Origin: Acidimicrobiaceae bacterium
GTDB lineage: Bacteria > Actinomycetota > Acidimicrobiia > Acidimicrobiales > RAAP-2
Length of the DNA: 64,000 nt
Reading direction: 5' to 3'
Assembly (NCBI GenBank): GCA_025350565.1
Contig: JANXXO010000076.1
Span: forward strand, 1 to 64,000
Shown: piece after piece, positions 1 through 64,000 of the stretch
Layout: every line of letters starts with the position of its first letter
Numbering within the stretch: the first letter of the stretch is position 1
Notes under the pieces: generated by a model
What the model was told of the DNA's origin: nothing
The model's database searches: none
What the model saw: only the letters and a program-made list of their open reading frames with translations
Made by a program: the position numbers and the translations under genes

Positions 1-1
1 G

Positions 2-1192
2 GCGCGCGCGCGCGCCTTGGGTGCTTGGGCTGCCGTCTCGGGTATGGCGCTCGCCATGGGACCCATCATTGGAGGCGTACTCGTCGGGATTTGGTCCTGG
101 CGCGCAGTCTTTTGGTTCAACCTGATCTTTGGCGCCTTGGCGTTGGTGGTAGCGGCCATTGCGTTGCCCGAGAGCGTCAACAGTTCGCGCAAGCGGGTGG
201 ATATGGCCGGATTCTTCTTCGCGGCCGTCGTGCTCGGTACGGCCACCTTCGCGTGTATCCAAGGTGAACTTTCTGGCTACGCGAGCGGTTGGGTGATCAC
301 GTTGTTCATCGTGAGCTTGCTCACGATACCCTTCTTTTACTTGGCCGAAAAGCGCGCCCTCAACCCGATGCTCGAGATGGGTTTCTTCCGGCGACGTTCC
401 TTCACCGGGTCGGCGTTCATTGCCTTCGCCAGCTACTTCTCCATTTTCTCCATCTTCTTTTTCGTGGCGCTGTACCTCGAAGTCGTGACCTCGCTCAGCG
501 CGTACGGACTCGCGCTCGATTTCCTCCCCTTGCTCGCCGGCATCGTGCTCGCGTCGCTTTACACCGGTCGACTAGTCGGGCGCATTGGTTCGAGAGTCCC
601 GATGACCATTGGCTGCCTGCTCGCCGGACTCGGCGTGATACTCACCTACGCCGTTATCGACCGACACGTGGGCTTGGACTCCCTCGGGTGGACCATGGGT
701 CTCGCGGGGGTCGGCTTCGGGATGATCATCGTTCCGGTGAACGCCACGGCCCTGTCGAGTCTGCCGGCCACGAACTCCGGCATGGCCTCCTCGGCGGTCA
801 ATACCGCGCGCGAACTCGGTGCCGTCGCAGGGGTGGCCATCCTTGGCTCCATCGTGAACGGCCAATTGACCGTCAACCTGACCCAGCGGCTCATTCAAAT
901 TGGCATTCCGAAAGCGTTCCGTCAAGAAGTGATCACGGCCGTGACGACTGGCACGACCTCTCAAGCGGAGGCCGGTCTCACTCCGGCCATCCGCCGACAG
1001 TTCGCCACCATCATCAACAAGGTCGTGAACGCGGCGTATGAGGCGCTGCAACACGGACTGGACATTGCGCTCATCGCCTCGGCGGCGCTCTTGCTGGTGT
1101 CGGCGGCGGTGGCCTTCTATTCCGGCACCGCGGATGGACTCGAGATGGTGGAACTGAACGGCTTCGAGCACGCGCCCGTCAACGGCGGGTAA
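2..1192 (+). CDS. MFS drug exporter, DHA2 (14-TM) family, 5'-truncated by window edge
   Basis: This is the C-terminal part of a proton-driven multidrug exporter of the major facilitator superfamily, in the cytoplasmic membrane. The reading frame is open to the first base of the window, so the true start lies upstream. The visible protein begins just before the conserved antiporter motif C (GPIIGG), then shows about ten hydrophobic segments and a soluble loop around residues 290-330, as in EmrB/QacA-type DHA2 members. Its substrate cannot be told from sequence. Its stop overlaps the stop of the convergent next gene by 14 nt. Confidence 0.85.
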   Translation, partial: ARARALGAWAAVSGMALAMGPIIGGVLVGIWSWRAVFWFNLIFGALALVVAAIALPESVNSSRKRVDMAGFFFAAVVLGTATFACIQGELSGYASGWVITLFIVSLLTIPFFYLAEKRALNPMLEMGFFRRRSFTGSAFIAFASYFSIFSIFFFVALYLEVVTSLSAYGLALDFLPLLAGIVLASLYTGRLVGRIGSRVPMTIGCLLAGLGVILTYAVIDRHVGLDSLGWTMGLAGVGFGMIIVPVNATALSSLPATNSGMASSAVNTARELGAVAGVAILGSIVNGQLTVNLTQRLIQIGIPKAFRQEVITAVTTGTTSQAEAGLTPAIRRQFATIINKVVNAAYEALQHGLDIALIASAALLLVSAAVAFYSGTADGLEMVELNGFEHAPVNGG

Positions 1193-1898
1193 GTCCTTTC
1201 GGGGAAGGTTCGAACAGCTCGACCATCACCATCACCGAGAAGGCCACGAAGAAGATCGGCTCAATGAGGGCGCCGAACTCGTTCGCCAGATAGGCCACGG
1301 CCATCAAGGGGTAGCCAACGAGCATCGCCACGGCCGTTCCCTTCACGGCGCGCGCCACCCACGTCGCCTCGTCGCAGGTTCGCTTCCAGGCTACGTACAC
1401 GGCAATGGTCATCATTGCGAACTCAATGACGCCCAACGCAATGTGCAGATAGTGATAGAGCGGGAGCCGTAGGTGCCACTCGGCGCTTCGACAGGTCGCA
1501 CTCAGTCCTTCGGGGCAGGCGTACGAGAAGTGGCCCCCTAAACCTCCGGCCACGGCGAACGCCACGAGCCAGGGCCACTCGCGTCGACGACCCTTGGGGC
1601 CCCACGGTCCCCGCAACACGATCGCCACCACCATCACGACGCCGGCCGCGAGGTCGAGGTGTTGAAACAGCGTGGCGTCGGGACGGCCGGTCGCCTCGAG
1701 GTCACTGAAGAACTCGTCCGTGTTCGTGAGCACCGACGTCGCGACGAGCACGTAGACCCACCAGTTGTAGAGGACGACGCCAATGGGTCCGAGGAGGTGC
1801 GATAGGCGACGACGTAACGCCCACCATTGGTTTGTGGTCGCCGGACCACTCAGAGGTTCGGTCGGGTCGGACGCGCAGCAATCCTCGGGCCGGCTCAC
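1179..1898 (-). CDS. DUF998-like multi-pass membrane protein
   Basis: Integral membrane protein of 239 aa with about six hydrophobic segments and a GTG start. A conserved-looking central stretch combines GHFSYACPEG, a second Cys-Arg and a nearby HYLHIALG segment. This layout, with Cys and His placed between helices, resembles the DUF998 family, whose function is unknown. It converges on the MFS exporter and overlaps its stop, so the two are not co-transcribed. The family assignment rests on recalled pattern only. Confidence 0.6.
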   Translation of the reverse strand: MSRPEDCCASDPTEPLSGPATTNQWWALRRRLSHLLGPIGVVLYNWWVYVLVATSVLTNTDEFFSDLEATGRPDATLFQHLDLAAGVVMVVAIVLRGPWGPKGRRREWPWLVAFAVAGGLGGHFSYACPEGLSATCRSAEWHLRLPLYHYLHIALGVIEFAMMTIAVYVAWKRTCDEATWVARAVKGTAVAMLVGYPLMAVAYLANEFGALIEPIFFVAFSVMVMVELFEPSPKGLTRR

Positions 1899-1944
1899 AG
1901 TGCGACGCGCGACGTCTTGGAACTTTGGTCGCCTCGCGCGGTGG

Positions 1945-2364
1945 CTACACCACGCTCAGCGTGATTGGTACCGCAGCCAATGCTTTGGAGACGGGGCAAT
2001 TGGTCTTGGCCTCTTGGGCGGCGACCTCGAAGCCCGCGGCGTCGAGGTCCTCAGCTTCACCCGAGACAGTGATACGAATGGCCGTGATGCCTTCACCGGG
2101 TTGGAAATCAACCTCGACCGAGGTGTTGAGCGACGTGGCGGTGTGGCCGGAGGTCGCGAGTCCGTGACTGAGGGCCATCGAAAAGCACGAGGCGTGGGCC
2201 GCCGCAATGAGTTCTTCGGGACTGGTCTTGCCGTCGGCGGCCTCCGAGCGCGAGGCCCACGTGATGGGAAAAGTGCCAATGGCGCTCGAGGTCATCTCGA
2301 CGGTGCCCGTTCCCTCCATCAATGAACCTTCCCAGTGGGCCCGTGCGTTTCTCGTTGTCGCCAT
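1945..2364 (-). CDS. OsmC/Ohr-family hydroperoxide reductase
   Basis: Small (139 aa) cytoplasmic thiol peroxidase of the OsmC/Ohr superfamily, which reduces organic hydroperoxides. The two catalytic cysteines are visible: Cys60 in TSPEELIAAAHASCFSMAL and Cys123 in TNCPVSKAL. The length is normal and the N-terminal WEGSLMEGTG segment fits the OsmC rather than the Ohr subgroup. The gene faces a divergent DinB-like gene, so both promoters probably lie in the ~135 bp between them. Confidence 0.88.
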   Translation of the reverse strand: MATTRNARAHWEGSLMEGTGTVEMTSSAIGTFPITWASRSEAADGKTSPEELIAAAHASCFSMALSHGLATSGHTATSLNTSVEVDFQPGEGITAIRITVSGEAEDLDAAGFEVAAQEAKTNCPVSKALAAVPITLSVV

Positions 2365-2499
2365 TGTGTCGTCCTTATCGTTGGGGCGCTCAGGGTCGCC
2401 GGTAATCGAATCAGACTACCCACGGCCCGACGATGTGCGACAGGGCAGTACTGTCGAGCATCGAGCGTCGCCCCACGCTCAATGAACACGAGGAGTCAC

Positions 2500-3105
2500 G
2501 TGTCACCTACCCGGGTCTACTTCGAAGTAGGCAGGACCTCCATCTTCGCCGCCGCCATGGAGTGGCCCGGTTGGTGTCGGCGGGCCAAGACGAGAGACCT
2601 GGCGCTCGAGGCGCTGCTTGACTACCTGCCGCGCTACGAAGCGATCGTGACCTCCGCCTTCACACCGGGCAAGCTCGAGGTGGTGGGTGACGTCACGGGC
2701 AACGCCACGACGGACTTCGGCGCGCCGGGCGTACTCACTCCATGGGACTCGGACTCACTGTCGGCGAGTGCTCGAAAGAAGCAGGTCTCGATCCTGATCG
2801 ATTGCTGGGACTACTTCGACGGCGTGGTCACCGCGTCGAACCCGAACCTCGCCAAAGGTCCGCGCGGGGGAGGACGCGACCGCGACGCCATAGTCGATCA
2901 CGTTCGAGAGGCCGAACGCCACTACTGCGCCAAACTTGGCGCCAAGGTTCCGCCTCGCACGCCCTGGCGCGCGCAGCGTGACGTGATCACCACCGCGTTA
3001 CTCGCGCGCACCCAGCAGGGTGCGTGGCCGCCGCGGTATTCCATGCGACGACTGGCCTGGCACGTGGTCGATCACGCCTGGGAAATCGAAGACAAACGCG
3101 GATGA
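2500..3105 (+). CDS. DinB-superfamily-like protein
   Basis: About 201 aa, soluble and helical. The C-terminal stretch YSMRRLAWHVVDHAWEIEDK with paired His residues resembles the metal-site end of actinobacterial DinB-like proteins, many of which act on small thiols or are uncharacterised. GTG at 2500 is chosen because an AGGAG at 2491-2495 precedes it; an in-frame ATG at 2482 would place that sequence inside the gene. No enzymatic activity can be assigned. It converges on the SHOCT protein gene. Confidence 0.5.
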   Translation: MSPTRVYFEVGRTSIFAAAMEWPGWCRRAKTRDLALEALLDYLPRYEAIVTSAFTPGKLEVVGDVTGNATTDFGAPGVLTPWDSDSLSASARKKQVSILIDCWDYFDGVVTASNPNLAKGPRGGGRDRDAIVDHVREAERHYCAKLGAKVPPRTPWRAQRDVITTALLARTQQGAWPPRYSMRRLAWHVVDHAWEIEDKRG

Positions 3106-3137
3106 CTGCAGCGCCGCGCACCAGCTCAAGCGGTACG

Positions 3138-3497
3138 TCAATTGCTGACGTGATTGCCCTGAAGTAGACGAAGACGGCGAGTGAACTCGTCCTCGTCAAT
3201 TTCCCCCTGGGCGAAGCGCATCCGCAACACGTCGATCGGTCCGGTGCCCGACGTCGTCGGGGGCACGGGGCCGTGGTTGTGGTGATGCGTTGGACCGTGA
3301 GCGGCGAGGCGCGAAATGACCCACGCGACGCCAGCGATGAGCAAGAAGAAAAGAAACACGATGGCTAACCTTCCCAGTCCGTGGTCCCCGAAGGGACCCA
3401 TGCCAAACATTCGACCGATGCCGTGGCCGCGGAAAAAGGTACGGGCCCATCGGGGTGATTCGTCCGCGGTAGCTGCACGAGGGCCTCCTAACTTCAA
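3138..3497 (-). CDS. Small membrane protein with C-terminal SHOCT domain
   Basis: One transmembrane helix (about residues 43-63: LGRLAIVFLFFLLIAGVAWVI), a His-rich linker, then a SHOCT (short C-terminal) domain whose core reads DVLRMRFAQGEIDEDEFTRRL. SHOCT domains are oligomerisation-type tails common in actinobacterial membrane proteins. The start is uncertain: the longest frame begins at a TTG and has an AGGAGG inside its first codons without a well-spaced in-frame start after it; ATG at 3410 is an alternative. Confidence 0.7.
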   Translation of the reverse strand: MKLGGPRAATADESPRWARTFFRGHGIGRMFGMGPFGDHGLGRLAIVFLFFLLIAGVAWVISRLAAHGPTHHHNHGPVPPTTSGTGPIDVLRMRFAQGEIDEDEFTRRLRLLQGNHVSN

Positions 3498-3560
3498 ATC
3501 TAACGGGGCCTAGCGCATCCGGCGCGCGCAGATCGCCAAAGGACGACGAGGGTCCAGAGG

Positions 3561-5705
3561 TTAGACCGGCACGTCTTCGGTCGCCTCCACGGCGAGGTGG
3601 GGGACCGTCTTTTCCAGCCAATTGGGCATGTACCAATTGGCGTTGCCGAAGAAGTGCATGAGAGCCGGCACCAACACGGTGCGCAGGATGAAGGCGTCCA
3701 TCAAGACGGCGCCTCCGAGACCAATGCCGAACTCCGCAATGACGCGTTGTCCGCCGAAGGAGAAGGAAAAGAACACGCAGATCATGATGAGCGCGGCGGC
3801 CGAGATGACGCGACCGGTGTTGGCTTGGCCCCGGTTGATGGCCTCTTCGTTGGACCCCGTGTTCAGCCACTCTTCGTGCATTCGTGACACCAAGAAGACC
3901 TGGTAGTCCATGGACAGTCCGAAGAGAATGGCGATCATGATGGTCGGTAAGAAGGACTCGACCGGCCCCGTGCCGGCGTGGATGAGTGAACTGCCCCAGC
4001 CCCACTGGAAGACGGCGACGACGAGACCGAAGGAGGCGCCGGCCGCGAAGATGTTCATCGCGGCGGCCGTGAGCGGAATGACGATGCTGCGGAAGGCCAC
4101 CATCAACAACAGGCAGCCCAGCAAGACGATGACGCCCACGAACAAGGGAATCTTGGAGGTGAAGATCGAGGCAAAGTCGACGAAGATCGCCGTCAGTCCA
4201 CCGACGTAAATCGGGGCGCTCGAGGATGTGGTGACGGCCGGGATGTAGGTACTTCGAATCGCGGCGATGAGTTGCTCGGTCTTCTTATCTTCGGGACTGG
4301 ACTTGGGCACGACGTAAATGACCCCGACGGTACCGCTCTTCGAGATCTGCAACGGCGCGACGGCCGCGACGTCGGGCTTGCCCTGCAGACTCTGGGCGAG
4401 GGTCACCAAGGTCGACTGGTCCTTGGGACTGTGAATCACCCCGACCACCTGCAGCGGACCGTTAAATCCCGGGCCGAAGCCCTTGGCCAGGAGGTCGTAC
4501 GCCTGGCGGGTCGTGCTGCCGGCCGGGTCGGTTCCTTGATCGGAGCTGCCCAAGTGGAGTGAGAAGAACGGCACGCAAATGATGACGATGGCCAAGAGCG
4601 CCACCAAGGACAACTTCTTCGGGTGGCGCGAGACGAAGTTCGCCCAGCGCTGCCAGCCGGTCGCGACAATCAACGGTTCGGGACCATCGTTCTTCAGTTT
4701 GCGCCGTTCCTTGCGGCTCAGCACGTGCATGCTGAAGAGTCCGAGGAATGCGGGTAACAGCGTCAAGGACGCGAACATCGTGATGAGAACGGTCAGCGAC
4801 GCGGCGATCGCCACGCCATTGAGAAATGAGAGTTGCAACACCAACATGCCGAGGAGGGCAATGCAGACGGTGAAGCCGGCGAAGAGCACGGCGCGGCCCG
4901 ACGTGTTGACCGCCGTCACGATTGAGTCCTCGACGCTCATGCCCCTTTTCAGGCCCTGTCTCGAACGCGTGACGATGAACAGGGCGTAGTCAATGCCCAC
5001 ACCCAAACCAATCAGGGAACCCAATATGGGCGCGAAATTGGCGATGCTCAGCCCGTGACTGAGCAAGGTGGTCGCCGCGGTGGCGATACCGAGCGCGAAG
5101 AGCGCCACGCCTAGGGGAAGCAGCATGGCGAAGAATGATCCAAAGGCGAGTATCAAGACAATGGCCGTCGCGATAAGACCAAAGATCTCACCCGGACTGC
5201 CTTTGGGTTGCGAGAGTGCCCCGAAGGCGCTTCCCGCGAACTGCACGTTGAGCGAGCTCGAACGGGCTTTAATTGCCGCGGTCTCAACGGCTTGGATCTG
5301 CGGGTTTTTCAGGAGGAAGGACTGCTTCGAGAAGTACACGACCGCGTAGGCGATCTTGCCGTCTTTACTGATCTGCAACGGCCCGCCCTGGAACGGCGTC
5401 ACGGCGTTGGACACGTCGGGCAGCTTGGCGATTTTGGCGACGACGGCATCAATGGACCGTTGGTGGCTGAGGATCGTTCCCTTGGTGGCCTGGAAGACAA
5501 TCTCATCGACGTCACCGGATTTGCTCGCGAAGCCCGACTTCAAAAGGGATTCGGCGTGGGTGGAGTTGGTGCCCGGCAGACTGAACGAGTTCGCGTACGC
5601 CGAGCCCAGATTGATGGACAACATGTTGATGCCGATGAGCAGGACCACCCAGGAAATGAGGATCCACCAGCGTCGGCGATAACAAAATCGGGCGAGGGAC
5701 TTCAT
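3561..5705 (-). CDS. MMPL/RND-family exporter
   Basis: Large inner-membrane transporter of the MMPL (mycobacterial membrane protein large) branch of the RND superfamily, about 714 aa. It has two homologous halves, each with one N-terminal helix, a large external loop and a block of five helices (FGLIATAIVLILAFGSF in the first half, PLFVGVIVLLGCLLLMV in the second). The Asp-Tyr of the proton path appears twice (GVGIDYALF and GLSMDYQVF). ATG 5705 is used, about 11 nt after AGGAG on the minus strand. Members export lipids or drugs; the substrate here is unknown. It is divergent from the Nudix gene. Confidence 0.88.
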   Translation of the reverse strand: MKSLARFCYRRRWWILISWVVLLIGINMLSINLGSAYANSFSLPGTNSTHAESLLKSGFASKSGDVDEIVFQATKGTILSHQRSIDAVVAKIAKLPDVSNAVTPFQGGPLQISKDGKIAYAVVYFSKQSFLLKNPQIQAVETAAIKARSSSLNVQFAGSAFGALSQPKGSPGEIFGLIATAIVLILAFGSFFAMLLPLGVALFALGIATAATTLLSHGLSIANFAPILGSLIGLGVGIDYALFIVTRSRQGLKRGMSVEDSIVTAVNTSGRAVLFAGFTVCIALLGMLVLQLSFLNGVAIAASLTVLITMFASLTLLPAFLGLFSMHVLSRKERRKLKNDGPEPLIVATGWQRWANFVSRHPKKLSLVALLAIVIICVPFFSLHLGSSDQGTDPAGSTTRQAYDLLAKGFGPGFNGPLQVVGVIHSPKDQSTLVTLAQSLQGKPDVAAVAPLQISKSGTVGVIYVVPKSSPEDKKTEQLIAAIRSTYIPAVTTSSSAPIYVGGLTAIFVDFASIFTSKIPLFVGVIVLLGCLLLMVAFRSIVIPLTAAAMNIFAAGASFGLVVAVFQWGWGSSLIHAGTGPVESFLPTIMIAILFGLSMDYQVFLVSRMHEEWLNTGSNEEAINRGQANTGRVISAAALIMICVFFSFSFGGQRVIAEFGIGLGGAVLMDAFILRTVLVPALMHFFGNANWYMPNWLEKTVPHLAVEATEDVPV

Positions 5706-5795
5706 GAAAAGAGGTACTCCTGATTGGGGTGAAAGGGGGACCAATAAAATGTGAGGGATTCATTAATCGATACACAACATTAGGGGAGTTCGCGC

Positions 5796-6593
5796 GTGGC
5801 GCCAGATAAGACGTGGCCGGCGCGCTTCATCGGACACGAGTATCCCCAAATCCTGCCCGAACCCGACGAAATCCAAGCAGGCGCGCCGGCCCCGTGGGCT
5901 CGACTGACCGACCTCGAGCGATCGGGGCTCAAACTGGCACTGGTGGTCGAGCGCTTAAAGCATGGGCTGCGACATTTCGACACGGCACCGTTTCCGAGCG
6001 ACGGCCCCATGGCGGCCGTCATCGACGCCAACGTGCGCCCCATCACCCGCCGATCGGCGGTGCTCGTGGCCCTCTTCGAAGAGGAGGGGGAGACCCACCT
6101 GGTGCTCACTCGACGGTCCTTTTCGCTTCGCGAGCACCGTGGTGAGATAGCGCTGCCGGGAGGACGCTGTGACGAGGGCGAGACGCCCGTGGCGACGGCC
6201 CTTCGAGAGGCCCGCGAGGAGGTGGGGCTCGTCGAATCCACGGTACTGACCATTGGCTGGCTCAGTCCCCTCATCACGTTCGCCTTCGGGTCATCCATCT
6301 GGCCCGTCATTGGACTGCTCGCCGAGCGACCGCAGTTAGTGCCCAATCCAACCGAGGTCGAGCGGGTCTTTACCGTGTCACTCGCCGAACTACTCGCCGA
6401 GGGTGCCTTCGTCGAAGAGCGGTGGCGCCGCGACGAACCCCGATTCGGGGCGAGCGCCGAGGGTTTCTTCCCGATCAATTTCTTCCGCGTTCCCGGGGAC
6501 CTCATTTGGGGCGCCACGGCACGCGTTCTGACCGAGTTGTTATGCGTGGTCACGGGCGTGGAGTGGCCCGAAGCGAAGAAGGTATGGCCCTAA
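5796..6593 (+). CDS. Nudix hydrolase, CoA-pyrophosphatase type
   Basis: Cytoplasmic Nudix hydrolase (265 aa) likely to cleave CoA or a related nucleotide diphosphate. The full Nudix box GX5EX7REUXEEXGU is at residues 123-145, and the preceding LTRRSFSLREHRGEIALPGG matches the UPF0035 signature typical of CoA pyrophosphatases (NudL, NUDT7/8). The first ~75 residues are an extra N-terminal extension. The GTG start has GGGGAG 7 nt upstream. Substrate by family resemblance only. Confidence 0.82.
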   Translation: MAPDKTWPARFIGHEYPQILPEPDEIQAGAPAPWARLTDLERSGLKLALVVERLKHGLRHFDTAPFPSDGPMAAVIDANVRPITRRSAVLVALFEEEGETHLVLTRRSFSLREHRGEIALPGGRCDEGETPVATALREAREEVGLVESTVLTIGWLSPLITFAFGSSIWPVIGLLAERPQLVPNPTEVERVFTVSLAELLAEGAFVEERWRRDEPRFGASAEGFFPINFFRVPGDLIWGATARVLTELLCVVTGVEWPEAKKVWP

Positions 6594-6659
6594 CGCTGGC
6601 TAGTAGAATGTCCTTAACGCACATCACTTTTGAGTGCTGTTTCTTAGGTGGAGGACCCC

Positions 6660-7823
6660 TTGGCAGAAGTTGAGATCGGCATCTCGAAAACCGCGAGGCA
6701 GGCGTACGGCTTCGACGACATCGCGATCGTTCCCTCCCGTCGCACCAGGGACCCCGAAGACGTCGATATCTCCTGGCAGATTGACGCCTACAAATTCGAA
6801 CTGCCGATCCTCGGTTCGGCCATGGACGGCGCCATCTCGCCCGACACCGCCATCGAGCTCGGACGTCTGGGTGGTCTCGGCGTGCTCAACCTCGAGGGTC
6901 TCTGGACTCGCTACGAAGACCCGATGCCTTTGTTCGAAGAGATTCGTGAACTCGACGATGACAAGGCGACGGCTCGCATGCAACAGATGTATCTAGAGCC
7001 CATCAAGATTGAACTGGTCGGCCAACGAATCAAGGAAATGAAGGCCGCGGGCTACACGACGTCGGCCTCGGTCACGCCGGCGCGCACGGACTGGATGGCC
7101 CCTACGATTCTCGACGCCGGACTCGACATCCTGGTGATCCAGGGCACCGTCGTCTCGGCCGAACACGTCAGCAAAACGGCGGAGCCGCTCAACCTCAAGA
7201 AGTTCATCCGCGAGTTCGAGCTGCCCGTCATCGTGGGAGGCTGCGCGAGCTACCAAGCGGCCTTGCACTTGATGCGCACCGGTGCCGCCGGGGTCCTCGT
7301 GGGCGTCGGGCCCGGCAACGCCTGCACCTCGCGTGCCGTGCTCGGTATTGGCGTGCCCCAGGCGACGGCCATCGCCGACGTCGCGGGCGCGCGCATGCGC
7401 CACCTTGACGAAACCGGCGTCTACGTTCACGTCATCGCCGACGGCGGCATGAGTAAGGGTGGCGACATCGCCAAGGCCATCGCCTGCGGTGCCGACGCGG
7501 TGATGATTGGATCGCCACTTACCAGCGCCGTCGAAGCCCCGGCGCGTGGATTTCACTGGGGCATGGCGACGTTTCACCCGACCCTCCCGCGCGGCACTCG
7601 CGTGCGCACGCAGGTCCGCGGCACGCTAAAAGAAGTCCTCCTCGGTCCGGCCCACGAAAACGACGGGCGTCTCAACCTCTTTGGCGCCTTGCGTACGTCC
7701 ATGGCCACGTGTGGTTACGAGACGTTGAAGGAGTTTCAAAAGGCCGAGATCATGCTCGCCCCTTCCCTGCAAACCGAAGGAAAGCAGTTGCAGCGCTCGC
7801 AGGGCGTCGGCATGGGCCATTGA
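6660..7823 (+). CDS. guaB3: GuaB3-family IMP dehydrogenase-related protein
   Basis: TIM-barrel protein (387 aa) of the IMPDH/GMP reductase family. The opening [26 protein letters not shown] and later [19 protein letters not shown] match the actinobacterial GuaB3 group (Rv3410c-like), which lacks the CBS pair of true GuaB. TTG at 6660 is preferred because AGGTGGAGG (6646-6654) sits 5 nt before it; GTG 6648 lies inside that site. The stop overlaps the guaA start (TTGA), so guaB3-guaA-pcrA form one operon around GMP synthesis. The exact reaction of GuaB3 proteins is not uniform across bacteria. Confidence 0.88.
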
Positions 7824-9361
7824 CGCAGCACGTTCTCGTTGTCGATTTCGGCGCTCAGTACGCGCAACTCATAGCTCGCCGGGTGCGCGAGGCGCACGTC
7901 TTCTCGGAGATCGTGCACCACACGATCAGCGCGGACGAGGTTCGCGCGAAGGCGCCTTGCGCCATCATCCTCTCGGGCGGACCGAAGTCGGTCTACGACA
8001 CTCCCGCGCCGTCGCTGGACCCGGCGATCTACGAACTCGGCATCCCCGTGCTCGGCATCTGTTACGGCGCCCAGCTCATGGCCCAACAGTTGGGCGGGGA
8101 CGTCGCCAACACCGGAGTGGGCGAGTACGGTCGCACGACGTTGACGCGCCAGGGCGCCTCGGTGCTGATGCCCGAATGGCCCGCGAACGTGACCTGCTGG
8201 ATGAGTCACGGCGACGCGATTGCCCGAGCGCCCGACGGCTTCGTGGTGACGGCGTCGTCGCTCGAAGCCCCCGTTGCCGTCATGGAGAACGTGACGCGCC
8301 GGCTGCACGCGGTGCAGTTCCACCCCGAGGTCGTGCACACCGAGCACGGCCAGGAGTTGCTCGACAACTTTCTCCACCACGTGGCCGGCGTCGCGCCGAC
8401 TTGGACCAACACCTCGATCATCGAGGATCAAGTGGCGCTCATCCGCGCTCAAGTGGGCGAGGAGAAAGTCCTGTGCGCCCTGTCGGGCGGCGTGGACTCC
8501 GCGGTCGCCGCCGCGCTGGTCACCAAAGCCGTGGGGCACCAACTGACCTGCGTCTTCGTCGACACCGGGCTGATGCGCAAGAACGAAGGCGATCAGATCG
8601 AGGAGACCTTCACCCGTCAATTCGGCGTGGAACTCATTCACGTGAAGGCCCAGGATCGCTTCTTCGACGCGCTGGCCGGAGTGACCGACCCCGAGGCCAA
8701 ACGCAAGATCATCGGCGAACTGTTCATCCGGGAGTTCGAGGCCGTCGCGCGCGACCTCGGCAAGGGCGGCGATGGGCCGCGCTTCCTGGTCCAGGGCACG
8801 CTCTATCCCGACGTCATCGAGTCCGGCTCGGGCTACGCCGCCAACATCAAGAGTCACCACAACGTGGGTGGGCTTCCCGACGATCTCTCGTTCGAGCTCA
8901 TCGAGCCCTTGCGCAATCTTTTCAAAGATGAAGTGCGCCACGTCGGCGAGGAGTTGGGTCTCCCCTCCGAGATCGTGTGGCGTCAACCGTTCCCCGGGCC
9001 TGGTCTCGGCGTGCGCATCGTGGGCGAGGTCACGCGCGAACGAGCCGAGATTCTGCGCAACGCTGACCACGTGGTGGTGGACGAGATCAAAAAGGCCGGC
9101 CTGTACCGTGAGCTATGGCAGAGCTTCGCGGTGTTACCGGCCGTGCGTACGGTGGGGGTCATGGGCGACGGACGCACGTACGCGTATCCAATCATCATCC
9201 GCGCCGTCACCAGTGACGACGCCATGACCGCGGACTGGGCCCGCTTGCCCTACGACGTCATCGAGTCAATCGCCAACCGACTCATCCGCGAAGTCGACGG
9301 GGTGAACCGCGTGGCGCTCGACGTCACCAGCAAGCCGCCGGGCACCATTGAGTGGGAGTGA
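7820..9361 (+). CDS. guaA: GMP synthase (glutamine-hydrolysing)
   Basis: Converts XMP to GMP using ATP and glutamine. The protein is 513 aa, a normal length. Residues 1-190 are a class I glutamine amidotransferase with Cys81 (GICYGAQ) and His168/Glu170 ([11 protein letters not shown]). The ATP-pyrophosphatase loop SGGVDSAV is at about 222-228. The C-terminal XMP-binding dimer domain has [12 protein letters not shown] and ends KPPGTIEWE. The TTG start overlaps the guaB3 stop; an upstream in-frame extension is an artefact inside guaB3. Confidence 0.97.
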
Positions 9362-11634
9362 CGAGGTCCTCGTTCTCTGACGAGTCACTCTGGGGAACCG
9401 GATCGCCGACTCCTGAGCCGCGACTCGACCCGGACTCGCTGCTCCAGGGACTCACGGCGCCCCAACGCGCCGCCGTCCTCCAACGAGGGGGGCCGCTGCT
9501 CGTCATCGCCGGCGCCGGTTCGGGCAAGACCCGTGTCTTGACGCGACGCATTGCGCACATCCTCGCCATGGGTGACGCTCGTCCGTGGGAGATCATGGCG
9601 ATCACCTTCACCAATAAAGCGGCCGACGAGATGCGACGGCGCGTCATCGACCTGGTCGGATCGGAGGCTCGCGATATGTGGGTGTCGACCTTCCACTCGG
9701 CCTGCCTTCGCATGCTGCGCGCCCACGCTGACGTGCTCGGTTATCAGCGAGGTTTCACCATCTACGACGCCGGCGACGCCGAGACGGCCGTCGAACGCAT
9801 CATGAAGGAGCTGAACCTCGACACCAAACGACTTTCGCCGCGCAGCGTCTCGGCGGCCATCTCGGCGGCCAAAAACGAGATGCTCACGCCCGATCTCTAC
9901 GCCGACGCCGGATCGGGCGACGATCCCCACCACCGTCGCGTGGCCGAGATCTATCACCTCTACCAAGCGCGACTGTTGACCGCCAACGCGATGGACTTCG
10001 ACGACCTCTTGCTCAACGCCGTGGCGATGCTGAAGAAGGACGACGCGGTGCGTGAGTCGTACCAGCATCGGTTCAAGTACCTGCTGGTCGACGAGTTCCA
10101 AGACACCAACGGGGTCCAGAATCAACTGGTCATGATGCTCGCCGAAAAACATCGCAACCTCTGCGTGGTAGGCGACTCCGACCAGTCCATCTACCGCTTC
10201 CGCGCGGCCGACGTGCGCAACATCTTGCAGTTCGAGCAACGCTTTCCCGACGCCACCATGATCTTGCTCGAGCAGAACTTTCGTTCGACCCAGACCATCC
10301 TCGACGCGGCCAACGCCGTCATCGCCAAGAACGCCAGTCGTCACGCCAAGAACCTCTTCACCGACGGGGCGCAGGGCGAGAGGATCCGGCTCTACCGAGC
10401 CGGTGACGAGTACGACGAAGGTCGTTGGGTGGCCAGCGAACTGCGGCGACTCGCCACCCAATCGAATCTCGCGTGGAATCAGATGGCCGTCTTTTATCGC
10501 ACCAACGCCCAGAGCCGGGTGCTGGAAGAAGAGATGCTTCGAGCGAGCATTCCCTACCGCGTCATGTCGGGCATGCGGTTCTACGACCGACGCGAGATTA
10601 AGAACGCGTTAGCCTTCGCGCGACTACTGGTCAATCCCCGCGACGAGGCCTCGGCCCGTCGCGTCATCAACGAACCGAAGCGCGGCATCGGAGCTGCGGC
10701 GCAAGCCAAACTTGGCATCTACGCCGCGCAAAATGGACTGTCTTTCGCCGAAGCGACGCACTACGCCAAAGAGGCGGGACTCAGTGGGAAGGCGTTGAGC
10801 GGCACGCAGAAGTTCTCGTTCGTCCTCGACGAACTGCGCGCCATGGCCAACGACCTCTCGCCGCGCGAAGTGATTGACGCCATCGTTCGCGAAACGGGCA
10901 TGGGCGACGCTCTTCGAGCAGAAAACACGGACGAGGCCTATTCGCGTTTGGAGAACCTTGGTGAGTTGGCCTCGGCCGCCTCGCAGTACGACACGTTGAT
11001 GGACTTCGTGGAGCGCATGGCCTTGGTGGCGGACTCCGACCAACTCGACGGCAGCGCCGGCGCCGTCTCGCTGATGACCTTGCACGTCGCGAAAGGTCTC
11101 GAGTACCCGGCGGTCGTCATCACGGGCCTCGAAGAAACGATCTTCCCGCACCGACGTGCGCTCTCCGACGACGCCGAACTCGAAGAGGAACGCCGACTTT
11201 GTTACGTGGGCATCACTCGCGCCATGCGCCACCTTGTGCTCACCCACGCCTGGAGTCGCACCATGTGGGGACAGCGTCAAGATGCGCTGGCCAGTCGATT
11301 CCTCCAAGAGATCCCGCCCGAGTTGGTCAACGATATTTCGGCGACTCGACCGTTGCGTCGGGCCGACTTCACCGACGCCGACGGCTTCGTCGGAAGGGGG
11401 ACGGAGTTCACCCAAGGTCGGGCCTTCGGCACCGGGGCGGCGCCACCGGTACGTTCTACCGGCGCCGAGAAGCTCGGTCTCGTGGTGGGCGACCACGTCG
11501 TGCACGACCGATTTGGTCCCGGCGTGGTGACGAAGGTCGAAGGTTCCGGGGCCCACGCGCGCGCGGCCGTTGCGTTCGACCAGCACGGGACCAAACAGTT
11601 GGTCCTGGCCATGACGCCCTTGCACCGCGCTTAA
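9358..11634 (+). CDS. pcrA: ATP-dependent DNA helicase PcrA/UvrD
   Basis: 3'-5' superfamily 1 helicase for repair and replication restart, about 758 aa. Motif I is AGAGSGKTR (residues 51-59), motif II DEFQDTN, motif [17 protein letters not shown], motif IV QNFRS, motif [12 protein letters not shown] and motif [10 protein letters not shown]. The C-terminal ~55 residues ([21 protein letters not shown]) form the Tudor-like RNA-polymerase-binding tail seen in PcrA. GTG 9358 overlaps the guaA stop by 4 nt; GTG 9352 is an alternative two codons earlier. Confidence 0.95.
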
Positions 11635-11701
11635 TAGAACCCTAAGAATCGACCACCCCGAGTGGGGAGATGCACCCGCGGGAGTGTCAGAATGAAGTCT
11701 C

Positions 11702-12949
11702 ATGGATTACGACCGCCCGGCTTATCGACCTCCGTCACCGCCGGGAGCACACGCCCATCGCTACCCGCCCTACGTGTACTGGCGCCGCCGCGCCATCACC
11801 GCGATTGGTCTGGCCATCATCATGACGTTCCTGTACTTCGCGGTGACGTTGTTCTTCGCGCTCCTCAATCCCAGTTATGGCGTCACCGAGTCGGCGAGGG
11901 CCGCTGAGTGGGGACGCCAGCACGGGATGGGCTTCGTGGTCACGTGGGCCGAGAGTCAGTTCTACAAACTGAACAAACCCAAGACCGGCGGAAAACCTCC
12001 GGCCGGATCGTTCGGCTCGGGCGCGACGACTAAGAAGTATCGAGCGCGCAACGTCTTGGCCCCTCCGGCCAACATCGTCTCACCCGATCCGCACCCGTTG
12101 CCGGGCGAAGGCGTGTGGCACGCCGCCGGGCGCACCACCGCCAACGGGATCCCCACCGTCTACGAGGCCTTCGTTCGACCTGACGCCCTACACACCAGCT
12201 ACGTGGTCGGGGTGGCGTGGATGGACACCAACTTGCTGACGGCCCAGTTGTACTCGGGCTCCCAGATTCCCGGCGGCGGTCCCTACCGGTTCACCGCGCC
12301 GGTCAGTGCGGCGCGAACGGAGAGCCTCGTCGCAGCCTTCAACGCGGGATTCCTGATGCAAAACGCGAACGGCGGGTACTACACCGATGGTCGCATGGTG
12401 GCTCCTCTGCGCGCCGGTGCCGCGTCGGCCGTAATCTTTAAGAACGGTCGCATGACGGTCGGCAAGTGGGGCCGCGACGTCGTGATGACCAATCAGATCG
12501 CCTCGGTGCGCCAGAATCTCGACTTGGTGGTCGACAACTCGAAGCCCGTGCCCGGACTGACGAAGGCGAACTCCACCAAGTGGGGACTCACCTTGGGCGG
12601 CGGGTACAACGTCTGGCGTTCCGGGCTCGGGATCACTAAAGACGGCGCCTTGGTCTACGTCGGTGGGCCGAGCATGTCCATCTCGGACCTCGCCAACGTC
12701 CTCGTGCGCGCCGGCGCGGTCGAGGGGATGGAGCTCGATATCAACACCGACTGGGTGCAGTACTCGACCTACGTGGGTCCTGCCCACACGCCCATCAACG
12801 GCGGTGATGGGCGCAGTCTCTTGTCGAACATGCCCGGATCGCCCTCGCGATACTTTGCGGCGTACTGGGCTCGTGACTTCTTCACGATGTCGCTTCGACC
12901 GAATGAATCGACGGCGTCATCGACAACCACCACCACCTCGCCGGGCTAG
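11702..12949 (+). CDS. Phosphodiester glycosidase (NAGPA/DUF2233) domain membrane protein
   Basis: 415 aa. One transmembrane helix lies at about residues 32-56 (AITAIGLAIIMTFLYFAVTLFFALL), followed by an extracytoplasmic domain of the phosphodiester glycosidase (NAGPA) family: AAFNAGFLMQNANGGYYTDGR, a GGGYNVW region and GAVEGMELDINTDW with acidic residues. Family members remove N-acetylglucosamine-phosphodiester caps or act on sporulation or cell-wall glycans. The C-terminus is a Ser/Thr-rich tail. It converges on dprE2 with a 4-nt stop overlap. Confidence 0.75.
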   Translation: MDYDRPAYRPPSPPGAHAHRYPPYVYWRRRAITAIGLAIIMTFLYFAVTLFFALLNPSYGVTESARAAEWGRQHGMGFVVTWAESQFYKLNKPKTGGKPPAGSFGSGATTKKYRARNVLAPPANIVSPDPHPLPGEGVWHAAGRTTANGIPTVYEAFVRPDALHTSYVVGVAWMDTNLLTAQLYSGSQIPGGGPYRFTAPVSAARTESLVAAFNAGFLMQNANGGYYTDGRMVAPLRAGAASAVIFKNGRMTVGKWGRDVVMTNQIASVRQNLDLVVDNSKPVPGLTKANSTKWGLTLGGGYNVWRSGLGITKDGALVYVGGPSMSISDLANVLVRAGAVEGMELDINTDWVQYSTYVGPAHTPINGGDGRSLLSNMPGSPSRYFAAYWARDFFTMSLRPNESTASSTTTTTSPG

Positions 12950-13713
12950 CGGTCGACGACCTTACGCCACACGGGCTTGGGCAAATGACGTAGCACCGCG
13001 AAGGCGTAGCGCAGAATGGGCGGACTCCAGATGACGCGATCACCCGACGCCAGGCCCTTCACGATGGTCCGGGCGAGGTCGTCGGCGTTGGTCGTGAAGG
13101 GGATGTCGGGCAGTCCCGCCGTCATCTTGGTGCGCACGACCCCGGGTCGAACCAACTGGAGCGTCACTCCGGTGCCGCTCAGGGAATCGGCCAAACCGTC
13201 ACACAGTCGGTCGAGACCGGCTTTGGCGCCGCCGTACAGGTAGGCGTTTCGTCGTATGCGGATGGACGCGACCGACGACATCACCAGGATCCGACCACTT
13301 CCCTGGGCCACCAGGCGGCGTCGCAGTTCGGCGAGTGCCGCGACCGGCCAGGTGAAGTTGATGGTGGCGACCCGAGCGGCCGCCTCGGCGTCGTCCTCTT
13401 GTTCGAACTGGTCACCCAGCAGACCAACGGCGATGACGACCAGGTCTACGTGCTCGCCGACTTTCTCGAACGCTTCGGTCACTACCCGTGCGGCGTTGGA
13501 AGGGTCTTGGGCGTCAAAGAGCACGGTATCGGTCGTCGTCGCGCCGTAATCCTTCGCTTCGCTCGCCGCCTCGTCGAGGAGTGACTGGTTGCGCCCCGCG
13601 AGAACCACGGTGTGCGCTCGAGCGGCACAGAGTTTCTTCGTGAGTTCGCGCGCGATGTCCGAGCTGCCGCCCAGCACGATGACGGTTTGAGGCTGTCCGA
13701 AGGCGTTGTCCAT
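12946..13713 (-). CDS. dprE2: Decaprenylphospho-beta-D-erythro-pentofuranosid-2-ulose 2-reductase
   Basis: NADH-dependent short-chain dehydrogenase (255 aa) that completes epimerisation of decaprenylphospho-ribose to decaprenylphospho-arabinose (DPA). The cofactor loop GGSSDIAREL is near residues 15-24 and the catalytic YGGAK is conserved. The length matches mycobacterial DprE2 (about 254 aa). ATG 13713 lies directly behind dprE1, which ends at 13719, so both are translated from one mRNA. The identity relies on the dprE1 and ubiA neighbours as well as on the sequence. Confidence 0.9.
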   Translation of the reverse strand: MDNAFGQPQTVIVLGGSSDIARELTKKLCAARAHTVVLAGRNQSLLDEAASEAKDYGATTTDTVLFDAQDPSNAARVVTEAFEKVGEHVDLVVIAVGLLGDQFEQEDDAEAAARVATINFTWPVAALAELRRRLVAQGSGRILVMSSVASIRIRRNAYLYGGAKAGLDRLCDGLADSLSGTGVTLQLVRPGVVRTKMTAGLPDIPFTTNADDLARTIVKGLASGDRVIWSPPILRYAFAVLRHLPKPVWRKVVDR

Positions 13714-13718
13714 GGTTC

Positions 13719-15050
13719 TTACTTTCCTGATAGTTGAAGACGGCGAGCGAGGTCGCTCGTCAGTCGGTGGTCGGGGTCGATGCGTTGTTTCAGATCGAGG
13801 AATTCCTTCGTGCGCGGATACATGGCGTTCACTTTGTCGGGACCGAGACGCGCGTCTTTGGCGAAGTAGACGCGACCGTGCGCGCTCAGCACCATCTCGT
13901 CGAGGGCGTCGAGCACCTCGGGCAGTATGGAGGGTCCGACGGGAAGATCGAGGGCCAACGTCCACCCGGGCTGGGGAAAAGACAATGGACCCGGCGAGGC
14001 GGGGCCGAAGCGCTTCAAGACGGCGAGGAAGCTCGGTACTCGAGAGGTCGACAGGTACTCAATGGCGTTCGTGATCGTCTCGGCGGCGTCGTGGGGAACG
14101 CAGAACTGGTACTGGACGAAACCGCGCTTGCCGTACAGGCGGTTCCACTCGCGCAGTCCGTCGAGGGGATGAAAGAAGGAGGACAACGAGTGCGCCTCGC
14201 GCTCCTGGTGCCGTGGCGACGTGCGAAACCACGCCTCGTTGAACGCCTTCACACTGAGCGAGTTGAGCAGTCCACTCGGGGCGACGAACGGGACGGCCAG
14301 TTTCGAGGAGCGAGGTGGGCGCAGTGTCGCGTCGTTGACGTCCGCTCGCGTGGCGTGGACACCACGGGTGAGAATGGCCCGTCCCATGTGCGAGCCGCGC
14401 GTCATGCAGTCGACCCAGGCCACCGAGTACCGGAACTCCTCGTCTCGTTCGATCATCGCCGCCATCACGGCGTCCAAATCGCCGAAGCGGTCGGTGTCGA
14501 CCAGGACCTGATCGGTCTCGATGCGCAGTAACTGGAGCGTCACGCTGGTCACGAAACCGGTGAGGCCCATGGCGCCCAAGGTCGCCCAAAAGAGTTCGCC
14601 GTCGTTGGTCGGTGAGAGCGAGTGGATTCCCGTCGGGGTGACCAGACGCATCGCGAGGACGTGCGCGCCAATCGAGCCGTCGAGATGGTGATTCTTTCCG
14701 TGCACGTCGGCCGCGACGGCGCCGCCGATGCTGACCTGGCGAGTTCCGGGGGTCACGGGCACGAACCAGCCGAGCGGAACGCTCACCGCGAGCAACTGGT
14801 CAATGGACACGCCGCCGCCCAGCGTGACGATGCCGTCAGCGCCGATGGGGCCAATGGTGTCAAAGCCTCGATTGTCGAGTACCACGCCGCCACTGACCTG
14901 CGCGGCGTCGCCGTAGCTACGTCCGAGACCGCGCGCGATGATGTTCGGTTCCTGGGCGAGCAACTCCTCGACCGCGGTTTCGTCGCTCGGCCGTTGGACC
15001 TGGGCGATCGAAGTGGTGGTACGGCCCCAGCCCGACAGGTGCTCGCTCAC
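13719..15050 (-). CDS. dprE1: Decaprenylphosphoryl-beta-D-ribose oxidase
   Basis: FAD-dependent oxidase (443 aa) that converts decaprenylphospho-ribose to the 2-keto intermediate, acting with DprE2. Family marks are ARGLGRSYGD, GTRQVSIGGAVAADVHGKNHH, FYHPLDG-type FFHPLDGLREWNRLYG, and the C-terminal AMYPR...SDLARRLQL. The active-site lysine equivalent to Mtb Lys418 is kept (YFAKDAR, residue 398). The position equal to Mtb Cys387, the benzothiazinone target, is alanine here (residue 366, codon 13953-13955). The GTG start overlaps the ubiA stop (GTGA). Confidence 0.93.
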   Translation of the reverse strand: MSEHLSGWGRTTTSIAQVQRPSDETAVEELLAQEPNIIARGLGRSYGDAAQVSGGVVLDNRGFDTIGPIGADGIVTLGGGVSIDQLLAVSVPLGWFVPVTPGTRQVSIGGAVAADVHGKNHHLDGSIGAHVLAMRLVTPTGIHSLSPTNDGELFWATLGAMGLTGFVTSVTLQLLRIETDQVLVDTDRFGDLDAVMAAMIERDEEFRYSVAWVDCMTRGSHMGRAILTRGVHATRADVNDATLRPPRSSKLAVPFVAPSGLLNSLSVKAFNEAWFRTSPRHQEREAHSLSSFFHPLDGLREWNRLYGKRGFVQYQFCVPHDAAETITNAIEYLSTSRVPSFLAVLKRFGPASPGPLSFPQPGWTLALDLPVGPSILPEVLDALDEMVLSAHGRVYFAKDARLGPDKVNAMYPRTKEFLDLKQRIDPDHRLTSDLARRLQLSGK

Positions 15051-15955
15051 GCGTAGGTCCCCAGAGCGACGGCGATGGCCCAAATGACGACCAGGATCTG
15101 GATCGTGCGGTCGTGCAAGAGGAGCTGTTCTGGCGTCTCGGCCTCGCTCGATTCAGACGATCGCATGATTACCAGCACGGCCAGCACGACGGGAATGACG
15201 CTCAGTCGGATGGGCACGATCTGGTGACGGATGGACGAGAGGCCCGAGGACGATGTGTCAATCGCCCAGAGGCAGTAGCCCGTGACGACCACCGTGGCGC
15301 TCATGGTTAAAGCCGAGTGCAGGAACTGTGGCGTGTACTGCGCGAGCACTCGTCGGGTCACGCCCGCACCCACCGACTCCAGTTCGCTGGACCGCTTGCC
15401 TATGACCAAGAAGAGGGCCCCGAAGGAAATAACCACCAGGAACCACGTCGACACCACGATGTGCGAGGCGGCGGCCCCCGCGTAGCCGCGAAGGATGAAT
15501 CCGCTGGTGACGCTGGCCAGTTCGATCACGGCGACGTTCTTCAACCACACGACGTAGTTGACGGTGATGACGACGTACAGGGCAAGGACGAGCAGCAGCG
15601 CGGCCGGCCGCCAAAGGGCGAAGGGAATCGCAAAACTCACGACCAACAGGACAATTGCCGCGGCCTTCGCGACACCGAATGGTAATTGTCCTCCCGCGAT
15701 GGCCCGGTAGCGCTTGGTGGGGTGTTGGCGATCGGCCGCCACGTCGCGCAGATCGTTGAAGATGTACATCGCCGAGGAGACGGCACAGAAGGCCGCGAAG
15801 GCGGCCACGGTGTGGCGAATGACGTCGGCGTGGGTGATGACCCCGGCCGCGGCGGGCGCGACCACGATGAGACCGTTCTTCACCCACTGGGCCGGTCGCA
15901 TCGCCGAAGCCAAGGCGTGAAGTTTGCTGCGGCGGGGCAACGACGTCAAGGGCAC
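15047..15955 (-). CDS. ubiA: Decaprenyl-phosphate phosphoribosyltransferase (UbiA family)
   Basis: Polytopic UbiA-superfamily enzyme (302 aa, about nine helices) expected to transfer phosphoribose from PRPP to decaprenyl phosphate, the first committed step to DPA. The first Asp-rich motif NDLRDVAADR is at residues 67-76, followed by HPTKRYRAIAGG; the N-terminal RPAQWVKN is typical of the DPPR-synthase subgroup rather than quinone prenyltransferases. GTG start. It is first gene of the ubiA-dprE1-dprE2 operon, which strongly supports this specificity. Confidence 0.9.
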   Translation of the reverse strand: MPLTSLPRRSKLHALASAMRPAQWVKNGLIVVAPAAAGVITHADVIRHTVAAFAAFCAVSSAMYIFNDLRDVAADRQHPTKRYRAIAGGQLPFGVAKAAAIVLLVVSFAIPFALWRPAALLLVLALYVVITVNYVVWLKNVAVIELASVTSGFILRGYAGAAASHIVVSTWFLVVISFGALFLVIGKRSSELESVGAGVTRRVLAQYTPQFLHSALTMSATVVVTGYCLWAIDTSSSGLSSIRHQIVPIRLSVIPVVLAVLVIMRSSESSEAETPEQLLLHDRTIQILVVIWAIAVALGTYA

Positions 15956-16046
15956 GAATGAACGCTACTAGGCACCCTTTGGGCCGTCGCCCGAGAGCCT
16001 CCGACGCGCATTTACCCTTCTTTCGCGGACTCTAGAATGGAATGCA

Positions 16047-16457
16047 ATGAACCGCACGTACCGCGTCGTCGTCGCCAAACCAGGGCTTGATGGGCACGAT
16101 CGCGGCGCCAAAGTCATTGCGCGCGCCTTGCGCGACGCCGGCTTCGAGGTGGTCTACACCGGACTGCACCAGACGCCGGAGCAGATCGTACAGGCGGTGA
16201 TTCAAGAGGACGCCGACGCACTCGGGCTGTCGCTGCTCTCGGGCGCACACCGCGTCCTCGTGCCGCGCGTCATTGCCCTGTTACGGGCCGAGGGTCGCGA
16301 CGACGTGTTGCTGCTCGTCGGCGGCATCATCCCCGATGACGACATTGGGGACCTGGAAGCCATGGGTGTGGCGCGGGTCTTCACGCCCGGCGCGTCGCTC
16401 GCCGAGATAGGAACGTGGCTGGAGTCGACCCTCGACGCGAGCGAACACCAGCACTAA
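16047..16457 (+). CDS. Stand-alone B12-binding (small) subunit of an acyl-CoA mutase
   Basis: 136 aa cobalamin-binding domain matching the C-terminus of methylmalonyl-CoA mutase. The DxHxxG motif is [10 protein letters not shown] with His17 as the axial ligand; the later SLLSG and VGGIIP loops complete the pocket. No catalytic large subunit is nearby, so its partner must be encoded elsewhere; methylmalonyl-, ethylmalonyl- or 2-hydroxyisobutyryl-CoA mutase are possible. It lies just before sucC, whose substrate succinyl-CoA is the product of methylmalonyl-CoA mutase. Confidence 0.88.
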
Positions 16458-16506
16458 ATCACCTAGGTTGGACGTCCGACCAGTACCGAGTTGAAAGTAG
16501 AAGTCG

Positions 16507-17649
16507 ATGGATCTGTTCGAATATCAGGGAAAGCAGTACTTCGCGCGCTACGGCATCGCCGTCTCGCCCGGCGGCGTCGCCGACACGGTCGACCAGGCCG
16601 TCGAGGTCGCGACTCGCGTGGGCTATCCGGTGGTGGTGAAGGCGCAGGTGAAGGTCGGCGGTCGCGGCAAGGCCGGAGGCGTCAAGTTGGCCGCCAACGA
16701 GGACGAAGTGCGACTGCACGCCGGCAACATCCTGGGTCTGGACATCAAGGGCCACGTCGTGCACCGCCTCTGGGTGGAGCGTTCGAGCGACATCGCGAAG
16801 GAGTACTACGCCTCGTTCACTTTGGACCGACAGAACAAGGTGCACCTGGGCATGTTGAGCGCTCAAGGCGGCGTTGAGATCGAAGTGGTGGCCGAAGAGA
16901 ATCCCGAGGCCATTGCCTTCCTCTCCATTGATCCCGTGCGCGGTCTGGACCTCGCGACCGCGCGGCGATGGGTGAACGAGGCCGAACTCGATGAGGTGGC
17001 GCGCGAACAGGCGGCCGAGCTGTTGGTTCGACTGTACGAGTGCTACACCAAGGGCGACTGTGACCTCGCCGAGATCAATCCGCTGATCTTGACGCCGGAC
17101 AATAAGGTGCACGCCCTCGACGCAAAAGTGACACTCGACGAGAACGCGTCGTTTCGTCATCCCGAGTGGGACGAGTTCCGCGCCGACGAGTTCGAAGACC
17201 CCCGCGAGAAGATGGCCAAGGAGAAAGGTCTTAACTACATCGGACTGGACGGAACTGTCGGCATCATCGCCAACGGCGCCGGTTTGGCCATGTCCACCCT
17301 CGATGTCGTCAACCAGGTGGGCGGGACGGCCGCGAACTTTCTCGACATTGGCGGAGGCGCCGATGCCGACGTGATGGCGTCGGCCCTCGAAGTCATCAAC
17401 GCCGATCCCAAAGTGAAGGCCATCTTCGTCAATATCTTTGGCGGTATCACCCGGGTCGATGACGTGGCCAACGGCGTACTCGAGGCGCTCCAGCGCGTCA
17501 CCATAAGTGCACCCATCGTGCTTCGTCTCGACGGCACCAACGCCGTCGAGGGTCGCGCGATTCTCGCCCCCCACCTGAACGAAGTCTTGATCACCGAACC
17601 GACCATGTTGGACGCGGCCCGCCGGGCCGTCGGCCTCGCGAACGCCTAA
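16507..17649 (+). CDS. sucC: Succinyl-CoA synthetase beta subunit
   Basis: ADP-forming succinate-CoA ligase beta subunit, 380 aa, TCA cycle. The N-terminal ATP-grasp domain begins [17 protein letters not shown], with [20 protein letters not shown] for nucleotide binding. The C-terminal ligase domain carries [14 protein letters not shown] and [15 protein letters not shown]. The length is typical. sucD follows after 10 nt. The gene heads a closely packed same-strand run reaching metF. Confidence 0.97.
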
Positions 17650-17659
17650 AGGAATAAGC

Positions 17660-18544
17660 ATGAGCATTTTCGTCGATGAGAACACGCAGGTCATTGTGCA
17701 AGGACTGACCGGGGGCCAAGGTCGCTTTCACGGACTGCGCAACCGTGACTACGGCACGAAGGTCGTGGGCGGCGTCACGCCGGGAAAAGGTGGCACCGAC
17801 GTAGATGGGATACCCGTCTTCAACTCCGTGAAGGAAGCGGTGGCCGCCACGGGTGCGACGGCGTCCTTCGTCGTGGTACCGCCCAAGTTCGCCGCGGCCG
17901 CGATCATCGAAGCGGCCCAGGGTGGCATCAACTTCATTGTCTGCATCACCGAGGGAATCCCCGCGCAGGACGAGGCCGTCACCTTTAACCGCCTGGTCGA
18001 AGAGTTCCCGGGCGTACGACTGCTCGGACCTAACTGCCCCGGCATCATAAGTCCCGGCAAATGCAACATTGGCATCACCTCGGGGGACATTGCCTTGGCC
18101 GGGGGACCGGTCGGCATCGTGTCGCGATCGGGCACGTTGACGTATCAGGCGCTCTACGAACTGAGCCAACAGGGGATCGGTCAAACGACGTGCGTGGGCA
18201 TCGGGGGCGATCCCGTTCCCGGTACCAACTTCATTGACTGCCTCAGCGCCTTCGAGGCCGACCCCGAGACGCTCGCCGTCATGATGATTGGCGAGATCGG
18301 CGGGTCCGAAGAAGAGCGCGCCGCCGAGTGGATCAAGGCCAACATGACCAAACCAGTCGTCTCCTACATTGCGGGCGTGACCGCCCCGCCGGGACGAAAG
18401 ATGGGACACGCTGGCGCGATCATCTCTGGATCAAAGGGCACGGCGCAAGCCAAGATGGATGCCCTTCGTGCGGCCGGGGTGCACGTCTGTCAGAATCCCA
18501 CCGAAGCGGGCCAAAAAATGGGCGAGATCGTCAAGGCGTTCTAG
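17660..18544 (+). CDS. sucD: Succinyl-CoA synthetase alpha subunit
   Basis: 294 aa, partner of SucC. The N-terminal CoA-binding Rossmann fold starts with [13 protein letters not shown]. The active-site phosphohistidine is in [18 protein letters not shown], and [17 protein letters not shown] is the family signature. AAGGAATAAGC precedes the ATG. purN starts only 4 nt after the stop, which ties this TCA pair to the purine genes. Confidence 0.97.
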
Positions 18545-18548
18545 CGCC

Positions 18549-19169
18549 TTGGCGGACGTTCGTCTCTGCGTGCTGGTCTCGGGATCGGGCACCATCTTTG
18601 AAGCCATGGTCGAGGTGGGCGTACCGGTGACCCTCGTGGCGACCGACCGACCATGTCGAGCGATCGACCTCGCGGCGCGTCTCGGCGTCGAGTCCCTCGT
18701 CGTCGACCGGCGGGACTTCGGTGGATTCAATGAGGACTTCGACCGCGTGGGCTACACGGTGGCGCTCACGCACGAGTTGGTCGCGCGCGGCATTGACCTC
18801 GTGGCGATGGCCGGGTTTGGCACCATCCTCGCCGCCGCCTTGCATGAGGCGTTCCCCGGGAGGGTCCTCAACACCCATCCCAGCCTCCTGCCTGCGTTCA
18901 AAGGGTGGCACGCCGTACGCCAAGCTCTTTCGTCGGGCGTCACCGAGACGGGCTGCACGGTGCATCTCGCCACTGAAGCCTTGGACGACGGTCCCATCCT
19001 CGCTCAACGTCGGGTGCCCATCTACCCAGAGGATGACGAAGCGTCGTTGCACGAACGCATCAAGGTAGTGGAGCGCACGTTGTACCCCACGGTGGTCGGT
19101 AGGGTGATGGCGTCACTTGGCGAAGGAATTGAGCCGTCGTCCATGGCCGGCACCGTGGAGGAGAAGTAG
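18549..19169 (+). CDS. purN: Phosphoribosylglycinamide formyltransferase
   Basis: Adds the formyl group of 10-formyl-THF to GAR in purine synthesis; 206 aa. The N-terminal LVSGSGTIFEAM is the GAR-binding loop; the catalytic Asn-His and later Asp are in NTHPSLLPAFKGWHAV and ALDDGPIL. TTG 18549 is chosen because the frame upstream lies inside sucD and the protein then begins right before the first beta strand. purH begins on the base after the stop. Confidence 0.92.
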   Translation: MADVRLCVLVSGSGTIFEAMVEVGVPVTLVATDRPCRAIDLAARLGVESLVVDRRDFGGFNEDFDRVGYTVALTHELVARGIDLVAMAGFGTILAAALHEAFPGRVLNTHPSLLPAFKGWHAVRQALSSGVTETGCTVHLATEALDDGPILAQRRVPIYPEDDEASLHERIKVVERTLYPTVVGRVMASLGEGIEPSSMAGTVEEK

Positions 19170-20711
19170 ATGAGGGCCTTACTCAGTGTGTACGACAAGT
19201 CCGGACTCGTGGCGTTCGCCCGTGGACTTCGTGCGCAGGGGTTCGAACTGGTCGCCTCCGGTGGCACGGCCACCGCCCTATCTGAAGCCGGCATTGAGCA
19301 CCGCGACGTCGCCGAGGTCACGGGATTTCCCGAAATGCTCGACGGACGCGTCAAGACGCTGCATCCTCGGCTCCACGCGGGCATCCTGGCCGACCGAACG
19401 AAGCCTGACCATCGAGCGGCCCTGGCTGAGCACGACATCACGGCCATTGACCTGGTGGTCTGCAATCTCTACCCTTTCGCCTCTGATCCCTCCATTGAAC
19501 TCATCGACATCGGGGGACCGTCCATGGTGCGCGCCGCCGCGAAAAACCATGCGGACGTCGGCGTCGTGACGAGCCCCACGCAGTACGAGGCCGTGCTCGG
19601 CGAACTGGCGCAGTCCGGCGTGCTCTCTGACGCCACCCGACACCATTTGGCACGCGCCGCCTTCGCTCATTGCGCTGGGTACGACGCCCAGATCGTGGCC
19701 TGGATGGACGGCGGCGGGGCGATCGGGGAGGTTCCAACTACTCCCTACGACGTCCTGCCCGACACGTTGCACCTCACCTTGGAGAGAGCTGACGTCGTTC
19801 GTTACGGCGAAAATCCCCACCAAGTCGGCGCTCGGTACCGGGTAGCGGGCACCGCGCCGTGGTGGGACGGCGTCAGCCAACACGCCGGGTCGCCCCTCTC
19901 GTACCTGAACCTCTTCGACGCCGACGCGGCGTGGCGATTGGTGCACGAACTGGCCAGCGACGTTCCCGCCAGCTCGGCCGTGGCGATCATCAAGCACGCC
20001 AACGCCTCCGGGGCAGCGGTGGGCACGTCCTTCGCCGACGCCTTTGGAAAAGCGTTGGCCGCTGACCCCCAAAGCGCCTTTGGTGGCATCGTGGCGATTG
20101 GGGGAGAACTAGATGGCGCCCTCGCGACACGGATTGCCGCCGGGCCACAAGCCGACGTGATCATTGCTTCGCGAATGCATCCCGACGCCATCGCCATCTT
20201 GGTCAAACGGCGTAAAGCCACTCGACTCCTTTCGGCGCCGCCCCCCGAGCCGCTCGGTCGCAGTGTGCGCACCTTCGGCGACACGGCACTCGTACAAAAC
20301 GCCGACGAGCTCGTGGTGCCGGTCAGTGCGTGGCGCTGCGCGACGACGGCGCAGCCGAGCGAACAGCAACTCCGGGACCTGCTGATTGCCTGGCGAGTCT
20401 GTGCGCGAACGACCAGCAACGCCATCGTGATTGCTCGCGACGGCGTGGCCGTCGGCATCGGGGCGGGGCAACAGTCGCGGGTCGTGTCGGCGAACATTGC
20501 CACCGCGAAAGCGGGCGACTACGCCAAAGGGGCCGCCGCCGCCTCCGACGCCTTCTTCCCGTTCGCCGATGGTCTCGACTCACTCACCAGCGTCGGCGTC
20601 ACGGCCGTCGTGCAGCCCGGCGGATCAATACGCGACGGTGAAGTCATCGAGGCGGCTAACACCGCGGGCATTGTCATGATGATCACCGGCGAACGACACT
20701 TTCGCCATTAG
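19170..20711 (+). CDS. purH: Bifunctional AICAR formyltransferase/IMP cyclohydrolase
   Basis: Catalyses the last two steps to IMP; 513 aa. The N-terminal MGS-like cyclohydrolase domain has LLSVYDKSGLVAFARGL and GRVKTLHPRLHAGIL. The AICARFT domain has VRYGENPHQ, a KHANASGAAVG loop (the usual form is KHxNPCG, so Cys is replaced), SAFGGIVA and the invariant C-terminal RHFRH. The ATG directly abuts purN. The 10-formyl-THF it uses is supplied by FolD encoded next. Confidence 0.96.
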   Translation: MRALLSVYDKSGLVAFARGLRAQGFELVASGGTATALSEAGIEHRDVAEVTGFPEMLDGRVKTLHPRLHAGILADRTKPDHRAALAEHDITAIDLVVCNLYPFASDPSIELIDIGGPSMVRAAAKNHADVGVVTSPTQYEAVLGELAQSGVLSDATRHHLARAAFAHCAGYDAQIVAWMDGGGAIGEVPTTPYDVLPDTLHLTLERADVVRYGENPHQVGARYRVAGTAPWWDGVSQHAGSPLSYLNLFDADAAWRLVHELASDVPASSAVAIIKHANASGAAVGTSFADAFGKALAADPQSAFGGIVAIGGELDGALATRIAAGPQADVIIASRMHPDAIAILVKRRKATRLLSAPPPEPLGRSVRTFGDTALVQNADELVVPVSAWRCATTAQPSEQQLRDLLIAWRVCARTTSNAIVIARDGVAVGIGAGQQSRVVSANIATAKAGDYAKGAAAASDAFFPFADGLDSLTSVGVTAVVQPGGSIRDGEVIEAANTAGIVMMITGERHFRH

Positions 20712-20718
20712 GAGCACG

Positions 20719-21573
20719 ATGACCGCACAGTTACTCGACGGCGAACGACTCGCGCAACGAATCAAGATGGAGTTGGCCGACCGCACCGCGCGGCTGAGCG
20801 CCATGGGTCGAACGCCGGGACTGGGCACGTTACTCGTGGGGGACAATCCCTCGAGTGCGCGCTACGTGGCGATGAAAGTCGAAGAGTGCCGCGAAATCGG
20901 GGTGCGCTCTTTCGACGAACACCTGGCCGTCACGGCGAGCCAGTCCGAGATCGAAGCGGTCGTGGACCGCTTTAACGCCAACCCCGAGATTCACTCCATT
21001 CTCGTGCAACTTCCCTTGCCCGACGGCATCAACCAGGAGCAAGTGCTGTTGCGGGTACGTCCCGAAAAGGACGTCGATGGCTTGCACCCGACGAACTTGG
21101 GACGCCTGGTGATGGGGGTCCCCGGACCGCTGCCGTGCACACCCAACGGCATCGTGGAACTTCTCGCCGAATACCGGGTGCCCGTCGAAGGCAAGCACGT
21201 GGCGATCATTGGTCGGGGACTGACCATTGGGCGACCGCTGGCCCTGCTCTTGGCCATGCGGCGCCCGAACTGCAACGCCGCGGTTACCGTGGTCCACACC
21301 GGCGTCGCGGACATGGGCGCGCTGACGCGAACGGCCGACGTCATCATCTCGGCCGCCGGCGTGGCGGGCATTGTGACCGCCGATATGGTGAAGCCGGGCG
21401 CCGCTGTGGTCGGGGCGGGCACGACCTTCGAGGGCAAGAAGCTCCTGAGTGACCTGCACGACGACGTTGCTGAGAAAGCGGCGTGGGTTACGCCGCGGCT
21501 CGGTGGCGTCGGCCCAATGACCCGTGCCATGCTGTTACGCAATGCAGTCCTAGCGGCGGAGAAGGTGCGATGA
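20719..21573 (+). CDS. folD: Methylene-THF dehydrogenase/cyclohydrolase
   Basis: Bifunctional one-carbon enzyme (284 aa) interconverting methylene-, methenyl- and formyl-THF. Visible motifs: GLGTLLVGDNPSSARYVAMK with the catalytic Lys, ILVQLPLP, KDVDGLHPTNLG, PCTPNGIVELL, the NADP loop IGRGLTIGRP, and the C-terminal GGVGPMTRAMLL. GGAGCACG precedes the ATG. The stop overlaps the next start (ATGA). It sits between purH and metF, both users of folate one-carbon units. Confidence 0.96.
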   Translation: MTAQLLDGERLAQRIKMELADRTARLSAMGRTPGLGTLLVGDNPSSARYVAMKVEECREIGVRSFDEHLAVTASQSEIEAVVDRFNANPEIHSILVQLPLPDGINQEQVLLRVRPEKDVDGLHPTNLGRLVMGVPGPLPCTPNGIVELLAEYRVPVEGKHVAIIGRGLTIGRPLALLLAMRRPNCNAAVTVVHTGVADMGALTRTADVIISAAGVAGIVTADMVKPGAAVVGAGTTFEGKKLLSDLHDDVAEKAAWVTPRLGGVGPMTRAMLLRNAVLAAEKVR

Positions 21574-21953
21574 CCGACAAGACCGAAACGAAAGACGACC
21601 AAGGTCGCGAATATTCCGAGCGACCGTGGGGCAGCTTCACGGTCCTCGACGACACCGCCTTCGACCACAAGGTAAAGCGGATTGTGGTCACCCCCGGTAA
21701 GCGCCTCAGCTACCAGTTCCACGCCAAGCGCGCCGAACATTGGTTCATCGTGAGTGGTCAGGCGACCGTCATCCTCGACGGTGTCGAGCACGACCTCGGG
21801 CCGGGATCGAGCATTGACATCGCCATTGGCCAAGCGCACCGCTGCGAGAACTATGGCACCTCCCCAGTCGTCTTCATCGAGGTTCAGCACGGCACCTACT
21901 TCGGTGAGGATGACATCGTGCGACTCGAGGACGACTTCGGCCGGGCGAACTAG
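21570..21953 (+). CDS. Mannose-6-phosphate isomerase type II-like cupin
   Basis: 127 aa single cupin domain equal to the C-terminal isomerase part of ManC-type bifunctional proteins: RPWGSFTVL, then RAEHWFIVSGQATVILDG with metal-binding His/Glu, QAHRCEN, and EVQHGTYFGEDDIVRLEDDFGR. The ATG overlaps the folD stop by 4 nt. The likely role is mannose/fructose-6-phosphate isomerisation for nucleotide-sugar supply; a stand-alone domain of this type could also have another sugar substrate. Confidence 0.82.
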   Translation: MTDKTETKDDQGREYSERPWGSFTVLDDTAFDHKVKRIVVTPGKRLSYQFHAKRAEHWFIVSGQATVILDGVEHDLGPGSSIDIAIGQAHRCENYGTSPVVFIEVQHGTYFGEDDIVRLEDDFGRAN

Positions 21954-21957
21954 TTCG

Positions 21958-22809
21958 GTGCGCATCGACGAGCTGCTCGCAGCCGGCCCCACCCGATCGT
22001 TTGAATTCTTTCCCCCCAAGTCTGACCAAGAGAGCGCCGTACTCGCGGCCTCGCTCGAGGACATCCAACCACTGCAGCCATCGTTCGTCTCGGTCACCTA
22101 CCGCGGCGGAGCGGAATCGCGTCAACGTACTTTCGACTTGGTCACCCAGATCGAATCGGACGGTTTCGTGACCGCCATGGCACACGTCATTTGCGTCGGT
22201 CATTCGCGCGCAGAGATGCGCGACTTGCTGAAGAACTACACCGACGCCGGCGTGACCAACATCATGGCTCTCGGTGGTGATATCCCCGACGATCCTTCCT
22301 ACGCTGATTCGGAGTTCGCCTACGCCATTGACCTCGTGGAGATGGCGCGCGAAGTGGGCCACTACTCCATTGGCGTGGCCGCCCATCCCGAGGGTCACCC
22401 GAGGTCGACCGACCGCGCCACCGACCGACGGTTCCTCGCGGACAAACTTCGCATCGCCGACTTCGCCGTCACCCAGTTCTTCTTCGAAGCAGCCAAGTGG
22501 ACCCAACTCGTGAGCGATTTGAGCGACCTCGGCGTGGACAAACCAGTGTTGCCCGGCATCATGCCAGTGACCACCCTGTCGGGTATTGATCGCATGCGAC
22601 AGATGGGGGGAGCGGTACCTGACGCGTTGGCGCAGCGACTCGTGGCGGCGAACGAACGCGGCGGGGCGACCGAAGTACGGGCCGAGGGCATCCGCGCGGC
22701 CACCGAGCTGTGTCGCGCCCTATTAGAGGCCAACGCTCCCGGTCTGCACTTCTATACCCTCAACCGTTCGACGGCGACGAGCGAGATCTATCACGCGCTT
22801 TTTTCGTAG
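21958..22809 (+). CDS. metF: Methylenetetrahydrofolate reductase
   Basis: FAD-dependent TIM-barrel enzyme (283 aa) making 5-methyl-THF for methionine synthesis. The catalytic Glu is in SFEFFPPKSD; NIMALGGDIPDD matches the NILALRGDxP folate loop with Arg replaced by Gly; AAHPEGHP, VTQFFFEA and PGIMPVT follow in the usual order. GTG 21958 is the first start after the cupin stop (4-nt gap), so it ends the sucC-metF run. Confidence 0.92.
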   Translation: MRIDELLAAGPTRSFEFFPPKSDQESAVLAASLEDIQPLQPSFVSVTYRGGAESRQRTFDLVTQIESDGFVTAMAHVICVGHSRAEMRDLLKNYTDAGVTNIMALGGDIPDDPSYADSEFAYAIDLVEMAREVGHYSIGVAAHPEGHPRSTDRATDRRFLADKLRIADFAVTQFFFEAAKWTQLVSDLSDLGVDKPVLPGIMPVTTLSGIDRMRQMGGAVPDALAQRLVAANERGGATEVRAEGIRAATELCRALLEANAPGLHFYTLNRSTATSEIYHALFS

Positions 22810-22876
22810 CGTTCGCACGGGTCAAGAGGACTTTCGACCATTAAGTGGGTCCTCCGCGAGGCCGTAAGATGACGCG

Positions 22877-24073
22877 ATGGCTGACAAAATCACACAGAAC
22901 GCCGACGGCGCACTCAACGTCTCGGACAACCCCATCATTCCCTTTATCAAAGGGGACGGCATCGGCATCGACATCTGGCCGGCGGCCCAGATGGTCCTCG
23001 ACGCCGCGGCGAAAAAGCACGGCAAGACCATTGAATGGAAAGAGCTCCTCGCTGGACAAAAGGCCTTTGACGAGACCGGCGAGTGGCTACCCGAACAGAC
23101 CGTCACCGATTTTCGTGACTACCTGATCGGGATTAAGGGTCCCCTCAGTACGCCGATTGGCGAAGGATTCCGTTCGCTCAACGTAGCGCTTCGCCAGATT
23201 CTCGATCTCTACGTCTGCCTGCGCCCGGTGCGCTGGTTCCAGGGCGTGCCCTCGCCGGTCAAGCGTCCGGACCTGGTCGACATGGTCATCTTCCGAGAGA
23301 ACACGGAGGACGTCTACGCCGGGCTCGAGCTCGAGGCGGGTTCTCCCGGCGCCGAGAAACTTCGCGCCTTTTTGCTCGAAGCCTACGGTTGGGAGATTCG
23401 CGAAATGAGCGCCCTGGGCGTGAAGCCCATCTCCAAGGCGGGATCGGAGCGTCTCATCCGTGCGGCCATGAACTACGCGTTGAAGCACGAGCGCAAGTCG
23501 GTCACCCTCGTCCACAAGGGCAACATCCAGAAGTTCACCGAAGGTGCCTTCATGAAGTGGGGCTACCAACTGGTGAAAGAGGAGTTCAACGACGTGGCCG
23601 TCAGTTGGGCCGACTGCGACGGCAAGCCCGGTTCGAAGCTGTTGGTGAAAGACGTGATCGCCGACATCTGTTTCCAGCAGTCGCTCCTGCGCCCTTCGGA
23701 GACCGACGTCATTGCCACCATGAACCTGAACGGGGATTACCTCTCGGACGCCTTGGCGGCCCAAGTGGGCGGCATCGGCATTGCCCCAGGAGCCAACATC
23801 AACTACGTGACCGGCCACGGTATCTTCGAAGCGACCCACGGTACGGCGCCTAAGTACGCTGGCCAGGACAAGGTGAACCCGGGGTCGGTCCTGTTGTCCG
23901 GAGTGCTGATGTTCGAGCACCTCGGTTGGACCGACGCGGCCAACGACATTGTCCGGGCGATGGAGGCGACCATCTCCGAGAAGATCGTCACCTACGACTT
24001 CGCGCGACTGATGGAAGGCGCCACCGAAGTGAAATGTTCCGAGTTCGGTTCGGCCATTGTCGACCGTCTCTGA
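22877..24073 (+). CDS. icd: Isocitrate dehydrogenase, NADP-dependent
   Basis: TCA enzyme forming 2-oxoglutarate and NADPH; 398 aa, homodimeric type like E. coli Icd. The substrate Ser and Arg are in [24 protein letters not shown] specificity residues are kept: Lys-Tyr in [17 protein letters not shown] and Tyr/Arg in [10 protein letters not shown] separate transcription start is likely in the 67-bp gap after metF. mdh follows after 15 nt, with GGAGG before its start. Confidence 0.96.
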
Positions 24074-24088
24074 GGAGTTGGAGGAACT

Positions 24089-25078
24089 ATGACCACCCCC
24101 GTCCACGTCACCGTCACCGGCGCCGCCGGTCAGATTGGCTACTCGCTACTCTTTCGCCTGGCCTCGGGCCAGGTCTTCGGACCCGAGACCCCACTTGTGT
24201 TGCGCTTGCTCGAAATTGAGCCGGCCATGAAAGCCCTCGAAGGCGTCGTGATGGAACTCGACGACTGCGCCTTTCCACTCCTCGCCGGCATCGAGGCGAC
24301 CAGCGATCTCGCGCACGCCTTCACCAATACCAACTGGGCACTCTTGGTTGGTTCGGTACCGCGCAAGGCCGGCATGGAGCGCGGCGACCTCTTGAAGGTG
24401 AACGGCGGCATCTTTAAGCCCCAGGGCGAAGCGATTTCGAACCACGCGGCTAGCGACGTGCGCGTTCTCGTGGTGGGGAATCCCTGTAACACGAACTGTC
24501 TCATCGCGCGCTCGAACGCCAAGGACGTCGATGCGGATCGTTGGTTCGCCATGACGCGCCTCGACCAAAACCGCGCGGCGATCCAATTGGCGAAGAAGGC
24601 CGGGGTGCCCGTGCGCGACGTGAAGAATCTCGCGATTTGGGGCAATCACTCGGCGACGCAGTTCCCAGACTTCGCCAACGCCGTGATCAATGGTAAGGCG
24701 ACGCTCGACGTGATCAACGATCACGACTGGCTTCGCAGCGACTTCATCACGACCGTGCAAAAACGCGGCGCCGCCATCATCGAGGCGCGAGGCGCCAGCT
24801 CGGCCGCCTCGGCCGCGAGCGCCGCGATCGACACCGTGATGAGCCTCGTCAATGCGACGCCCGACGACACCTGCGCCTCCGTTGCCGTCACCAGTCACGG
24901 TGAGTACGGGGTACCGGCGGGACTGACCTTCGGCATGCCAGTCGCCTCCGATGGGCGTGGTTCGTGGAAGGTGAAGGAGGGCTTTGCTCTCGATGATTTC
25001 GCGAAAGACCGCATCAAAGTGACCACCGACGAACTACTCGCCGAACGCGACGAAGTGCGAGCGCTCGGCCTTATCTAA
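24089..25078 (+). CDS. mdh: Malate dehydrogenase
   Basis: NAD-dependent malate dehydrogenase of the cytosolic/proteobacterial type, 329 aa. The Rossmann loop [17 protein letters not shown] is at residues 11-27; [15 protein letters not shown], the substrate Arg in MTRLDQNRA and the catalytic His in [12 protein letters not shown] are all present. GGAGTTGGAGGAAC precedes the ATG. It is co-transcribed with icd by spacing. Confidence 0.96.
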
Positions 25079-25171
25079 TTTTCCTAGCGTGCGGTAATTT
25101 CGCACCACTCGGCGACACAATCGGGGTAGAGGTGCGCGACGAATCGCGGCCTCGGTCGATTGGAGTGCCAG

Positions 25172-26155
25172 ATGGATCAATTGATGTCGGTCGGACCTCG
25201 CCGACGACCACGTTGCTACGTGCTGTGGCTCGCCGCACTCGTCACGTTCGCCGCCGTGTCGGTTGTCCTCACCACGGGGCGCTCGACGGCCAGTGTGGCC
25301 AGACCCGGCTACTCGTGCCTTTCGTCGACCGCGCTCGGCGCGCGACCGTCCGGCGCCACTGAGGTGCGCTTTGACGGCTTCGAACTGCGCGTCGTGGTGG
25401 CCCCCACGACGTCGTCCGGCGCACCATCCGCGTCGGTCCTCGTGGTCAGTGGTTCGCAGCGCCACTGGGTCCTGCCCAAGCCTCGCGATCTTCGAGTGAG
25501 CACACTCGATCAGTTGTGCCTCGTTCGTTTTCACCAGGGCGCCGTCCCGGACGTCATCATGGAGGGCTTCACCGGTGGCGCGCACTGCTGTCAACAGCCC
25601 GTCTTCTACGCCTTTGACGGGTTGCACAGCCGGTACGACAAAGTCGTTGATCTCACCGCCGCCACGAGCGCACTTCGCGTGGCGTGGGACGCCAATGGGG
25701 GATTTGCGCCGATGCGGGTGGGCGGTCAAATTCTTCTTCGAACCGAGGCCGACCACTTCGCCTACGCCTTCGGGTGCTACGCCTGCACGCCCATGCCCAT
25801 CCAACTCGATACCTTTGGCGCGGGCGGCTTGAGGGACGTCACGGGGCAACACCCGCTCCTCGTCGCGAAGGAAGCGGCCCAGCTGAGGAAACTGGCCGTG
25901 GCCCAGGCCAACGCAGCGTCGTCGAACCAGTTCGTGGGTAGTGGCCCCTTCGGCCCGTTGGCCGCCTACGTCGCCGACAGCTGCGTGCTCGGACGCGGTG
26001 ACGCAGCCTGGAAGGTAGTGGCGAGGTTGCAACGCCAAGGCAAATTACCTACGCAACTGTTCCGGACCGAGACGGCGTTCCCCAGAGGCTCGTTTGCGAC
26101 GAATTTGAGAACCTTTCTCCTCAAAGACGAGTACTGCGTGGGTCAGATCGGCTGA
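25172..26155 (+). CDS. Exported protein of unknown function
   Basis: About 327 aa. A positively charged start (RRRPRCYVLW) is followed by a hydrophobic segment ending near residue 37, a signal peptide or anchor. The mature part has seven or more Cys residues, including VIMEGFTGGAHCCQQPVFYAF and AYAFGCYACTPMP, which suggests extracytoplasmic disulfides. ATG 25172 has GGAG six bases upstream. I recognise no domain. The gene is monocistronic and converges on a small membrane protein. Confidence 0.6.
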   Translation: MDQLMSVGPRRRPRCYVLWLAALVTFAAVSVVLTTGRSTASVARPGYSCLSSTALGARPSGATEVRFDGFELRVVVAPTTSSGAPSASVLVVSGSQRHWVLPKPRDLRVSTLDQLCLVRFHQGAVPDVIMEGFTGGAHCCQQPVFYAFDGLHSRYDKVVDLTAATSALRVAWDANGGFAPMRVGGQILLRTEADHFAYAFGCYACTPMPIQLDTFGAGGLRDVTGQHPLLVAKEAAQLRKLAVAQANAASSNQFVGSGPFGPLAAYVADSCVLGRGDAAWKVVARLQRQGKLPTQLFRTETAFPRGSFATNLRTFLLKDEYCVGQIG

Positions 26156-26231
26156 CCAGCGATGTGGATGGCGCAACTGGCCACGATCTCCTGGCACCTC
26201 ACCCTTACGTCCGGTACGCCGAACGACTCAT

Positions 26232-26732
26232 TCAGTGTTGGCGCGGCGTCTCGGCCTTGCGGTGCGCGCCCAGTAGTTCCTCTAAAGGAACGCTGCGCTT
26301 CACGCCCTGATGATCGGGATGGTGCCTGGGACAGGCGAGATAGGGCGTGCCGTCCACCCGGCGCCCCAGGCGGGCGCATCCTTTGACGTGGCAGTTGTGA
26401 TGTCGCCAAGTCGCGACGATGCCCACGACAATTGTCGCTTCGCCGAGGTCCGAGCCGAAGCCGCTCCAAAAGGCGTAGTAAGGACCGGCCTCGTTGATGG
26501 TGCCCGAGTGGACTTCGAACCAGTGAAAGTAAAAGTTGCGCCACACGCCAAGGACGACCCCGACCACGAGAAACGCGGAGACCAGGACGGCGAACTTCGT
26601 GCGCGGCGAAATGCCGTCGAGCTCGGCGGCGATCCGGCTCTCCTCGACGTCGAGGTGCTCGACCAGGGGTGCGCTAGCGATGCTCGAATCACCGCTCGAG
26701 CCGGGCGGGACGCTTTGTTCGGTGTCACTCAT
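26232..26732 (-). CDS. Small two-helix membrane protein with Cys/His cytoplasmic-type tail
   Basis: 166 aa. There are two hydrophobic segments (about residues 47-65 and 80-108). After the second comes WRHHNCHVKGCARLGRRV...YLACPRHHPDHQG, a Cys/His-rich stretch (three Cys, several His) that could bind metal. Similar tails occur in phage and actinobacterial small membrane proteins of unknown role. It is divergent from the propeller-protein gene and shares its ~160 bp upstream region. Confidence 0.6.
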   Translation of the reverse strand: MSDTEQSVPPGSSGDSSIASAPLVEHLDVEESRIAAELDGISPRTKFAVLVSAFLVVGVVLGVWRNFYFHWFEVHSGTINEAGPYYAFWSGFGSDLGEATIVVGIVATWRHHNCHVKGCARLGRRVDGTPYLACPRHHPDHQGVKRSVPLEELLGAHRKAETPRQH

Positions 26733-26891
26733 GAAATCCCCCTACGGATTGGTGTCGCGTCACACCGCCCAATGGTAGGCGCGGGGTCAACTGCGCGGAG
26801 GCATGCGGTACGGTGAGAGACACTGGCCTCGTGGCGTGACGCGACGACACCGAGGGAATCGTCTCGGCGAACCATCTTCTGAAGGAGCTTC

Positions 26892-27920
26892 ATGCATCGA
26901 CTCATTCGCCCGCTCGTGGTCGCGCTTTCGACGACCGCGATGTTCGTGGGGTCACTCAGCGCCGGCGCCTCGTCGTTGGCCCCGGTGGCCGTGCTGAAGG
27001 GACCCAGTTACCAGTTCTCTGCGGTGACGTCGGTCGCCTCGGACGCTCGCCACGTCTGGGTCACCAATACCGGCGCCAACACTGTAACGGAGTTCAGCGC
27101 CGTCTCCGGCCTCGTCGAGCACGTTTTCAAGAGTAAGAAATTTGGCTTCCAAGGTCCAACCAGGGTGGTCGACGACGGTACCCACGTGTGGGTAGTGAAC
27201 GGCGAAGGAAACTCGGTGACCGAGATCAGCGCGACCACGAGCAGGCTCGTCGCCGTCTTCAAGGGCGCGGCCTACAAGTTGAAGGGAACGAGCGAAGTCG
27301 TCTCGAACGGGACCGACGTCTGGATCTTGAACCAACACGGCAGTGCCCTGTCCGAACTCAACGCGTCCACCGGTTCCTTCCTCAAGACCGAAAAGGTAGG
27401 GAACGGGATCAACCGCGCCTTCGTGATGACCATTGACGCTCGGCACCTCTGGTTGGGAGGTAACGGCGTTAACGCCGTCAGCGAACTCGACGCTTCCTCC
27501 GGATCCTTCGTCCGCCTCATGAAAGGGAGCGCCTACCGGCTGAACGGGGTAAACGCCGTCGCGTCGGACGGGCGCCACCTGTGGGTGGCGAACGCGCGCT
27601 CGAACTCAGTGACCGAGATCAGCGCATCCACGGGAAAATTTGTCGCGCTCATCAAAGGCGCGAGGTACGGTTTCGACATCATCACGTCGCTGGTCACCAA
27701 CGGCACCGAGGTCCTGGCGACGAATCTCAGCACCGCGGCGAACCTTGGTTATTCGGTCACCGAGTTCAGCGCAACCACGGGTTCCTTACTCCGTCTCTTC
27801 AAGGGTGCTCGCTACGGATTCAACCAACCTGACGCCGCCGCACTTGGCACGAATAGTGAAAATCACGCCTGGATTGCCAATATCGGCAACGCGACCGTCA
27901 CCGAACTCACACTTCACTGA
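26892..27920 (+). CDS. Secreted beta-propeller repeat protein
   Basis: 342 aa with an N-terminal signal peptide (about residues 1-27, ending SLSAGASS). The rest is built of repeats of about 44 residues with the pattern N-S-V-T-E-(F/I)-S-A-x-T-G...KG-x-x-Y-x-(F/L)...DG-x-H-(V/L)-W-V-x-N. Six whole units are visible plus a split one: the C-terminal strand NATVTEL can pair with the N-terminal APVAVLKG, which would close a seven-bladed propeller. It resembles YVTN/NHL-type repeats. The role is unknown. ATG with GAAGGAG upstream. Confidence 0.75.
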   Translation: MHRLIRPLVVALSTTAMFVGSLSAGASSLAPVAVLKGPSYQFSAVTSVASDARHVWVTNTGANTVTEFSAVSGLVEHVFKSKKFGFQGPTRVVDDGTHVWVVNGEGNSVTEISATTSRLVAVFKGAAYKLKGTSEVVSNGTDVWILNQHGSALSELNASTGSFLKTEKVGNGINRAFVMTIDARHLWLGGNGVNAVSELDASSGSFVRLMKGSAYRLNGVNAVASDGRHLWVANARSNSVTEISASTGKFVALIKGARYGFDIITSLVTNGTEVLATNLSTAANLGYSVTEFSATTGSLLRLFKGARYGFNQPDAAALGTNSENHAWIANIGNATVTELTLH

Positions 27921-27926
27921 GGAGGA

Positions 27927-28703
27927 TTACGCCGGCGCGACGTGCAGGCGTCGCGCGGCTAGCGCACTGACGCGAAAGAGGTGCTCGCGTACCGAACGTT
28001 GCGAGGACCACGAACGACTGTCCCACTGCTCGCCGGCCAACGAGTCGCCGGCGTAGAGAAGTTGAGCGAAGCGGAGTCCTCGGTATCTCGCGACAGCGAT
28101 GAAGGCGGACGACTCCATATCAACCATCGAACAGTGCTCTGCGATGCGCCGGTCCACGCGCTCTCGGGTCTCGCGGAAAAATGCGTCCGTCGTCCAGGTT
28201 CGTCCCACGAAGTGTTCGACGTCATTCTCGGTGAGGACCACTTGCAGCACGCGCACGCCGAGCGGATCAGCGTCGATGATTCGACTGGGTGGGGCGTAGT
28301 GAAAGCTCGTGCCTTCGTCGCGCAGCGCGGAAGCGACGACCATCACGTGGCCGAGCGAAAGGTCGCGCACTAGGGCGCCGGCTCCGCCGCAGGCGACGAA
28401 GGTGGTCACGCCCAGTGACGCGACCTCCTCGACGAAACCAGCGGCCAAGGGAGCACCCACCCCAGGGTGCACGACGGCGACCGGACCTTCGTCCGTCTCA
28501 AACTGGTAGACGGGATTGCGTCCGATCTCGCTGCGTAGGACGTACTTCACCTCAAGGAGTCCGTCCTTCGCGAACTGCTCCAGCAGTTCGTTGAAGAAGC
28601 ACAAGACGGCCACGCGCGGGACCACGACATCGTGCGGGTGCAGCATTCGAGCTTCCAACACGCCCGGCTCGGCGAGATCGTTTTCGAGCAGCGGAAGGTC
28701 CAC
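27927..28703 (-). CDS. Nucleoside phosphorylase (PNP/UDP family)
   Basis: 258 aa cytoplasmic phosphorylase of the PNP_UDP_1 superfamily, probably acting on uridine or a purine nucleoside. Phosphate/ribose-site features: HPGVGAPLAAGFVEEV, ACGGAGALVRDLSLGHVMVVASALRDEGTSFHY, and the conserved VDMESSAFIAVARYRGL. GTG 28703 starts 7 nt after the SCP2 gene stop, making it the last gene of the sdh operon. Substrate preference cannot be read from sequence here. Confidence 0.82.
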   Translation of the reverse strand: MDLPLLENDLAEPGVLEARMLHPHDVVVPRVAVLCFFNELLEQFAKDGLLEVKYVLRSEIGRNPVYQFETDEGPVAVVHPGVGAPLAAGFVEEVASLGVTTFVACGGAGALVRDLSLGHVMVVASALRDEGTSFHYAPPSRIIDADPLGVRVLQVVLTENDVEHFVGRTWTTDAFFRETRERVDRRIAEHCSMVDMESSAFIAVARYRGLRFAQLLYAGDSLAGEQWDSRSWSSQRSVREHLFRVSALAARRLHVAPA

Positions 28704-28710
28704 CGGCGCT

Positions 28711-29079
28711 CTACTGAGCGCTCGGGTGGGCGCGTTGCAACCAGGCGAGCACCGGCACAATCGCGTTGACGTCACCGCGTACTTTGATTCGCCCGTCGCG
28801 CAGGGCCGACGCACTATCAATCGTGCCGTTGGTCAGTGAGGCCGCGTCGTCGTAGGAGAGTCGGACCATGGCGTCGGCCGCCAGGTGATCGCCGGCATCG
28901 ACGGTCGCCCCCTCGCGACGTAGGGTGAACGTGACCGCGTGCGGTAGATCCTTGGGCGCGTCGGGGAATTCGAGCACGACGCGCACGACGGGCGCATCAT
29001 CGTCGAAGGGCACCGGACCGGCCGCGACGAGGGTTTCGTTCAGTTCTTGGAACCACGCCGGCGTGAGAAAGTCCGCCAC
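28711..29079 (-). CDS. SCP2 sterol-binding-fold protein
   Basis: 122 aa, one SCP2-like lipid-binding domain: DAMVRLSYDDAASLTNGTIDSASALRDGRIKVRGD is the typical second half of this fold. Such proteins bind acyl-CoA or hydrophobic ligands. It starts 4 nt after the sdhB stop and is therefore co-transcribed with succinate dehydrogenase, but no functional link is known. Confidence 0.8.
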   Translation of the reverse strand: MADFLTPAWFQELNETLVAAGPVPFDDDAPVVRVVLEFPDAPKDLPHAVTFTLRREGATVDAGDHLAADAMVRLSYDDAASLTNGTIDSASALRDGRIKVRGDVNAIVPVLAWLQRAHPSAQ

Positions 29080-29083
29080 CGCT

Positions 29084-29863
29084 CTAGGGAGCGGGTTGGA
29101 CGGCGGCGTCGGTAGCCGATCGCTTAGTCCGGCGCCGGATCTTTCGTCCCAGCCACGCCACGGGGTCGTAGTCAGCGTCGACGAGACGCTCCTTCAGCGG
29201 GATGATGGCGTTGTCGGTGATGTGGATGTGCTCGGGACAGACCTCGCTGCAGCACTTGGTGATGTTGCAGTAGCCCAGGCCCATCTCTTCCTTGATGTAC
29301 TCGCGCCGATCATTGGTGTCGAGTGGGTGCATCTCGAGTTCGGCCAATCGGATGAAGAAGCGTGGCCCGGCGTAGTGCTGTTTATTGTCCTCGTGGTCAC
29401 GGATGACGTGACAGACGTCTTGGCACATGAAGCACTCAATGCACTTGCGGAACTCTTGACCGCGCTCGACGTCTTGTTGGAACATCCGGTAGCCACCCTC
29501 GGGCATTGGCGGGGGCATCAGCGCCGGTATCTTCTCGGCCATGGCGTAGTTGAACGAGACGTCGGTCACCAGGTCGCGGATGATGGGGAACGTCTTCATC
29601 GGGGTCACCGTCACCGGCCCCTCGGGCAAGTCGTCCATACGCGTCATGCACATAAGTCGCGGTTTGCCGTTGATCTCGGCCGAGCACGACCCGCACTTGC
29701 CGGCCTTACAGTTCCAGCGACAGGCGAGGTCCGGCGCCTCGGTCGCCTGAATACGGTGAATGACGTCGAGGACGACCTCGCCCTCGTTCTGGGAGATCGT
29801 GTAATTTTCGAAATCGCCGCCCGAAGCATCGCCTCGCCAGATTCGCATGGTCACGTCGGCCAT
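29084..29863 (-). CDS. sdhB: Succinate dehydrogenase iron-sulfur subunit
   Basis: 259 aa. The [2Fe-2S] site is CRWNCKAGKCGSCSAEINGKPRLMC. The second domain has CIECFMCQDVCH for the [4Fe-4S] cluster, then CNITKCCSEVCPEHI for the third cluster. The MADVTMRIWRG opening and length match the Sdh1 type of mycobacteria. Its ATG shares one base with the sdhA stop (TGATG). It passes electrons from SdhA FAD to the membrane quinone site. Confidence 0.95.
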   Translation of the reverse strand: MADVTMRIWRGDASGGDFENYTISQNEGEVVLDVIHRIQATEAPDLACRWNCKAGKCGSCSAEINGKPRLMCMTRMDDLPEGPVTVTPMKTFPIIRDLVTDVSFNYAMAEKIPALMPPPMPEGGYRMFQQDVERGQEFRKCIECFMCQDVCHVIRDHEDNKQHYAGPRFFIRLAELEMHPLDTNDRREYIKEEMGLGYCNITKCCSEVCPEHIHITDNAIIPLKERLVDADYDPVAWLGRKIRRRTKRSATDAAVQPAP

Positions 29864-31680
29864 CAGTGCGCCTCCTCGAGTAGAGCCTTCAGTTCGTCGG
29901 GCATCGCGAGGAGAGGTGACTCGGCCGCGCTGATGGGACTGTCCCAGTTGCCCCCCTCACTCGTGAGCGCGAAATTAAACTTGGCGAAGTCGGGATCGGG
30001 GTTGGGATAGTCCTCGCGCGTGTGTCCGCCGCGAGACTCTTTGCGCAGGCTGGCCGCAAGCGCCGTCGAGCGTGACACCGTCAACATGGCCGGCAGATCA
30101 GTCGTGAGATTCCAGCCGGGGTTGTAGGCCCTTCCGCCCTTCACGGCAATGTTCTTCACCCGTTCGGTGAACACGTCGAGCTTGGACATGGCCTCGTCGA
30201 GTTCCGGACCGTTGCGGATGATGCCCACTAAGTTTTGCATCATCTCCTGCAGATCGCGCTGTATGTCGTAGGGGTTTTCCCCCGAGGTGCGCTCGAAGGG
30301 AGCGAGTGCTTCCCTTACCGCGGACTCGACTTCGTCCATGTTGAACGAGGTCGACACGTCGCCCGCCTCGATGTACGCCGCGGCGCCCATTCCGGCACGA
30401 CGCCCAAAGACCACGAGGTCGCTCAGTGAGTTGCCACCCAGTCGATTGGCCCCGTGCATCCCGCCGGCCGCTTCACCGGCGGCGAAGAGCCCCGGGACGG
30501 CGGTCGCGGCCGTATCGGCGATGACCTGGACGCCGCCCATGATGTAGTGACAGGTGGGACCGATCTCCATGGCTTCGCGGGTGATGTCCACTCCGGCCAA
30601 TTCCATGAACTGGTGGTACATCGAGGGCAAGCGACGCCGGATGAACTCGGGGGTGCGCCGCGAGGCAATGTCGAGGTAGACGCCGCCGTGCGGTGTACCG
30701 CGACCGGCCTTCACTTCGGTGTTGATGGCGCGCGCTACTTCGTCGCGGGGTAGGAGTTCGGGAGGACGTCGACCGGCGGCGTGGTCGTCGTACCACTTGT
30801 CGCCCTCTTCTTCGGTGTCGGCCGTTTCGGCGCGGAACATTTCGGGGACGTAGTCGAACATGAAGCGTTTGCCTTCGGAGTTGCGCAACACACCACCGTC
30901 GCCTCGAACGCTCTCGGTGACGAGGAGCCCGCGCACGCTGAGCGGCCAGACCATTCCCGTGGGGTGGAACTGGATGCACTCCATGTCGATTAACTTCGCT
31001 CCAGCCCAAAGGGCCATGGCGTGGCCGTCGCCGGTACCTTCCCACGAGTTGGAGGTGAACTTCCAGGATTTGCCCACGCCACCGGTCGCGATGATGACCG
31101 TCTTGGCGCCGAAGGTGACGAACTCGCCATTCGCTCGCCAGTAGGCGACGCACCCGGCGATCCTTCCTTGGTCGTCGTGCACGAGTCGCAATACTTTGCA
31201 CTCCATGAAGACGTCGGTGTTCATGGATACGACTTTTTGTTGCAGCGTGCGGATCAGTTCCAGTCCGGTGCGGTCGCCGACGTGGGCGAGCCGGGCGTAA
31301 CGGTGACCGCCGAAGTCGCGCTGAAGAATCTTGCCGTCCTTGGTGCGGTCAAACAGAGCCCCCCACTGTTCGAGTTCCCAGACGCGGTCGGGAGACTCCT
31401 TGGCGTGCAGTTCGGCCATACGGTTGTTGTTGAGATATTTCCCGCCCCGCATCGTGTCACGGAAGTGGACCATCCAGTTGTCCTCTTCGTAGACGTTACC
31501 CATCGCGGCGGCCATGCCGCCTTCGGCCATGACGGTGTGTGCCTTGCCGAGCAGGGACTTTGTGATGATGCCCACCTTTAGGCCACGCTGCTTCGCTTCG
31601 ATGGCGGCGCGTAGTCCCGCGCCACCGGCGCCGATGATGAGTACGTCGTAGTCGTGATGTTCGTATGGTGAGTCAGTCAC
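29863..31680 (-). CDS. sdhA: Succinate dehydrogenase flavoprotein subunit
   Basis: 605 aa FAD subunit oxidising succinate to fumarate. FAD binding: DVLIIGAGGAGLRAAIEAKQ; covalent-flavin His within LLGKAHTVMAEGG; GANRLGGNSLSDLVVFGRRAG is the family signature; C-terminal REDYPNPDPDF contains the substrate-region Arg. GTG 31680 gives the standard N-terminus; the longer frame runs back into sdhC. It is the middle gene of sdhC-sdhA-sdhB. Confidence 0.95.
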   Translation of the reverse strand: MTDSPYEHHDYDVLIIGAGGAGLRAAIEAKQRGLKVGIITKSLLGKAHTVMAEGGMAAAMGNVYEEDNWMVHFRDTMRGGKYLNNNRMAELHAKESPDRVWELEQWGALFDRTKDGKILQRDFGGHRYARLAHVGDRTGLELIRTLQQKVVSMNTDVFMECKVLRLVHDDQGRIAGCVAYWRANGEFVTFGAKTVIIATGGVGKSWKFTSNSWEGTGDGHAMALWAGAKLIDMECIQFHPTGMVWPLSVRGLLVTESVRGDGGVLRNSEGKRFMFDYVPEMFRAETADTEEEGDKWYDDHAAGRRPPELLPRDEVARAINTEVKAGRGTPHGGVYLDIASRRTPEFIRRRLPSMYHQFMELAGVDITREAMEIGPTCHYIMGGVQVIADTAATAVPGLFAAGEAAGGMHGANRLGGNSLSDLVVFGRRAGMGAAAYIEAGDVSTSFNMDEVESAVREALAPFERTSGENPYDIQRDLQEMMQNLVGIIRNGPELDEAMSKLDVFTERVKNIAVKGGRAYNPGWNLTTDLPAMLTVSRSTALAASLRKESRGGHTREDYPNPDPDFAKFNFALTSEGGNWDSPISAAESPLLAMPDELKALLEEAH

Positions 31681-31691
31681 GGGCAATCCCT

Positions 31692-32507
31692 CTAGAACAG
31701 CTTGTAGTCGGTGATCGCGCCCGAAGCAACGAGGCGCACGTAAACGTCGGTGAAGGCCACGAAGACCAGCGAGGCCCAGGCAAAATTCATGTGCTTGGCG
31801 TTCAGGGGCGTGACGAACTTCCAGAAGCGGTAGCGCCACGGGTGGGCCTTGAAGCTTTTCACGTGGCCCCCGCAGAGATGGCGACAGGCGTGACAGCTGA
31901 TCGAGTACATCCAGAGCAGTACGGCGTTGACGCAGAGCACGATGGTGCCAACGCTGGCGCCCCATCCCAGTCCCGGCTCACGAAAGGCCTCCACCGCGTC
32001 CACCGTGAGGAGCACGTTGAAGACCAAGCCGGCGTAGAAGAAGTAGCGGTGCAGGTTCTGCATGATGAGGGGGAAGCGCGTCTCACCGGAGTAACTCGGG
32101 TGGGCATCACTCACCGCGCAGGCCGGAGGCGACCACCAGAACGCGCGGTAATAGCTGCGGCGGTAGTAGTAGCAGGTAAGGCGAAAACCCAAGGGAAAAA
32201 TGAGGATGAGGAGCGCGGGCGAGAGGTGCCACCAGTTGAGGGCGAAACCGGCCTTGGAACCCGGGAGGCAGACGCCAGCAATGCAAGGTGAGTACAAGGG
32301 ACTGATGAGATTGCGATGAAAGATGGCTCCCACGAAGTAGTAGCGATTTTGAAAAGCGGCCCAAGTGGAATAGATAACGAACGCAGTGAGTATCGACACG
32401 GTGACCACTGGCTGGACCCACCATCGATCTTGTCGCAGCGTGGCCACTTCGGGTCCCCCGCGCGTGCCGCCGAGTACCACCTTCGTCGAACTTTCTACTG
32501 CGGCCAC
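31692..32507 (-). CDS. sdhC: Succinate dehydrogenase membrane anchor (Sdh1 type)
   Basis: 271 aa with five predicted helices, several His between them (WHLSP, HRYFFYAG, CHACRHLCGGH). The size and the single long anchor match the Rv0249c-type subunit of mycobacterial Sdh1 rather than a separate SdhC/SdhD pair. GTG 32507 has AAGGAG upstream at 5 nt spacing. It starts the operon sdhCAB-SCP2-phosphorylase. Assignment rests on position and topology more than on motifs. Confidence 0.85.
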   Translation of the reverse strand: MAAVESSTKVVLGGTRGGPEVATLRQDRWWVQPVVTVSILTAFVIYSTWAAFQNRYYFVGAIFHRNLISPLYSPCIAGVCLPGSKAGFALNWWHLSPALLILIFPLGFRLTCYYYRRSYYRAFWWSPPACAVSDAHPSYSGETRFPLIMQNLHRYFFYAGLVFNVLLTVDAVEAFREPGLGWGASVGTIVLCVNAVLLWMYSISCHACRHLCGGHVKSFKAHPWRYRFWKFVTPLNAKHMNFAWASLVFVAFTDVYVRLVASGAITDYKLF

Positions 32508-33082
32508 ACACTCTCCTTGGTACCCACGGCGTCGCTGAGACGCCCTCAGCAATACTAGGCAGCATTGACGCGGCGCCTGGGTGGACTCGCCACCGCGAAG
32601 TGCCGTGTCTCGCACGAATGCGGCCCGTGGCGAGCGCCTCAATGTGAGGGCAGCGCAATGACGGCGCGGGACGTGCGTCAGCGAGGAATCCGTGGGCTCA
32701 TCATCAGTAATCGAGATGTCAGGATTCTCTTAATGTGATGTGTCGCACGTCGACGTCTCTGCCGGCTGCTCCTGGTGGTACGTAGGGGTGTTCTATGTGC
32801 GCTGTCGCGACTCCGCCACGCTGGCCCGCTGCCTCGCAGGGACATGACGCGACCCACGAAGAAAACGCGCGACTGCGGTGGACGTTCCAGCGCAATGCGT
32901 GGCGTCTGACACGAAGGCGCTCGGCGGACTTCACCACTTGGTGTTGCGTTCGTCAGGCAGCATCAGGGTTAACCCTGACGAAGTGGGGTGCGACTCGTCG
33001 GCGACAAGGGTTTCCACGGAGGTGCCGGCGGCACCGAGGTCGTAGCCTTGGGGCAAGCGGTGCGTTCGAGCGGAGAGATTTG
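32508..33082 (+). other. 575-bp gene-free stretch between divergent sdh operon and ABC exporter
   Basis: I see no convincing gene here; short open frames have no ribosome-binding sites or protein-like composition. It must carry the divergent promoters of sdhC and the ABC exporter. Its clearest element is the palindrome and nested inverted repeat at 32949-32982, listed separately. Confidence 0.6.
32949..32982. promoter_or_regulatory. Nested inverted repeat, probable operator of the ABC exporter
   Basis: A perfect 16-bp palindrome TCAGGGTTAACCCTGA lies at 32963-32978. In addition TTCGTCAGG (32949-32957) is inverted exactly as CCTGACGAA (32974-32982). The TCAGG half-site thus occurs three times, two direct and one inverted. 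It lies about 100 bp before the exporter ATG. This is typical of a dimeric repressor operator (TetR-like by inference); no regulator gene is adjacent. An RNA hairpin is the alternative reading. Confidence 0.65.
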
Positions 33083-34015
33083 ATGATCGAGGCCAAAGGC
33101 TTAACGAAGCATTACGGGGCCAAGCACGCCGTGGAGCAACTCAGCTTCACCGTGCGACCCGGCGCCGTCACCGGTTTTCTCGGGCCGAACGGTTCCGGCA
33201 AGTCGACGACCATGCGAATGATCATGGGTTTGGACACTCCCACGGCCGGCGACGCCACGATTCACGGACAGCACTTTCACGACCTTCGTTGGCCGCTGCG
33301 CGAAGTGGGGGCGCTCCTCGAAGCCAAGGCCATCCACCCCGGGAGAAGTGCGCGGGCACACTTGACGATGTTGGCCCAGACGAATCACATTCCGGGGTCA
33401 CGGGTGGAAACGCTCATTGACATGGTGGGACTCACGGACGTGGCCAGCAAGCGGGCCGGAAAGTTCTCGCTGGGCATGGGCCAGCGCCTGGGCATTGCCG
33501 CGGCACTGCTGGGCGATCCGGAGACGCTCCTTTTCGACGAGCCGGTGAATGGCCTCGATCCTGACGGAATCCGATGGGTGCGCAATCTCTTGAAGGGACT
33601 CGCCAAGGAGGGTCGAACGGTCTTTGTCTCGAGTCACCTGATGAGTGAGATGGCCCTGACGGCTGACGAAGTGGTGATCATCGGTAAAGGCAAGTTGATC
33701 TCGCAGATCTCGATCGACGAACTTCTGGCGCAGAGTTCTGAGAGTTTCGTTCGTGTGAGGTCGCCACAAGGCCCCGCGTTGAAACAGGCCCTGGAGCAAA
33801 TGGGCGCGGTGGTGGTCGTCGAGGACGATGGCTCACTCTCCGTTCGCGGAGCCAACGAAGTGGCTATTGGTGAACTGGCCGCGAGCATCCCGGTGGTGCT
33901 GCACGAATTGGCGCCTCAGACCGCCTCACTCGAAGAGGCGTTCATGCTACTCACCGAAGACAGCATCGAGTACCACGGCTCGCAAGCGCCCGACTCGAAG
34001 GGAGTCTCCTCATGA
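33083..34015 (+). CDS. ABC-2 type exporter, ATP-binding subunit
   Basis: 310 aa ATPase energising a drug or lipid exporter with the next gene. Walker A GPNGSGKST (about residues 36-44), signature FSLGMGQRLGIA, Walker B TLLFDEPVNGLDPDG and the switch His in VFVSSHL. The ~90-residue C-terminal extension is usual for DrrA/CcmA-type exporters. ATG 33083 opens the conserved domain at once; the longer upstream frame has no support. The stop overlaps the permease start. Confidence 0.93.
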   Translation: MIEAKGLTKHYGAKHAVEQLSFTVRPGAVTGFLGPNGSGKSTTMRMIMGLDTPTAGDATIHGQHFHDLRWPLREVGALLEAKAIHPGRSARAHLTMLAQTNHIPGSRVETLIDMVGLTDVASKRAGKFSLGMGQRLGIAAALLGDPETLLFDEPVNGLDPDGIRWVRNLLKGLAKEGRTVFVSSHLMSEMALTADEVVIIGKGKLISQISIDELLAQSSESFVRVRSPQGPALKQALEQMGAVVVVEDDGSLSVRGANEVAIGELAASIPVVLHELAPQTASLEEAFMLLTEDSIEYHGSQAPDSKGVSS

Positions 34016-34845
34016 CCAACTCGCCAACCGCGACGCTCGAACGAGTGAGCCACCTACCCTCGGGCCACTACCGCTTCGTCGACCTGCTGCGATCGGAATG
34101 GACCAAACTCCGCACCGTTCGCTCATCCTGGTGGACGCTCGGCGTCACCGTATTGCTCGGCATTGGCATCAGCGCGTTGGTGACCGCCGAGACCCGAGCG
34201 CACTGGTCTTCGATGGGACCGGGGGACAAACTGTCGTTCGATCCTGTATCCACGTCGCTCATTGGACTGTTCCTCTGCCAATTCGCAATTGGTACCCTCG
34301 GCGCCCTGGTCGTCAGTGCCGAATACAGCACGGGGACCATTCGGGCCACGTTGTCGGCCGCTCCGCGCCGTCCAGCCGTCGTGGTGGCGAAAGCCACCGT
34401 CTACGGCGTGGTGGCGTTCGTGGTATCGGAGTTCGTATCCTTCGCCTCGTTTTTTCTCGGCCAGTTCCTTCTTTCCTCACCGGCGCGCCACGCCACCCTG
34501 TCGAGTCCCGGGGCGCTACGAGCCGTCTTCGGCGGCGGCCTTTTCGTCGCCGTCCTCGGTCTGGTGGCCTTCGGCATCGCGACCATCATTCGCCACACGG
34601 CCGGCTCGATCATCGCCTTCGTCGGCATACTCCTCGTGTTACCGCTCATCGTGCAGGCGTTGCCTTCGTCGCTTTCGCTGAACATACGCCGCTTCCTTCC
34701 CGACCGCATTGGCATTGACATACTGTCCGCGACGAAAGCATTTCCCAACGCCTTCTCGCCGTGGGCCGGCATGCTGATCTTGTGCCTCTACGCGTTCGTC
34801 CTGATTTCGGTCGGTACCGTGCTGATGGTCCGACGTGATGCATGA
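34012..34845 (+). CDS. ABC-2 type exporter, permease subunit
   Basis: 277 aa, six hydrophobic segments, with the typical opening DLLRSEWTKLRTVRSSWWTL of actinobacterial ABC-2 permeases. The second and third helices include ALVVSAEYSTGTIRATLSA, the family's conserved coupling region. ATG overlaps the ATPase gene stop (ATGA), so the two are made in equal amounts. Substrate unknown. Confidence 0.9.
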   Translation: MTNSPTATLERVSHLPSGHYRFVDLLRSEWTKLRTVRSSWWTLGVTVLLGIGISALVTAETRAHWSSMGPGDKLSFDPVSTSLIGLFLCQFAIGTLGALVVSAEYSTGTIRATLSAAPRRPAVVVAKATVYGVVAFVVSEFVSFASFFLGQFLLSSPARHATLSSPGALRAVFGGGLFVAVLGLVAFGIATIIRHTAGSIIAFVGILLVLPLIVQALPSSLSLNIRRFLPDRIGIDILSATKAFPNAFSPWAGMLILCLYAFVLISVGTVLMVRRDA

Positions 34846-34948
34846 CCGTGGTGAGCACTCCAATCGCCGGTTGGCCGCGACGCCATTGACGCAGTCACTT
34901 AGGTGGCTACGAGCCCCATGAATCGGCCGCTCTCGCTAGCCTTTCGAT

Positions 34949-35563
34949 ATGTCCACTTCGCCGCCTAGTGCGCTAAGTGCCCCCGACAGTTTTGAGGGGC
35001 GACCCAACGCCCCCGAGGCACCCCGCCGCCGCCGTTCGGGCTTGAGGATTGCCGTCGAGTGGGGCGTCATCATCGTGGTGGCCGTCGGTGGATCATTTCT
35101 CGTTCGCACGTTCGCCGTGCAAACCTTTTACATACCCTCGAAATCAATGATGCCAACGCTCCACGAAGGCGACCGCATCCTCGTCAACAAATTGAGCGTG
35201 GAGTTCGGCACCATCAACACCGGCGACATCATTGTCTTTAGGGCCCCTCCCACCGAGCACTGCAACTCGGAACACGTGGTGGATCTGGTGAAGAGGGTCA
35301 TTGGTCTCCCGGGACAACACGTGACGTCCCAGGGCAACACCGTGTACGTGAACGGCCTCGCCCTGAATGAGCCGTGGACTTACTGGCCGAGCATCGGTAC
35401 CCCCATTGGCAACGTCACCGTTCCGGCCAACAGTTACTTCGTAATGGGGGACTGGCGGTCCAACTCCTGCGACAGTCGGTTCTGGGGATCGGTCCCGCGC
35501 TCGTACATCATTGGCAAGGCTTTCGTGCGAATCTGGCCACTCTCGCGAATCGGGTTCCTCTAG
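34949..35563 (+). CDS. lepB: Signal peptidase I
   Basis: 204 aa type I signal peptidase, which releases exported proteins from the membrane. One N-terminal helix (about 32-55), catalytic Ser66 in IPSKSMMPTL and Lys115 in VKRVIGLPG; MGDWRSNSCDSRFWG is the conserved box E (the usual Asn after MGD is Trp). The length is typical of Gram-positive enzymes. It is a single gene ending against a convergent exported-protein gene. Confidence 0.94.
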   Translation: MSTSPPSALSAPDSFEGRPNAPEAPRRRRSGLRIAVEWGVIIVVAVGGSFLVRTFAVQTFYIPSKSMMPTLHEGDRILVNKLSVEFGTINTGDIIVFRAPPTEHCNSEHVVDLVKRVIGLPGQHVTSQGNTVYVNGLALNEPWTYWPSIGTPIGNVTVPANSYFVMGDWRSNSCDSRFWGSVPRSYIIGKAFVRIWPLSRIGFL

Positions 35564-35580
35564 CCCGCCCGCTCCTCGGA

Positions 35581-36540
35581 CTAATGCGCGGTCGACCCCT
35601 GGGCCGTAGTGAGAGCACGAAAGAGTCCCTGCTGATCCACGGTGAACACCTTGCCCCACGCGGCGGCCGAGGTGGGCGTCACCAGGGCGAGGTTGGTCAA
35701 CTGTTTTGCGATCACCTGAATGGCCCTTTCCAAGGCAGCGATCGAGTGCGCCGCGTTGTTCGGCCATGACGTTGCGGCGAGGGACGTTGAGCTTGCGTGC
35801 AGTTGCGCCACCAAAGGACGGTCGAAGACGGCCGCTTGGGCCGCGGTGCCGTTCACCGCGGCCCACGCGTGGAACTTCGTGAGCCAGTTGTTGTAGGAGG
35901 CGAACAACGGGTCCGTCGACGCGCGGTACTTGGTTGAGGTCGAGGTCGCTACCTCGGTGGCGAAGCCGTCGTGGGGGATCAACTTCGCCTGCACCACGGA
36001 CCAACGCTCGGCTTGGCGCCTGGTCGTGCCGGACACGATGACCAGCGCCAGCACGTTGGCGCGAACCCAACTGACCGACGTCAAGAGCCGTACGCCTTCT
36101 TTCGTCGTGCACTGCGCTTCCACGGAGCCGCTGATCGACGTCAAGCTGCTCACTCTCTTCGGGGTGACCTCGGTGGCACTTTGGCAGCTCGCCCGCACCG
36201 CTTCGATGGCCTGGGTGGAAGAATCCACGATGGGCTGCGTGAAGGCGCTCAGTTCGACCACGACTTGGATGCCGTCCTTCGTCGAGGTCCATCCATCGAG
36301 CGCCACCTTGGCCACGCCGGTGGTCGCAGCGAAGGGTAGGAGCGCCTTTTCGACTTTGCTGAGATAGGGCAGAAGGGCGGAGGGCGGTAGCGCCGAGCCA
36401 CCTTTCGCGGGGTCGTGCATGACGTAGGAATTCACGAGGGGGTTACCAGCCGCACCGCCGGTCACCGCGCCCGTCACGGTGATCACGGAAACGAGCAGGG
36501 CGCTCGACGCGATCATCACGAGACGCGCTCGATGCATCAT
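35581..36540 (-). CDS. Exported protein of unknown function, downstream of ctaCDF
   Basis: 319 aa. Signal peptide at about residues 1-31 (LVMIASSALLVSVITVTGAVTGGAAG). The mature part is Ser/Thr/Ala-rich and mixed alpha/beta with only two cysteines (CQSATE and AQCTTK). I recognise no domain. It follows ctaF by 40 nt on the same strand, so it may be transcribed with the oxidase genes. ATG ATG tandem starts make the exact first residue uncertain. Confidence 0.6.
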   Translation of the reverse strand: MMHRARLVMIASSALLVSVITVTGAVTGGAAGNPLVNSYVMHDPAKGGSALPPSALLPYLSKVEKALLPFAATTGVAKVALDGWTSTKDGIQVVVELSAFTQPIVDSSTQAIEAVRASCQSATEVTPKRVSSLTSISGSVEAQCTTKEGVRLLTSVSWVRANVLALVIVSGTTRRQAERWSVVQAKLIPHDGFATEVATSTSTKYRASTDPLFASYNNWLTKFHAWAAVNGTAAQAAVFDRPLVAQLHASSTSLAATSWPNNAAHSIAALERAIQVIAKQLTNLALVTPTSAAAWGKVFTVDQQGLFRALTTAQGSTAH

Positions 36541-36580
36541 CGCCCGTGGCTCATAGGGGCCGTCGCTGCGACCAGACTGA

Positions 36581-36973
36581 TTAGACGTGTCCGCCGCGCC
36601 GGCCCTCGGCGGTGGCGCCGAGGAAGGCCCACACTGCGAGGAAGAGACCGGGCACGAGGAACCAGATTCCGAAGACGAGGGCGAGGACGACGAAGAACGC
36701 GCCCATGCCGAGCATGAAGGGAAAAATCGAAGTGCTGGGGAACGAACCCACGACGCCAGCGCCTTCGCTCTGGGTTGAGTTGGGGTCGTCTTCGGGACGC
36801 ACCTTCATTCGACGACTCCACCAGTAGTAGTAACTACCGGGCAAGAAGCAGAGCAGCATGCCCGCGAACATCATGACCCCGCCGGCGTTCTCCAAGCTCC
36901 AGTTCCAGTAGACGGCACACATGACGCCGAAAAAGGTACCGAGGCTCAGTAGGATCTTGGCTTCAACTTTCAT
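36581..36973 (-). CDS. ctaF: Cytochrome c oxidase subunit IV, actinobacterial CtaF type
   Basis: 130 aa with four hydrophobic segments. The start MKVEAKILLSLGTFFGVMCAVYW and GMLLCFLPGSYYYWWSRRM match the small fourth subunit found in actinobacterial aa3 oxidases. ATG overlaps the ctaD stop by 4 nt. It stabilises the CtaC-CtaD-CtaE complex; ctaE is not in the window. Confidence 0.88.
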   Translation of the reverse strand: MKVEAKILLSLGTFFGVMCAVYWNWSLENAGGVMMFAGMLLCFLPGSYYYWWSRRMKVRPEDDPNSTQSEGAGVVGSFPSTSIFPFMLGMGAFFVVLALVFGIWFLVPGLFLAVWAFLGATAEGRRGGHV

Positions 36974-38739
36974 TCGTTTGCGCCTTCATTCGGTCCTTCG
37001 TCTTGGCCGTGTTCGAGCACGGTGACGGCCGCGGCAAGTGGCGTTGGTTGGTGTTCGGCGCCGGCACCGGCCCCGTGGGCGAGGGACTTGTGCTCGGGGT
37101 GGTTGTAGTCCCAGGTGGGGCGTTCGGAGCGAATCTGGGGCAAGCGGTAGAAATTGTGGTGGGGTGGAGGTGAGGTCGTGAACCACTCGAGGGTCTGGGC
37201 ATCCCAGGGGTTGTCACCGGCCGGGTACCTCTTCCAGCTGTAGCCAACATTGACCACGAAAATGATGGTGGAGATGCCGACCATGACCGCACCGATGGTG
37301 CTCCACTCGTTCAACATCTTCCACTCGGGATTGTGGATGTACAGCGGGACGCGACGGGGCATGCCGTCGAGCCCCAAAATGTACTGAGGGAACGTGAAGA
37401 CTTGCGTGCCGATAAAGAGCAGCCAGAACTGGGCTTTACCGAGCCGCTCGTTCAACATGTAGCCGGTGATCTTGGGACCCCAAAAGTACAGGCCGCCCAT
37501 ACCGGCTAAGACGAGGGCCATCACGATGGAGTGGAAGTGCGCCACGACGAAGTACGTGTCGTGAGTGAAGAAGTCCAACGGGGGGCTCGCGAGGTAGACC
37601 CCCGTCAGGCCGCCAATCAGGAAGGTGAACAAGAAGCCCAATGACATCAACATGGCGGTCGAGAACCAGAGTTCTCCTCGCCACATGGTGCCTATCCAGT
37701 TGAAGATTTTAATTCCCGTGGGGACGGCAATCAACAGACTCATGATTGAGAAGAAGGGGAGCAACACGACGCCGGTGGTGAACATGTGGTGGGCCCACAC
37801 GCCGAGCGATAAGGCCCCGATGGAAAGCGTGGCGAACACCATGCTCTTGTACCCAAAGACGGGCTTCTTCGAGAAGACCGCGATGATCTCGGTCGCCATG
37901 CCGAAGAACGGCAGGGCGAGGATATAGACCTCGGGATGGCCCCAGAACCAGAAGATGTGTTGCCAGAGCACGGGGACACCTCCTCCGGCCGTGGAGAAAA
38001 TATGCGTCCCGAAGTGTCGGTCGCAGTAGAGCATGATGAGTCCCGCCGTGAGGACCGGGAAGGCCAACAAGATGAGGATCGCCGTCACCAACATGTTCCA
38101 AGTGAAGATCGGCATGCGGAACATGGTCATGCCCGGTGCTCGCAAGTAGAAAATTGTCGCGGTCAAGTTGACGCCCGTGAAGATGGCCGAGAATCCGGTG
38201 AGGAGCAAGCCACCGATCCAGAGGTCGGCGCCGGCGCCGGGCGTGTTGAGCGAATTCGAGAGTGGCGCGTAGGCAACCCACCCAAAGTTTGCGGCGCCCC
38301 CACTCGTGAAGAAACCGAGCAACATGGTGATGGCCCCCGTGAGGTACAGCCAGTACGAGAGCGCGTTCAGGCGCGGAAAGGCCATGTCCGGGGCGCCTAT
38401 TTGGATCGGGACGATGATGTTGGCTAGTCCTCCGAAGGCGAACGGACCGGCGAAGAGGTAGATCATCACCGAACCGTGCATGGTGAAGAGTTCGTTGTAC
38501 TGAGCCAAGGAGACCAGGTGACCGTCGGGTGTGGCCAACTGCGCGCGAATAATCTCGGCGAAGAGGCCCCCGATGACGAGCATGGCGACCGAGGTGACAG
38601 TGTAGGAAAGCCCGATGATCTTGTGGTCGGTGGTGGTCATCCATTTCAAGATGCCCGTGGGACCGTGGTGCTCCTCGTGATGGCCGTGGCCGTGGCCATC
38701 GTCGGCCAGTTCGGCGGCAGGATTGAGAAGGTCCGCCAT
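36970..38739 (-). CDS. ctaD: Cytochrome c oxidase subunit I
   Basis: 589 aa catalytic subunit of the aa3-type terminal oxidase, twelve or more helices. Haem and CuB ligands are visible: FTMHGSVM, the helix VI WFWGHPEVYILALP with cross-linked His-Tyr, a HHMFTTG pair, and HFHSIVMALVL near the end. The conserved proton channel region around FGGLANIIVP is present. The start shares one base with the ctaC stop. Reduces O2 to water and pumps protons. Confidence 0.96.
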   Translation of the reverse strand: MADLLNPAAELADDGHGHGHHEEHHGPTGILKWMTTTDHKIIGLSYTVTSVAMLVIGGLFAEIIRAQLATPDGHLVSLAQYNELFTMHGSVMIYLFAGPFAFGGLANIIVPIQIGAPDMAFPRLNALSYWLYLTGAITMLLGFFTSGGAANFGWVAYAPLSNSLNTPGAGADLWIGGLLLTGFSAIFTGVNLTATIFYLRAPGMTMFRMPIFTWNMLVTAILILLAFPVLTAGLIMLYCDRHFGTHIFSTAGGGVPVLWQHIFWFWGHPEVYILALPFFGMATEIIAVFSKKPVFGYKSMVFATLSIGALSLGVWAHHMFTTGVVLLPFFSIMSLLIAVPTGIKIFNWIGTMWRGELWFSTAMLMSLGFLFTFLIGGLTGVYLASPPLDFFTHDTYFVVAHFHSIVMALVLAGMGGLYFWGPKITGYMLNERLGKAQFWLLFIGTQVFTFPQYILGLDGMPRRVPLYIHNPEWKMLNEWSTIGAVMVGISTIIFVVNVGYSWKRYPAGDNPWDAQTLEWFTTSPPPHHNFYRLPQIRSERPTWDYNHPEHKSLAHGAGAGAEHQPTPLAAAVTVLEHGQDEGPNEGANE

Positions 38740-39590
38740 CAGTTACCTCCTTGGCTGGTCGCTGGCTTCGTCGGCACGCCAGTATTGGTCTGCTGGTTGG
38801 TGGCCGTCGCCGCGGCCGACGACGTGGAGGCGTTGGACGTCTTGGCGAGCCACGCGGTGTACTCGGGCATGGTCACCACCTTCACGTTGAAAAACATGAG
38901 CGAGTGATAGAGGCCGCAGAGCTGCGTACATTGACCGAAGAACGTGCCGGTCTTGACAGCGTTGATGGTGAATTGATTGAGCACGCCGGGCAGCGCGTAG
39001 CGCGAGAAGTTGAACTCCTTCACGTAAAAGCCGTGGAGTACGTCCGTCGAGGTCAGGTTGATGTGGACGTTGGTATTGACGGGAATGACCATGGTCGGCG
39101 CTTGCGTGGTCTGGCCAATGACCGAGGTGTGCGTACCGGGGTACGTGAACTTCCAACCCCATTGGAAGGCGTTCACGTTGACAATGACGTCGGTTTTGGG
39201 ATTGGAGACTTCTTTGTTCTCCACGACCAACGTGGCGGCGAAGAGTCCAAACACCACCAGGATCGGAACGACCGTGTAGGCGACTTCGGCCGGCAAGTGG
39301 TACTGGGACTGACGGGGAATGTTGTCGCCCTTGCGACGAAAGCGAACGATGGCGTACACGAAGATCACGACCACGAAGCCGCCAATAACGACCGCGCCAA
39401 TCGAAAAACCCTGCCAGAGATGGAAGACCGAACTGGATTCCGAGGTCACGCCCTTTTGCGCGCCGAAGGACGGCACGGTACATCCCGAGAGGACGAGGGC
39501 CGCGATTGGGAGTGCAACAACGCGACGCACGCGACGCCAACGGCGTGTGCGAACTGTTACACCCTGTGGGGGCAGGGTAGGTGATTCCAC
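38739..39590 (-). CDS. ctaC: Cytochrome c oxidase subunit II (lipoprotein)
   Basis: 283 aa. An N-terminal lipobox LVLSGC predicts a lipoprotein; two helices follow (about 63-85 and 103-125). The CuA domain has DVLHGFYVKEF with the His ligand and GQCTQLCGLYHSLMFFNV with both Cys, His and Met. The tail is Thr/Ser/Ala-rich. It receives electrons from cytochrome c. It is the first gene of ctaC-ctaD-ctaF. Confidence 0.95.
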   Translation of the reverse strand: MESPTLPPQGVTVRTRRWRRVRRVVALPIAALVLSGCTVPSFGAQKGVTSESSSVFHLWQGFSIGAVVIGGFVVVIFVYAIVRFRRKGDNIPRQSQYHLPAEVAYTVVPILVVFGLFAATLVVENKEVSNPKTDVIVNVNAFQWGWKFTYPGTHTSVIGQTTQAPTMVIPVNTNVHINLTSTDVLHGFYVKEFNFSRYALPGVLNQFTINAVKTGTFFGQCTQLCGLYHSLMFFNVKVVTMPEYTAWLAKTSNASTSSAAATATNQQTNTGVPTKPATSQGGN

Positions 39591-39696
39591 GTCCCGACAC
39601 TACTCAATATTCGTCGCGTGTCTCGTCGGCAAAATGTGGAAAGCCCGTACCGTCACTGCCCTCGAGCTCGCCGCGCCGTCGGTCACGGACGATGGT

Positions 39697-39912
39697 CTAG
39701 GGGACGTCGGGCGCCTTGGTGCCGGTTGCGTCAGTTGGTTTGTCCAACGCACCGTCGGTGGTCTTGGGGGTCTTCAGACCCTTCTCGAACTCGGTCTTGG
39801 CCGAGCCGAGATTGCGCGCCAGTTTCGGGATGGCCGAGCCACCGAAGACCAGTACCGCCACAACAATGACCACGATCAAGAGATCCGGTCCGAAAATTTC
39901 GCCTAAGAACAC
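39697..39912 (-). CDS. tatA: Sec-independent translocase subunit TatA
   Basis: 71 aa twin-arginine translocase pore subunit: opening FLGEIFGPDLLIVVIVVAVLVFGGSAIPKLARNLG has the short helix, hinge FGG and amphipathic helix; an acidic low-complexity tail follows. GTG 39912 is chosen for the perfect AAGGAG six bases upstream and the match to family N-termini; a longer frame begins at 39957. It stands alone, about 105 bp before ctaC. Confidence 0.92.
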   Translation of the reverse strand: MFLGEIFGPDLLIVVIVVAVLVFGGSAIPKLARNLGSAKTEFEKGLKTPKTTDGALDKPTDATGTKAPDVP

Positions 39913-40015
39913 TGTCTTCTCCTTTGACGTGCTTAACGCCAGAGTAGTGCGCTCCACGAACGTTCGTGAATGCGCCCTTCTTCATTGAGTTATTCGTTTC
40001 CGCAAGACTGTTCGG

Positions 40016-40681
40016 ATGTCCGACCTGACCAGGGCCACCCTTCGAGATTCGCTCAGCGTCGCCGTGACCGTCGGTGCGTACGGGGTGGCCTTTGGCGCGG
40101 CGAGTGTCGCCGCCGGGTTTTCAGTCCTGCAGAGTTGCCTCTTTTCCTTGTTGACCTTCACCGGGGCCAGTCAGTTCGCCGCGGTGGGCGTCGTCGCTTC
40201 CGGTGGCGCCGCCGCCAGTGCGGTGGCCGCGGCCGCCCTGCTCGGAACGCGCAACACGCTCTACGGGATCCAGATGGCGCCGGTGCTGCACGTGGAGGGC
40301 CTCCGTCGAATGGTGGCGGCCCACGTGACCATTGACGAATCGACCGGCGTGAGTCTCTCTCAGGCTCCGCGCGGAACCAAAGCCATGCGCGAAGGGTTTT
40401 GGATTACCGGTCTCGGCGTCTTCCTTTTTTGGAATCTCTTCACCTTTGCCGGGGCTCTCGGCGCTAACGCACTTGGTAATCCGGCGTCCTGGGGACTGGA
40501 CGCGGCCGTGCCGGCGGCCTTCCTCGGACTGTTGTGGCCGCGACTCACGTCAAATGTCCTGCGACTGGTCGCGATGGCGTCGATGTTCTTCGCACTCGGC
40601 GTGACGCCTCTGATGCGGGCGGGTCTGCCGATCATCGCCACCACCGTCGTCGCGGTCATCGCTGGTTGGCGCCGCCGGTGA
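40016..40681 (+). CDS. azlC: AzlC-family branched-chain amino acid exporter, large subunit
   Basis: 221 aa, about seven or eight helices. YGVAFGAASVAAGFSVLQSCLFSLLTFTGASQFAAVGV is the AzlC signature. Together with the small AzlD encoded next it exports branched-chain amino acids or related compounds (YgaZH/AzlCD). The stop overlaps the azlD start. Confidence 0.9.
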   Translation: MSDLTRATLRDSLSVAVTVGAYGVAFGAASVAAGFSVLQSCLFSLLTFTGASQFAAVGVVASGGAAASAVAAAALLGTRNTLYGIQMAPVLHVEGLRRMVAAHVTIDESTGVSLSQAPRGTKAMREGFWITGLGVFLFWNLFTFAGALGANALGNPASWGLDAAVPAAFLGLLWPRLTSNVLRLVAMASMFFALGVTPLMRAGLPIIATTVVAVIAGWRRR

Positions 40682-40992
40682 GCGGGACCGCGATGTGGAT
40701 CGTCCTCGGCGCCACCAGCGCGCTCTGTTTCGCCCTAAAACTGCTCGGTCACCTCGTACCCGAGCGTTGGTTGTCGAACCCACGGTTACAGCGCATCAAC
40801 GCCCTGATTCCTATTGCGTTGCTCAGCGCGCTCGTCGTCGCGCAGGGCCTCGTGTTAAAGACGCACGTCGTCATTGATCACCGCGCGGCCGGGTTGGCCG
40901 TCGCCTTGGGGCTGCTCATCGCAAAGGCCCCGTTTCCGCTGGTGGTCGCCGGAGCGGCCATTACCTCAGCGTTGATCTATCACGTCCACTAA
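40678..40992 (+). CDS. azlD: AzlD-family branched-chain amino acid exporter, small subunit
   Basis: 104 aa with three or four helices; ALCFALKLLGHLVPERWL and the closing LVVAGAAITSALIY match AzlD proteins. GTG 40678 overlaps the azlC stop (GTGA). ATG 40693 is a second possible start. Its own stop overlaps that of the convergent CopD-like gene by 4 nt. Confidence 0.85.
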   Translation: MSGTAMWIVLGATSALCFALKLLGHLVPERWLSNPRLQRINALIPIALLSALVVAQGLVLKTHVVIDHRAAGLAVALGLLIAKAPFPLVVAGAAITSALIYHVH

Positions 40993-41414
40993 CCAGCGAT
41001 GGCTACGCCCAACACGAGGGCGCCGAGCGACGCAAGCGACGCAATGCCCGCCCAAATGCCCTTGGCCTTCGGCGCACTCGCGCGAGTGTGCAGCAGCGTG
41101 CCCACGCCCGCCGCCACCACCAAGGCCATCTTGACGCCGAAGGCGGCGGACCAACTCGGTGAGGCGTGTTGCGGTTTGATGGCCGCGTAGTTCCAAAAGC
41201 CGGTCACGATGAGGAGGGCAAAGGCCGGCCAACTGAGACGCGCGAACGCTTGGGCGATTTTGCGAGGTGCGGTGTCACCAAAACCTCTCACCGTGGGCAA
41301 CAGTCCCGCCAAGACCAACTGTCCGCCCACCCACACGCACGCAGCGAGGACATGCAGCGACAGTCGGACAATCGTGGTCCAGTCGGCCAGTTGAGGCCCG
41401 GCGGCGGCGTACAT
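40989..41414 (-). CDS. CopD-like four-helix membrane protein
   Basis: 141 aa with four helices. LSLHVLAACVWVGGQLVLAGLLPTVRG at the N-terminus and LSWPAFALLIVTGFWNYAA match the CopD / copper-resistance-D membrane domain, which has been linked to copper uptake or haem-like functions. It abuts the crotonase gene upstream (stop and start are neighbours on the minus strand), so the two may share a transcript. Confidence 0.7.
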   Translation of the reverse strand: MYAAAGPQLADWTTIVRLSLHVLAACVWVGGQLVLAGLLPTVRGFGDTAPRKIAQAFARLSWPAFALLIVTGFWNYAAIKPQHASPSWSAAFGVKMALVVAAGVGTLLHTRASAPKAKGIWAGIASLASLGALVLGVAIAG

Positions 41415-42179
41415 CTACTTGCCTTGCCAGTGGGGCTCGCGCTTTTCGGCGAAGGCCACGGCGCCTTCCAGGGCGTCGGCGCTCCGACCAATCGCTCCGA
41501 AGGCCTCGGTGTTGAGCGTCCAGGACTCTTCTTCGGAGAGCTCGCGCGACTTCTTCATCACGTCCTTGGACGTTCGTACCGCCAAAGGCGCGTTCTTGGT
41601 AATCCTCTCGGCCAGCGCGACCGCTTCGTCCAGCACCCGCTCGCCCGGTACGACACGGTTGACCAAACCCAACTCGTAGGCACGGTCGGCGTCGATTGGA
41701 TCGGCCGTGAGCGCCATCTCGTAGGCGACGGCGAGAGGAATGCGCTTGGGAAGACGGATCAGTCCTCCGCCTCCGGCAATCAGTCCGCGCGCCGCTTCGG
41801 GAATACCGAATTTCGCGTGTTCGGCGGCGACCACCATGTCGCAGCTGATCAGAATTTCGAACCCGCCGGCCAAGGCCGATCCGTTCGCGGCCGCGATGAT
41901 TGGTTTAGTGAAGTCCCGCTGCGTGATGCCACCGAATCCCTTGTCGGTGATGGGAAACTCGCCGGTGGCGAAGGCCTTCAAGTCCATGCCCGCGGAGAAG
42001 GCTTTGTTGTCAGCGCCCGTGAGGACCACGACCCAAATGTCGTCATTGGTCTCGCAGTCGTCGAGCGCGTCACTGAGCGCGATGGCCGTCGCGCGGTTAA
42101 TGGCGTTTCGTGCATCGGGACGATTGATCGTGAGAATCTCAACGTGCCCACGTCGCTCGCGCAGTATTTCGTCAGCCAT
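41415..42179 (-). CDS. Enoyl-CoA hydratase/isomerase (crotonase) family
   Basis: 254 aa crotonase-fold enzyme for acyl-CoA metabolism. The oxyanion-hole sequences KAFSAGMDLKAF and ANGSALAGGFEI are intact, as is the Glu in FGIPEAARGLIAGGGGLIRLP. These residues fit hydratase or isomerase activity, but the acyl chain is not predictable. ATG 42179 is at the domain start. It is divergent from the GH1-like gene. Confidence 0.88.
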   Translation of the reverse strand: MADEILRERRGHVEILTINRPDARNAINRATAIALSDALDDCETNDDIWVVVLTGADNKAFSAGMDLKAFATGEFPITDKGFGGITQRDFTKPIIAAANGSALAGGFEILISCDMVVAAEHAKFGIPEAARGLIAGGGGLIRLPKRIPLAVAYEMALTADPIDADRAYELGLVNRVVPGERVLDEAVALAERITKNAPLAVRTSKDVMKKSRELSEEESWTLNTEAFGAIGRSADALEGAVAFAEKREPHWQGK

Positions 42180-42261
42180 GGTGCTCCTTCTTTTCAGCCC
42201 CGTGGGGCGCCAAAGTGACGATAGTGGAGTTCGCGATCGAAGCGCGTGCGAAACTGACGCA

Positions 42262-43080
42262 GTGGAGAGACGCCCTCGGTTGTTCATCACCCTCGAGGGC
42301 TACGCCGTCGAGGGTGGTTACGACGGTCCTCACCAACCGTCGACGTGTTTTCGACCAACTCTCGCCCTCGGACGCCACGCGGGCCCGGGCGACGCGGACG
42401 GACTCTGGCGAGACTACGAAAAAGTGCTCGACCTCGTGCCCGCTCTCGGATTCGATGGCGTGCGCCTCAGCGTTGAGTGGGCGCGCATCGAGCCCCGCCG
42501 CGGTGAGGTGGACGAGGTGGCGCTCGCGCGTTACGGCGCCGTGGCGCGCCACGCACGTTCGCTCGGCCTCGGGGTCACCCTCGTACTGGTCGACACCGCG
42601 TGGCCGGCGTGGTTGGGACTGGAAGCCTGGCTGCTTCCGTGGATCGTGCCCCACGTGCTCGGTCACGCCCGTCGAGTGGTGAGCACGCTCGACGACGTCA
42701 TTACTGGCGTCGTGCCCTTTGCCGATAGCCGAGCGTTGGTGACCAAAGGTTTCATGGAGGGGACGTTGCCCCCGTGGCGCCGCGACGCCGCGAGCGACGC
42801 CACGTTTGCCGCCCAGCAGTTCGAGGTGCTCACGGCGTCGTTGGCCGCCGACGACGTGGTCGGTCCGCGTATCGTTGGATTGGTACGGACCGTTCCGCTC
42901 AACCTTTCACTGGCGGCGATTGCCGCGGTGCGCTCGAGCAGCGCCGAGTGCGACGAACTGCACTTTCGTTCCCTCCTGCAAGGCTGTGGCCCCACCGCTG
43001 CTCCCGCCGGACTGCTGGCAAAAACGAAAGGCGAGTGGAGCGCGCAACTCTCGGACGAACTACGAGCGCTCCTCGCGTAA
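42262..43080 (+). CDS. Truncated, degenerate GH1 (beta-glucosidase)-like protein
   Basis: 272 aa, about 60% of a GH1 enzyme. ITLEGYAVEGGYDGP aligns with the GH1 opening but the substrate Gln is Ala; GFDGVRLSVEWARIEPRRGEVD is the classic strand-2 region; VTLVLVDTAWPAWLG replaces the usual HHFTLPxWL. The acid/base NEP becomes Ala-Asp-Ser (residues 154-156), and no ENG nucleophile region follows. It is therefore probably not a glycosidase. GTG 42262 is a tentative start. Its stop overlaps the convergent DedA gene by 21 nt. Confidence 0.7.
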   Translation: MERRPRLFITLEGYAVEGGYDGPHQPSTCFRPTLALGRHAGPGDADGLWRDYEKVLDLVPALGFDGVRLSVEWARIEPRRGEVDEVALARYGAVARHARSLGLGVTLVLVDTAWPAWLGLEAWLLPWIVPHVLGHARRVVSTLDDVITGVVPFADSRALVTKGFMEGTLPPWRRDAASDATFAAQQFEVLTASLAADDVVGPRIVGLVRTVPLNLSLAAIAAVRSSSAECDELHFRSLLQGCGPTAAPAGLLAKTKGEWSAQLSDELRALLA

Positions 43081-43731
43081 GGGGCGCTCGCCGTCGAGCG
43101 CCTCCTCCTCATTCGTCTCGTGCCGCTTCTTCACGAAGTGAAAGACGATGAAGAAGAGCACCATGAAGGCCAACACGCCAAGGCCCGCCCAGCTCGCGTA
43201 TTTCTCAATCTTGGTGAGTGCCGTGCCCGCGAAGTAGCCGAGCAGGGTGAACGAGACGCCCCAAATCAGACCGCCGAGCGCGTTGGCGATGAAAAAGCGC
43301 CGGTAGTGCATCTTGCTCATGCCGGCGAGGCCGGGCATCACCGCGCGTAAGAAGGCCGTGAAACGGCCCACGAAGACGTAGACGGGACCGCGCCGACGCA
43401 GTCCTTCGAGGGCCCGGTCGAGGGCCGGTCGTCGACGTCGAAGGATTGAAAGATTCATCAAACCCTCGCCGTAGCGGTGACCAATGAGGTACCCCACCGT
43501 GTCGCCGAGCACGGCCGCGAGGACCACTAAGACACAGACGACGACGACATTCACGTGACCCTGACTCGCCACGACCCCGGCCACGAGCACGGCCGTCTCA
43601 CCGGGCAGGAAGAACCCAATGAAGAGGGCCGCTTCCCCAAAGACGAGGACCGTGACGAGGATGTACACGAGCAGCGAGGGCAGTCGATGTATCTCACCGA
43701 GGAAAAAAGAAACTACGGAGGCGGTCATCAC
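43060..43731 (-). CDS. DedA-family membrane protein
   Basis: 223 aa, four to six helices. FGEAALFIGFFLPGETAVLVAG and GRFTAFLRAVMPGLAGMSKMHYRRF followed by NALGGLIWG are the DedA/SNARE-associated signature, including the conserved Arg residues. Recent work links the family to undecaprenyl-phosphate or lipid flipping. The tail is strongly charged. It sits divergent to the DoxX-Rieske operon. Confidence 0.92.
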   Translation of the reverse strand: MMTASVVSFFLGEIHRLPSLLVYILVTVLVFGEAALFIGFFLPGETAVLVAGVVASQGHVNVVVVCVLVVLAAVLGDTVGYLIGHRYGEGLMNLSILRRRRPALDRALEGLRRRGPVYVFVGRFTAFLRAVMPGLAGMSKMHYRRFFIANALGGLIWGVSFTLLGYFAGTALTKIEKYASWAGLGVLAFMVLFFIVFHFVKKRHETNEEEALDGERPLREERS

Positions 43732-43833
43732 CCTGCCAGTCTTGTGGAAACCGATCGGTCTCCTAGATAAGTATTCCCTAAGACCGCGGCGTCGGCCGAT
43801 TTAGAGTCTTCGGGCCTGTGGCACGATGGTTTC

Positions 43834-45048
43834 ATGCCCGTTACCCCAAAACCGGTTCGACGTACCCCCACGCGCGTACGACGGTTGCCTTTTGGTGCCC
43901 CCGTGCGGGCGTGGACGCTCGCCGAATGGGCCTTGGTCCCGCTTCGCATCTTTCTCGGCGTGACGTTTATCTTCGCTGGCCTGCAAAAACTCGCCAATCC
44001 CAACTTCTTTCGTGCCCTGAGTCCGATCTCGATTCAGGCGCAGTTGATCGCCTCGTCGCACACCAGTCCGATGCGGTTGCTGCTGACGCACCTCATTCCC
44101 TTCGCCAAACCGATTGGCGTGGTGATTTCCCTGGCGGAGTTGGCTATTGGCGTCGGCGTCCTCGTCGGACTGTGGACACGGATCGCGGCCGTGGGTGGCG
44201 CCGTCCTCTCGCTCAGCTTGTTTCTTACGGTGAGTTTCCACGCCTCGCCCTATTTCACCGGCGCCGACATCGTGTTCTTCTTCGCGTGGCTGCCCTTCAT
44301 CGTCGCCGGTGCTGGCTCGTGGCTCTCCTTAGACGCCTGGATTGCCCGTCGAGTCGCCAAGCAAGAGGGAGTCGCCGCGCCCGAACTCGTGCCGGTGCCC
44401 TTCGCGACCGTGCAAACACTCTGTGGCAAGTACAACAAGGGCACCTGTACGGCGCGCCACGGTCTGGCCTGTGACGCCGCGGTCTGTCCGGTGTTGCTCG
44501 GCAATCGTGCACCGATCGCCACACGCGTGGCCATTGACTCGGTGGACCGACGGACGTTGGTGGTCGGCGGGACCATCGCCGCCGGGGTAGGCGTGGCGAC
44601 CCTTCTCCTTGGGGGCGCCGTGGCCGACGCCGGCCGAATGATCAACCATGCCGCGCCACCTAAGAGTGCGTCGAAGCAACTCGGCGGCGGAGGCGTCTCG
44701 GACAGTCCGACCACAACGGTGCCGACGGGCGCCGGTACGACACCCGGCATTCTTCTCGGCGCCGCCAAGGATGTGCCCTCCGGTTATGCCGGCACCTTCA
44801 CTGTTCCTTCGACCGGTGACCCCGGCATCGTCGTCAACGCGCAGGGCACGTTCTACGCGTACGACGCCGTCTGTCCGCACGCCGGGTGCGCCGTGAGTTA
44901 CGCCCCATCGAACAACTTGCTGGTCTGTCCCTGTCACGGTTCAGAGTTTCAAGTCGCGACCGGTGCGGTAATCGTGGGACCGTCACCTCACGGTCTCGCC
45001 AAGCTCAAAGTGATCGAAGGGTCGAACGGTAACCTCTACTTGCAATGA
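43834..45048 (+). CDS. DoxX/DoxD-like membrane domain fused to Rieske [2Fe-2S] domain
   Basis: 404 aa, three parts. Residues ~28-168 form a four-helix DoxX/DoxD-like domain (PLRIFLGVTFIFAGLQKLANPNFF). Residues 197-218 hold four Cys (C197, C205, C213, C218). A helix at ~241-262 leads by a Ser/Thr/Gly linker to a Rieske domain (~305-404) with CPHAGC (C347, H349) and CPCHGS (C365, H368); C352 and C367 can form the stabilising disulfide. DoxD is the small subunit of thiosulfate:quinone oxidoreductase, so quinone-linked redox chemistry outside the membrane is likely. Its stop overlaps the response regulator start. Confidence 0.8.
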   Translation: MPVTPKPVRRTPTRVRRLPFGAPVRAWTLAEWALVPLRIFLGVTFIFAGLQKLANPNFFRALSPISIQAQLIASSHTSPMRLLLTHLIPFAKPIGVVISLAELAIGVGVLVGLWTRIAAVGGAVLSLSLFLTVSFHASPYFTGADIVFFFAWLPFIVAGAGSWLSLDAWIARRVAKQEGVAAPELVPVPFATVQTLCGKYNKGTCTARHGLACDAAVCPVLLGNRAPIATRVAIDSVDRRTLVVGGTIAAGVGVATLLLGGAVADAGRMINHAAPPKSASKQLGGGGVSDSPTTTVPTGAGTTPGILLGAAKDVPSGYAGTFTVPSTGDPGIVVNAQGTFYAYDAVCPHAGCAVSYAPSNNLLVCPCHGSEFQVATGAVIVGPSPHGLAKLKVIEGSNGNLYLQ

Positions 45049-45731
45049 GTGAGGAGCGTCGCCGGGTGCTGGTGATCGAGGACGATCACGACCTCGCTCG
45101 TGCGGTGGCCGACTTATTGACCGACGACGGCTTCGACGTCGAACTCTGTCACGACGGGGAGTCGGGGTTCGCCCAAGGCCTCACTGGGGCCTACGCGGCG
45201 ATCGTCCTCGACCTCATGTTGCCAAAACGAAACGGCTTCAGCGTCTGTCAGGACTTGCGCAACGCCGGCGTTGATACGCCACTGTTGATGTTGACGGCGA
45301 AAGACGGTCAGCTCGATGAGGTGGAAGGTTTAGAAGTCGGGGCCGACGACTTCATGCGCAAGCCCTTCGAAAACTCCATCCTCATTGCTCGGTTGCACGC
45401 GCTCCTTCGACGCCACGAGCGAGGACGCCCCCAACGCATCGTCGTAGGCCCAATCTCGCTCGATCCACTCCGTCGCACCGTGCTCTCGTACGAGCGCGAG
45501 GTCACCTTGACGCCGAGGGAGTTCGCGCTCCTGGAGTATCTCATGACCCACGTCAATGAGTCGCTCGCCAAGAGCGAGATACTCCAAGCAGTGTGGGGGA
45601 GCGCGTTCGAAGGTGACCCCAACATCGTCGAGGTCTACATTGGCTACCTTCGTCGCAAACTCGACCTCGCGCCGTACCCTTCCGTCATCCATACCGTGCG
45701 AGGCGTCGGCTACAGCGTTCGCGAACACTGA
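45045..45731 (+). CDS. OmpR-family response regulator
   Basis: 228 aa. Receiver domain with acidic pocket IEDDHD, phospho-acceptor Asp56 (IVLDLMLP), Thr and Lys in LMLTAKDG and EVGADDFMRKPF. The winged-helix DNA-binding domain has VTLTPREFALLEYLM and VHTVRGVGYSV. The ATG overlaps the DoxX-Rieske stop and its own stop shares a base with the kinase ATG, so regulator, kinase and redox protein are one operon. Confidence 0.95.
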   Translation: MSEERRRVLVIEDDHDLARAVADLLTDDGFDVELCHDGESGFAQGLTGAYAAIVLDLMLPKRNGFSVCQDLRNAGVDTPLLMLTAKDGQLDEVEGLEVGADDFMRKPFENSILIARLHALLRRHERGRPQRIVVGPISLDPLRRTVLSYEREVTLTPREFALLEYLMTHVNESLAKSEILQAVWGSAFEGDPNIVEVYIGYLRRKLDLAPYPSVIHTVRGVGYSVREH

Positions 45732-47134
45732 TGCGCGAGCGGCGTCAGCTCTCGATTCGAGCCCGCTTGACCTTGATCTTCGTATTGGCCATTGCCCTCA
45801 TTCTCTCTTTCACGGGCGTGGCACTGGTCAATCTGGTGCACCACTCGCTGTTGACCGACGCCAACAATCAGATCCAGGGCGAGATGATTCGCACCCAGGA
45901 CCGCTTCGCCAGTGCCAAACGACCGGCCTTTAACCACGTCTCCTTGGCCATGCACGGCGACGTGGTGATTCAGGTAACGAACCTGCAAGGCACGAAGGTG
46001 TGGGCGGCCAGCTCGGCCATCGCTAACGCTCCGATTCTCGCCCACCAGGTCGCCGACGCCAATACGGCCAATGGACTCGCCGTGAAGATGGTCCATTCAT
46101 CCTCGACGCGAGCGATAGTGGGCATGATCAGTTCAGGGCAGGTCGGCACTATCTTCACCAAGCGCGGCCCGGGTCTGGTCTTCGGTTTCGTCTACGGCGA
46201 GGGCATCGCGCACAGCGTCAACGTTCTACTCGCCAGTCTTCTCGTCTCCTTTCCCCTCCTTTTGTTGATGTCCGGCGGTTTGATCTGGTTGGGTATGGGT
46301 TTGGCCCTCGCCCCCGTCGAATCGATTCGCCGGCGGGTGGACGCCATTGCCGCCTCCGATCTCACTCAACGGGTTCCGCCCTCGGGAGGAGACGACGAGA
46401 TCGCCCGCATGGCCCGCACCGTCAACGCCATGCTCGACCGCCTAGAGGCGTCGTCGTTGTTCGAGCAAGAGTTCGTCTCCAACGCCAGTCACGAACTACG
46501 AAGTCCGCTCACCACCTTGCTCACGACCACCGAACGGGCGGCTAGTGACCCCGACCGCGCCAATTGGCCCCAGGTGGGCGAAATCGTGATGCGCGAAGGT
46601 CGCCGACTGGAGACTCTGATCGATGACCTCGCCTGGCTCGCTCGACACGACGAGCACCGCGAGCGCGCCTCGGTCGATGTCGACCTCGACGACCTCCTCT
46701 TCGAAGAAGGACAGCGCGTTCGACTCCTCACGCATCTGAGCGTTGACACGACCGGCGTGCACACCACCAGGGTGACCGGTGACCCGGCCATGATGAAACG
46801 GATGATCCGCAATGTCGTTGACAACGCCACCCGTTACGCGACGCACGAACTGCGCTTCTCTTCCCACTACGACGGCGACCAGGCGGTCGTCACGGTAACC
46901 GACGACGGCGAAGGTATGGACGTGAGCCAAAGCGAACGATTCTTCGAACGCTTCGTTCGCTCGGATCCGGCGCGGGCCCGCGAGTCGGGCGGCACCGGTC
47001 TCGGTCTGGCCATCGTCATGGAGATCGTCACGCGCCACGGTGGGTCGGCTCGATTCGTCGCCGCCGAACGGGGCACCACCATTGAACTGCGCGTGCAACG
47101 CGACGGGCAGCCCCTCGCCACCTCGTCGCACTAA
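45731..47134 (+). CDS. HAMP-domain sensor histidine kinase
   Basis: 467 aa partner of the preceding regulator. TM1 about 13-35, extracytoplasmic sensor about 36-162, TM2 about 163-196, HAMP, then the H-box FVSNASHELRSPLTTL with His254, N-box in RNVVDNATRYA, G1 DDGEGMD, and G2 GGTGLGLAIV. The sensor region has no recognisable domain. Because of the operon it may sense redox or sulfur state, by inference. Confidence 0.94.
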   Translation: MRERRQLSIRARLTLIFVLAIALILSFTGVALVNLVHHSLLTDANNQIQGEMIRTQDRFASAKRPAFNHVSLAMHGDVVIQVTNLQGTKVWAASSAIANAPILAHQVADANTANGLAVKMVHSSSTRAIVGMISSGQVGTIFTKRGPGLVFGFVYGEGIAHSVNVLLASLLVSFPLLLLMSGGLIWLGMGLALAPVESIRRRVDAIAASDLTQRVPPSGGDDEIARMARTVNAMLDRLEASSLFEQEFVSNASHELRSPLTTLLTTTERAASDPDRANWPQVGEIVMREGRRLETLIDDLAWLARHDEHRERASVDVDLDDLLFEEGQRVRLLTHLSVDTTGVHTTRVTGDPAMMKRMIRNVVDNATRYATHELRFSSHYDGDQAVVTVTDDGEGMDVSQSERFFERFVRSDPARARESGGTGLGLAIVMEIVTRHGGSARFVAAERGTTIELRVQRDGQPLATSSH

Positions 47135-47166
47135 CGTGTCGCGTCCGAAGGGCGTAAAGTCAGCGG

Positions 47167-47925
47167 ATGGACACTTCCACGCTCGCCGAGGTCACGGCCG
47201 ATTCAACGCAAATCCTCGGCATGTCGTTTTACTTCGATCCGCTCACCGGCGAACGAGCCAAAGAGAACGGCCTCAACATTTACCAGTTCTACGGACTCGG
47301 TCGAGGCGGGACCCTCGGTGACGTCCCCGTGGACGTGGTCCAAGAGGCATTCACTTTCTTTCATCCCCGAGCCATCGGACGTCTCTGGACGGAGGCGCGC
47401 GCGAAGGCCGATCCAGTCACCGTTGCCGTGAACTACCTCCAGGCCGCCTACCAATTCGCTGATCGAACGTTCGGCGCGGTTGACCTCGAGATTTTGAGCA
47501 ACTACGCCGCCGCGGCCCACAAGGTGGCCTCGTCGGTGGGCGAGGGCAAGCACCACTTGCTCGATGGGTACAAGCAGTACGACGTGCCCTCCAGTCCCGT
47601 GCACGCCGCCTATCTGGGCACGATTCTGATGCGCGAGTTGCGCGGGTGCGTGCACATCGACGCCGTGAATCAGGTGGGACTGTCCGTCGCCGAAGCCTGT
47701 TATCTCCAGGACCCCGGCGTCTTTCAGATGCACGGTTTCGTCGAAGATGAGACGCCGGTCATTACCGCCGAGCACGAGGCGAAGAAGCAGAGGGCCGAAG
47801 CACTCACCACCGCCATGATGGCCGAGTGTTTTGGCGTCCTCAGTGACGACGAGCGACGGCACCTGGCCGATGGCGCCGCCGCAATGTTCGACGCGCTGAA
47901 GGCTCCCGTTCCCGTTGCCGGTTAA
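47167..47925 (+). CDS. SCO6745-like helical protein
   Basis: 252 aa soluble protein. Layout resembles actinobacterial SCO6745-family proteins: DPLTGERAKENGLNIYQFYGLGRGGTLGDVPVDVVQEAFTFFHP at the start, a central VHAAYLGTILMRELRGCVHIDAVNQVGLS, and a helical end. Family function is unknown. It lies 32 bp after the kinase gene and may be read through from it. Confidence 0.55.
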   Translation: MDTSTLAEVTADSTQILGMSFYFDPLTGERAKENGLNIYQFYGLGRGGTLGDVPVDVVQEAFTFFHPRAIGRLWTEARAKADPVTVAVNYLQAAYQFADRTFGAVDLEILSNYAAAAHKVASSVGEGKHHLLDGYKQYDVPSSPVHAAYLGTILMRELRGCVHIDAVNQVGLSVAEACYLQDPGVFQMHGFVEDETPVITAEHEAKKQRAEALTTAMMAECFGVLSDDERRHLADGAAAMFDALKAPVPVAG

Positions 47926-47972
47926 GTGACCGAGAGGGCGCCCACGCCTCGAAGTCGGGGACTGCTGTTGGT

Positions 47973-48155
47973 GTGAGCGGTGCGATGTACCTCGTCGACG
48001 CGTGGTTCGATGTGGGCACCGATCAAAATCGCGACCTGACGCAAAGTGTGCTGCTGGCCATCTTCTGGGAGATACCGTGGGCGATTGTATTGTTCTGGAT
48101 CGCGCGACGCGAACTTCGACGAGCCGACGAAGCGAACGCCGCTAATCGTAAATGA
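47973..48155 (+). CDS. Possible small single-helix membrane protein
   Basis: 60 aa: a polar start, one strong helix (SVLLAIFWEIPWAIVLFWIA) and a positively charged tail, a plausible small membrane protein. GTG 47973 has no clear ribosome-binding site; an in-frame ATG is at 47985. Its 3' end overlaps the broken ogt gene on the other strand by 14 nt. No family recognised. Confidence 0.35.
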   Translation: MSGAMYLVDAWFDVGTDQNRDLTQSVLLAIFWEIPWAIVLFWIARRELRRADEANAANRK

Positions 48156-48608
48156 CGCCTTCGAGGCCGAGCAGGTATCGCTTTACTTCGTCACCGCCGC
48201 GGTAACCGCCCAGTCCATTCGTGGAAACGACACGGTGGCAACGACGATGGGCCAGGGGTTGGCGTGGTTCGCGTTACCCACGGCGCGGTGCGCGCGCGGC
48301 CGGTTCACCGACCCCGCTATCTCGGCGTAGGTGCGGACCTGCCCGAAAGGGATGGCCCGCAGCGCGTCCCACACGTCACGTTGGAACACGGTCGACGGCG
48401 CCGGGGCGAAGGTGACGCTAAAGCATTGGCGTAGTCCCGCGAAGTACTCCTTAACTTGCGTGGCCGCTTGGGCGACCGGCGCCGGTGCCACGCCCTTGGT
48501 GGCAGTGCGCTTGTCGTGAGGAAGATGGATAGAAATGACGCCGTCTTGCGTTCCTTCGATGCTCCAAAGTCCCACCGGAGACTTCACGTTGGTGACGAAC
48601 GATTTCAT
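48142..48608 (-). pseudogene. ogt: Frameshifted O6-methylguanine-DNA methyltransferase
   Basis: The ATG-started frame gives MGMT sequence up to RAVGNANHANPWPIVV (normal: VFQRDVWDALRAIPFGQVRTYAEIAG, PRAHRAVGNAN), then loses homology and stops at 48183. In another frame, beginning at the Cys codon 48238-48240, the remainder is intact: CHRVVSTNGLGGYRGG, VKRYLLGLEG, stop at 48142. Relative to the family PIxVPCHRV, four bases are missing, which removes the Pro codon and shifts the frame exactly before the acceptor Cys. Either a real pseudogene or an assembly error; an intact enzyme would repair alkylated DNA. Confidence 0.85.
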
Positions 48609-48698
48609 GGTCCTCTTTTCTAGGCGACGAGCACGCGCCCGTAAGAAGTTTGACCCAATGGTTGCCCCGCGCCGAGAGTTCGTCGCGAGGAGCGGTCG

Positions 48699-48712
48699 AT
48701 GGGTCTTAAGTC
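48699..48712 (+). promoter_or_regulatory. CTTAAG-centred 14-nt motif before pntAA
   Basis: ATGGGTCTTAAGTC lies about 40 nt before the pntAA start. The identical 14 bases recur at 60135-60148 in the long leader of the surface protein. Possible transcription factor or promoter element; function not known. Confidence 0.35.
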
Positions 48713-48750
48713 CATCGAGGTCGTTCGTATCCGGCTGCTAGAAACAAGGT

Positions 48751-49899
48751 ATGAAAATTGCGCTTTTCAAGGAGTCCCGCGCGGGCGAAACGCGGGTGGC
48801 CCTCACGCCGGACGCCGTCAAGTCGCTGGTGGCGGAGGGTTGGGCCGTCGAAGTCGAGCGCGGAGCGGGCGTTCTCGCGCACTTCACCGATGAGGCTTAC
48901 CTGGCCGTAGGGGCCACGATCAGTGAGGCGCCGGCGGGGGATGTGAACCTGCGCGTGAACCCTCCCACGGTCGCCGAGGCCACCCAACTCACCGAAGGAA
49001 CCCTGCACCTTTCCTTTCTTTCGCCGTTACTGGCCCCGGACGTCGTCAAAGCACTCAACGATCGCCGGATCACGATACTTTCCTTCGATCTCCTCCCGCG
49101 GATATCGCGGGCGCAGTACATGGACGCGTTGTCGTCCCAAGCCACGGTCTCGGGTTATCGCGCCGCTCTCGCTGGAGCGACCTACTTTGACCGCTTCTTT
49201 CCCCTCCTTACCACCGCAGCGGGCACCATCCGTCCAGCCAAGGTGCTGGTCATGGGCGTCGGCGTCGCCGGACTGCAGGCCATCTCGACCGCGAAGCGCC
49301 TAGGTGCGAAAGTACGCGCCTACGACGTTCGCTCGGCCGCGAAGGAAGAGGCCGAGTCGGCCGGCGCGGTGTTCGTCAAGTTGGCCGTGACGGCCGACGC
49401 GGCCGGTGGATACGCCAGAGAGCTCACCGAAGAGGAACGACTCGCCCAGCAGGCTGCGCTCGTGAGTGAAGTCGCGAGCGCGGACGTGGTCATAACCACG
49501 GCCGCTGTTCCGGGTCGGAAATCTCCGATCCTGCTCACCACCGGCATGGTTGAAGCGATGGCGGTCGGTTCGATCGTGATCGACATGGCGGCCGACGGAG
49601 GCGGGAACTGTGAACTCACCCGAGTCGGTGAAGTCGTCGAGCACCACGGGGTTCGCGTCGTGGGCCTCGCCAATCCACCGTCGCAGATGGGTGCCAGCGC
49701 GAGCTTCATGTACGCGAACAACGTGTTGAAGTTGCTCGCACTCTTCGGCTCCAAAGGCCAACTCAATCCCGATTGGAACGACGAAGTCGTCATAGGCGTG
49801 ACGGTAGCGAGAGACGGCAACGTGAATCACGCGGCGACCGCCGATGCCCTCGGCGTGGTCCACGTCCCCATCATCCCCGACGCGAAGGAGAACGCGTAA
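48751..49899 (+). CDS. pntAA: NAD(P) transhydrogenase subunit alpha part 1
   Basis: 382 aa NAD(H)-binding component (domain I). KIALFKESRAGETRVALTPDAVKSLV and VLVMGVGVAGLQAISTAKRLGAKVRAYDVR mark the alanine dehydrogenase/PNT fold, and GGNCELTR is in the mobile-loop region. The split into pntAA-pntAB-pntB resembles Rhodospirillum and mycobacteria. The stop shares a base with the pntAB ATG. The complex makes NADPH from NADH using the proton gradient. Confidence 0.95.
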   Translation: MKIALFKESRAGETRVALTPDAVKSLVAEGWAVEVERGAGVLAHFTDEAYLAVGATISEAPAGDVNLRVNPPTVAEATQLTEGTLHLSFLSPLLAPDVVKALNDRRITILSFDLLPRISRAQYMDALSSQATVSGYRAALAGATYFDRFFPLLTTAAGTIRPAKVLVMGVGVAGLQAISTAKRLGAKVRAYDVRSAAKEEAESAGAVFVKLAVTADAAGGYARELTEEERLAQQAALVSEVASADVVITTAAVPGRKSPILLTTGMVEAMAVGSIVIDMAADGGGNCELTRVGEVVEHHGVRVVGLANPPSQMGASASFMYANNVLKLLALFGSKGQLNPDWNDEVVIGVTVARDGNVNHAATADALGVVHVPIIPDAKENA

Positions 49900-50222
49900 T
49901 GCACAACGTCCTCTTGCAGTACGCCACTGTCTTGATCCTCACCGCGTTCGTGGGCACCGAAATCATCGCCAAGGTGCCGAGCATCTTGCACACGCCCCTC
50001 ATGAGTGGTTCGAACGCCATACACGGCGTCATTCTCGTGGGCTCCATGCTCATCCTCGGTGGCGCGACCACCAACCTCCAAGAAGTGCTCGGTTTCCTCG
50101 CCGTCATTCTGGCGACGCTCAACGTCGTCGGTGGGTTCGTGGTCACAGACCGCATGCTGGAAATGTTCAAGCCTCGCGCGGCCAAAACCAAAGAGACGAA
50201 ATCGGACGAGGTGCCCCAGTGA
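49899..50222 (+). CDS. pntAB: NAD(P) transhydrogenase subunit alpha part 2
   Basis: 107 aa with three helices: VLILTAFVGTEIIAKVPSILHTPLMSGSNAIHGVILVG is the conserved membrane part of domain II, followed by GGFVVTDRMLEMF. It is coupled by overlaps on both sides (TAATG with pntAA, GTGA with pntB). Confidence 0.94.
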   Translation: MHNVLLQYATVLILTAFVGTEIIAKVPSILHTPLMSGSNAIHGVILVGSMLILGGATTNLQEVLGFLAVILATLNVVGGFVVTDRMLEMFKPRAAKTKETKSDEVPQ

Positions 50223-51616
50223 GTCGCGAAACGTTAATTGATCTGCTGTACCTCTTCAGCGCCACCACCTTTATCTTGGCGCTCAAGGGACTCGGTAGTC
50301 CCAAGCACGCCCGGCGCGGCAACATGGTCGCGGCGGGTGGCATGTTGGTCGCGGTCGTGGCCACCTTCTTCAAGTACGTCGACGGGCACTCGTTGCACCA
50401 CGTGTGGCTGATCCTGCTCGCCATGTTCATTGGCGTGATCATCGCCGTGCCCACGGCGCGATTCGTAAAGATGACGGCGATGCCTCAGTTGGTGGCGATC
50501 TTTAATGGCGTCGGCGGCGGCGCGGCGTCCCTGGTGTCCATTACCGAGTTCATCCACATCAAGGCGACCCATCCGGCCACCTACGTGACCCTCGAAGTCC
50601 TGCTCGGAGTGCTCATCGGCACGGTCTCGTTCGCCGGTTCGGCGGTCGCCTTCGCCAAACTGCAAGAACTCATGACCGGGCGGCCCGTGACCTATCCCGG
50701 CCAGCAGATCATCAATGGTGTGGTGGGCCTCGCCGCGGTGACCTTGATCGTCACGATCCTGGTTAACTCCTCGACGCCGTTGCTGTGGATTCTTTTGGCG
50801 CTCTCCTTCGTGCTCGGCGTCATCTTCGTCTTGCCCATTGGCGGCGCCGACGTGCCCGTGCTCATCTCACTACTGAACGCCTTCACTGGACTCGCGGTCG
50901 CGGCGTCGGGGTTCACGTTGGGTTCCAATCTGTTGATTGTGGCCGGTGTCCTCGTGGGAGCCTCCGGTATCCTGCTCACGCGTCTCATGAGTAAAGCCAT
51001 GGGACGAAGCCTTTCGAACGTGCTCTTCTCGGCCTTCGGTTCCGTGGTGACGGCCAGTGGTGCCGAAACGCGAGAAGACGGTCGCAGTGTGCGCTCGGGC
51101 ACGCCGGAGGACATTGGCATCTTGCTCGGCTTCGCGAGTCGCGTCGTCATCATCCCGGGCTACGGGCTCGCCGTGGCGCAAGGACAACACGTGCTGCGCG
51201 AACTGGCCGAACTATTGGAGGCGAAGGGCCTCGAAGTCTTCTACGCCATTCACCCCGTCGCCGGGCGTATGCCCGGACACATGAACGTGCTGTTGGCCGA
51301 AGCGAACGTACCCTACGAGCAACTGCTCGAGATGGATGAAGCGAACTCCGAACTCCAGACCGCCGACGTGGCCCTAGTGGTGGGCGCGAACGACACCGTG
51401 AACCCAGCCGCGACCGACGACAAGAACTCGCCGATCTACGGGATGCCGATTATCCACGCCGATTTGGCCGAGAACGTGGTCTTCTTGAAGCGCTCAATGC
51501 GTCCGGGCTTCGCCGGCATCGAAAACGAACTGCTCTACAACCCCAAGACCACCCTGGTCTTCGGGGATGCCAAGGACACGCTCACCAAGATGGTGGCCGC
51601 GGTCAAAGCCAACTAA
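50219..51616 (+). CDS. pntB: NAD(P) transhydrogenase subunit beta
   Basis: 465 aa: about eight or nine helices, then the NADP(H)-binding domain III beginning near PEDIGILLGFASRVVIIPGYGLAVAQGQH with HPVAGRMPGHMNVLLAEANVPY and VVGANDTVNPAA. FNGVGGGAASLVSITEF is the conserved proton-channel helix. GTG 50219 overlaps the pntAB stop. The stop overlaps the convergent aldo/keto reductase gene by 4 nt. Confidence 0.95.
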   Translation: MSRETLIDLLYLFSATTFILALKGLGSPKHARRGNMVAAGGMLVAVVATFFKYVDGHSLHHVWLILLAMFIGVIIAVPTARFVKMTAMPQLVAIFNGVGGGAASLVSITEFIHIKATHPATYVTLEVLLGVLIGTVSFAGSAVAFAKLQELMTGRPVTYPGQQIINGVVGLAAVTLIVTILVNSSTPLLWILLALSFVLGVIFVLPIGGADVPVLISLLNAFTGLAVAASGFTLGSNLLIVAGVLVGASGILLTRLMSKAMGRSLSNVLFSAFGSVVTASGAETREDGRSVRSGTPEDIGILLGFASRVVIIPGYGLAVAQGQHVLRELAELLEAKGLEVFYAIHPVAGRMPGHMNVLLAEANVPYEQLLEMDEANSELQTADVALVVGANDTVNPAATDDKNSPIYGMPIIHADLAENVVFLKRSMRPGFAGIENELLYNPKTTLVFGDAKDTLTKMVAAVKAN

Positions 51617-52533
51617 CTCGTCAGCGCGTTCAGTTTCGCGACGATCTGCGGGCTAAGCGTGCGCGGGGCGTTGGCGTTGGACCAAACCTGGCGTTCATTG
51701 GACGCGCCGGCGATGACGCTGGCGACGGCGTCGTGGCTCAGTAACCACGAGAAGGCGAGCGAAAGGATCGGCACGTCGATCTCTTCGGCGTAGGTCAGCA
51801 GGGCGCCCACTTTCTCTTGAAAGCCCTCGTTCAACCAGTGCACGCTGCGCTCGGGCGTCATGGCGGCCAACCGACTGTTCTCGGGAACAGGTTCGCCGGG
51901 GCGGACTTTGCCCGTGAGCAGTCCGTTGGCCAGGGGATAGAAGGGGAGGAAACCCACGCCGAGTTGCGCGCAGGCGTCGAGCACGCCGTCGCGCTCGGGA
52001 TCGCGAGCGAGTAACGAGTATTGGTTCTGCACCGCGACGAAACTCGGACCGTCACCGGCCGCCACTTTGGCTTCACTCAGCTGCGCGACCGTCAGATTTG
52101 AACAGCCGATCTCACGAACCTTGCCTTCGGTGACGAGTTCTCGAAGTGCGCCCAACGTATCGGCGATGGGGACGGTCTCGTCGGGGTAGTGGAGTTGGTA
52201 AAGGTCCAAGTATTCAACGCCGAGGCGACGCAGTGAGTCCTCGCACGCCTGCTTCACGTAGCTGGGCTCCGCTCCGAAGTGCTCGTCGTCAATGGGCATA
52301 CCGAACTTCGTGGCGATCACCGCTTCGTCGCGCCGATCCTTGAGGGCGACCCCGAGGAACTGCTCGGACTTGGTCGCACCGTAGATGTCGGCGGTGTCGA
52401 AGAAGTTGATGCCGGCGTCGAGCGCGGCGTGAACGACCTGCGACGTGCCCGCTTGGTCGAGCCGAGATCCGAAGTTGTTACAGCCAATGCCAATGACTGA
52501 CACTTGTAATGAACCCAGTGCGCGCTTTTCCAC
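51613..52533 (-). CDS. Aldo/keto reductase
   Basis: 306 aa NADPH-dependent oxidoreductase. Catalytic tetrad residues: Asp and Tyr in INFFDTADIYGATKSEQFLG, Lys in AVIATKFG, His in DLYQLHYPD. GCSNLTVAQL and VQNQYSLLARD are typical of the Kv-beta/AKR7-like group. GTG 52533 has AAGGAG five bases upstream. Substrate unknown. Confidence 0.9.
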   Translation of the reverse strand: MEKRALGSLQVSVIGIGCNNFGSRLDQAGTSQVVHAALDAGINFFDTADIYGATKSEQFLGVALKDRRDEAVIATKFGMPIDDEHFGAEPSYVKQACEDSLRRLGVEYLDLYQLHYPDETVPIADTLGALRELVTEGKVREIGCSNLTVAQLSEAKVAAGDGPSFVAVQNQYSLLARDPERDGVLDACAQLGVGFLPFYPLANGLLTGKVRPGEPVPENSRLAAMTPERSVHWLNEGFQEKVGALLTYAEEIDVPILSLAFSWLLSHDAVASVIAGASNERQVWSNANAPRTLSPQIVAKLNALTS

Positions 52534-52632
52534 CACTTCTCCTTTGGGTAATGGTTTGTAGTGTAGGCAGTCATACTCTCGTCGAATATCGGCCAACTAC
52601 GATGGAAGCCAGTCGTTACTCGAAGGAGTTCT

Positions 52633-52824
52633 ATGAAGGTCGTGGTCGATTACGATGTCTGCTCCAGCAACGCCGTCTGTATGGGCATCGCCCCCGAGAT
52701 CTTTGAAGTGCGTGACGACGGCTTTCTCTACGTGCTCAACGAGAACCCCGGGAGCGAGTTCGACGCCCGCGTGCGCGAAGCCGTGGCGAGTTGCCCGAAC
52801 GGCGCCATCTCGCTCGAGGAGTAA
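52633..52824 (+). CDS. Single-cluster ferredoxin, [3Fe-4S] type
   Basis: 63 aa. Ligands are Cys10, Cys16 and Cys54 (C-SSNAV-C, then SCPNGAI); the position of the fourth ligand in a [4Fe-4S] ferredoxin is Asn13, which fits a [3Fe-4S] cluster. Such ferredoxins usually feed cytochrome P450s, but no P450 gene is nearby. GAAGGAG precedes the ATG; gltX follows 3 nt after the stop. Confidence 0.92.
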   Translation: MKVVVDYDVCSSNAVCMGIAPEIFEVRDDGFLYVLNENPGSEFDARVREAVASCPNGAISLEE

Positions 52825-52827
52825 CCA

Positions 52828-54279
52828 ATGACCGGACCCCGTGTCCGTTTTGCACCATCGCCGACCGGGTTCTTGCACGTGGGCTCGGCGCGCGCCAGCC
52901 TCTTCAATTGGCTCTTCGCGCGTCAAACCGGCGGCACCTTCATTTTGCGCATTGAGGACACCGACGCCGAGCGCAACCGCCCGGAGTGGTTCGGGGCCAT
53001 CACCAGTGCCATGACGTGGCTCGGATTGGACTACGACGAAGGTCCCTTCCTGCAGAGCGAGTTGCTGGCTGACCACGCCGCGTCGGCCGAGGCGCTGTTC
53101 GCCAACGGCTACCTGTATGCCTGCGACTGCACGCGCGAGGAGATCGACGAGCGCCTGAAGCACCACGCCAAGCCCGGCTACGACGGCTACTGCCGCGATC
53201 GCCAGGTGGCCCGCTCCGAGCGCACTGCGCTGCGCTTTCGAGTGCCCGAGGGTGGCGTCACGGTCGTTCCCGACCTGATCCGCGGCGACGTCACTTTCCC
53301 CCACGACAGTTACGAGGACTTCATCGTGGTGCGCTCCAACGGGGTGGTGCTCTATCCGCTGGCCAACGCCGTTGACGACCGCAGTATGAAGATCACGCAC
53401 ATCATCCGGGGCGAAGACCTCTTGCCGACCACCCCCAAGCAAGTGATGATGTGGGAGGCGCTCAACCACTGCGACGGCATCGAGCCGGTCGATCACCCTC
53501 ACTACGCACACCTACCCCTGCTGGTCAACGATCAGCGCAAGAAACTGTCGAAGCGTAAGGACCCGGTCGCCGTCGAGTCCTACCGTGACCAGGGCTACCT
53601 GTCCGACGCCATGGTGAACTACCTCGCGCTACTCGGGTGGAGTCCCAAGGGCGACGTGGAGATCGTGGGGCGTGACACCATGATCGCGCAGTTCCGCTTA
53701 GAGGACGTCTCGCACTCGCCCGCGCTCTTTGACGTGAAGAAACTGCTTCACATGAACGGCGAGTACCTCCGGATGCTCACCACCGAGCAGTTCGTTGAGG
53801 CTGCGCAGCCCTGGGTCGCGCCGTGGGGGAGCGAGTGGCGGCCCACGAACTATGAAGCGCCGTGGACCGAGCGTCAGTTCGACCCCGCCTTATTTCGCCA
53901 AGTCGCGCACCTCGTCCAAGAGCGCGTCGGCACGCTCGGTGAGATAGCCGCCATGGTCAGCTTCTTCTTCCTCGACGACGTTCCTTACGACGAAGCGGCG
54001 TTCGACAAGACCATTCGCCACGACGAGGTGGCCAAAGCACTGCTGGCGTCGGCGATCGAAACGTTCGGATCGGTGGAGTGGACTGCCGTCGTGCTCCACG
54101 ACGCCACCTTGGCGCTCGGAACGGCTTTTGACTTGGTGCTGCGAAAGAGCCAGGCGCCCATTCGTTGCGCCGTCACGGGCACGCTGGTTGGACCACCACT
54201 GTTCGAATCAATGGAGTTGCTTGGTCGCGACGAAGTAATCAGGCGACTTCGCGCCGCCGTGGCGCGCGCCGGCGAGTGA
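52828..54279 (+). CDS. gltX: Glutamyl-tRNA synthetase
   Basis: Class I synthetase, 483 aa. HIGH-type motif in PSPTGFLHVGSARASLFNWLF, IEDTDAERN, and KMSKS-type KKLSKRKDPVA. A Cys-bearing insert YACDCTREEIDER is in the zinc-region position. tRNA-Gln and tRNA-Glu genes lie 0.7 kb downstream. If no GlnRS exists, this enzyme would also charge tRNA-Gln for GatCAB, which cannot be seen here. Confidence 0.95.
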   Translation: MTGPRVRFAPSPTGFLHVGSARASLFNWLFARQTGGTFILRIEDTDAERNRPEWFGAITSAMTWLGLDYDEGPFLQSELLADHAASAEALFANGYLYACDCTREEIDERLKHHAKPGYDGYCRDRQVARSERTALRFRVPEGGVTVVPDLIRGDVTFPHDSYEDFIVVRSNGVVLYPLANAVDDRSMKITHIIRGEDLLPTTPKQVMMWEALNHCDGIEPVDHPHYAHLPLLVNDQRKKLSKRKDPVAVESYRDQGYLSDAMVNYLALLGWSPKGDVEIVGRDTMIAQFRLEDVSHSPALFDVKKLLHMNGEYLRMLTTEQFVEAAQPWVAPWGSEWRPTNYEAPWTERQFDPALFRQVAHLVQERVGTLGEIAAMVSFFFLDDVPYDEAAFDKTIRHDEVAKALLASAIETFGSVEWTAVVLHDATLALGTAFDLVLRKSQAPIRCAVTGTLVGPPLFESMELLGRDEVIRRLRAAVARAGE

Positions 54280-54893
54280 TCTTCGGTCCCATCAAATTCG
54301 TGCTGCGCATCGCGTCAGCAATCGTCAGCCTCCTCGTCATCTACTTCGCAGTCACCTTCGTGCAGATCTGGTTGACCGGTCACCACCACTCGATGAACCG
54401 AGCCCAGGCGATTCTCGTCTTCGGCACGACCGAGGACAACGGCACCCCGTCGCCCGAACTGCGCGCCCGACTCGATCAGGCGTTGGTGTTATGGCACAAA
54501 GGGCGCGCGCCGTGGATCGTCGTGACCGGCGGAAAGCGACCGGGCGATCGGTTCACCGAGGCGGGCGTTTCGGCGACGTATCTCGAGTCGCACGGTGTGC
54601 CGGCGTCGAAGATCTTGAAGGGCTCGGGTACGAACACCTGGCAAAACGTCACCTCCGTCGTACCCAAGTTGTCGTTCCACGCCATCACGACCGTGCTCAC
54701 GGTCACCGATCCCTTCCACGAAGACCGCGCCATGGCAATCGCCTCCAGCCTGGGACTCGTTCCTTCGCCGTCGCCCGTACGAAACTCGCCCACGGTCCAA
54801 CACTCGTTGTGGAAGTACTACGCCAAGGAGACGGTCGAAGTGGGCGTGGGGCGAATCATTGGGTACGCCACGTTGAGTCATTGGTTCGACTGA
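54276..54893 (+). CDS. YdcF-like (DUF218) membrane-anchored protein
   Basis: 205 aa: one N-terminal helix (about 8-33) and a DUF218 domain: AQAILVFGTTEDNGTPSPELRARLDQALVLWHKGRAPWIVVTGGK, then TNTWQNV and VLTVTDPFHEDRAMAIA. Members (YdcF, SanA, ElyC) affect envelope integrity or vancomycin sensitivity. GTG 54276 overlaps the gltX stop. Confidence 0.88.
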   Translation: MIFGPIKFVLRIASAIVSLLVIYFAVTFVQIWLTGHHHSMNRAQAILVFGTTEDNGTPSPELRARLDQALVLWHKGRAPWIVVTGGKRPGDRFTEAGVSATYLESHGVPASKILKGSGTNTWQNVTSVVPKLSFHAITTVLTVTDPFHEDRAMAIASSLGLVPSPSPVRNSPTVQHSLWKYYAKETVEVGVGRIIGYATLSHWFD

Positions 54894-54955
54894 ACGACCT
54901 GATCGCTACGGCGTTGGCCGTTCGTGCGTAATGTCGGGTAGGATTTCCCAGCCCT

Positions 54956-55027
54956 TCGGGGGTGGTGTAATTGGCAACACAACTGGTTCTGGTCCAGTTA
55001 TTCAGGGTTCGAGTCCTTGCCCCCGAG
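54956..55027 (+). tRNA. tRNA-Gln (anticodon CTG)
   Basis: Acceptor stem TCGGGGG (54956-54962) pairs with CCCCCGA (55020-55026). The anticodon arm ACTGG-TTCTGGT-CCAGT gives CTG. T-arm GGTTCGAGTCC is standard. The 3' CCA is not encoded. Confidence 0.93.
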
Positions 55028-55066
55028 CGAATTTGACTGCGCAAAATACCGCACGGTCGACTTCAT

Positions 55067-55139
55067 GGTCCCATCGTCTAGTGGCCTAGGACATCACCCT
55101 CTCAAGGTGGAGGCACGGGTTCGAATCCCGTTGGGACTG
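55067..55139 (+). tRNA. tRNA-Glu (anticodon CTC)
   Basis: Acceptor GGTCCCA (55067-55073) pairs with TGGGACT (55132-55138), with one G-T pair at the end. Anticodon loop CTCTCAA gives CTC; T-arm CGGGTTCGAATCCCG is complete. D-arm CGTCTAGTGGCCTAGGAC is the usual Glu form. No encoded CCA. Confidence 0.93.
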
Positions 55140-55170
55140 CCGTAGAAGTGCGTCACATCGCAGATGCTCG

Positions 55171-55200
55171 AACCCCGCGACGCCTCGAGAGGGCGGGGTT
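55171..55200 (+). terminator. Hairpin terminator after the tRNA pair
   Basis: AACCCCGC (55171-55178) is inverted as GCGGGGTT (55193-55200), a perfect 8-bp stem with a 14-nt loop that can itself fold (CCTC/GAGG). There is no T-run after it, so termination efficiency is uncertain. Confidence 0.5.
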
Positions 55201-55250
55201 TCGCGTGCGTTTCCGCCCCGGTCTTACGGCGCGGTTCGGCGGGGAGCAGG

Positions 55251-55412
55251 ACAGCCCGAAGGACCGACGATGGCCACCATTTCGCCGCGATTGATCGTCA
55301 CCGAGACCCCACGCAGCGCGGTCGTCTCCTCTGTATCGGTGTGGAAGAAGCGATAGAACTCGTGCGCTTCGAGCGCCGCGTCGAGGGCGTGGGGTCGAGC
55401 GATCGCGCCTGA
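55251..55412 (-). pseudogene. ABC transporter ATPase remnant ending in Walker A
   Basis: Translated on the minus strand this reads ALEAHEFYRFFHTDTEETTALRGVSVT...NRGEMVAIVGPSGC, the N-terminal ~45 residues of a LolD/MacB-type ABC ATPase, then loses homology exactly within the Walker A motif (GPSGC, where GKST should follow) and soon stops. No in-frame start codon is visible and an in-frame stop lies just upstream. It is a decayed fragment downstream of, and on the same strand as, the small membrane protein at 55432-55770, and next to two tRNA genes. Confidence 0.75.
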
Positions 55413-55431
55413 TCAGGCGACTGTACGCCCG

Positions 55432-55770
55432 CTAACTCTTGAACCGAAGGCTTTGAGAGATAATTCGCCAGGGATCGACGTTGTCAGCGCCGACGGGCGA
55501 CGAGAGACTGAGAACCAGCACGCGCGAGTCGCGTACGAAGGTGAATCGCTCGACGGTGAGCCGATACTGACGGCCCGTCACCGGGTCGGCGGCACTTGTG
55601 GTTTCAAATACGGTGAGGATTGCCGGTCCGCCCGGAAGGGTTACTGCGTGGACAGTGCGCAGGAGGAAATGCGGGATCGTGCGCTTGAGCGACGCCAGGG
55701 GTCCAATCAGCACGGCCACGCCAGCGACGGCGAGAACGAGCCCCGGTTTCTTAAGGAGTTCTGATGTCAC
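55432..55770 (-). CDS. Small exported/membrane protein upstream of ABC remnant
   Basis: 112 aa: N-terminal hydrophobic segment (about 9-27), then a beta-rich extracytoplasmic domain ending VLSLSSPVGADNVDPWRIISQSLRF, an ending I recall from actinobacterial lipoprotein-like proteins encoded beside ABC exporters. It probably belonged to the same transcription unit as the ABC remnant 19 nt downstream. Function unknown. Confidence 0.55.
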   Translation of the reverse strand: MTSELLKKPGLVLAVAGVAVLIGPLASLKRTIPHFLLRTVHAVTLPGGPAILTVFETTSAADPVTGRQYRLTVERFTFVRDSRVLVLSLSSPVGADNVDPWRIISQSLRFKS

Positions 55771-56009
55771 TTCATGTCCTTTCGCTTAGCAAAGGGAACC
55801 TAGTGAGGTCAACATGAAGATTTGGTGAAGGCGAAGGCCGCTGGCAACGCGAACTCGTCGATTGAGCTGTCGCCGGGACGGCCGTTACTTCCACGCGGTG
55901 GCGGGACCGACATCATCGAAGAACTCCAAGGGAGCTTTTGAACAGGTATTCGAGGCGCGCGGCGTTCGTCAGCCGTCAAAGCGCCGGCGGGGGGAAGAAC
56001 CGTTGACGG

Positions 56010-56894
56010 TTACGAAGCGGCGCGCAGGAAGGGAAGTACGTCTTTCGCCCAGGTGAAGTACATCCGCGGCGGTCGACCAGCCGGCAGTTCGATAAGACTC
56101 GTGTACGAACCCAATCCGCGCACGAAGGCGAAGCCCGTTCCCATCTCACACGTCGTGCATTGAAGGCCCACGCCGGCGTTGAACGTGCCGTCGTAGCCAA
56201 GCAGTTCGTCGCGGTGGCCCCAACAGCCGAGTGCAAAGAATGACGTGCACGCGACGTTCGCGGTGGTGGACTGACTACCGCCCCAACCGTCTTGGTACAT
56301 CCACACGTAGTCCGCTACGAGCGCGTTGTAACCCGACGCCAGCGTGCTCCCCATGCCCATCACGTTCGCGGCGTCTCGCCCGACGGGGAAGTTCTTCGCC
56401 ATGGACGGGTCCACTCCCTTCGTCGCGGCGGCTTGGGCCGCGGCGTGAAGTTGGAGATTGAGTCCGAGGTACGGAGGGAGTCCGCGCGCCGTTCGTTCGA
56501 GGTCGACCACGACGAAGATCCGCTCTTGCGGACTCAGTTGAAAGTAGTTAGTCGGAAGGGTGAGGGCTGGCAGTTGCTCATTGGACCGCGCAGTGTTGAT
56601 GGCTTGCAAGATGTAGTTCGTGCAGGCCGCGGCGCCGCTGTAGGCGGGGAATATCACTCGCTGGTTGGCGCCGGCACCGACGAGTTGCGCGCACGGGTTC
56701 GCGCAGGGGGCCGCCGTACCGTTCGGGCGACAGTCGCCACTCGAAAGGAAATTCGGAGCCGGCAACAGGTTGGTGTTCGGATTCGACGGAGGTAGTAGTC
56801 CCGTCGCGCCCACGGGCAACGCCACGGCGCCCAAGAGAGAAAGGCCGACGAGTAGCGCGCCGACCGCCTTGGGTGTTTTACGCAACGTTCGCAA
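56010..56894 (-). CDS. Secreted CAP/SCP-like domain protein
   Basis: About 294 aa. Signal peptide with RTLRKTPK then a long hydrophobic stretch (GALLVGLSLLGAVALPVGA). The mature part has INTARSNEQLPALTL...LERTARGLPPYLGLNLQLHAAAQAAA, which resembles the CAP (cysteine-rich secretory/allergen) fold, a paired Cys (CTTCEMG) and several Trp. TTG 56894 is used because GGAG lies 9 nt upstream; the longer frame has no ribosome-binding site. A short AACCGT..ACGGTT hairpin (55999-56012 region) overlaps the stop and may help termination. Confidence 0.6.
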   Translation of the reverse strand: MRTLRKTPKAVGALLVGLSLLGAVALPVGATGLLPPSNPNTNLLPAPNFLSSGDCRPNGTAAPCANPCAQLVGAGANQRVIFPAYSGAAACTNYILQAINTARSNEQLPALTLPTNYFQLSPQERIFVVVDLERTARGLPPYLGLNLQLHAAAQAAATKGVDPSMAKNFPVGRDAANVMGMGSTLASGYNALVADYVWMYQDGWGGSQSTTANVACTSFFALGCWGHRDELLGYDGTFNAGVGLQCTTCEMGTGFAFVRGLGSYTSLIELPAGRPPRMYFTWAKDVLPFLRAAS

Positions 56895-57120
56895 AATGCT
56901 TATCTCCAGTAGTGAGTCCTGTGCACTTTTGAACCCGGGGATGGATTGTGCTCCGTGAAGTCTGGCATGGATCGAAGGTTTTGGCTCAGGGCCTAGCGAA
57001 CGTCGAGAATAAATTGCGCCGTCGTTGTGACCAGCGCGGTGTTTGACCTTCAAGGCTCCGCTCCGAGAGTGGAGGAAGAGCACCGACGAATGTCCCTATC
57101 AGGCCCGGAGAATGGGACGT

Positions 57121-58548
57121 TTAGGCGTCCAGGACCGAGGCCAATGAGTCAAAGCCGGGCGCCGTCCTCGGCCACGGGAAGGCTGCTTCGAAGAGAGTGG
57201 CGAGATCGAGCAGGCGGTAGTCGTGGAAATGGGAGGCGGTCACCTGAAGACCAAAGGGTAGGCCCGTCGCCAGGTTTCCAAAGGGCAAGCTCAAGGCTGG
57301 ATGACCGGTGACGTTCTGCATCGCCGTCGAGTAGACGTCGGGCGGAAGGCCGTGCACCGCGACGTCATCACTCAGTCGACCATCGGCCAACCACCCTGAA
57401 CTGGCGACCGTCGGCGTAAGGAGCAGCCCGCCCTTGTCGAGCAGTTCGTCCAGCGTTCTCACGTACAAGTAGCGACGACGTCGAGCACAGAGATACTCGT
57501 CAGCCGATACCTCAAGACCCGCCGCGAAGAACTCCTGGGTGGAGACGTGGAACTCGTCGAAGTGGTCGCGTACCCAGGACCGACCGAGCGACGCGACGTG
57601 TTCGGCGGTCGTGACGGTGAACCAGTCGAGATCGGGGTCGCCGTCGGGGAAGAAACCTTCCGCCTCTCGCCACTGCACGTCCATCTTCACGAGATCGGCG
57701 AAGGCCCCAGTTGCTTCGCGGAACGATTGCAGGACGTCATTTGGTAGCGGGCCCAACGGTGACGTTCGTTCGGCCGCGACGATTGTGATCTCGCCACCGT
57801 CCCAACGAGTCATGTGGTCCAGGAACTCCCTCGGGGGCGCCGTCGGGTCGCCCGTGACCGGTCCCGCCATGACACCCAACAGCAAGCGAAGGTCGTCGGT
57901 CGCGGAGGCGAACGGTCCGTCGGTGGAGTAGTCGATCCAATCAGGCGCGGGCCAACGACCAATGAGTCCGTTGGTGGGTTTGAGCCCCACCAACCCGGTC
58001 AGCGCGGCCGGGATCCTTATGGAGCCGCCACCGTCGGTCGCGGTGGCGACACCGACCGCTCCCGCCATGAGTGCGGCAGCTGAACCACCGCTGGAGCCGC
58101 CGGGCGAGTAGCGAGGGTTCCACGGATTGCCGGTGACGCCGGTGAGGAGATTGGCGGTGTATCCCTCGATAGCGAACTCCGGCAGCGTGGACTTGCCGAC
58201 CACGATGGCGCCGGCGTCCAGGAGGCGTTGCGGGACAACGCCGTTGGAACGAGCGGGCGCGACGTCGCGTAGTGCCAATGACCCCTTACGCGTGGGGTGG
58301 CCGGCCCAGTCCTCCAGATCCTTTATCAGCGTCGGAATGCCGGCCAACGCCCCACCGTTAGTCCCGTCACGATCGCGGAGCTGCGCAGTGGCTAAGGCCT
58401 CGTCGAACGCCTCCTGCGCGAGGACGTTGAGCACGGGATTGACGTTGGTGAGTCGCTCTATGGAAACGGTGACCAACGCGGTGGCGCTGAGTCGACCTTC
58501 GCGCACCGCTTCGGAGAGACGCGTAAGTGGTCCGGGCGCGGCAGTCAC
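57121..58548 (-). CDS. Amidase signature family hydrolase
   Basis: 475 aa amidase with an intact Ser-cisSer-Lys triad: Lys76 (PTLIKDLED), Ser153 (SPGGSSGGSAAA) and nucleophile Ser176 (TDGGGSIRIPAA). TDGGGS rather than SDTGGS and the lack of GatB/GatC genes argue against GatA. It may act on 6-aminohexanoate-like or aryl amides; substrate unknown. GTG start, 9 nt after the rhodanese gene stop, so co-transcribed with it. Confidence 0.88.
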   Translation of the reverse strand: MTAAPGPLTRLSEAVREGRLSATALVTVSIERLTNVNPVLNVLAQEAFDEALATAQLRDRDGTNGGALAGIPTLIKDLEDWAGHPTRKGSLALRDVAPARSNGVVPQRLLDAGAIVVGKSTLPEFAIEGYTANLLTGVTGNPWNPRYSPGGSSGGSAAALMAGAVGVATATDGGGSIRIPAALTGLVGLKPTNGLIGRWPAPDWIDYSTDGPFASATDDLRLLLGVMAGPVTGDPTAPPREFLDHMTRWDGGEITIVAAERTSPLGPLPNDVLQSFREATGAFADLVKMDVQWREAEGFFPDGDPDLDWFTVTTAEHVASLGRSWVRDHFDEFHVSTQEFFAAGLEVSADEYLCARRRRYLYVRTLDELLDKGGLLLTPTVASSGWLADGRLSDDVAVHGLPPDVYSTAMQNVTGHPALSLPFGNLATGLPFGLQVTASHFHDYRLLDLATLFEAAFPWPRTAPGFDSLASVLDA

Positions 58549-58557
58549 GACGGTGAA

Positions 58558-58893
58558 TTAGATGACGGACGGTTGGTCGGTGTCGCTAACCAACGGCTGG
58601 CTGTCACTGGCCCAGGCCAACATGCCGCCTTCGAGGTTCACGGCGCCGATGCCGTGATCGGTGAGGAACTTGGTCGCACGCCCCGATCGTGCACCGGAGC
58701 GGCATACGCACACGACGAGCCGGTCCACCGGAAAAGTGGTGACGTGGTCGGGGACCTCGCTCAGTGCCACGTGGACGGCGTCGGGCGCATGACCAGCCTC
58801 CCATTCGTTGTCTTCTCGAACGTCGAGCAGAAGCGCGCCGCCAGTAATCAGCTCGCGCGCTTCGGCGACGTTGACGTTTCGTGGTTCGACCAT
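58558..58893 (-). CDS. Single-domain rhodanese
   Basis: 111 aa sulfurtransferase: LLLDVREDNEWEAGHAPDAVHV, catalytic Cys64 in VCRSGARS and VNLEGGMLAW. Active-site loop CRSGAR fits the GlpE/PspE class that transfers sulfane sulfur. ATG 58893 is at the domain start. It is divergent from another rhodanese-containing gene only ~60 bp away. Confidence 0.92.
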   Translation of the reverse strand: MVEPRNVNVAEARELITGGALLLDVREDNEWEAGHAPDAVHVALSEVPDHVTTFPVDRLVVCVCRSGARSGRATKFLTDHGIGAVNLEGGMLAWASDSQPLVSDTDQPSVI

Positions 58894-58952
58894 GGATTCC
58901 TTTGTTCGCAACTAAACGCTGGCGTGGCCGAATCTACTCGTAGACTTTTCGC

Positions 58953-60053
58953 GTGTCGTACGGTGATTTGATCTCGAGTATTTCTACGGGCGAACTCTTG
59001 CCTCTCCTCGACCACGAGAACTGTCCCTACTTACTGGACGTTCGCGAGCCCGACGAAGTTCTCGACTGGAAGATCCCGGGTGTCCACAACATTCCTTTGC
59101 GAACGCTCGAAAGTCGACGGGCCGAACTGCCCGCCGGTGAACGGATAGTCACCATTTGCTCGGTGGGCTCGCGAGCACGCGAGGGTGCAGCGATCTTGGC
59201 CAACCACGGAATCGCTAGCGCCGTGCTCGAAGGAGGTATGCGGTCCTGGGCCTCGACGTACGACAGCGTGAGCACCACCATCGCCGGAGCGACGGTCGTT
59301 CAAGTTCGTCGACGCGGCAAGGGCTGTCTCTCCTACGTCATTGGGGCGGAAGATTCCTGCGTGGTCATTGACCCGTCGCTCGACCTCGAGCAGTACACGC
59401 AAGTTGCTACGGCGCACGATTGGACAATCAGCCACGTGCTGGACACCCATCTCCACGCCGATCACCTCAGCGGAGCGCGCGAACTCGCCGCCCGAGCGCG
59501 AGCGGCACTTTGGCTCAATCCCTCCGATGACTTCACGTTCGATTTCCAGCCGCTCTCTGACGGTCGCAATGTTGTCTTGGCCCCGGGCGTCGAACTCACG
59601 GTTTCGGCGGTGAGTGTGCCAGGTCACACCGAAGGTTCCACGATGTACCAACTCGGTGACGGCGCAATTTTCACCGGCGACACCATCTTCCTCGAGAGCG
59701 TGGGCCGTCCCGATCTCGCCGATCAGGCCCAGCAGTTCGCGCACAGCCTCTATCGCAGCATCCACGAGCGCGTCCTCCCACTCCGTGACGACATTTTGGT
59801 CTTTCCAGCTCACTACGGAGCCGTGGTGGATGTACACGGCGGCCAGTTCGTGGCCCGCTCTCTCGGTGAGCTTCGAGCGACGCTGCCGGCCCTCGCGCTC
59901 GGGGAGCATGATTTCGTCGCCTGGGCACTCGCCAACGTCAAAGATCGCCCACCCAATTACCAACACATTGTCCTGATCAACGCCGGTCGAGAAACGGCCA
60001 ACGCTGACTCGATTCAGTTCGAAATTGGTCCGAACCGCTGCGCTGTCGCCTAA
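58953..60053 (+). CDS. Rhodanese-metallo-beta-lactamase fusion (persulfide dioxygenase-like)
   Basis: 366 aa. Residues ~5-105 are a rhodanese with Cys69 (VTICSVGSRAREG) and LEGGMRSWA. Residues ~115-345 are an MBL domain: DTHLHADHLSG (165-174), PGHTEGS with His225, TGDTIFLESVGRPDLADQ with Asp243 and FPAHYG. The THxHADHxxG motif matches ETHE1/CstB-type persulfide dioxygenases, which oxidise persulfides to sulfite. The domain order is the reverse of the known dioxygenase-rhodanese fusions. GTG start. Confidence 0.85.
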   Translation: MSYGDLISSISTGELLPLLDHENCPYLLDVREPDEVLDWKIPGVHNIPLRTLESRRAELPAGERIVTICSVGSRAREGAAILANHGIASAVLEGGMRSWASTYDSVSTTIAGATVVQVRRRGKGCLSYVIGAEDSCVVIDPSLDLEQYTQVATAHDWTISHVLDTHLHADHLSGARELAARARAALWLNPSDDFTFDFQPLSDGRNVVLAPGVELTVSAVSVPGHTEGSTMYQLGDGAIFTGDTIFLESVGRPDLADQAQQFAHSLYRSIHERVLPLRDDILVFPAHYGAVVDVHGGQFVARSLGELRATLPALALGEHDFVAWALANVKDRPPNYQHIVLINAGRETANADSIQFEIGPNRCAVA

Positions 60054-60099
60054 AAGTGACCCCTGGACACGGAACGGAAAATTGCTCCTTCGGCGCGGA

Positions 60100-60135
60100 A
60101 GCGTCACGTCCTAGATAAGCGTCACGCCCTATATA
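60100..60135. repeat. Tandem 18-bp direct repeat
   Basis: AGCGTCACGTCCTAGATA (60100-60117) is followed directly by AGCGTCACGCCCTATATA (60118-60135), 16 of 18 bases identical. The second copy runs into the CTTAAG motif. Two adjacent sites for one DNA-binding protein is the simplest reading. Confidence 0.6.
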
Positions 60136-60148
60136 TGGGTCTTAAGTC
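60135..60148 (+). promoter_or_regulatory. CTTAAG-centred 14-nt motif, second copy
   Basis: ATGGGTCTTAAGTC, identical to 48699-48712 before pntAA, placed at the end of the tandem repeat. Possible shared regulatory site. Confidence 0.35.
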
Positions 60149-60556
60149 ACATATGCAGGTCGCAGCCCTACGGGTGGCTCGTCGGGAAGTGGGCTCGACG
60201 TCGCCTCTGTCGTCTCGGTAGCGTCGTCACCACGCCGACTATCACGACGTTCAGTTCCATGTTCTTACGATGTCGCCTTCGCGGTACAGTGCGCGCTGCA
60301 TCGTGAGATACCGTACGGATGACGAAATATCACCGGTTGCTGACGTTGACTATCGGTGCTCTGACGCATTATCAATGAGCATCCACACACAACAATCGGA
60401 ACGATTTTCTCGCGTCGCAATCGGAGTCATTTTCAAAAAAACGCACGTGATCACTGCGTAACTTCGCGAGAAATAACGGAGTTACGACTGTATGACGTTT
60501 TGCGCAGGATCGCCCATTTCTCAGCGTCGACGTGAAAGGGCCTCGAATTTCAAACT

Positions 60557-60616
60557 CTTCATCAGGTATTTCATGGTTGAACACTGCGGTGTTCGTGTGG
60601 ACATTGCCTGATGAAG
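60557..60616. promoter_or_regulatory. Nested hairpin with perfect 10-bp outer stem
   Basis: CTTCATCAGG (60557-60566) is inverted exactly as CCTGATGAAG (60607-60616). Between them GAACAC-TGCG-GTGTTC (60579-60594) forms a second perfect hairpin. If transcribed it would fold into a two-part stem-loop about 200 nt before the surface protein start; it could also be a terminator for upstream transcription, though no T-run follows. Confidence 0.6.
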
Positions 60617-60631
60617 AAAGCATTTCAGTAT

Positions 60632-60661
60632 TCGCACTCGGGCTTTGGCCTTATCTATACT
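60632..60661 (+). promoter_or_regulatory. Candidate promoter of the surface protein gene
   Basis: A -10-like TATACT (60656-60661, five of six consensus bases) lies 18 nt after a weak -35-like TTCGCA (60632-60637). This would give a 5' untranslated leader of about 150 nt. Confidence 0.35.
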
Positions 60662-60817
60662 GACTGCAGAGGAAGCGGCCGTGGATTGTCACGGGGCGTC
60701 CGCCTCGCGACGAATTCTGCTGTGCCGCATCATCTCAAGTTAATTAGGTCGATGGGAGTCGGCCCCTGTGAATGGAGTGAAGTGAAATCAAACGCCGCTA
60801 CGAAGGAAGGATTCTTA

Positions 60818-63800
60818 ATGAATACTTTGCGACGCATATCTCGACCCTTGGTGAAGACATTTGCTGTCGGTGCCGTCTTGGTCGCCGCCGCCTTGCCTGC
60901 AATGGCCATAGCTGGTACCGCTGGTGCCGCGACGGTCGCGCCGACATTGACGTGCACGAATGCCACACTGGCTGCCGGTCCTGCCTGCACGAATGGCTAC
61001 GCCATCATCGGTCAGGGATTCGGAGGCAACTTTGTTGCCAATGGCACGAGCTTCGCCAATGACCAGGCCGTAGGCGGAAACGTAACCCTTACGACGACCG
61101 CTCCTGGTGTCTCGTTCTCGAACGTCAATGAGAGCAGCGCGACGAACCTCACCGCCACCATCGTTTCGACTTCGGCCACGACTCCCGGCTTCTACCCGGT
61201 CACCTTGACTGACAGCAACGGAACGACCACCTTGGCGGTCGGACTTGGTGTCGACAATGGCCCGCAGATCACCACGATTGCCGGCAACGTCGGCACCGCT
61301 GGTGGCGCCGCTTCGACCGTGACGGTCACAGGAAAGTTCCTCAACACGATCACCAATGGTGACGTGGTGCTTTCCGGTACCGGAACAATTCCCGTCGTCA
61401 GCAGCGTGGTTGCTAACAACGCCGGTACGAGCCTTACCTTTAACGTGAACAACGTAGGTACGCCTGGCACCTTTGGTGTGACGATCTCCTCAACCTGGCC
61501 TCCGGGTGCTGTCGGTGTGGCGACGAGTTCGTACACCTTGAACGGCGCTGCGACCGCAGTCTCCATCACGAGCGTCACTCCCAACGAGCTCGGCATCCCC
61601 TCGGTCAACCCTTCGACCGTGACCGTCACCATTAGTGGTACGGGCTTCGAACTAGGCGCCGTTACGACCATCTCGACTTACGCCGGTGTCAGCGTCGCGA
61701 ACAAGACCTTCGTGAACTCGACGACCATCACCGCGCTGATTACGGTTGCTCCTGGTACGGCCGTTGGTGAACTGAATGTCGGCATCGTCAACCCAGACAC
61801 CTCGAGCGTTTCGGGGACCGGATTGATTGGTATCGGACAGCCCGCCACGACGACCGTTGCTGGTCCGGCCGCTCCGGTCGCTCCCGCGCTCGGCTTGGTC
61901 ATTGGAACCTTGACACCTGGAACGTCCTCGATTCTCCACGTGCAGGGCACCTCAACCTTCCCGATCTCCACTGGTTCCACCGTCAAGGTGGCCCAGACCG
62001 GAGTGACCAACGCCAGCGAGACCCTTTCGGGCACTGTCGTTTCAGTTGACGCGACGAACACCGCCACGGTACGTGTGATTGTTCCTCGCTTCGCTACGAC
62101 CGTTTCGTCGGCCGCTACGGCTGCTGCGGCGACCACGATTCCCGTGGCAGACGCCACTGGTCTCGTCGGACCGTTCCCCGTTGTTGCCACCATCGTTGAC
62201 GGAACCTCTTCGGAGAACGTCAACGTGACGGTCGCCACGGCCACTTCGCTCACCGTTTCGGCGACGAAGTACGCGCACGCCATTGGCGTCACCGTCGAGT
62301 TCCCCTTCCCGGGAACCGGCGCTGGCACGACCAACGTCCTGTCAATTGGCAATGGAACGAACACTGAGACCGCTTCGGTTCTGATCCACAACGCTCCCGC
62401 TGCGGCCTACACGGCCAGCACAACGGGCGCCACGTTGGGAACGCTTGACCCAGGTACCTACTCGATCAACGCGTACGTTCCTGGCTTTGGCTTCTCGACC
62501 GGCTCGGCCGTGACGTTCCAAAGCTTCGCGGGTGCAGTTGCTAACAACGACGGCGTCACCGGTACGGTCACCGTCGTCAACGGCAACACCGCCACCATCG
62601 CCGTCACCGTTCCCGCCAAGCGCTCTAGCGCCACCGGCGACTACTTGACGACGTCGGCCACCGCTGGACAGAACGCTTTGCAGCTGAACTCGGTCGCAAA
62701 CAGTGCTACGGCAGGCAGCATCTTGGTTGGCGACTCGCTCACCATCAACGCGGATGCCTTCTTCACGACGCCTGAGACCGTGACGGTCACCTCGGTGAAT
62801 CCCGTGACGAACGTCGTGGGAATCTCGCCCGCGCTGGCCGCTAGCCACACTGGTGGCGGCGTCGGTGTAGGTGCCACCATCACTGACAACTCGGACCCAC
62901 AGTCACTGAATGACACGGTGCAGGCGAACTTGACCAACGGAGCCGGTCGCGTAGACCTCATCAACCCGTTCTTCACCTTCTCCACCGCGGGAACCATTAC
63001 GAGTGCGTCGTTGAATCCCGTTGGTGCCGGTGCAAAGGCTGCGCCCGAGGTCTTCACCTTGAGCCAAGCCACGCCCGACACGAACGCCGCCGACTGGACT
63101 GGTACGTCGACCACCGCTGGCGTCACCTTCGGTGCCGTCACTGCAGTGACCGCCACGACCATTTCGGTCCCGATCAATGTGGCCGCTGGAACGCCCGCGA
63201 ACGCGGTAGTACCGGTTTCCTTCACTGACGGTCTCGAGACGTACGCCGGCTCGATTGCGGTTGTTGCCGGTCCTACCATCACTGCCGTCACATCAGTTGG
63301 CAACCTCACGGCCGGTGGATCCTTCACCGTCGGTGTCACGGGTACCAACTTCATCGTGGGCAACGGTACGACCCCGAACATGAGCTGTTCAACCTCCGAC
63401 CCGGCGGTTACCTGCACCGTGCAAGAGACGATTACTGACAGCAGCACGACCGCCACGGTGAGCATCTTCGCCGGCGCCGCGATGCTGAACGGCACTGACT
63501 CGATCACATTGACCAACTCGGGCACCGTCGGTGCTCCAGTCACGGTCAACGTGCCGACCTTCGGCGCGGGAACACTCGCCGGGGCCTTCACGGTGTCGGG
63601 CCAGCCGGTCGTTACCACGATTGTGCCTACCGTTATTGCCGCGAGCACGTTCCCGACCGTTGCCAAACCGTACGTCGTGACCGGAACCGGCTTCGCCGCC
63701 GCTCCTACGGTCTGCACGCTCGTAGCGACGCACCCGGATCTCTCGACAACTTCGGGAACCTGTTCAGTGACTGACGTGAGCGCTACCTCCGCGTCAATTA

Positions 63801-64000
63801 CCAACTTCGCCTACGCCGGTTACGGTGCGGGCTCCGGTGGCGACACCATCGTCTTCACCTTTGGTGTGGCGAACTCAGTAGCCAGCACGCCGGCCGTAAC
63901 CGTACAGACGGACCCGATTGAGTTCTTCTTGATCTCGAGCTCGGTCCTGAACGACTACACGTCTCCTGCCAGCATCGCCGTTGGTTCGACCGCCGTTCCC
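60818..64000 (+). CDS. Giant secreted IPT/TIG-like repeat surface protein, 3' end beyond window
   Basis: The frame is open for 1,061 codons to the last base. It starts with a signal peptide (NTLRRISRPLVKTFAVGAVL... ending near AIAGTAGAA) behind a strong AAGGAAGG seven bases before the ATG. The mature protein is very rich in Thr, Val, Ala, Gly, Ser and Asn with few Lys/Arg, and is built of beta-rich Ig-like modules, e.g. ITSVTPNELGIP...VTVTISGTGFELG, the hallmark of IPT/TIG domains; similar GTGF/GTNF turns recur. Sparse Cys occur in pairs (CTNATLAAGPACTNG, CSTSDPAVTC). Likely a cell-surface or S-layer-like or adhesin protein. Confidence 0.8.
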   Translation, partial: MNTLRRISRPLVKTFAVGAVLVAAALPAMAIAGTAGAATVAPTLTCTNATLAAGPACTNGYAIIGQGFGGNFVANGTSFANDQAVGGNVTLTTTAPGVSFSNVNESSATNLTATIVSTSATTPGFYPVTLTDSNGTTTLAVGLGVDNGPQITTIAGNVGTAGGAASTVTVTGKFLNTITNGDVVLSGTGTIPVVSSVVANNAGTSLTFNVNNVGTPGTFGVTISSTWPPGAVGVATSSYTLNGAATAVSITSVTPNELGIPSVNPSTVTVTISGTGFELGAVTTISTYAGVSVANKTFVNSTTITALITVAPGTAVGELNVGIVNPDTSSVSGTGLIGIGQPATTTVAGPAAPVAPALGLVIGTLTPGTSSILHVQGTSTFPISTGSTVKVAQTGVTNASETLSGTVVSVDATNTATVRVIVPRFATTVSSAATAAAATTIPVADATGLVGPFPVVATIVDGTSSENVNVTVATATSLTVSATKYAHAIGVTVEFPFPGTGAGTTNVLSIGNGTNTETASVLIHNAPAAAYTASTTGATLGTLDPGTYSINAYVPGFGFSTGSAVTFQSFAGAVANNDGVTGTVTVVNGNTATIAVTVPAKRSSATGDYLTTSATAGQNALQLNSVANSATAGSILVGDSLTINADAFFTTPETVTVTSVNPVTNVVGISPALAASHTGGGVGVGATITDNSDPQSLNDTVQANLTNGAGRVDLINPFFTFSTAGTITSASLNPVGAGAKAAPEVFTLSQATPDTNAADWTGTSTTAGVTFGAVTAVTATTISVPINVAAGTPANAVVPVSFTDGLETYAGSIAVVAGPTITAVTSVGNLTAGGSFTVGVTGTNFIVGNGTTPNMSCSTSDPAVTCTVQETITDSSTTATVSIFAGAAMLNGTDSITLTNSGTVGAPVTVNVPTFGAGTLAGAFTVSGQPVVTTIVPTVIAASTFPTVAKPYVVTGTGFAAAPTVCTLVATHPDLSTTSGTCSVTDVSATSASITNFAYAGYGAGSGGDTIVFTFGVANSVASTPAVTVQTDPIEFFLISSSVLNDYTSPASIAVGSTAVP

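Follow-up and report, generated by a model that had tools for sequence, protein, structure and literature searches.

A DoxX-Rieske fusion protein encoded beside two-component genes in Acidimicrobiaceae: a candidate sensor-regulated electron-transfer protein of the envelope

The operon and its fusion protein

The window analyzed here is a stretch of 64,000 nucleotides (contig JANXXO010000076.1) from an Acidimicrobiaceae bacterium, an uncultured actinobacterium of acid-soil type, and its contig is part of a 2.05-Mb assembly of 98 contigs that is 94% complete. Three genes follow one another on its forward strand (Table 1): a fusion of a DoxX-like membrane domain with a Rieske domain, an OmpR-family response regulator (RR) and a histidine kinase (HK) with two transmembrane (TM) segments and an extracytoplasmic loop. 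The overlaps are 4 bp between fusion and RR (ATGA) and 1 bp between RR and HK (TGATG), as in the three-gene layout with overlapping stops and starts given in a preliminary description of this DNA. No clear b-type cytochrome gene adjoins the operon in the window itself.

Table 1 Coordinates of the operon and associated features in the window.
Feature	Position	Strand	Basis
TatA-type gene	39697-39957		PF02416, 3e-9
Direct repeat ATAAG-N6-CTAAG, 11-bp period (ATAAGTATTCCCTAAG), probable RR binding site	43767-43782	+	Half-site spacing
Conserved box CTGTGGCACGAT, ending 7 nt before the ATG	43816-43827	+	Same box at -18 in most core loci
DoxX-Rieske fusion, 404 aa	43834-45048	+	ORF, Pfam, alignment, model
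DoxX/DoxD-like four-helix membrane domain, residues 34-177	43933-44364	+	Pfam, model helices
Four-Cys segment C197-X7-C205-X7-C213-X4-C218, predicted cytoplasmic	44422-44487	+	Conservation, charge
TM5, model helix 231-270, predicted Tat signal-anchor, R268 behind	44524-44643	+	Model, alignment
Twin-arginine pair R239-R240, directly before TM5	44548-44553	+	Alignment
Rieske [2Fe-2S] domain, residues 305-404	44746-45045	+	Pfam, conservation, Foldseek
OmpR-family RR	45045-45731	+	Pfam Response_reg + Trans_reg_C
HK	45731-47134	+	Pfam HAMP + HisKA + HATPase_c

The N-terminal half of the fusion matches Pfam DoxX (residues 34-133, E = 1e-8) and DoxD (residues 35-177, 6e-8), both above the gathering cut-offs; the DoxX model is the better fit, and a score of 35.8 bits against a cut-off of 23.6 for the DoxX profile (PF07681) places this half in the DoxX family. 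The C-terminal part matches Pfam Rieske, likewise above the gathering cut-off (residues 308-390, 5e-13). In the AlphaFold2 model (pLDDT 83.9) a four-helix bundle (helices 30-54, 81-111, 115-132 and 144-158) is followed by a long fifth helix and a Rieske fold. When the whole model was submitted to Foldseek, solved Rieske proteins were the top matches, over the Rieske part only, and the DoxX part was left without any match.

The C-x-H and C-x-x-H motifs and the disulfide cysteines of Rieske proteins lie in the boxes CPHAGC and CPCHGS of the window fusion. The six residues concerned, four ligands and two disulfide cysteines (C347, H349, C352, C365, C367 and H368), are invariant in the 77 aligned fusions (77/77), so that the ligands, whose absence from most relatives would by the preliminary description argue against a conserved system, are fully retained; these 77 rows are mutually related, and conservation counts drawn from them are not counts of independent events. 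The GSxY motif has become GSxF in 72 of the 77 and its serine is kept in 73. In bc1 mutants, exchange of this tyrosine for phenylalanine lowers the Rieske potential, and by analogy a lower cluster potential would be expected in the fusions.

The searches recovered about 80 relatives, the majority from Acidimicrobiia and some from other Actinomycetota. An order-wide search of 148 genomes yielded about 16 with the fusion, 66 fusion loci came from scanning GTDB species contigs, and a phylum search with a single sequence as the query added two families (f73 and f107). In essentially all recovered relatives the DoxX and Rieske domains are read in a single frame, and the fusion is therefore not a frameshift artefact, which bears out its initial description as one protein. 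Those relatives that have names are MAGs of Acidimicrobiaceae, and many of their isolate names refer to peat, palsa, bog or fen. An apparent Chloroflexota case (L116) lies at the start of its contig, and this placement may be a binning error. Streptomyces-like genomes (group f84, its name being inferred) encode DoxX alone, or DoxX with a fifth helix, without the Rieske domain. Literature mentioning DoxX and Rieske together describes no such fusion in its titles and abstract openings.

Predicted topology and membrane assembly

The N-terminus of the fusion carries seven K/R and no D/E, and the segment between TM4 and TM5 carries ten K/R; this distribution predicts the N-terminus and the four-Cys segment to be inside and the Rieske domain outside. 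All four cysteines of the segment are present in 53 of the 77 fusions and nearly all of the others lack the whole block, with partial sets in only two loci (three cysteines in L039, one in L050); the 7-7-4 spacing is kept in 45 relatives. The cysteines, which had been proposed to bind a further cofactor, thus behave as one site that is kept or lost as a block, but this site is predicted to be cytoplasmic and apart from the Rieske domain.

The twin-arginine pair is nearly universal (R239 in 76/77, R240 in 75/77) within a D-R-R-x-L-V consensus, and position 268, behind TM5, is R or K in 69/77. The fusion thereby shows several properties of proteins inserted by both Sec and Tat: an even number of TM segments before the last one, a twin-arginine pair directly preceding that last segment, a cofactor domain after it, and positive charge at its C-terminal end. 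Such charge promotes release from Sec in the Streptomyces coelicolor Rieske protein Sco2149 (PMC5449189). A low hydrophobicity of TM5, a further feature of the Sec/Tat handover, was not found: on the Kyte-Doolittle scale and on a biological scale TM5 was not below TM1 or TM4 and was the lowest on neither, and weak TM5 hydrophobicity was dropped as an assembly feature. A TatA-type gene lies 4 kb from the operon. Taken from the sequence, the twin-arginine pair and the charge after TM5 predict a dual Sec/Tat assembly like that of actinobacterial QcrA, in which the fusion would depend on Tat.

Two-component genes, upstream repeat and promoter box

An RR was scored as adjacent when it lay within 350 bp of the fusion or was separated from it by an HK-sized gap only. 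On this basis an RR-HK pair stands beside the fusion in 53 of 78 testable loci and is missing in 25 with sufficient flank, and a further 16 loci could not be judged; one locus scored as not adjacent (L036) nevertheless has an RR-HK pair and a b-cytochrome-like gene beside the fusion. Four arrangements occur: downstream on the same strand (38), divergent, i.e. upstream on the opposite strand (12), convergent (2) and upstream on the same strand (1). The genome encodes only some 11 OmpR-type RRs, so that adjacency to one of them by chance would be near 1%.

In an RR tree, a quick one with some long branches, the RRs beside fusions belong to four or more lineages, with paralogues from the genome itself placed between them. 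The first, a supported group, comprises the window clade and L039, L102, L152, L153 and L044; the second the divergent RRs of f73/f107; the third L034, L036, L037, L042 and L100 together with one paralogue from the window genome; and the fourth L098/L101. Loci lacking the two-component system (TCS; L035, L049, L084, L086 and L088) share the flanking synteny of the window operon, and adjacency alone is therefore weak evidence within this clade; it is the recurrence across lineages that counts. Plain synteny as the whole cause is countered by the differing RR lineages and arrangements elsewhere, and judged by gene order and the RR tree the link to the TCS is more than synteny. The operon had initially been described as locked to its two-component genes. 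The independent adjacencies and the upstream repeat uphold such a link, but it is not obligatory, as seen in the 25 loci without a TCS and in L092, where RR and HK have decayed to fragments beside an intact fusion.

The direct repeat lies 67 bp upstream of the window fusion. Of 30 core loci, 18 have a pair of TAAR half-sites at spacing 11 within the 130 bp upstream, and no other spacing from 5 to 25 is seen more than once; in 13 core loci the repeat lies at -66/-67 from the ATG, and in 12 of the 30 no repeat is recognizable. It is the single match in the 64-kb window, and 100 shuffles gave none. The whole 2.05-Mb genome holds two matches, the second of which was judged to be chance because it lies inside a coding sequence; a reversed control pattern gives three. 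Spacing 11 is also present in four TCS-minus loci (L035, L078, L086 and L088), two of which (L086 and L088) are nested in the core clade. In the divergent group, repeats at lag 11, the commonest lag, occur in seven of eight RR-fusion intergenic regions.

OmpR/PhoB-type regulators usually have operators built as an 11-bp tandem repeat, and the window pair combines the domains of this type with a predicted operator of that form. The repeat looks like an autoregulatory site to which the RR would bind, and the operon is probably self-regulated. Closer to the gene, the conserved CTGTGGCANNAT box could, at 7 nt from the ATG, fit the -10 element of a leaderless transcript.

Possible functions and relation to known systems

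On balance we lean towards the fusion being a sensor-regulated, five-TM electron-transfer protein of the envelope that is assembled by Sec and Tat. The computational basis consists of its architecture, the invariant Rieske site, the twin-arginine pair, the all-or-none Cys block, the recurrent TCS and the conserved repeat. Sec would insert the four DoxX helices with the N-terminus inside; the Rieske domain would fold with its 2Fe-2S cluster in the cytoplasm and then be translocated by Tat together with TM5, so that it ends up outside while the four-Cys segment stays in the cytoplasm. Within a redox response of the envelope, the protein would relay electrons between a partner outside the cytoplasm and the membrane, where menaquinol, a b-type cytochrome or both would be its counterpart. 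The HK would detect an envelope signal, and the RR would bind the direct repeat and control the operon including its own gene. This reading assumes quinone linkage, with the DoxX part binding the quinone, and we infer the cluster potential, the direction of electron flow and the nature of the kinase signal.

The redox genes near several fusions agree with this reading and also raise the alternative that the fusion is the Rieske subunit of another quinol-oxidizing complex, with DoxX as its membrane dock and, as cytochrome b, either a cyt b6-like protein paired with a protein here called X or a 4-TM protein with three conserved histidines. In three separate lineages the pair is found no more than about 5 kb from the fusion: near TCS and fusion in L101 and L044, and in L037/L196 in a cluster of fusion, NAGPA-like glycosidase, cytochrome b and X, ApbE, a ferric-reductase TM protein and Nuo51. 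The three-His protein is encoded near the fusion in L034, L036, L042, L099 and L101 and is possibly b561-like, on a single weak Pfam match. X is present in 14 of 16 fusion genomes and in 28 of 132 others in the order sample (Fisher 2.8e-7, kinship ignored), and in the window genome the pair adjoins haem-A synthesis genes on another contig. Yet X occurs in those 28 genomes without the fusion and is missing from the divergent-TCS families f73/f107, which carry it; no PEWY-type quinol site was seen, and a QcrA-like Rieske protein is already encoded elsewhere in the genome (contig C45). X itself has no Pfam family at the cut-off, no NCBIfam match and no recognizable fold match with a model of pLDDT 73, and its identification as a known cytochrome b subunit IV was rejected. 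The window genome also encodes a third-lineage TCS with b561-like, NAGPA and ferric-reductase genes and no fusion there.

We consider this alternative unlikely, and a shade less likely still its fuller form, an undescribed, sensor-controlled complex with the fusion as its Rieske part, passing electrons outward and with a further metal or Fe-S site in its Cys loop on the cytoplasmic side; if true, the complex, with cytochrome b and X or the three-His b-cytochrome, would place redox centers on both membrane faces. The "self-contained" oxidoreductase of the preliminary description is doubtful, given the b-type cytochromes and flavin/ferric-reductase genes clustered with relatives. A bc1/b6f Rieske subunit was rejected, the fusion scoring 49 bits against 275 for the QcrA model and lying outside a bc1 operon.

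Other DoxX proteins have roles in stress: bufferin clusters have DoxX genes among their core members, and protection against oxidative or sulfur stress is provided by a DoxX homolog (PMC12452194). An envelope factor of this kind, protecting against copper or oxidative stress like bufferin-cluster DoxX or the mycobacterial DoxX-SodA-SseA system and under CusRS-like control, is a rather doubtful explanation. It agrees with the weak HvfX match of the DoxX half and with the nearest NCBIfam subfamilies of the regulators, which are heavy-metal ones for both the RR (CusRS/CzcRS, 188 against a cut-off of 279) and the HK (CusS/CzcS, 200 bits against about 292-293), but all of these matches fall below their cut-offs. 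Furthermore, the HK of the window has no CusS sensor domain at a significant E-value and no Cys in its extracytoplasmic loop, and neither a bufferin precursor nor an MNIO gene was noticed near the operon.

Less probable again is that the fusion serves as the signal input of the kinase, its Rieske domain sensing envelope redox state (oxidant or metal) and its DoxX part contacting the HK, with no bulk electron transfer. Such a role would fit the gene overlaps in the window clade and the recurrent placement of the fusion, in four orientations, next to HK/RR pairs that are not orthologous; in the convergent arrangements co-transcription cannot explain the adjacency. Against it, the fusion persists in the loci without an adjacent TCS and beside the decayed one, the HK sensor regions differ, and ligands and disulfide are equally conserved with or without a TCS. 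Finally, the thiosulfate or sulfide:quinone oxidoreductase (TQO) of the preliminary description, suggested by the DoxD match, is very improbable and without support, since the DoxDA partner DoxA (PF07680) is absent from all 17 fusion genomes (among 14 control genomes its model finds a match in just one), the fusion reaches 17 bits with the TQO model, whose cut-off is 300, and scores higher with HvfX and others, and DoxX fits better than DoxD.

For the favored electron-transfer protein, recurrence beside sensor genes, and sometimes haem proteins, suggests an uncharacterized envelope electron-transfer module. A widespread actinobacterial DoxX-Rieske protein would give DoxX, a very common family, a testable role; it would be a further candidate for the short list of proteins inserted by both Sec and Tat; and, with operator and regulator both predicted, the redox module is directly testable.

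Most of what is known of membrane Rieske proteins concerns subunits of bc1/b6f complexes and of arsenite oxidase. With QcrA the fusion shares an even number of Sec-type TM segments, the twin-arginine pair, a single Tat-type TM segment, the extracytoplasmic Rieske domain and the charge after the last TM; the QcrA protein Sco2149 has three TM domains and is inserted by Sec and Tat (Tooke 2017, PMC5449189). The two differ in that the fusion has four DoxX-type helices where QcrA has two, with another TM sequence, and lies outside a bc1 operon with its own TCS and four-Cys loop. With the DoxX/DoxD families (DoxDA of TQO, mycobacterial DoxX and HvfX/bufferin DoxX) it has the four-helix bundle in common, above the Pfam cut-off, to which it adds the fifth helix and the C-terminal Rieske domain; DoxA as a partner and the TQO equivalog score are lacking. 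The Rieske proteins of Chlorobaculum (8hn2) and Kuenenia (kuste4569, 9rk4) and cyanobacterial PetC3 (5cxm) share the fold and both ligand boxes but have no DoxX domain, and the fusions mostly differ by Phe in place of the GSxY Tyr. The TCS resembles the CusRS/CzcRS type in domain order and nearest subfamily, at scores below the subfamily cut-offs. Closest in description is KSE_30950 of Kitasatospora setae, a Rieske homolog with five TM domains and a twin-arginine pair at the fifth, for which neither DoxX nor a TCS is named (PMC5449189); compared by description only, it has all three of these properties in common with the fusion and is probably an earlier sighting of the DoxX-Rieske layout. This layout is a variant among membrane Rieske proteins rather than a new category.

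Genes recurring beside the fusion

In a conserved gene pair, a cytochrome b6-like protein (PF13631) is encoded first, followed by a protein, X, with the signature 'YDIxKE...SSPD' and a layout of two transmembrane segments plus an outer domain. X, for which neither Pfam nor NCBIfam gave a family match at cut-off, was found in 42 of the 148 genomes of the order sample, in some cases joined to cytochrome b in one protein of about 620 aa. A small four-transmembrane (4-TM) protein with three conserved histidines, likely a b-type cytochrome, recurs adjoining the DoxX-Rieske fusion or its two-component system; no Pfam family matched it at cut-off. A TatA/E-type gene lies close to the predicted Tat-dependent fusion in the window, and several syntenic loci also carry one.

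Positions of the genes described (L-numbers, compared loci)
Feature	Position	Strand
NAGPA-like protein	window 11702-12949	+
TatA/E-type gene	window 39697-39957	-
Rhodanese + metallo-beta-lactamase protein	window 58953-60053	+
Very long ORF, end open at window edge	window 60611-64000	+
4-TM three-His protein	L034:7023-7670; L036:5672-6292; L042:2522-3157; L099:8182-8901; L101:8126-8842; L207:8537-9184
Cytochrome b6-like + X pair	L101:3241-4811; L044:1499-3192; L194:4223-5862

A second two-component system

Contig C25 of the window genome (48000-60000; L207) encodes a second two-component system, accompanied by b561-like, NAGPA-like and ferric-reductase (FAD/NAD) genes; the DoxX-Rieske gene is absent around it. 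The window's NAGPA-like family occurs near the fusion in L034, L037, L038 and L042, and lies 31 kb from it in the window.

Altered fusions and other window genes

At L087:7001-8222, next to an intact two-component system, a frame change interrupts the fusion, which is either a pseudogene or the product of an assembly error. The 547-aa DoxX protein of the Streptomyces-like locus L155 has a fifth helix preceded by an Arg-Arg pair and ends in a long tail of low complexity. It carries no Rieske domain and possibly represents the fusion layout after loss of that domain. The rhodanese + metallo-beta-lactamase protein encoded about 12 kb from the operon resembles a persulfide dioxygenase. The very long ORF encodes a probably secreted, Thr/Val-rich product (>1130 aa) with IPT-like repeats.
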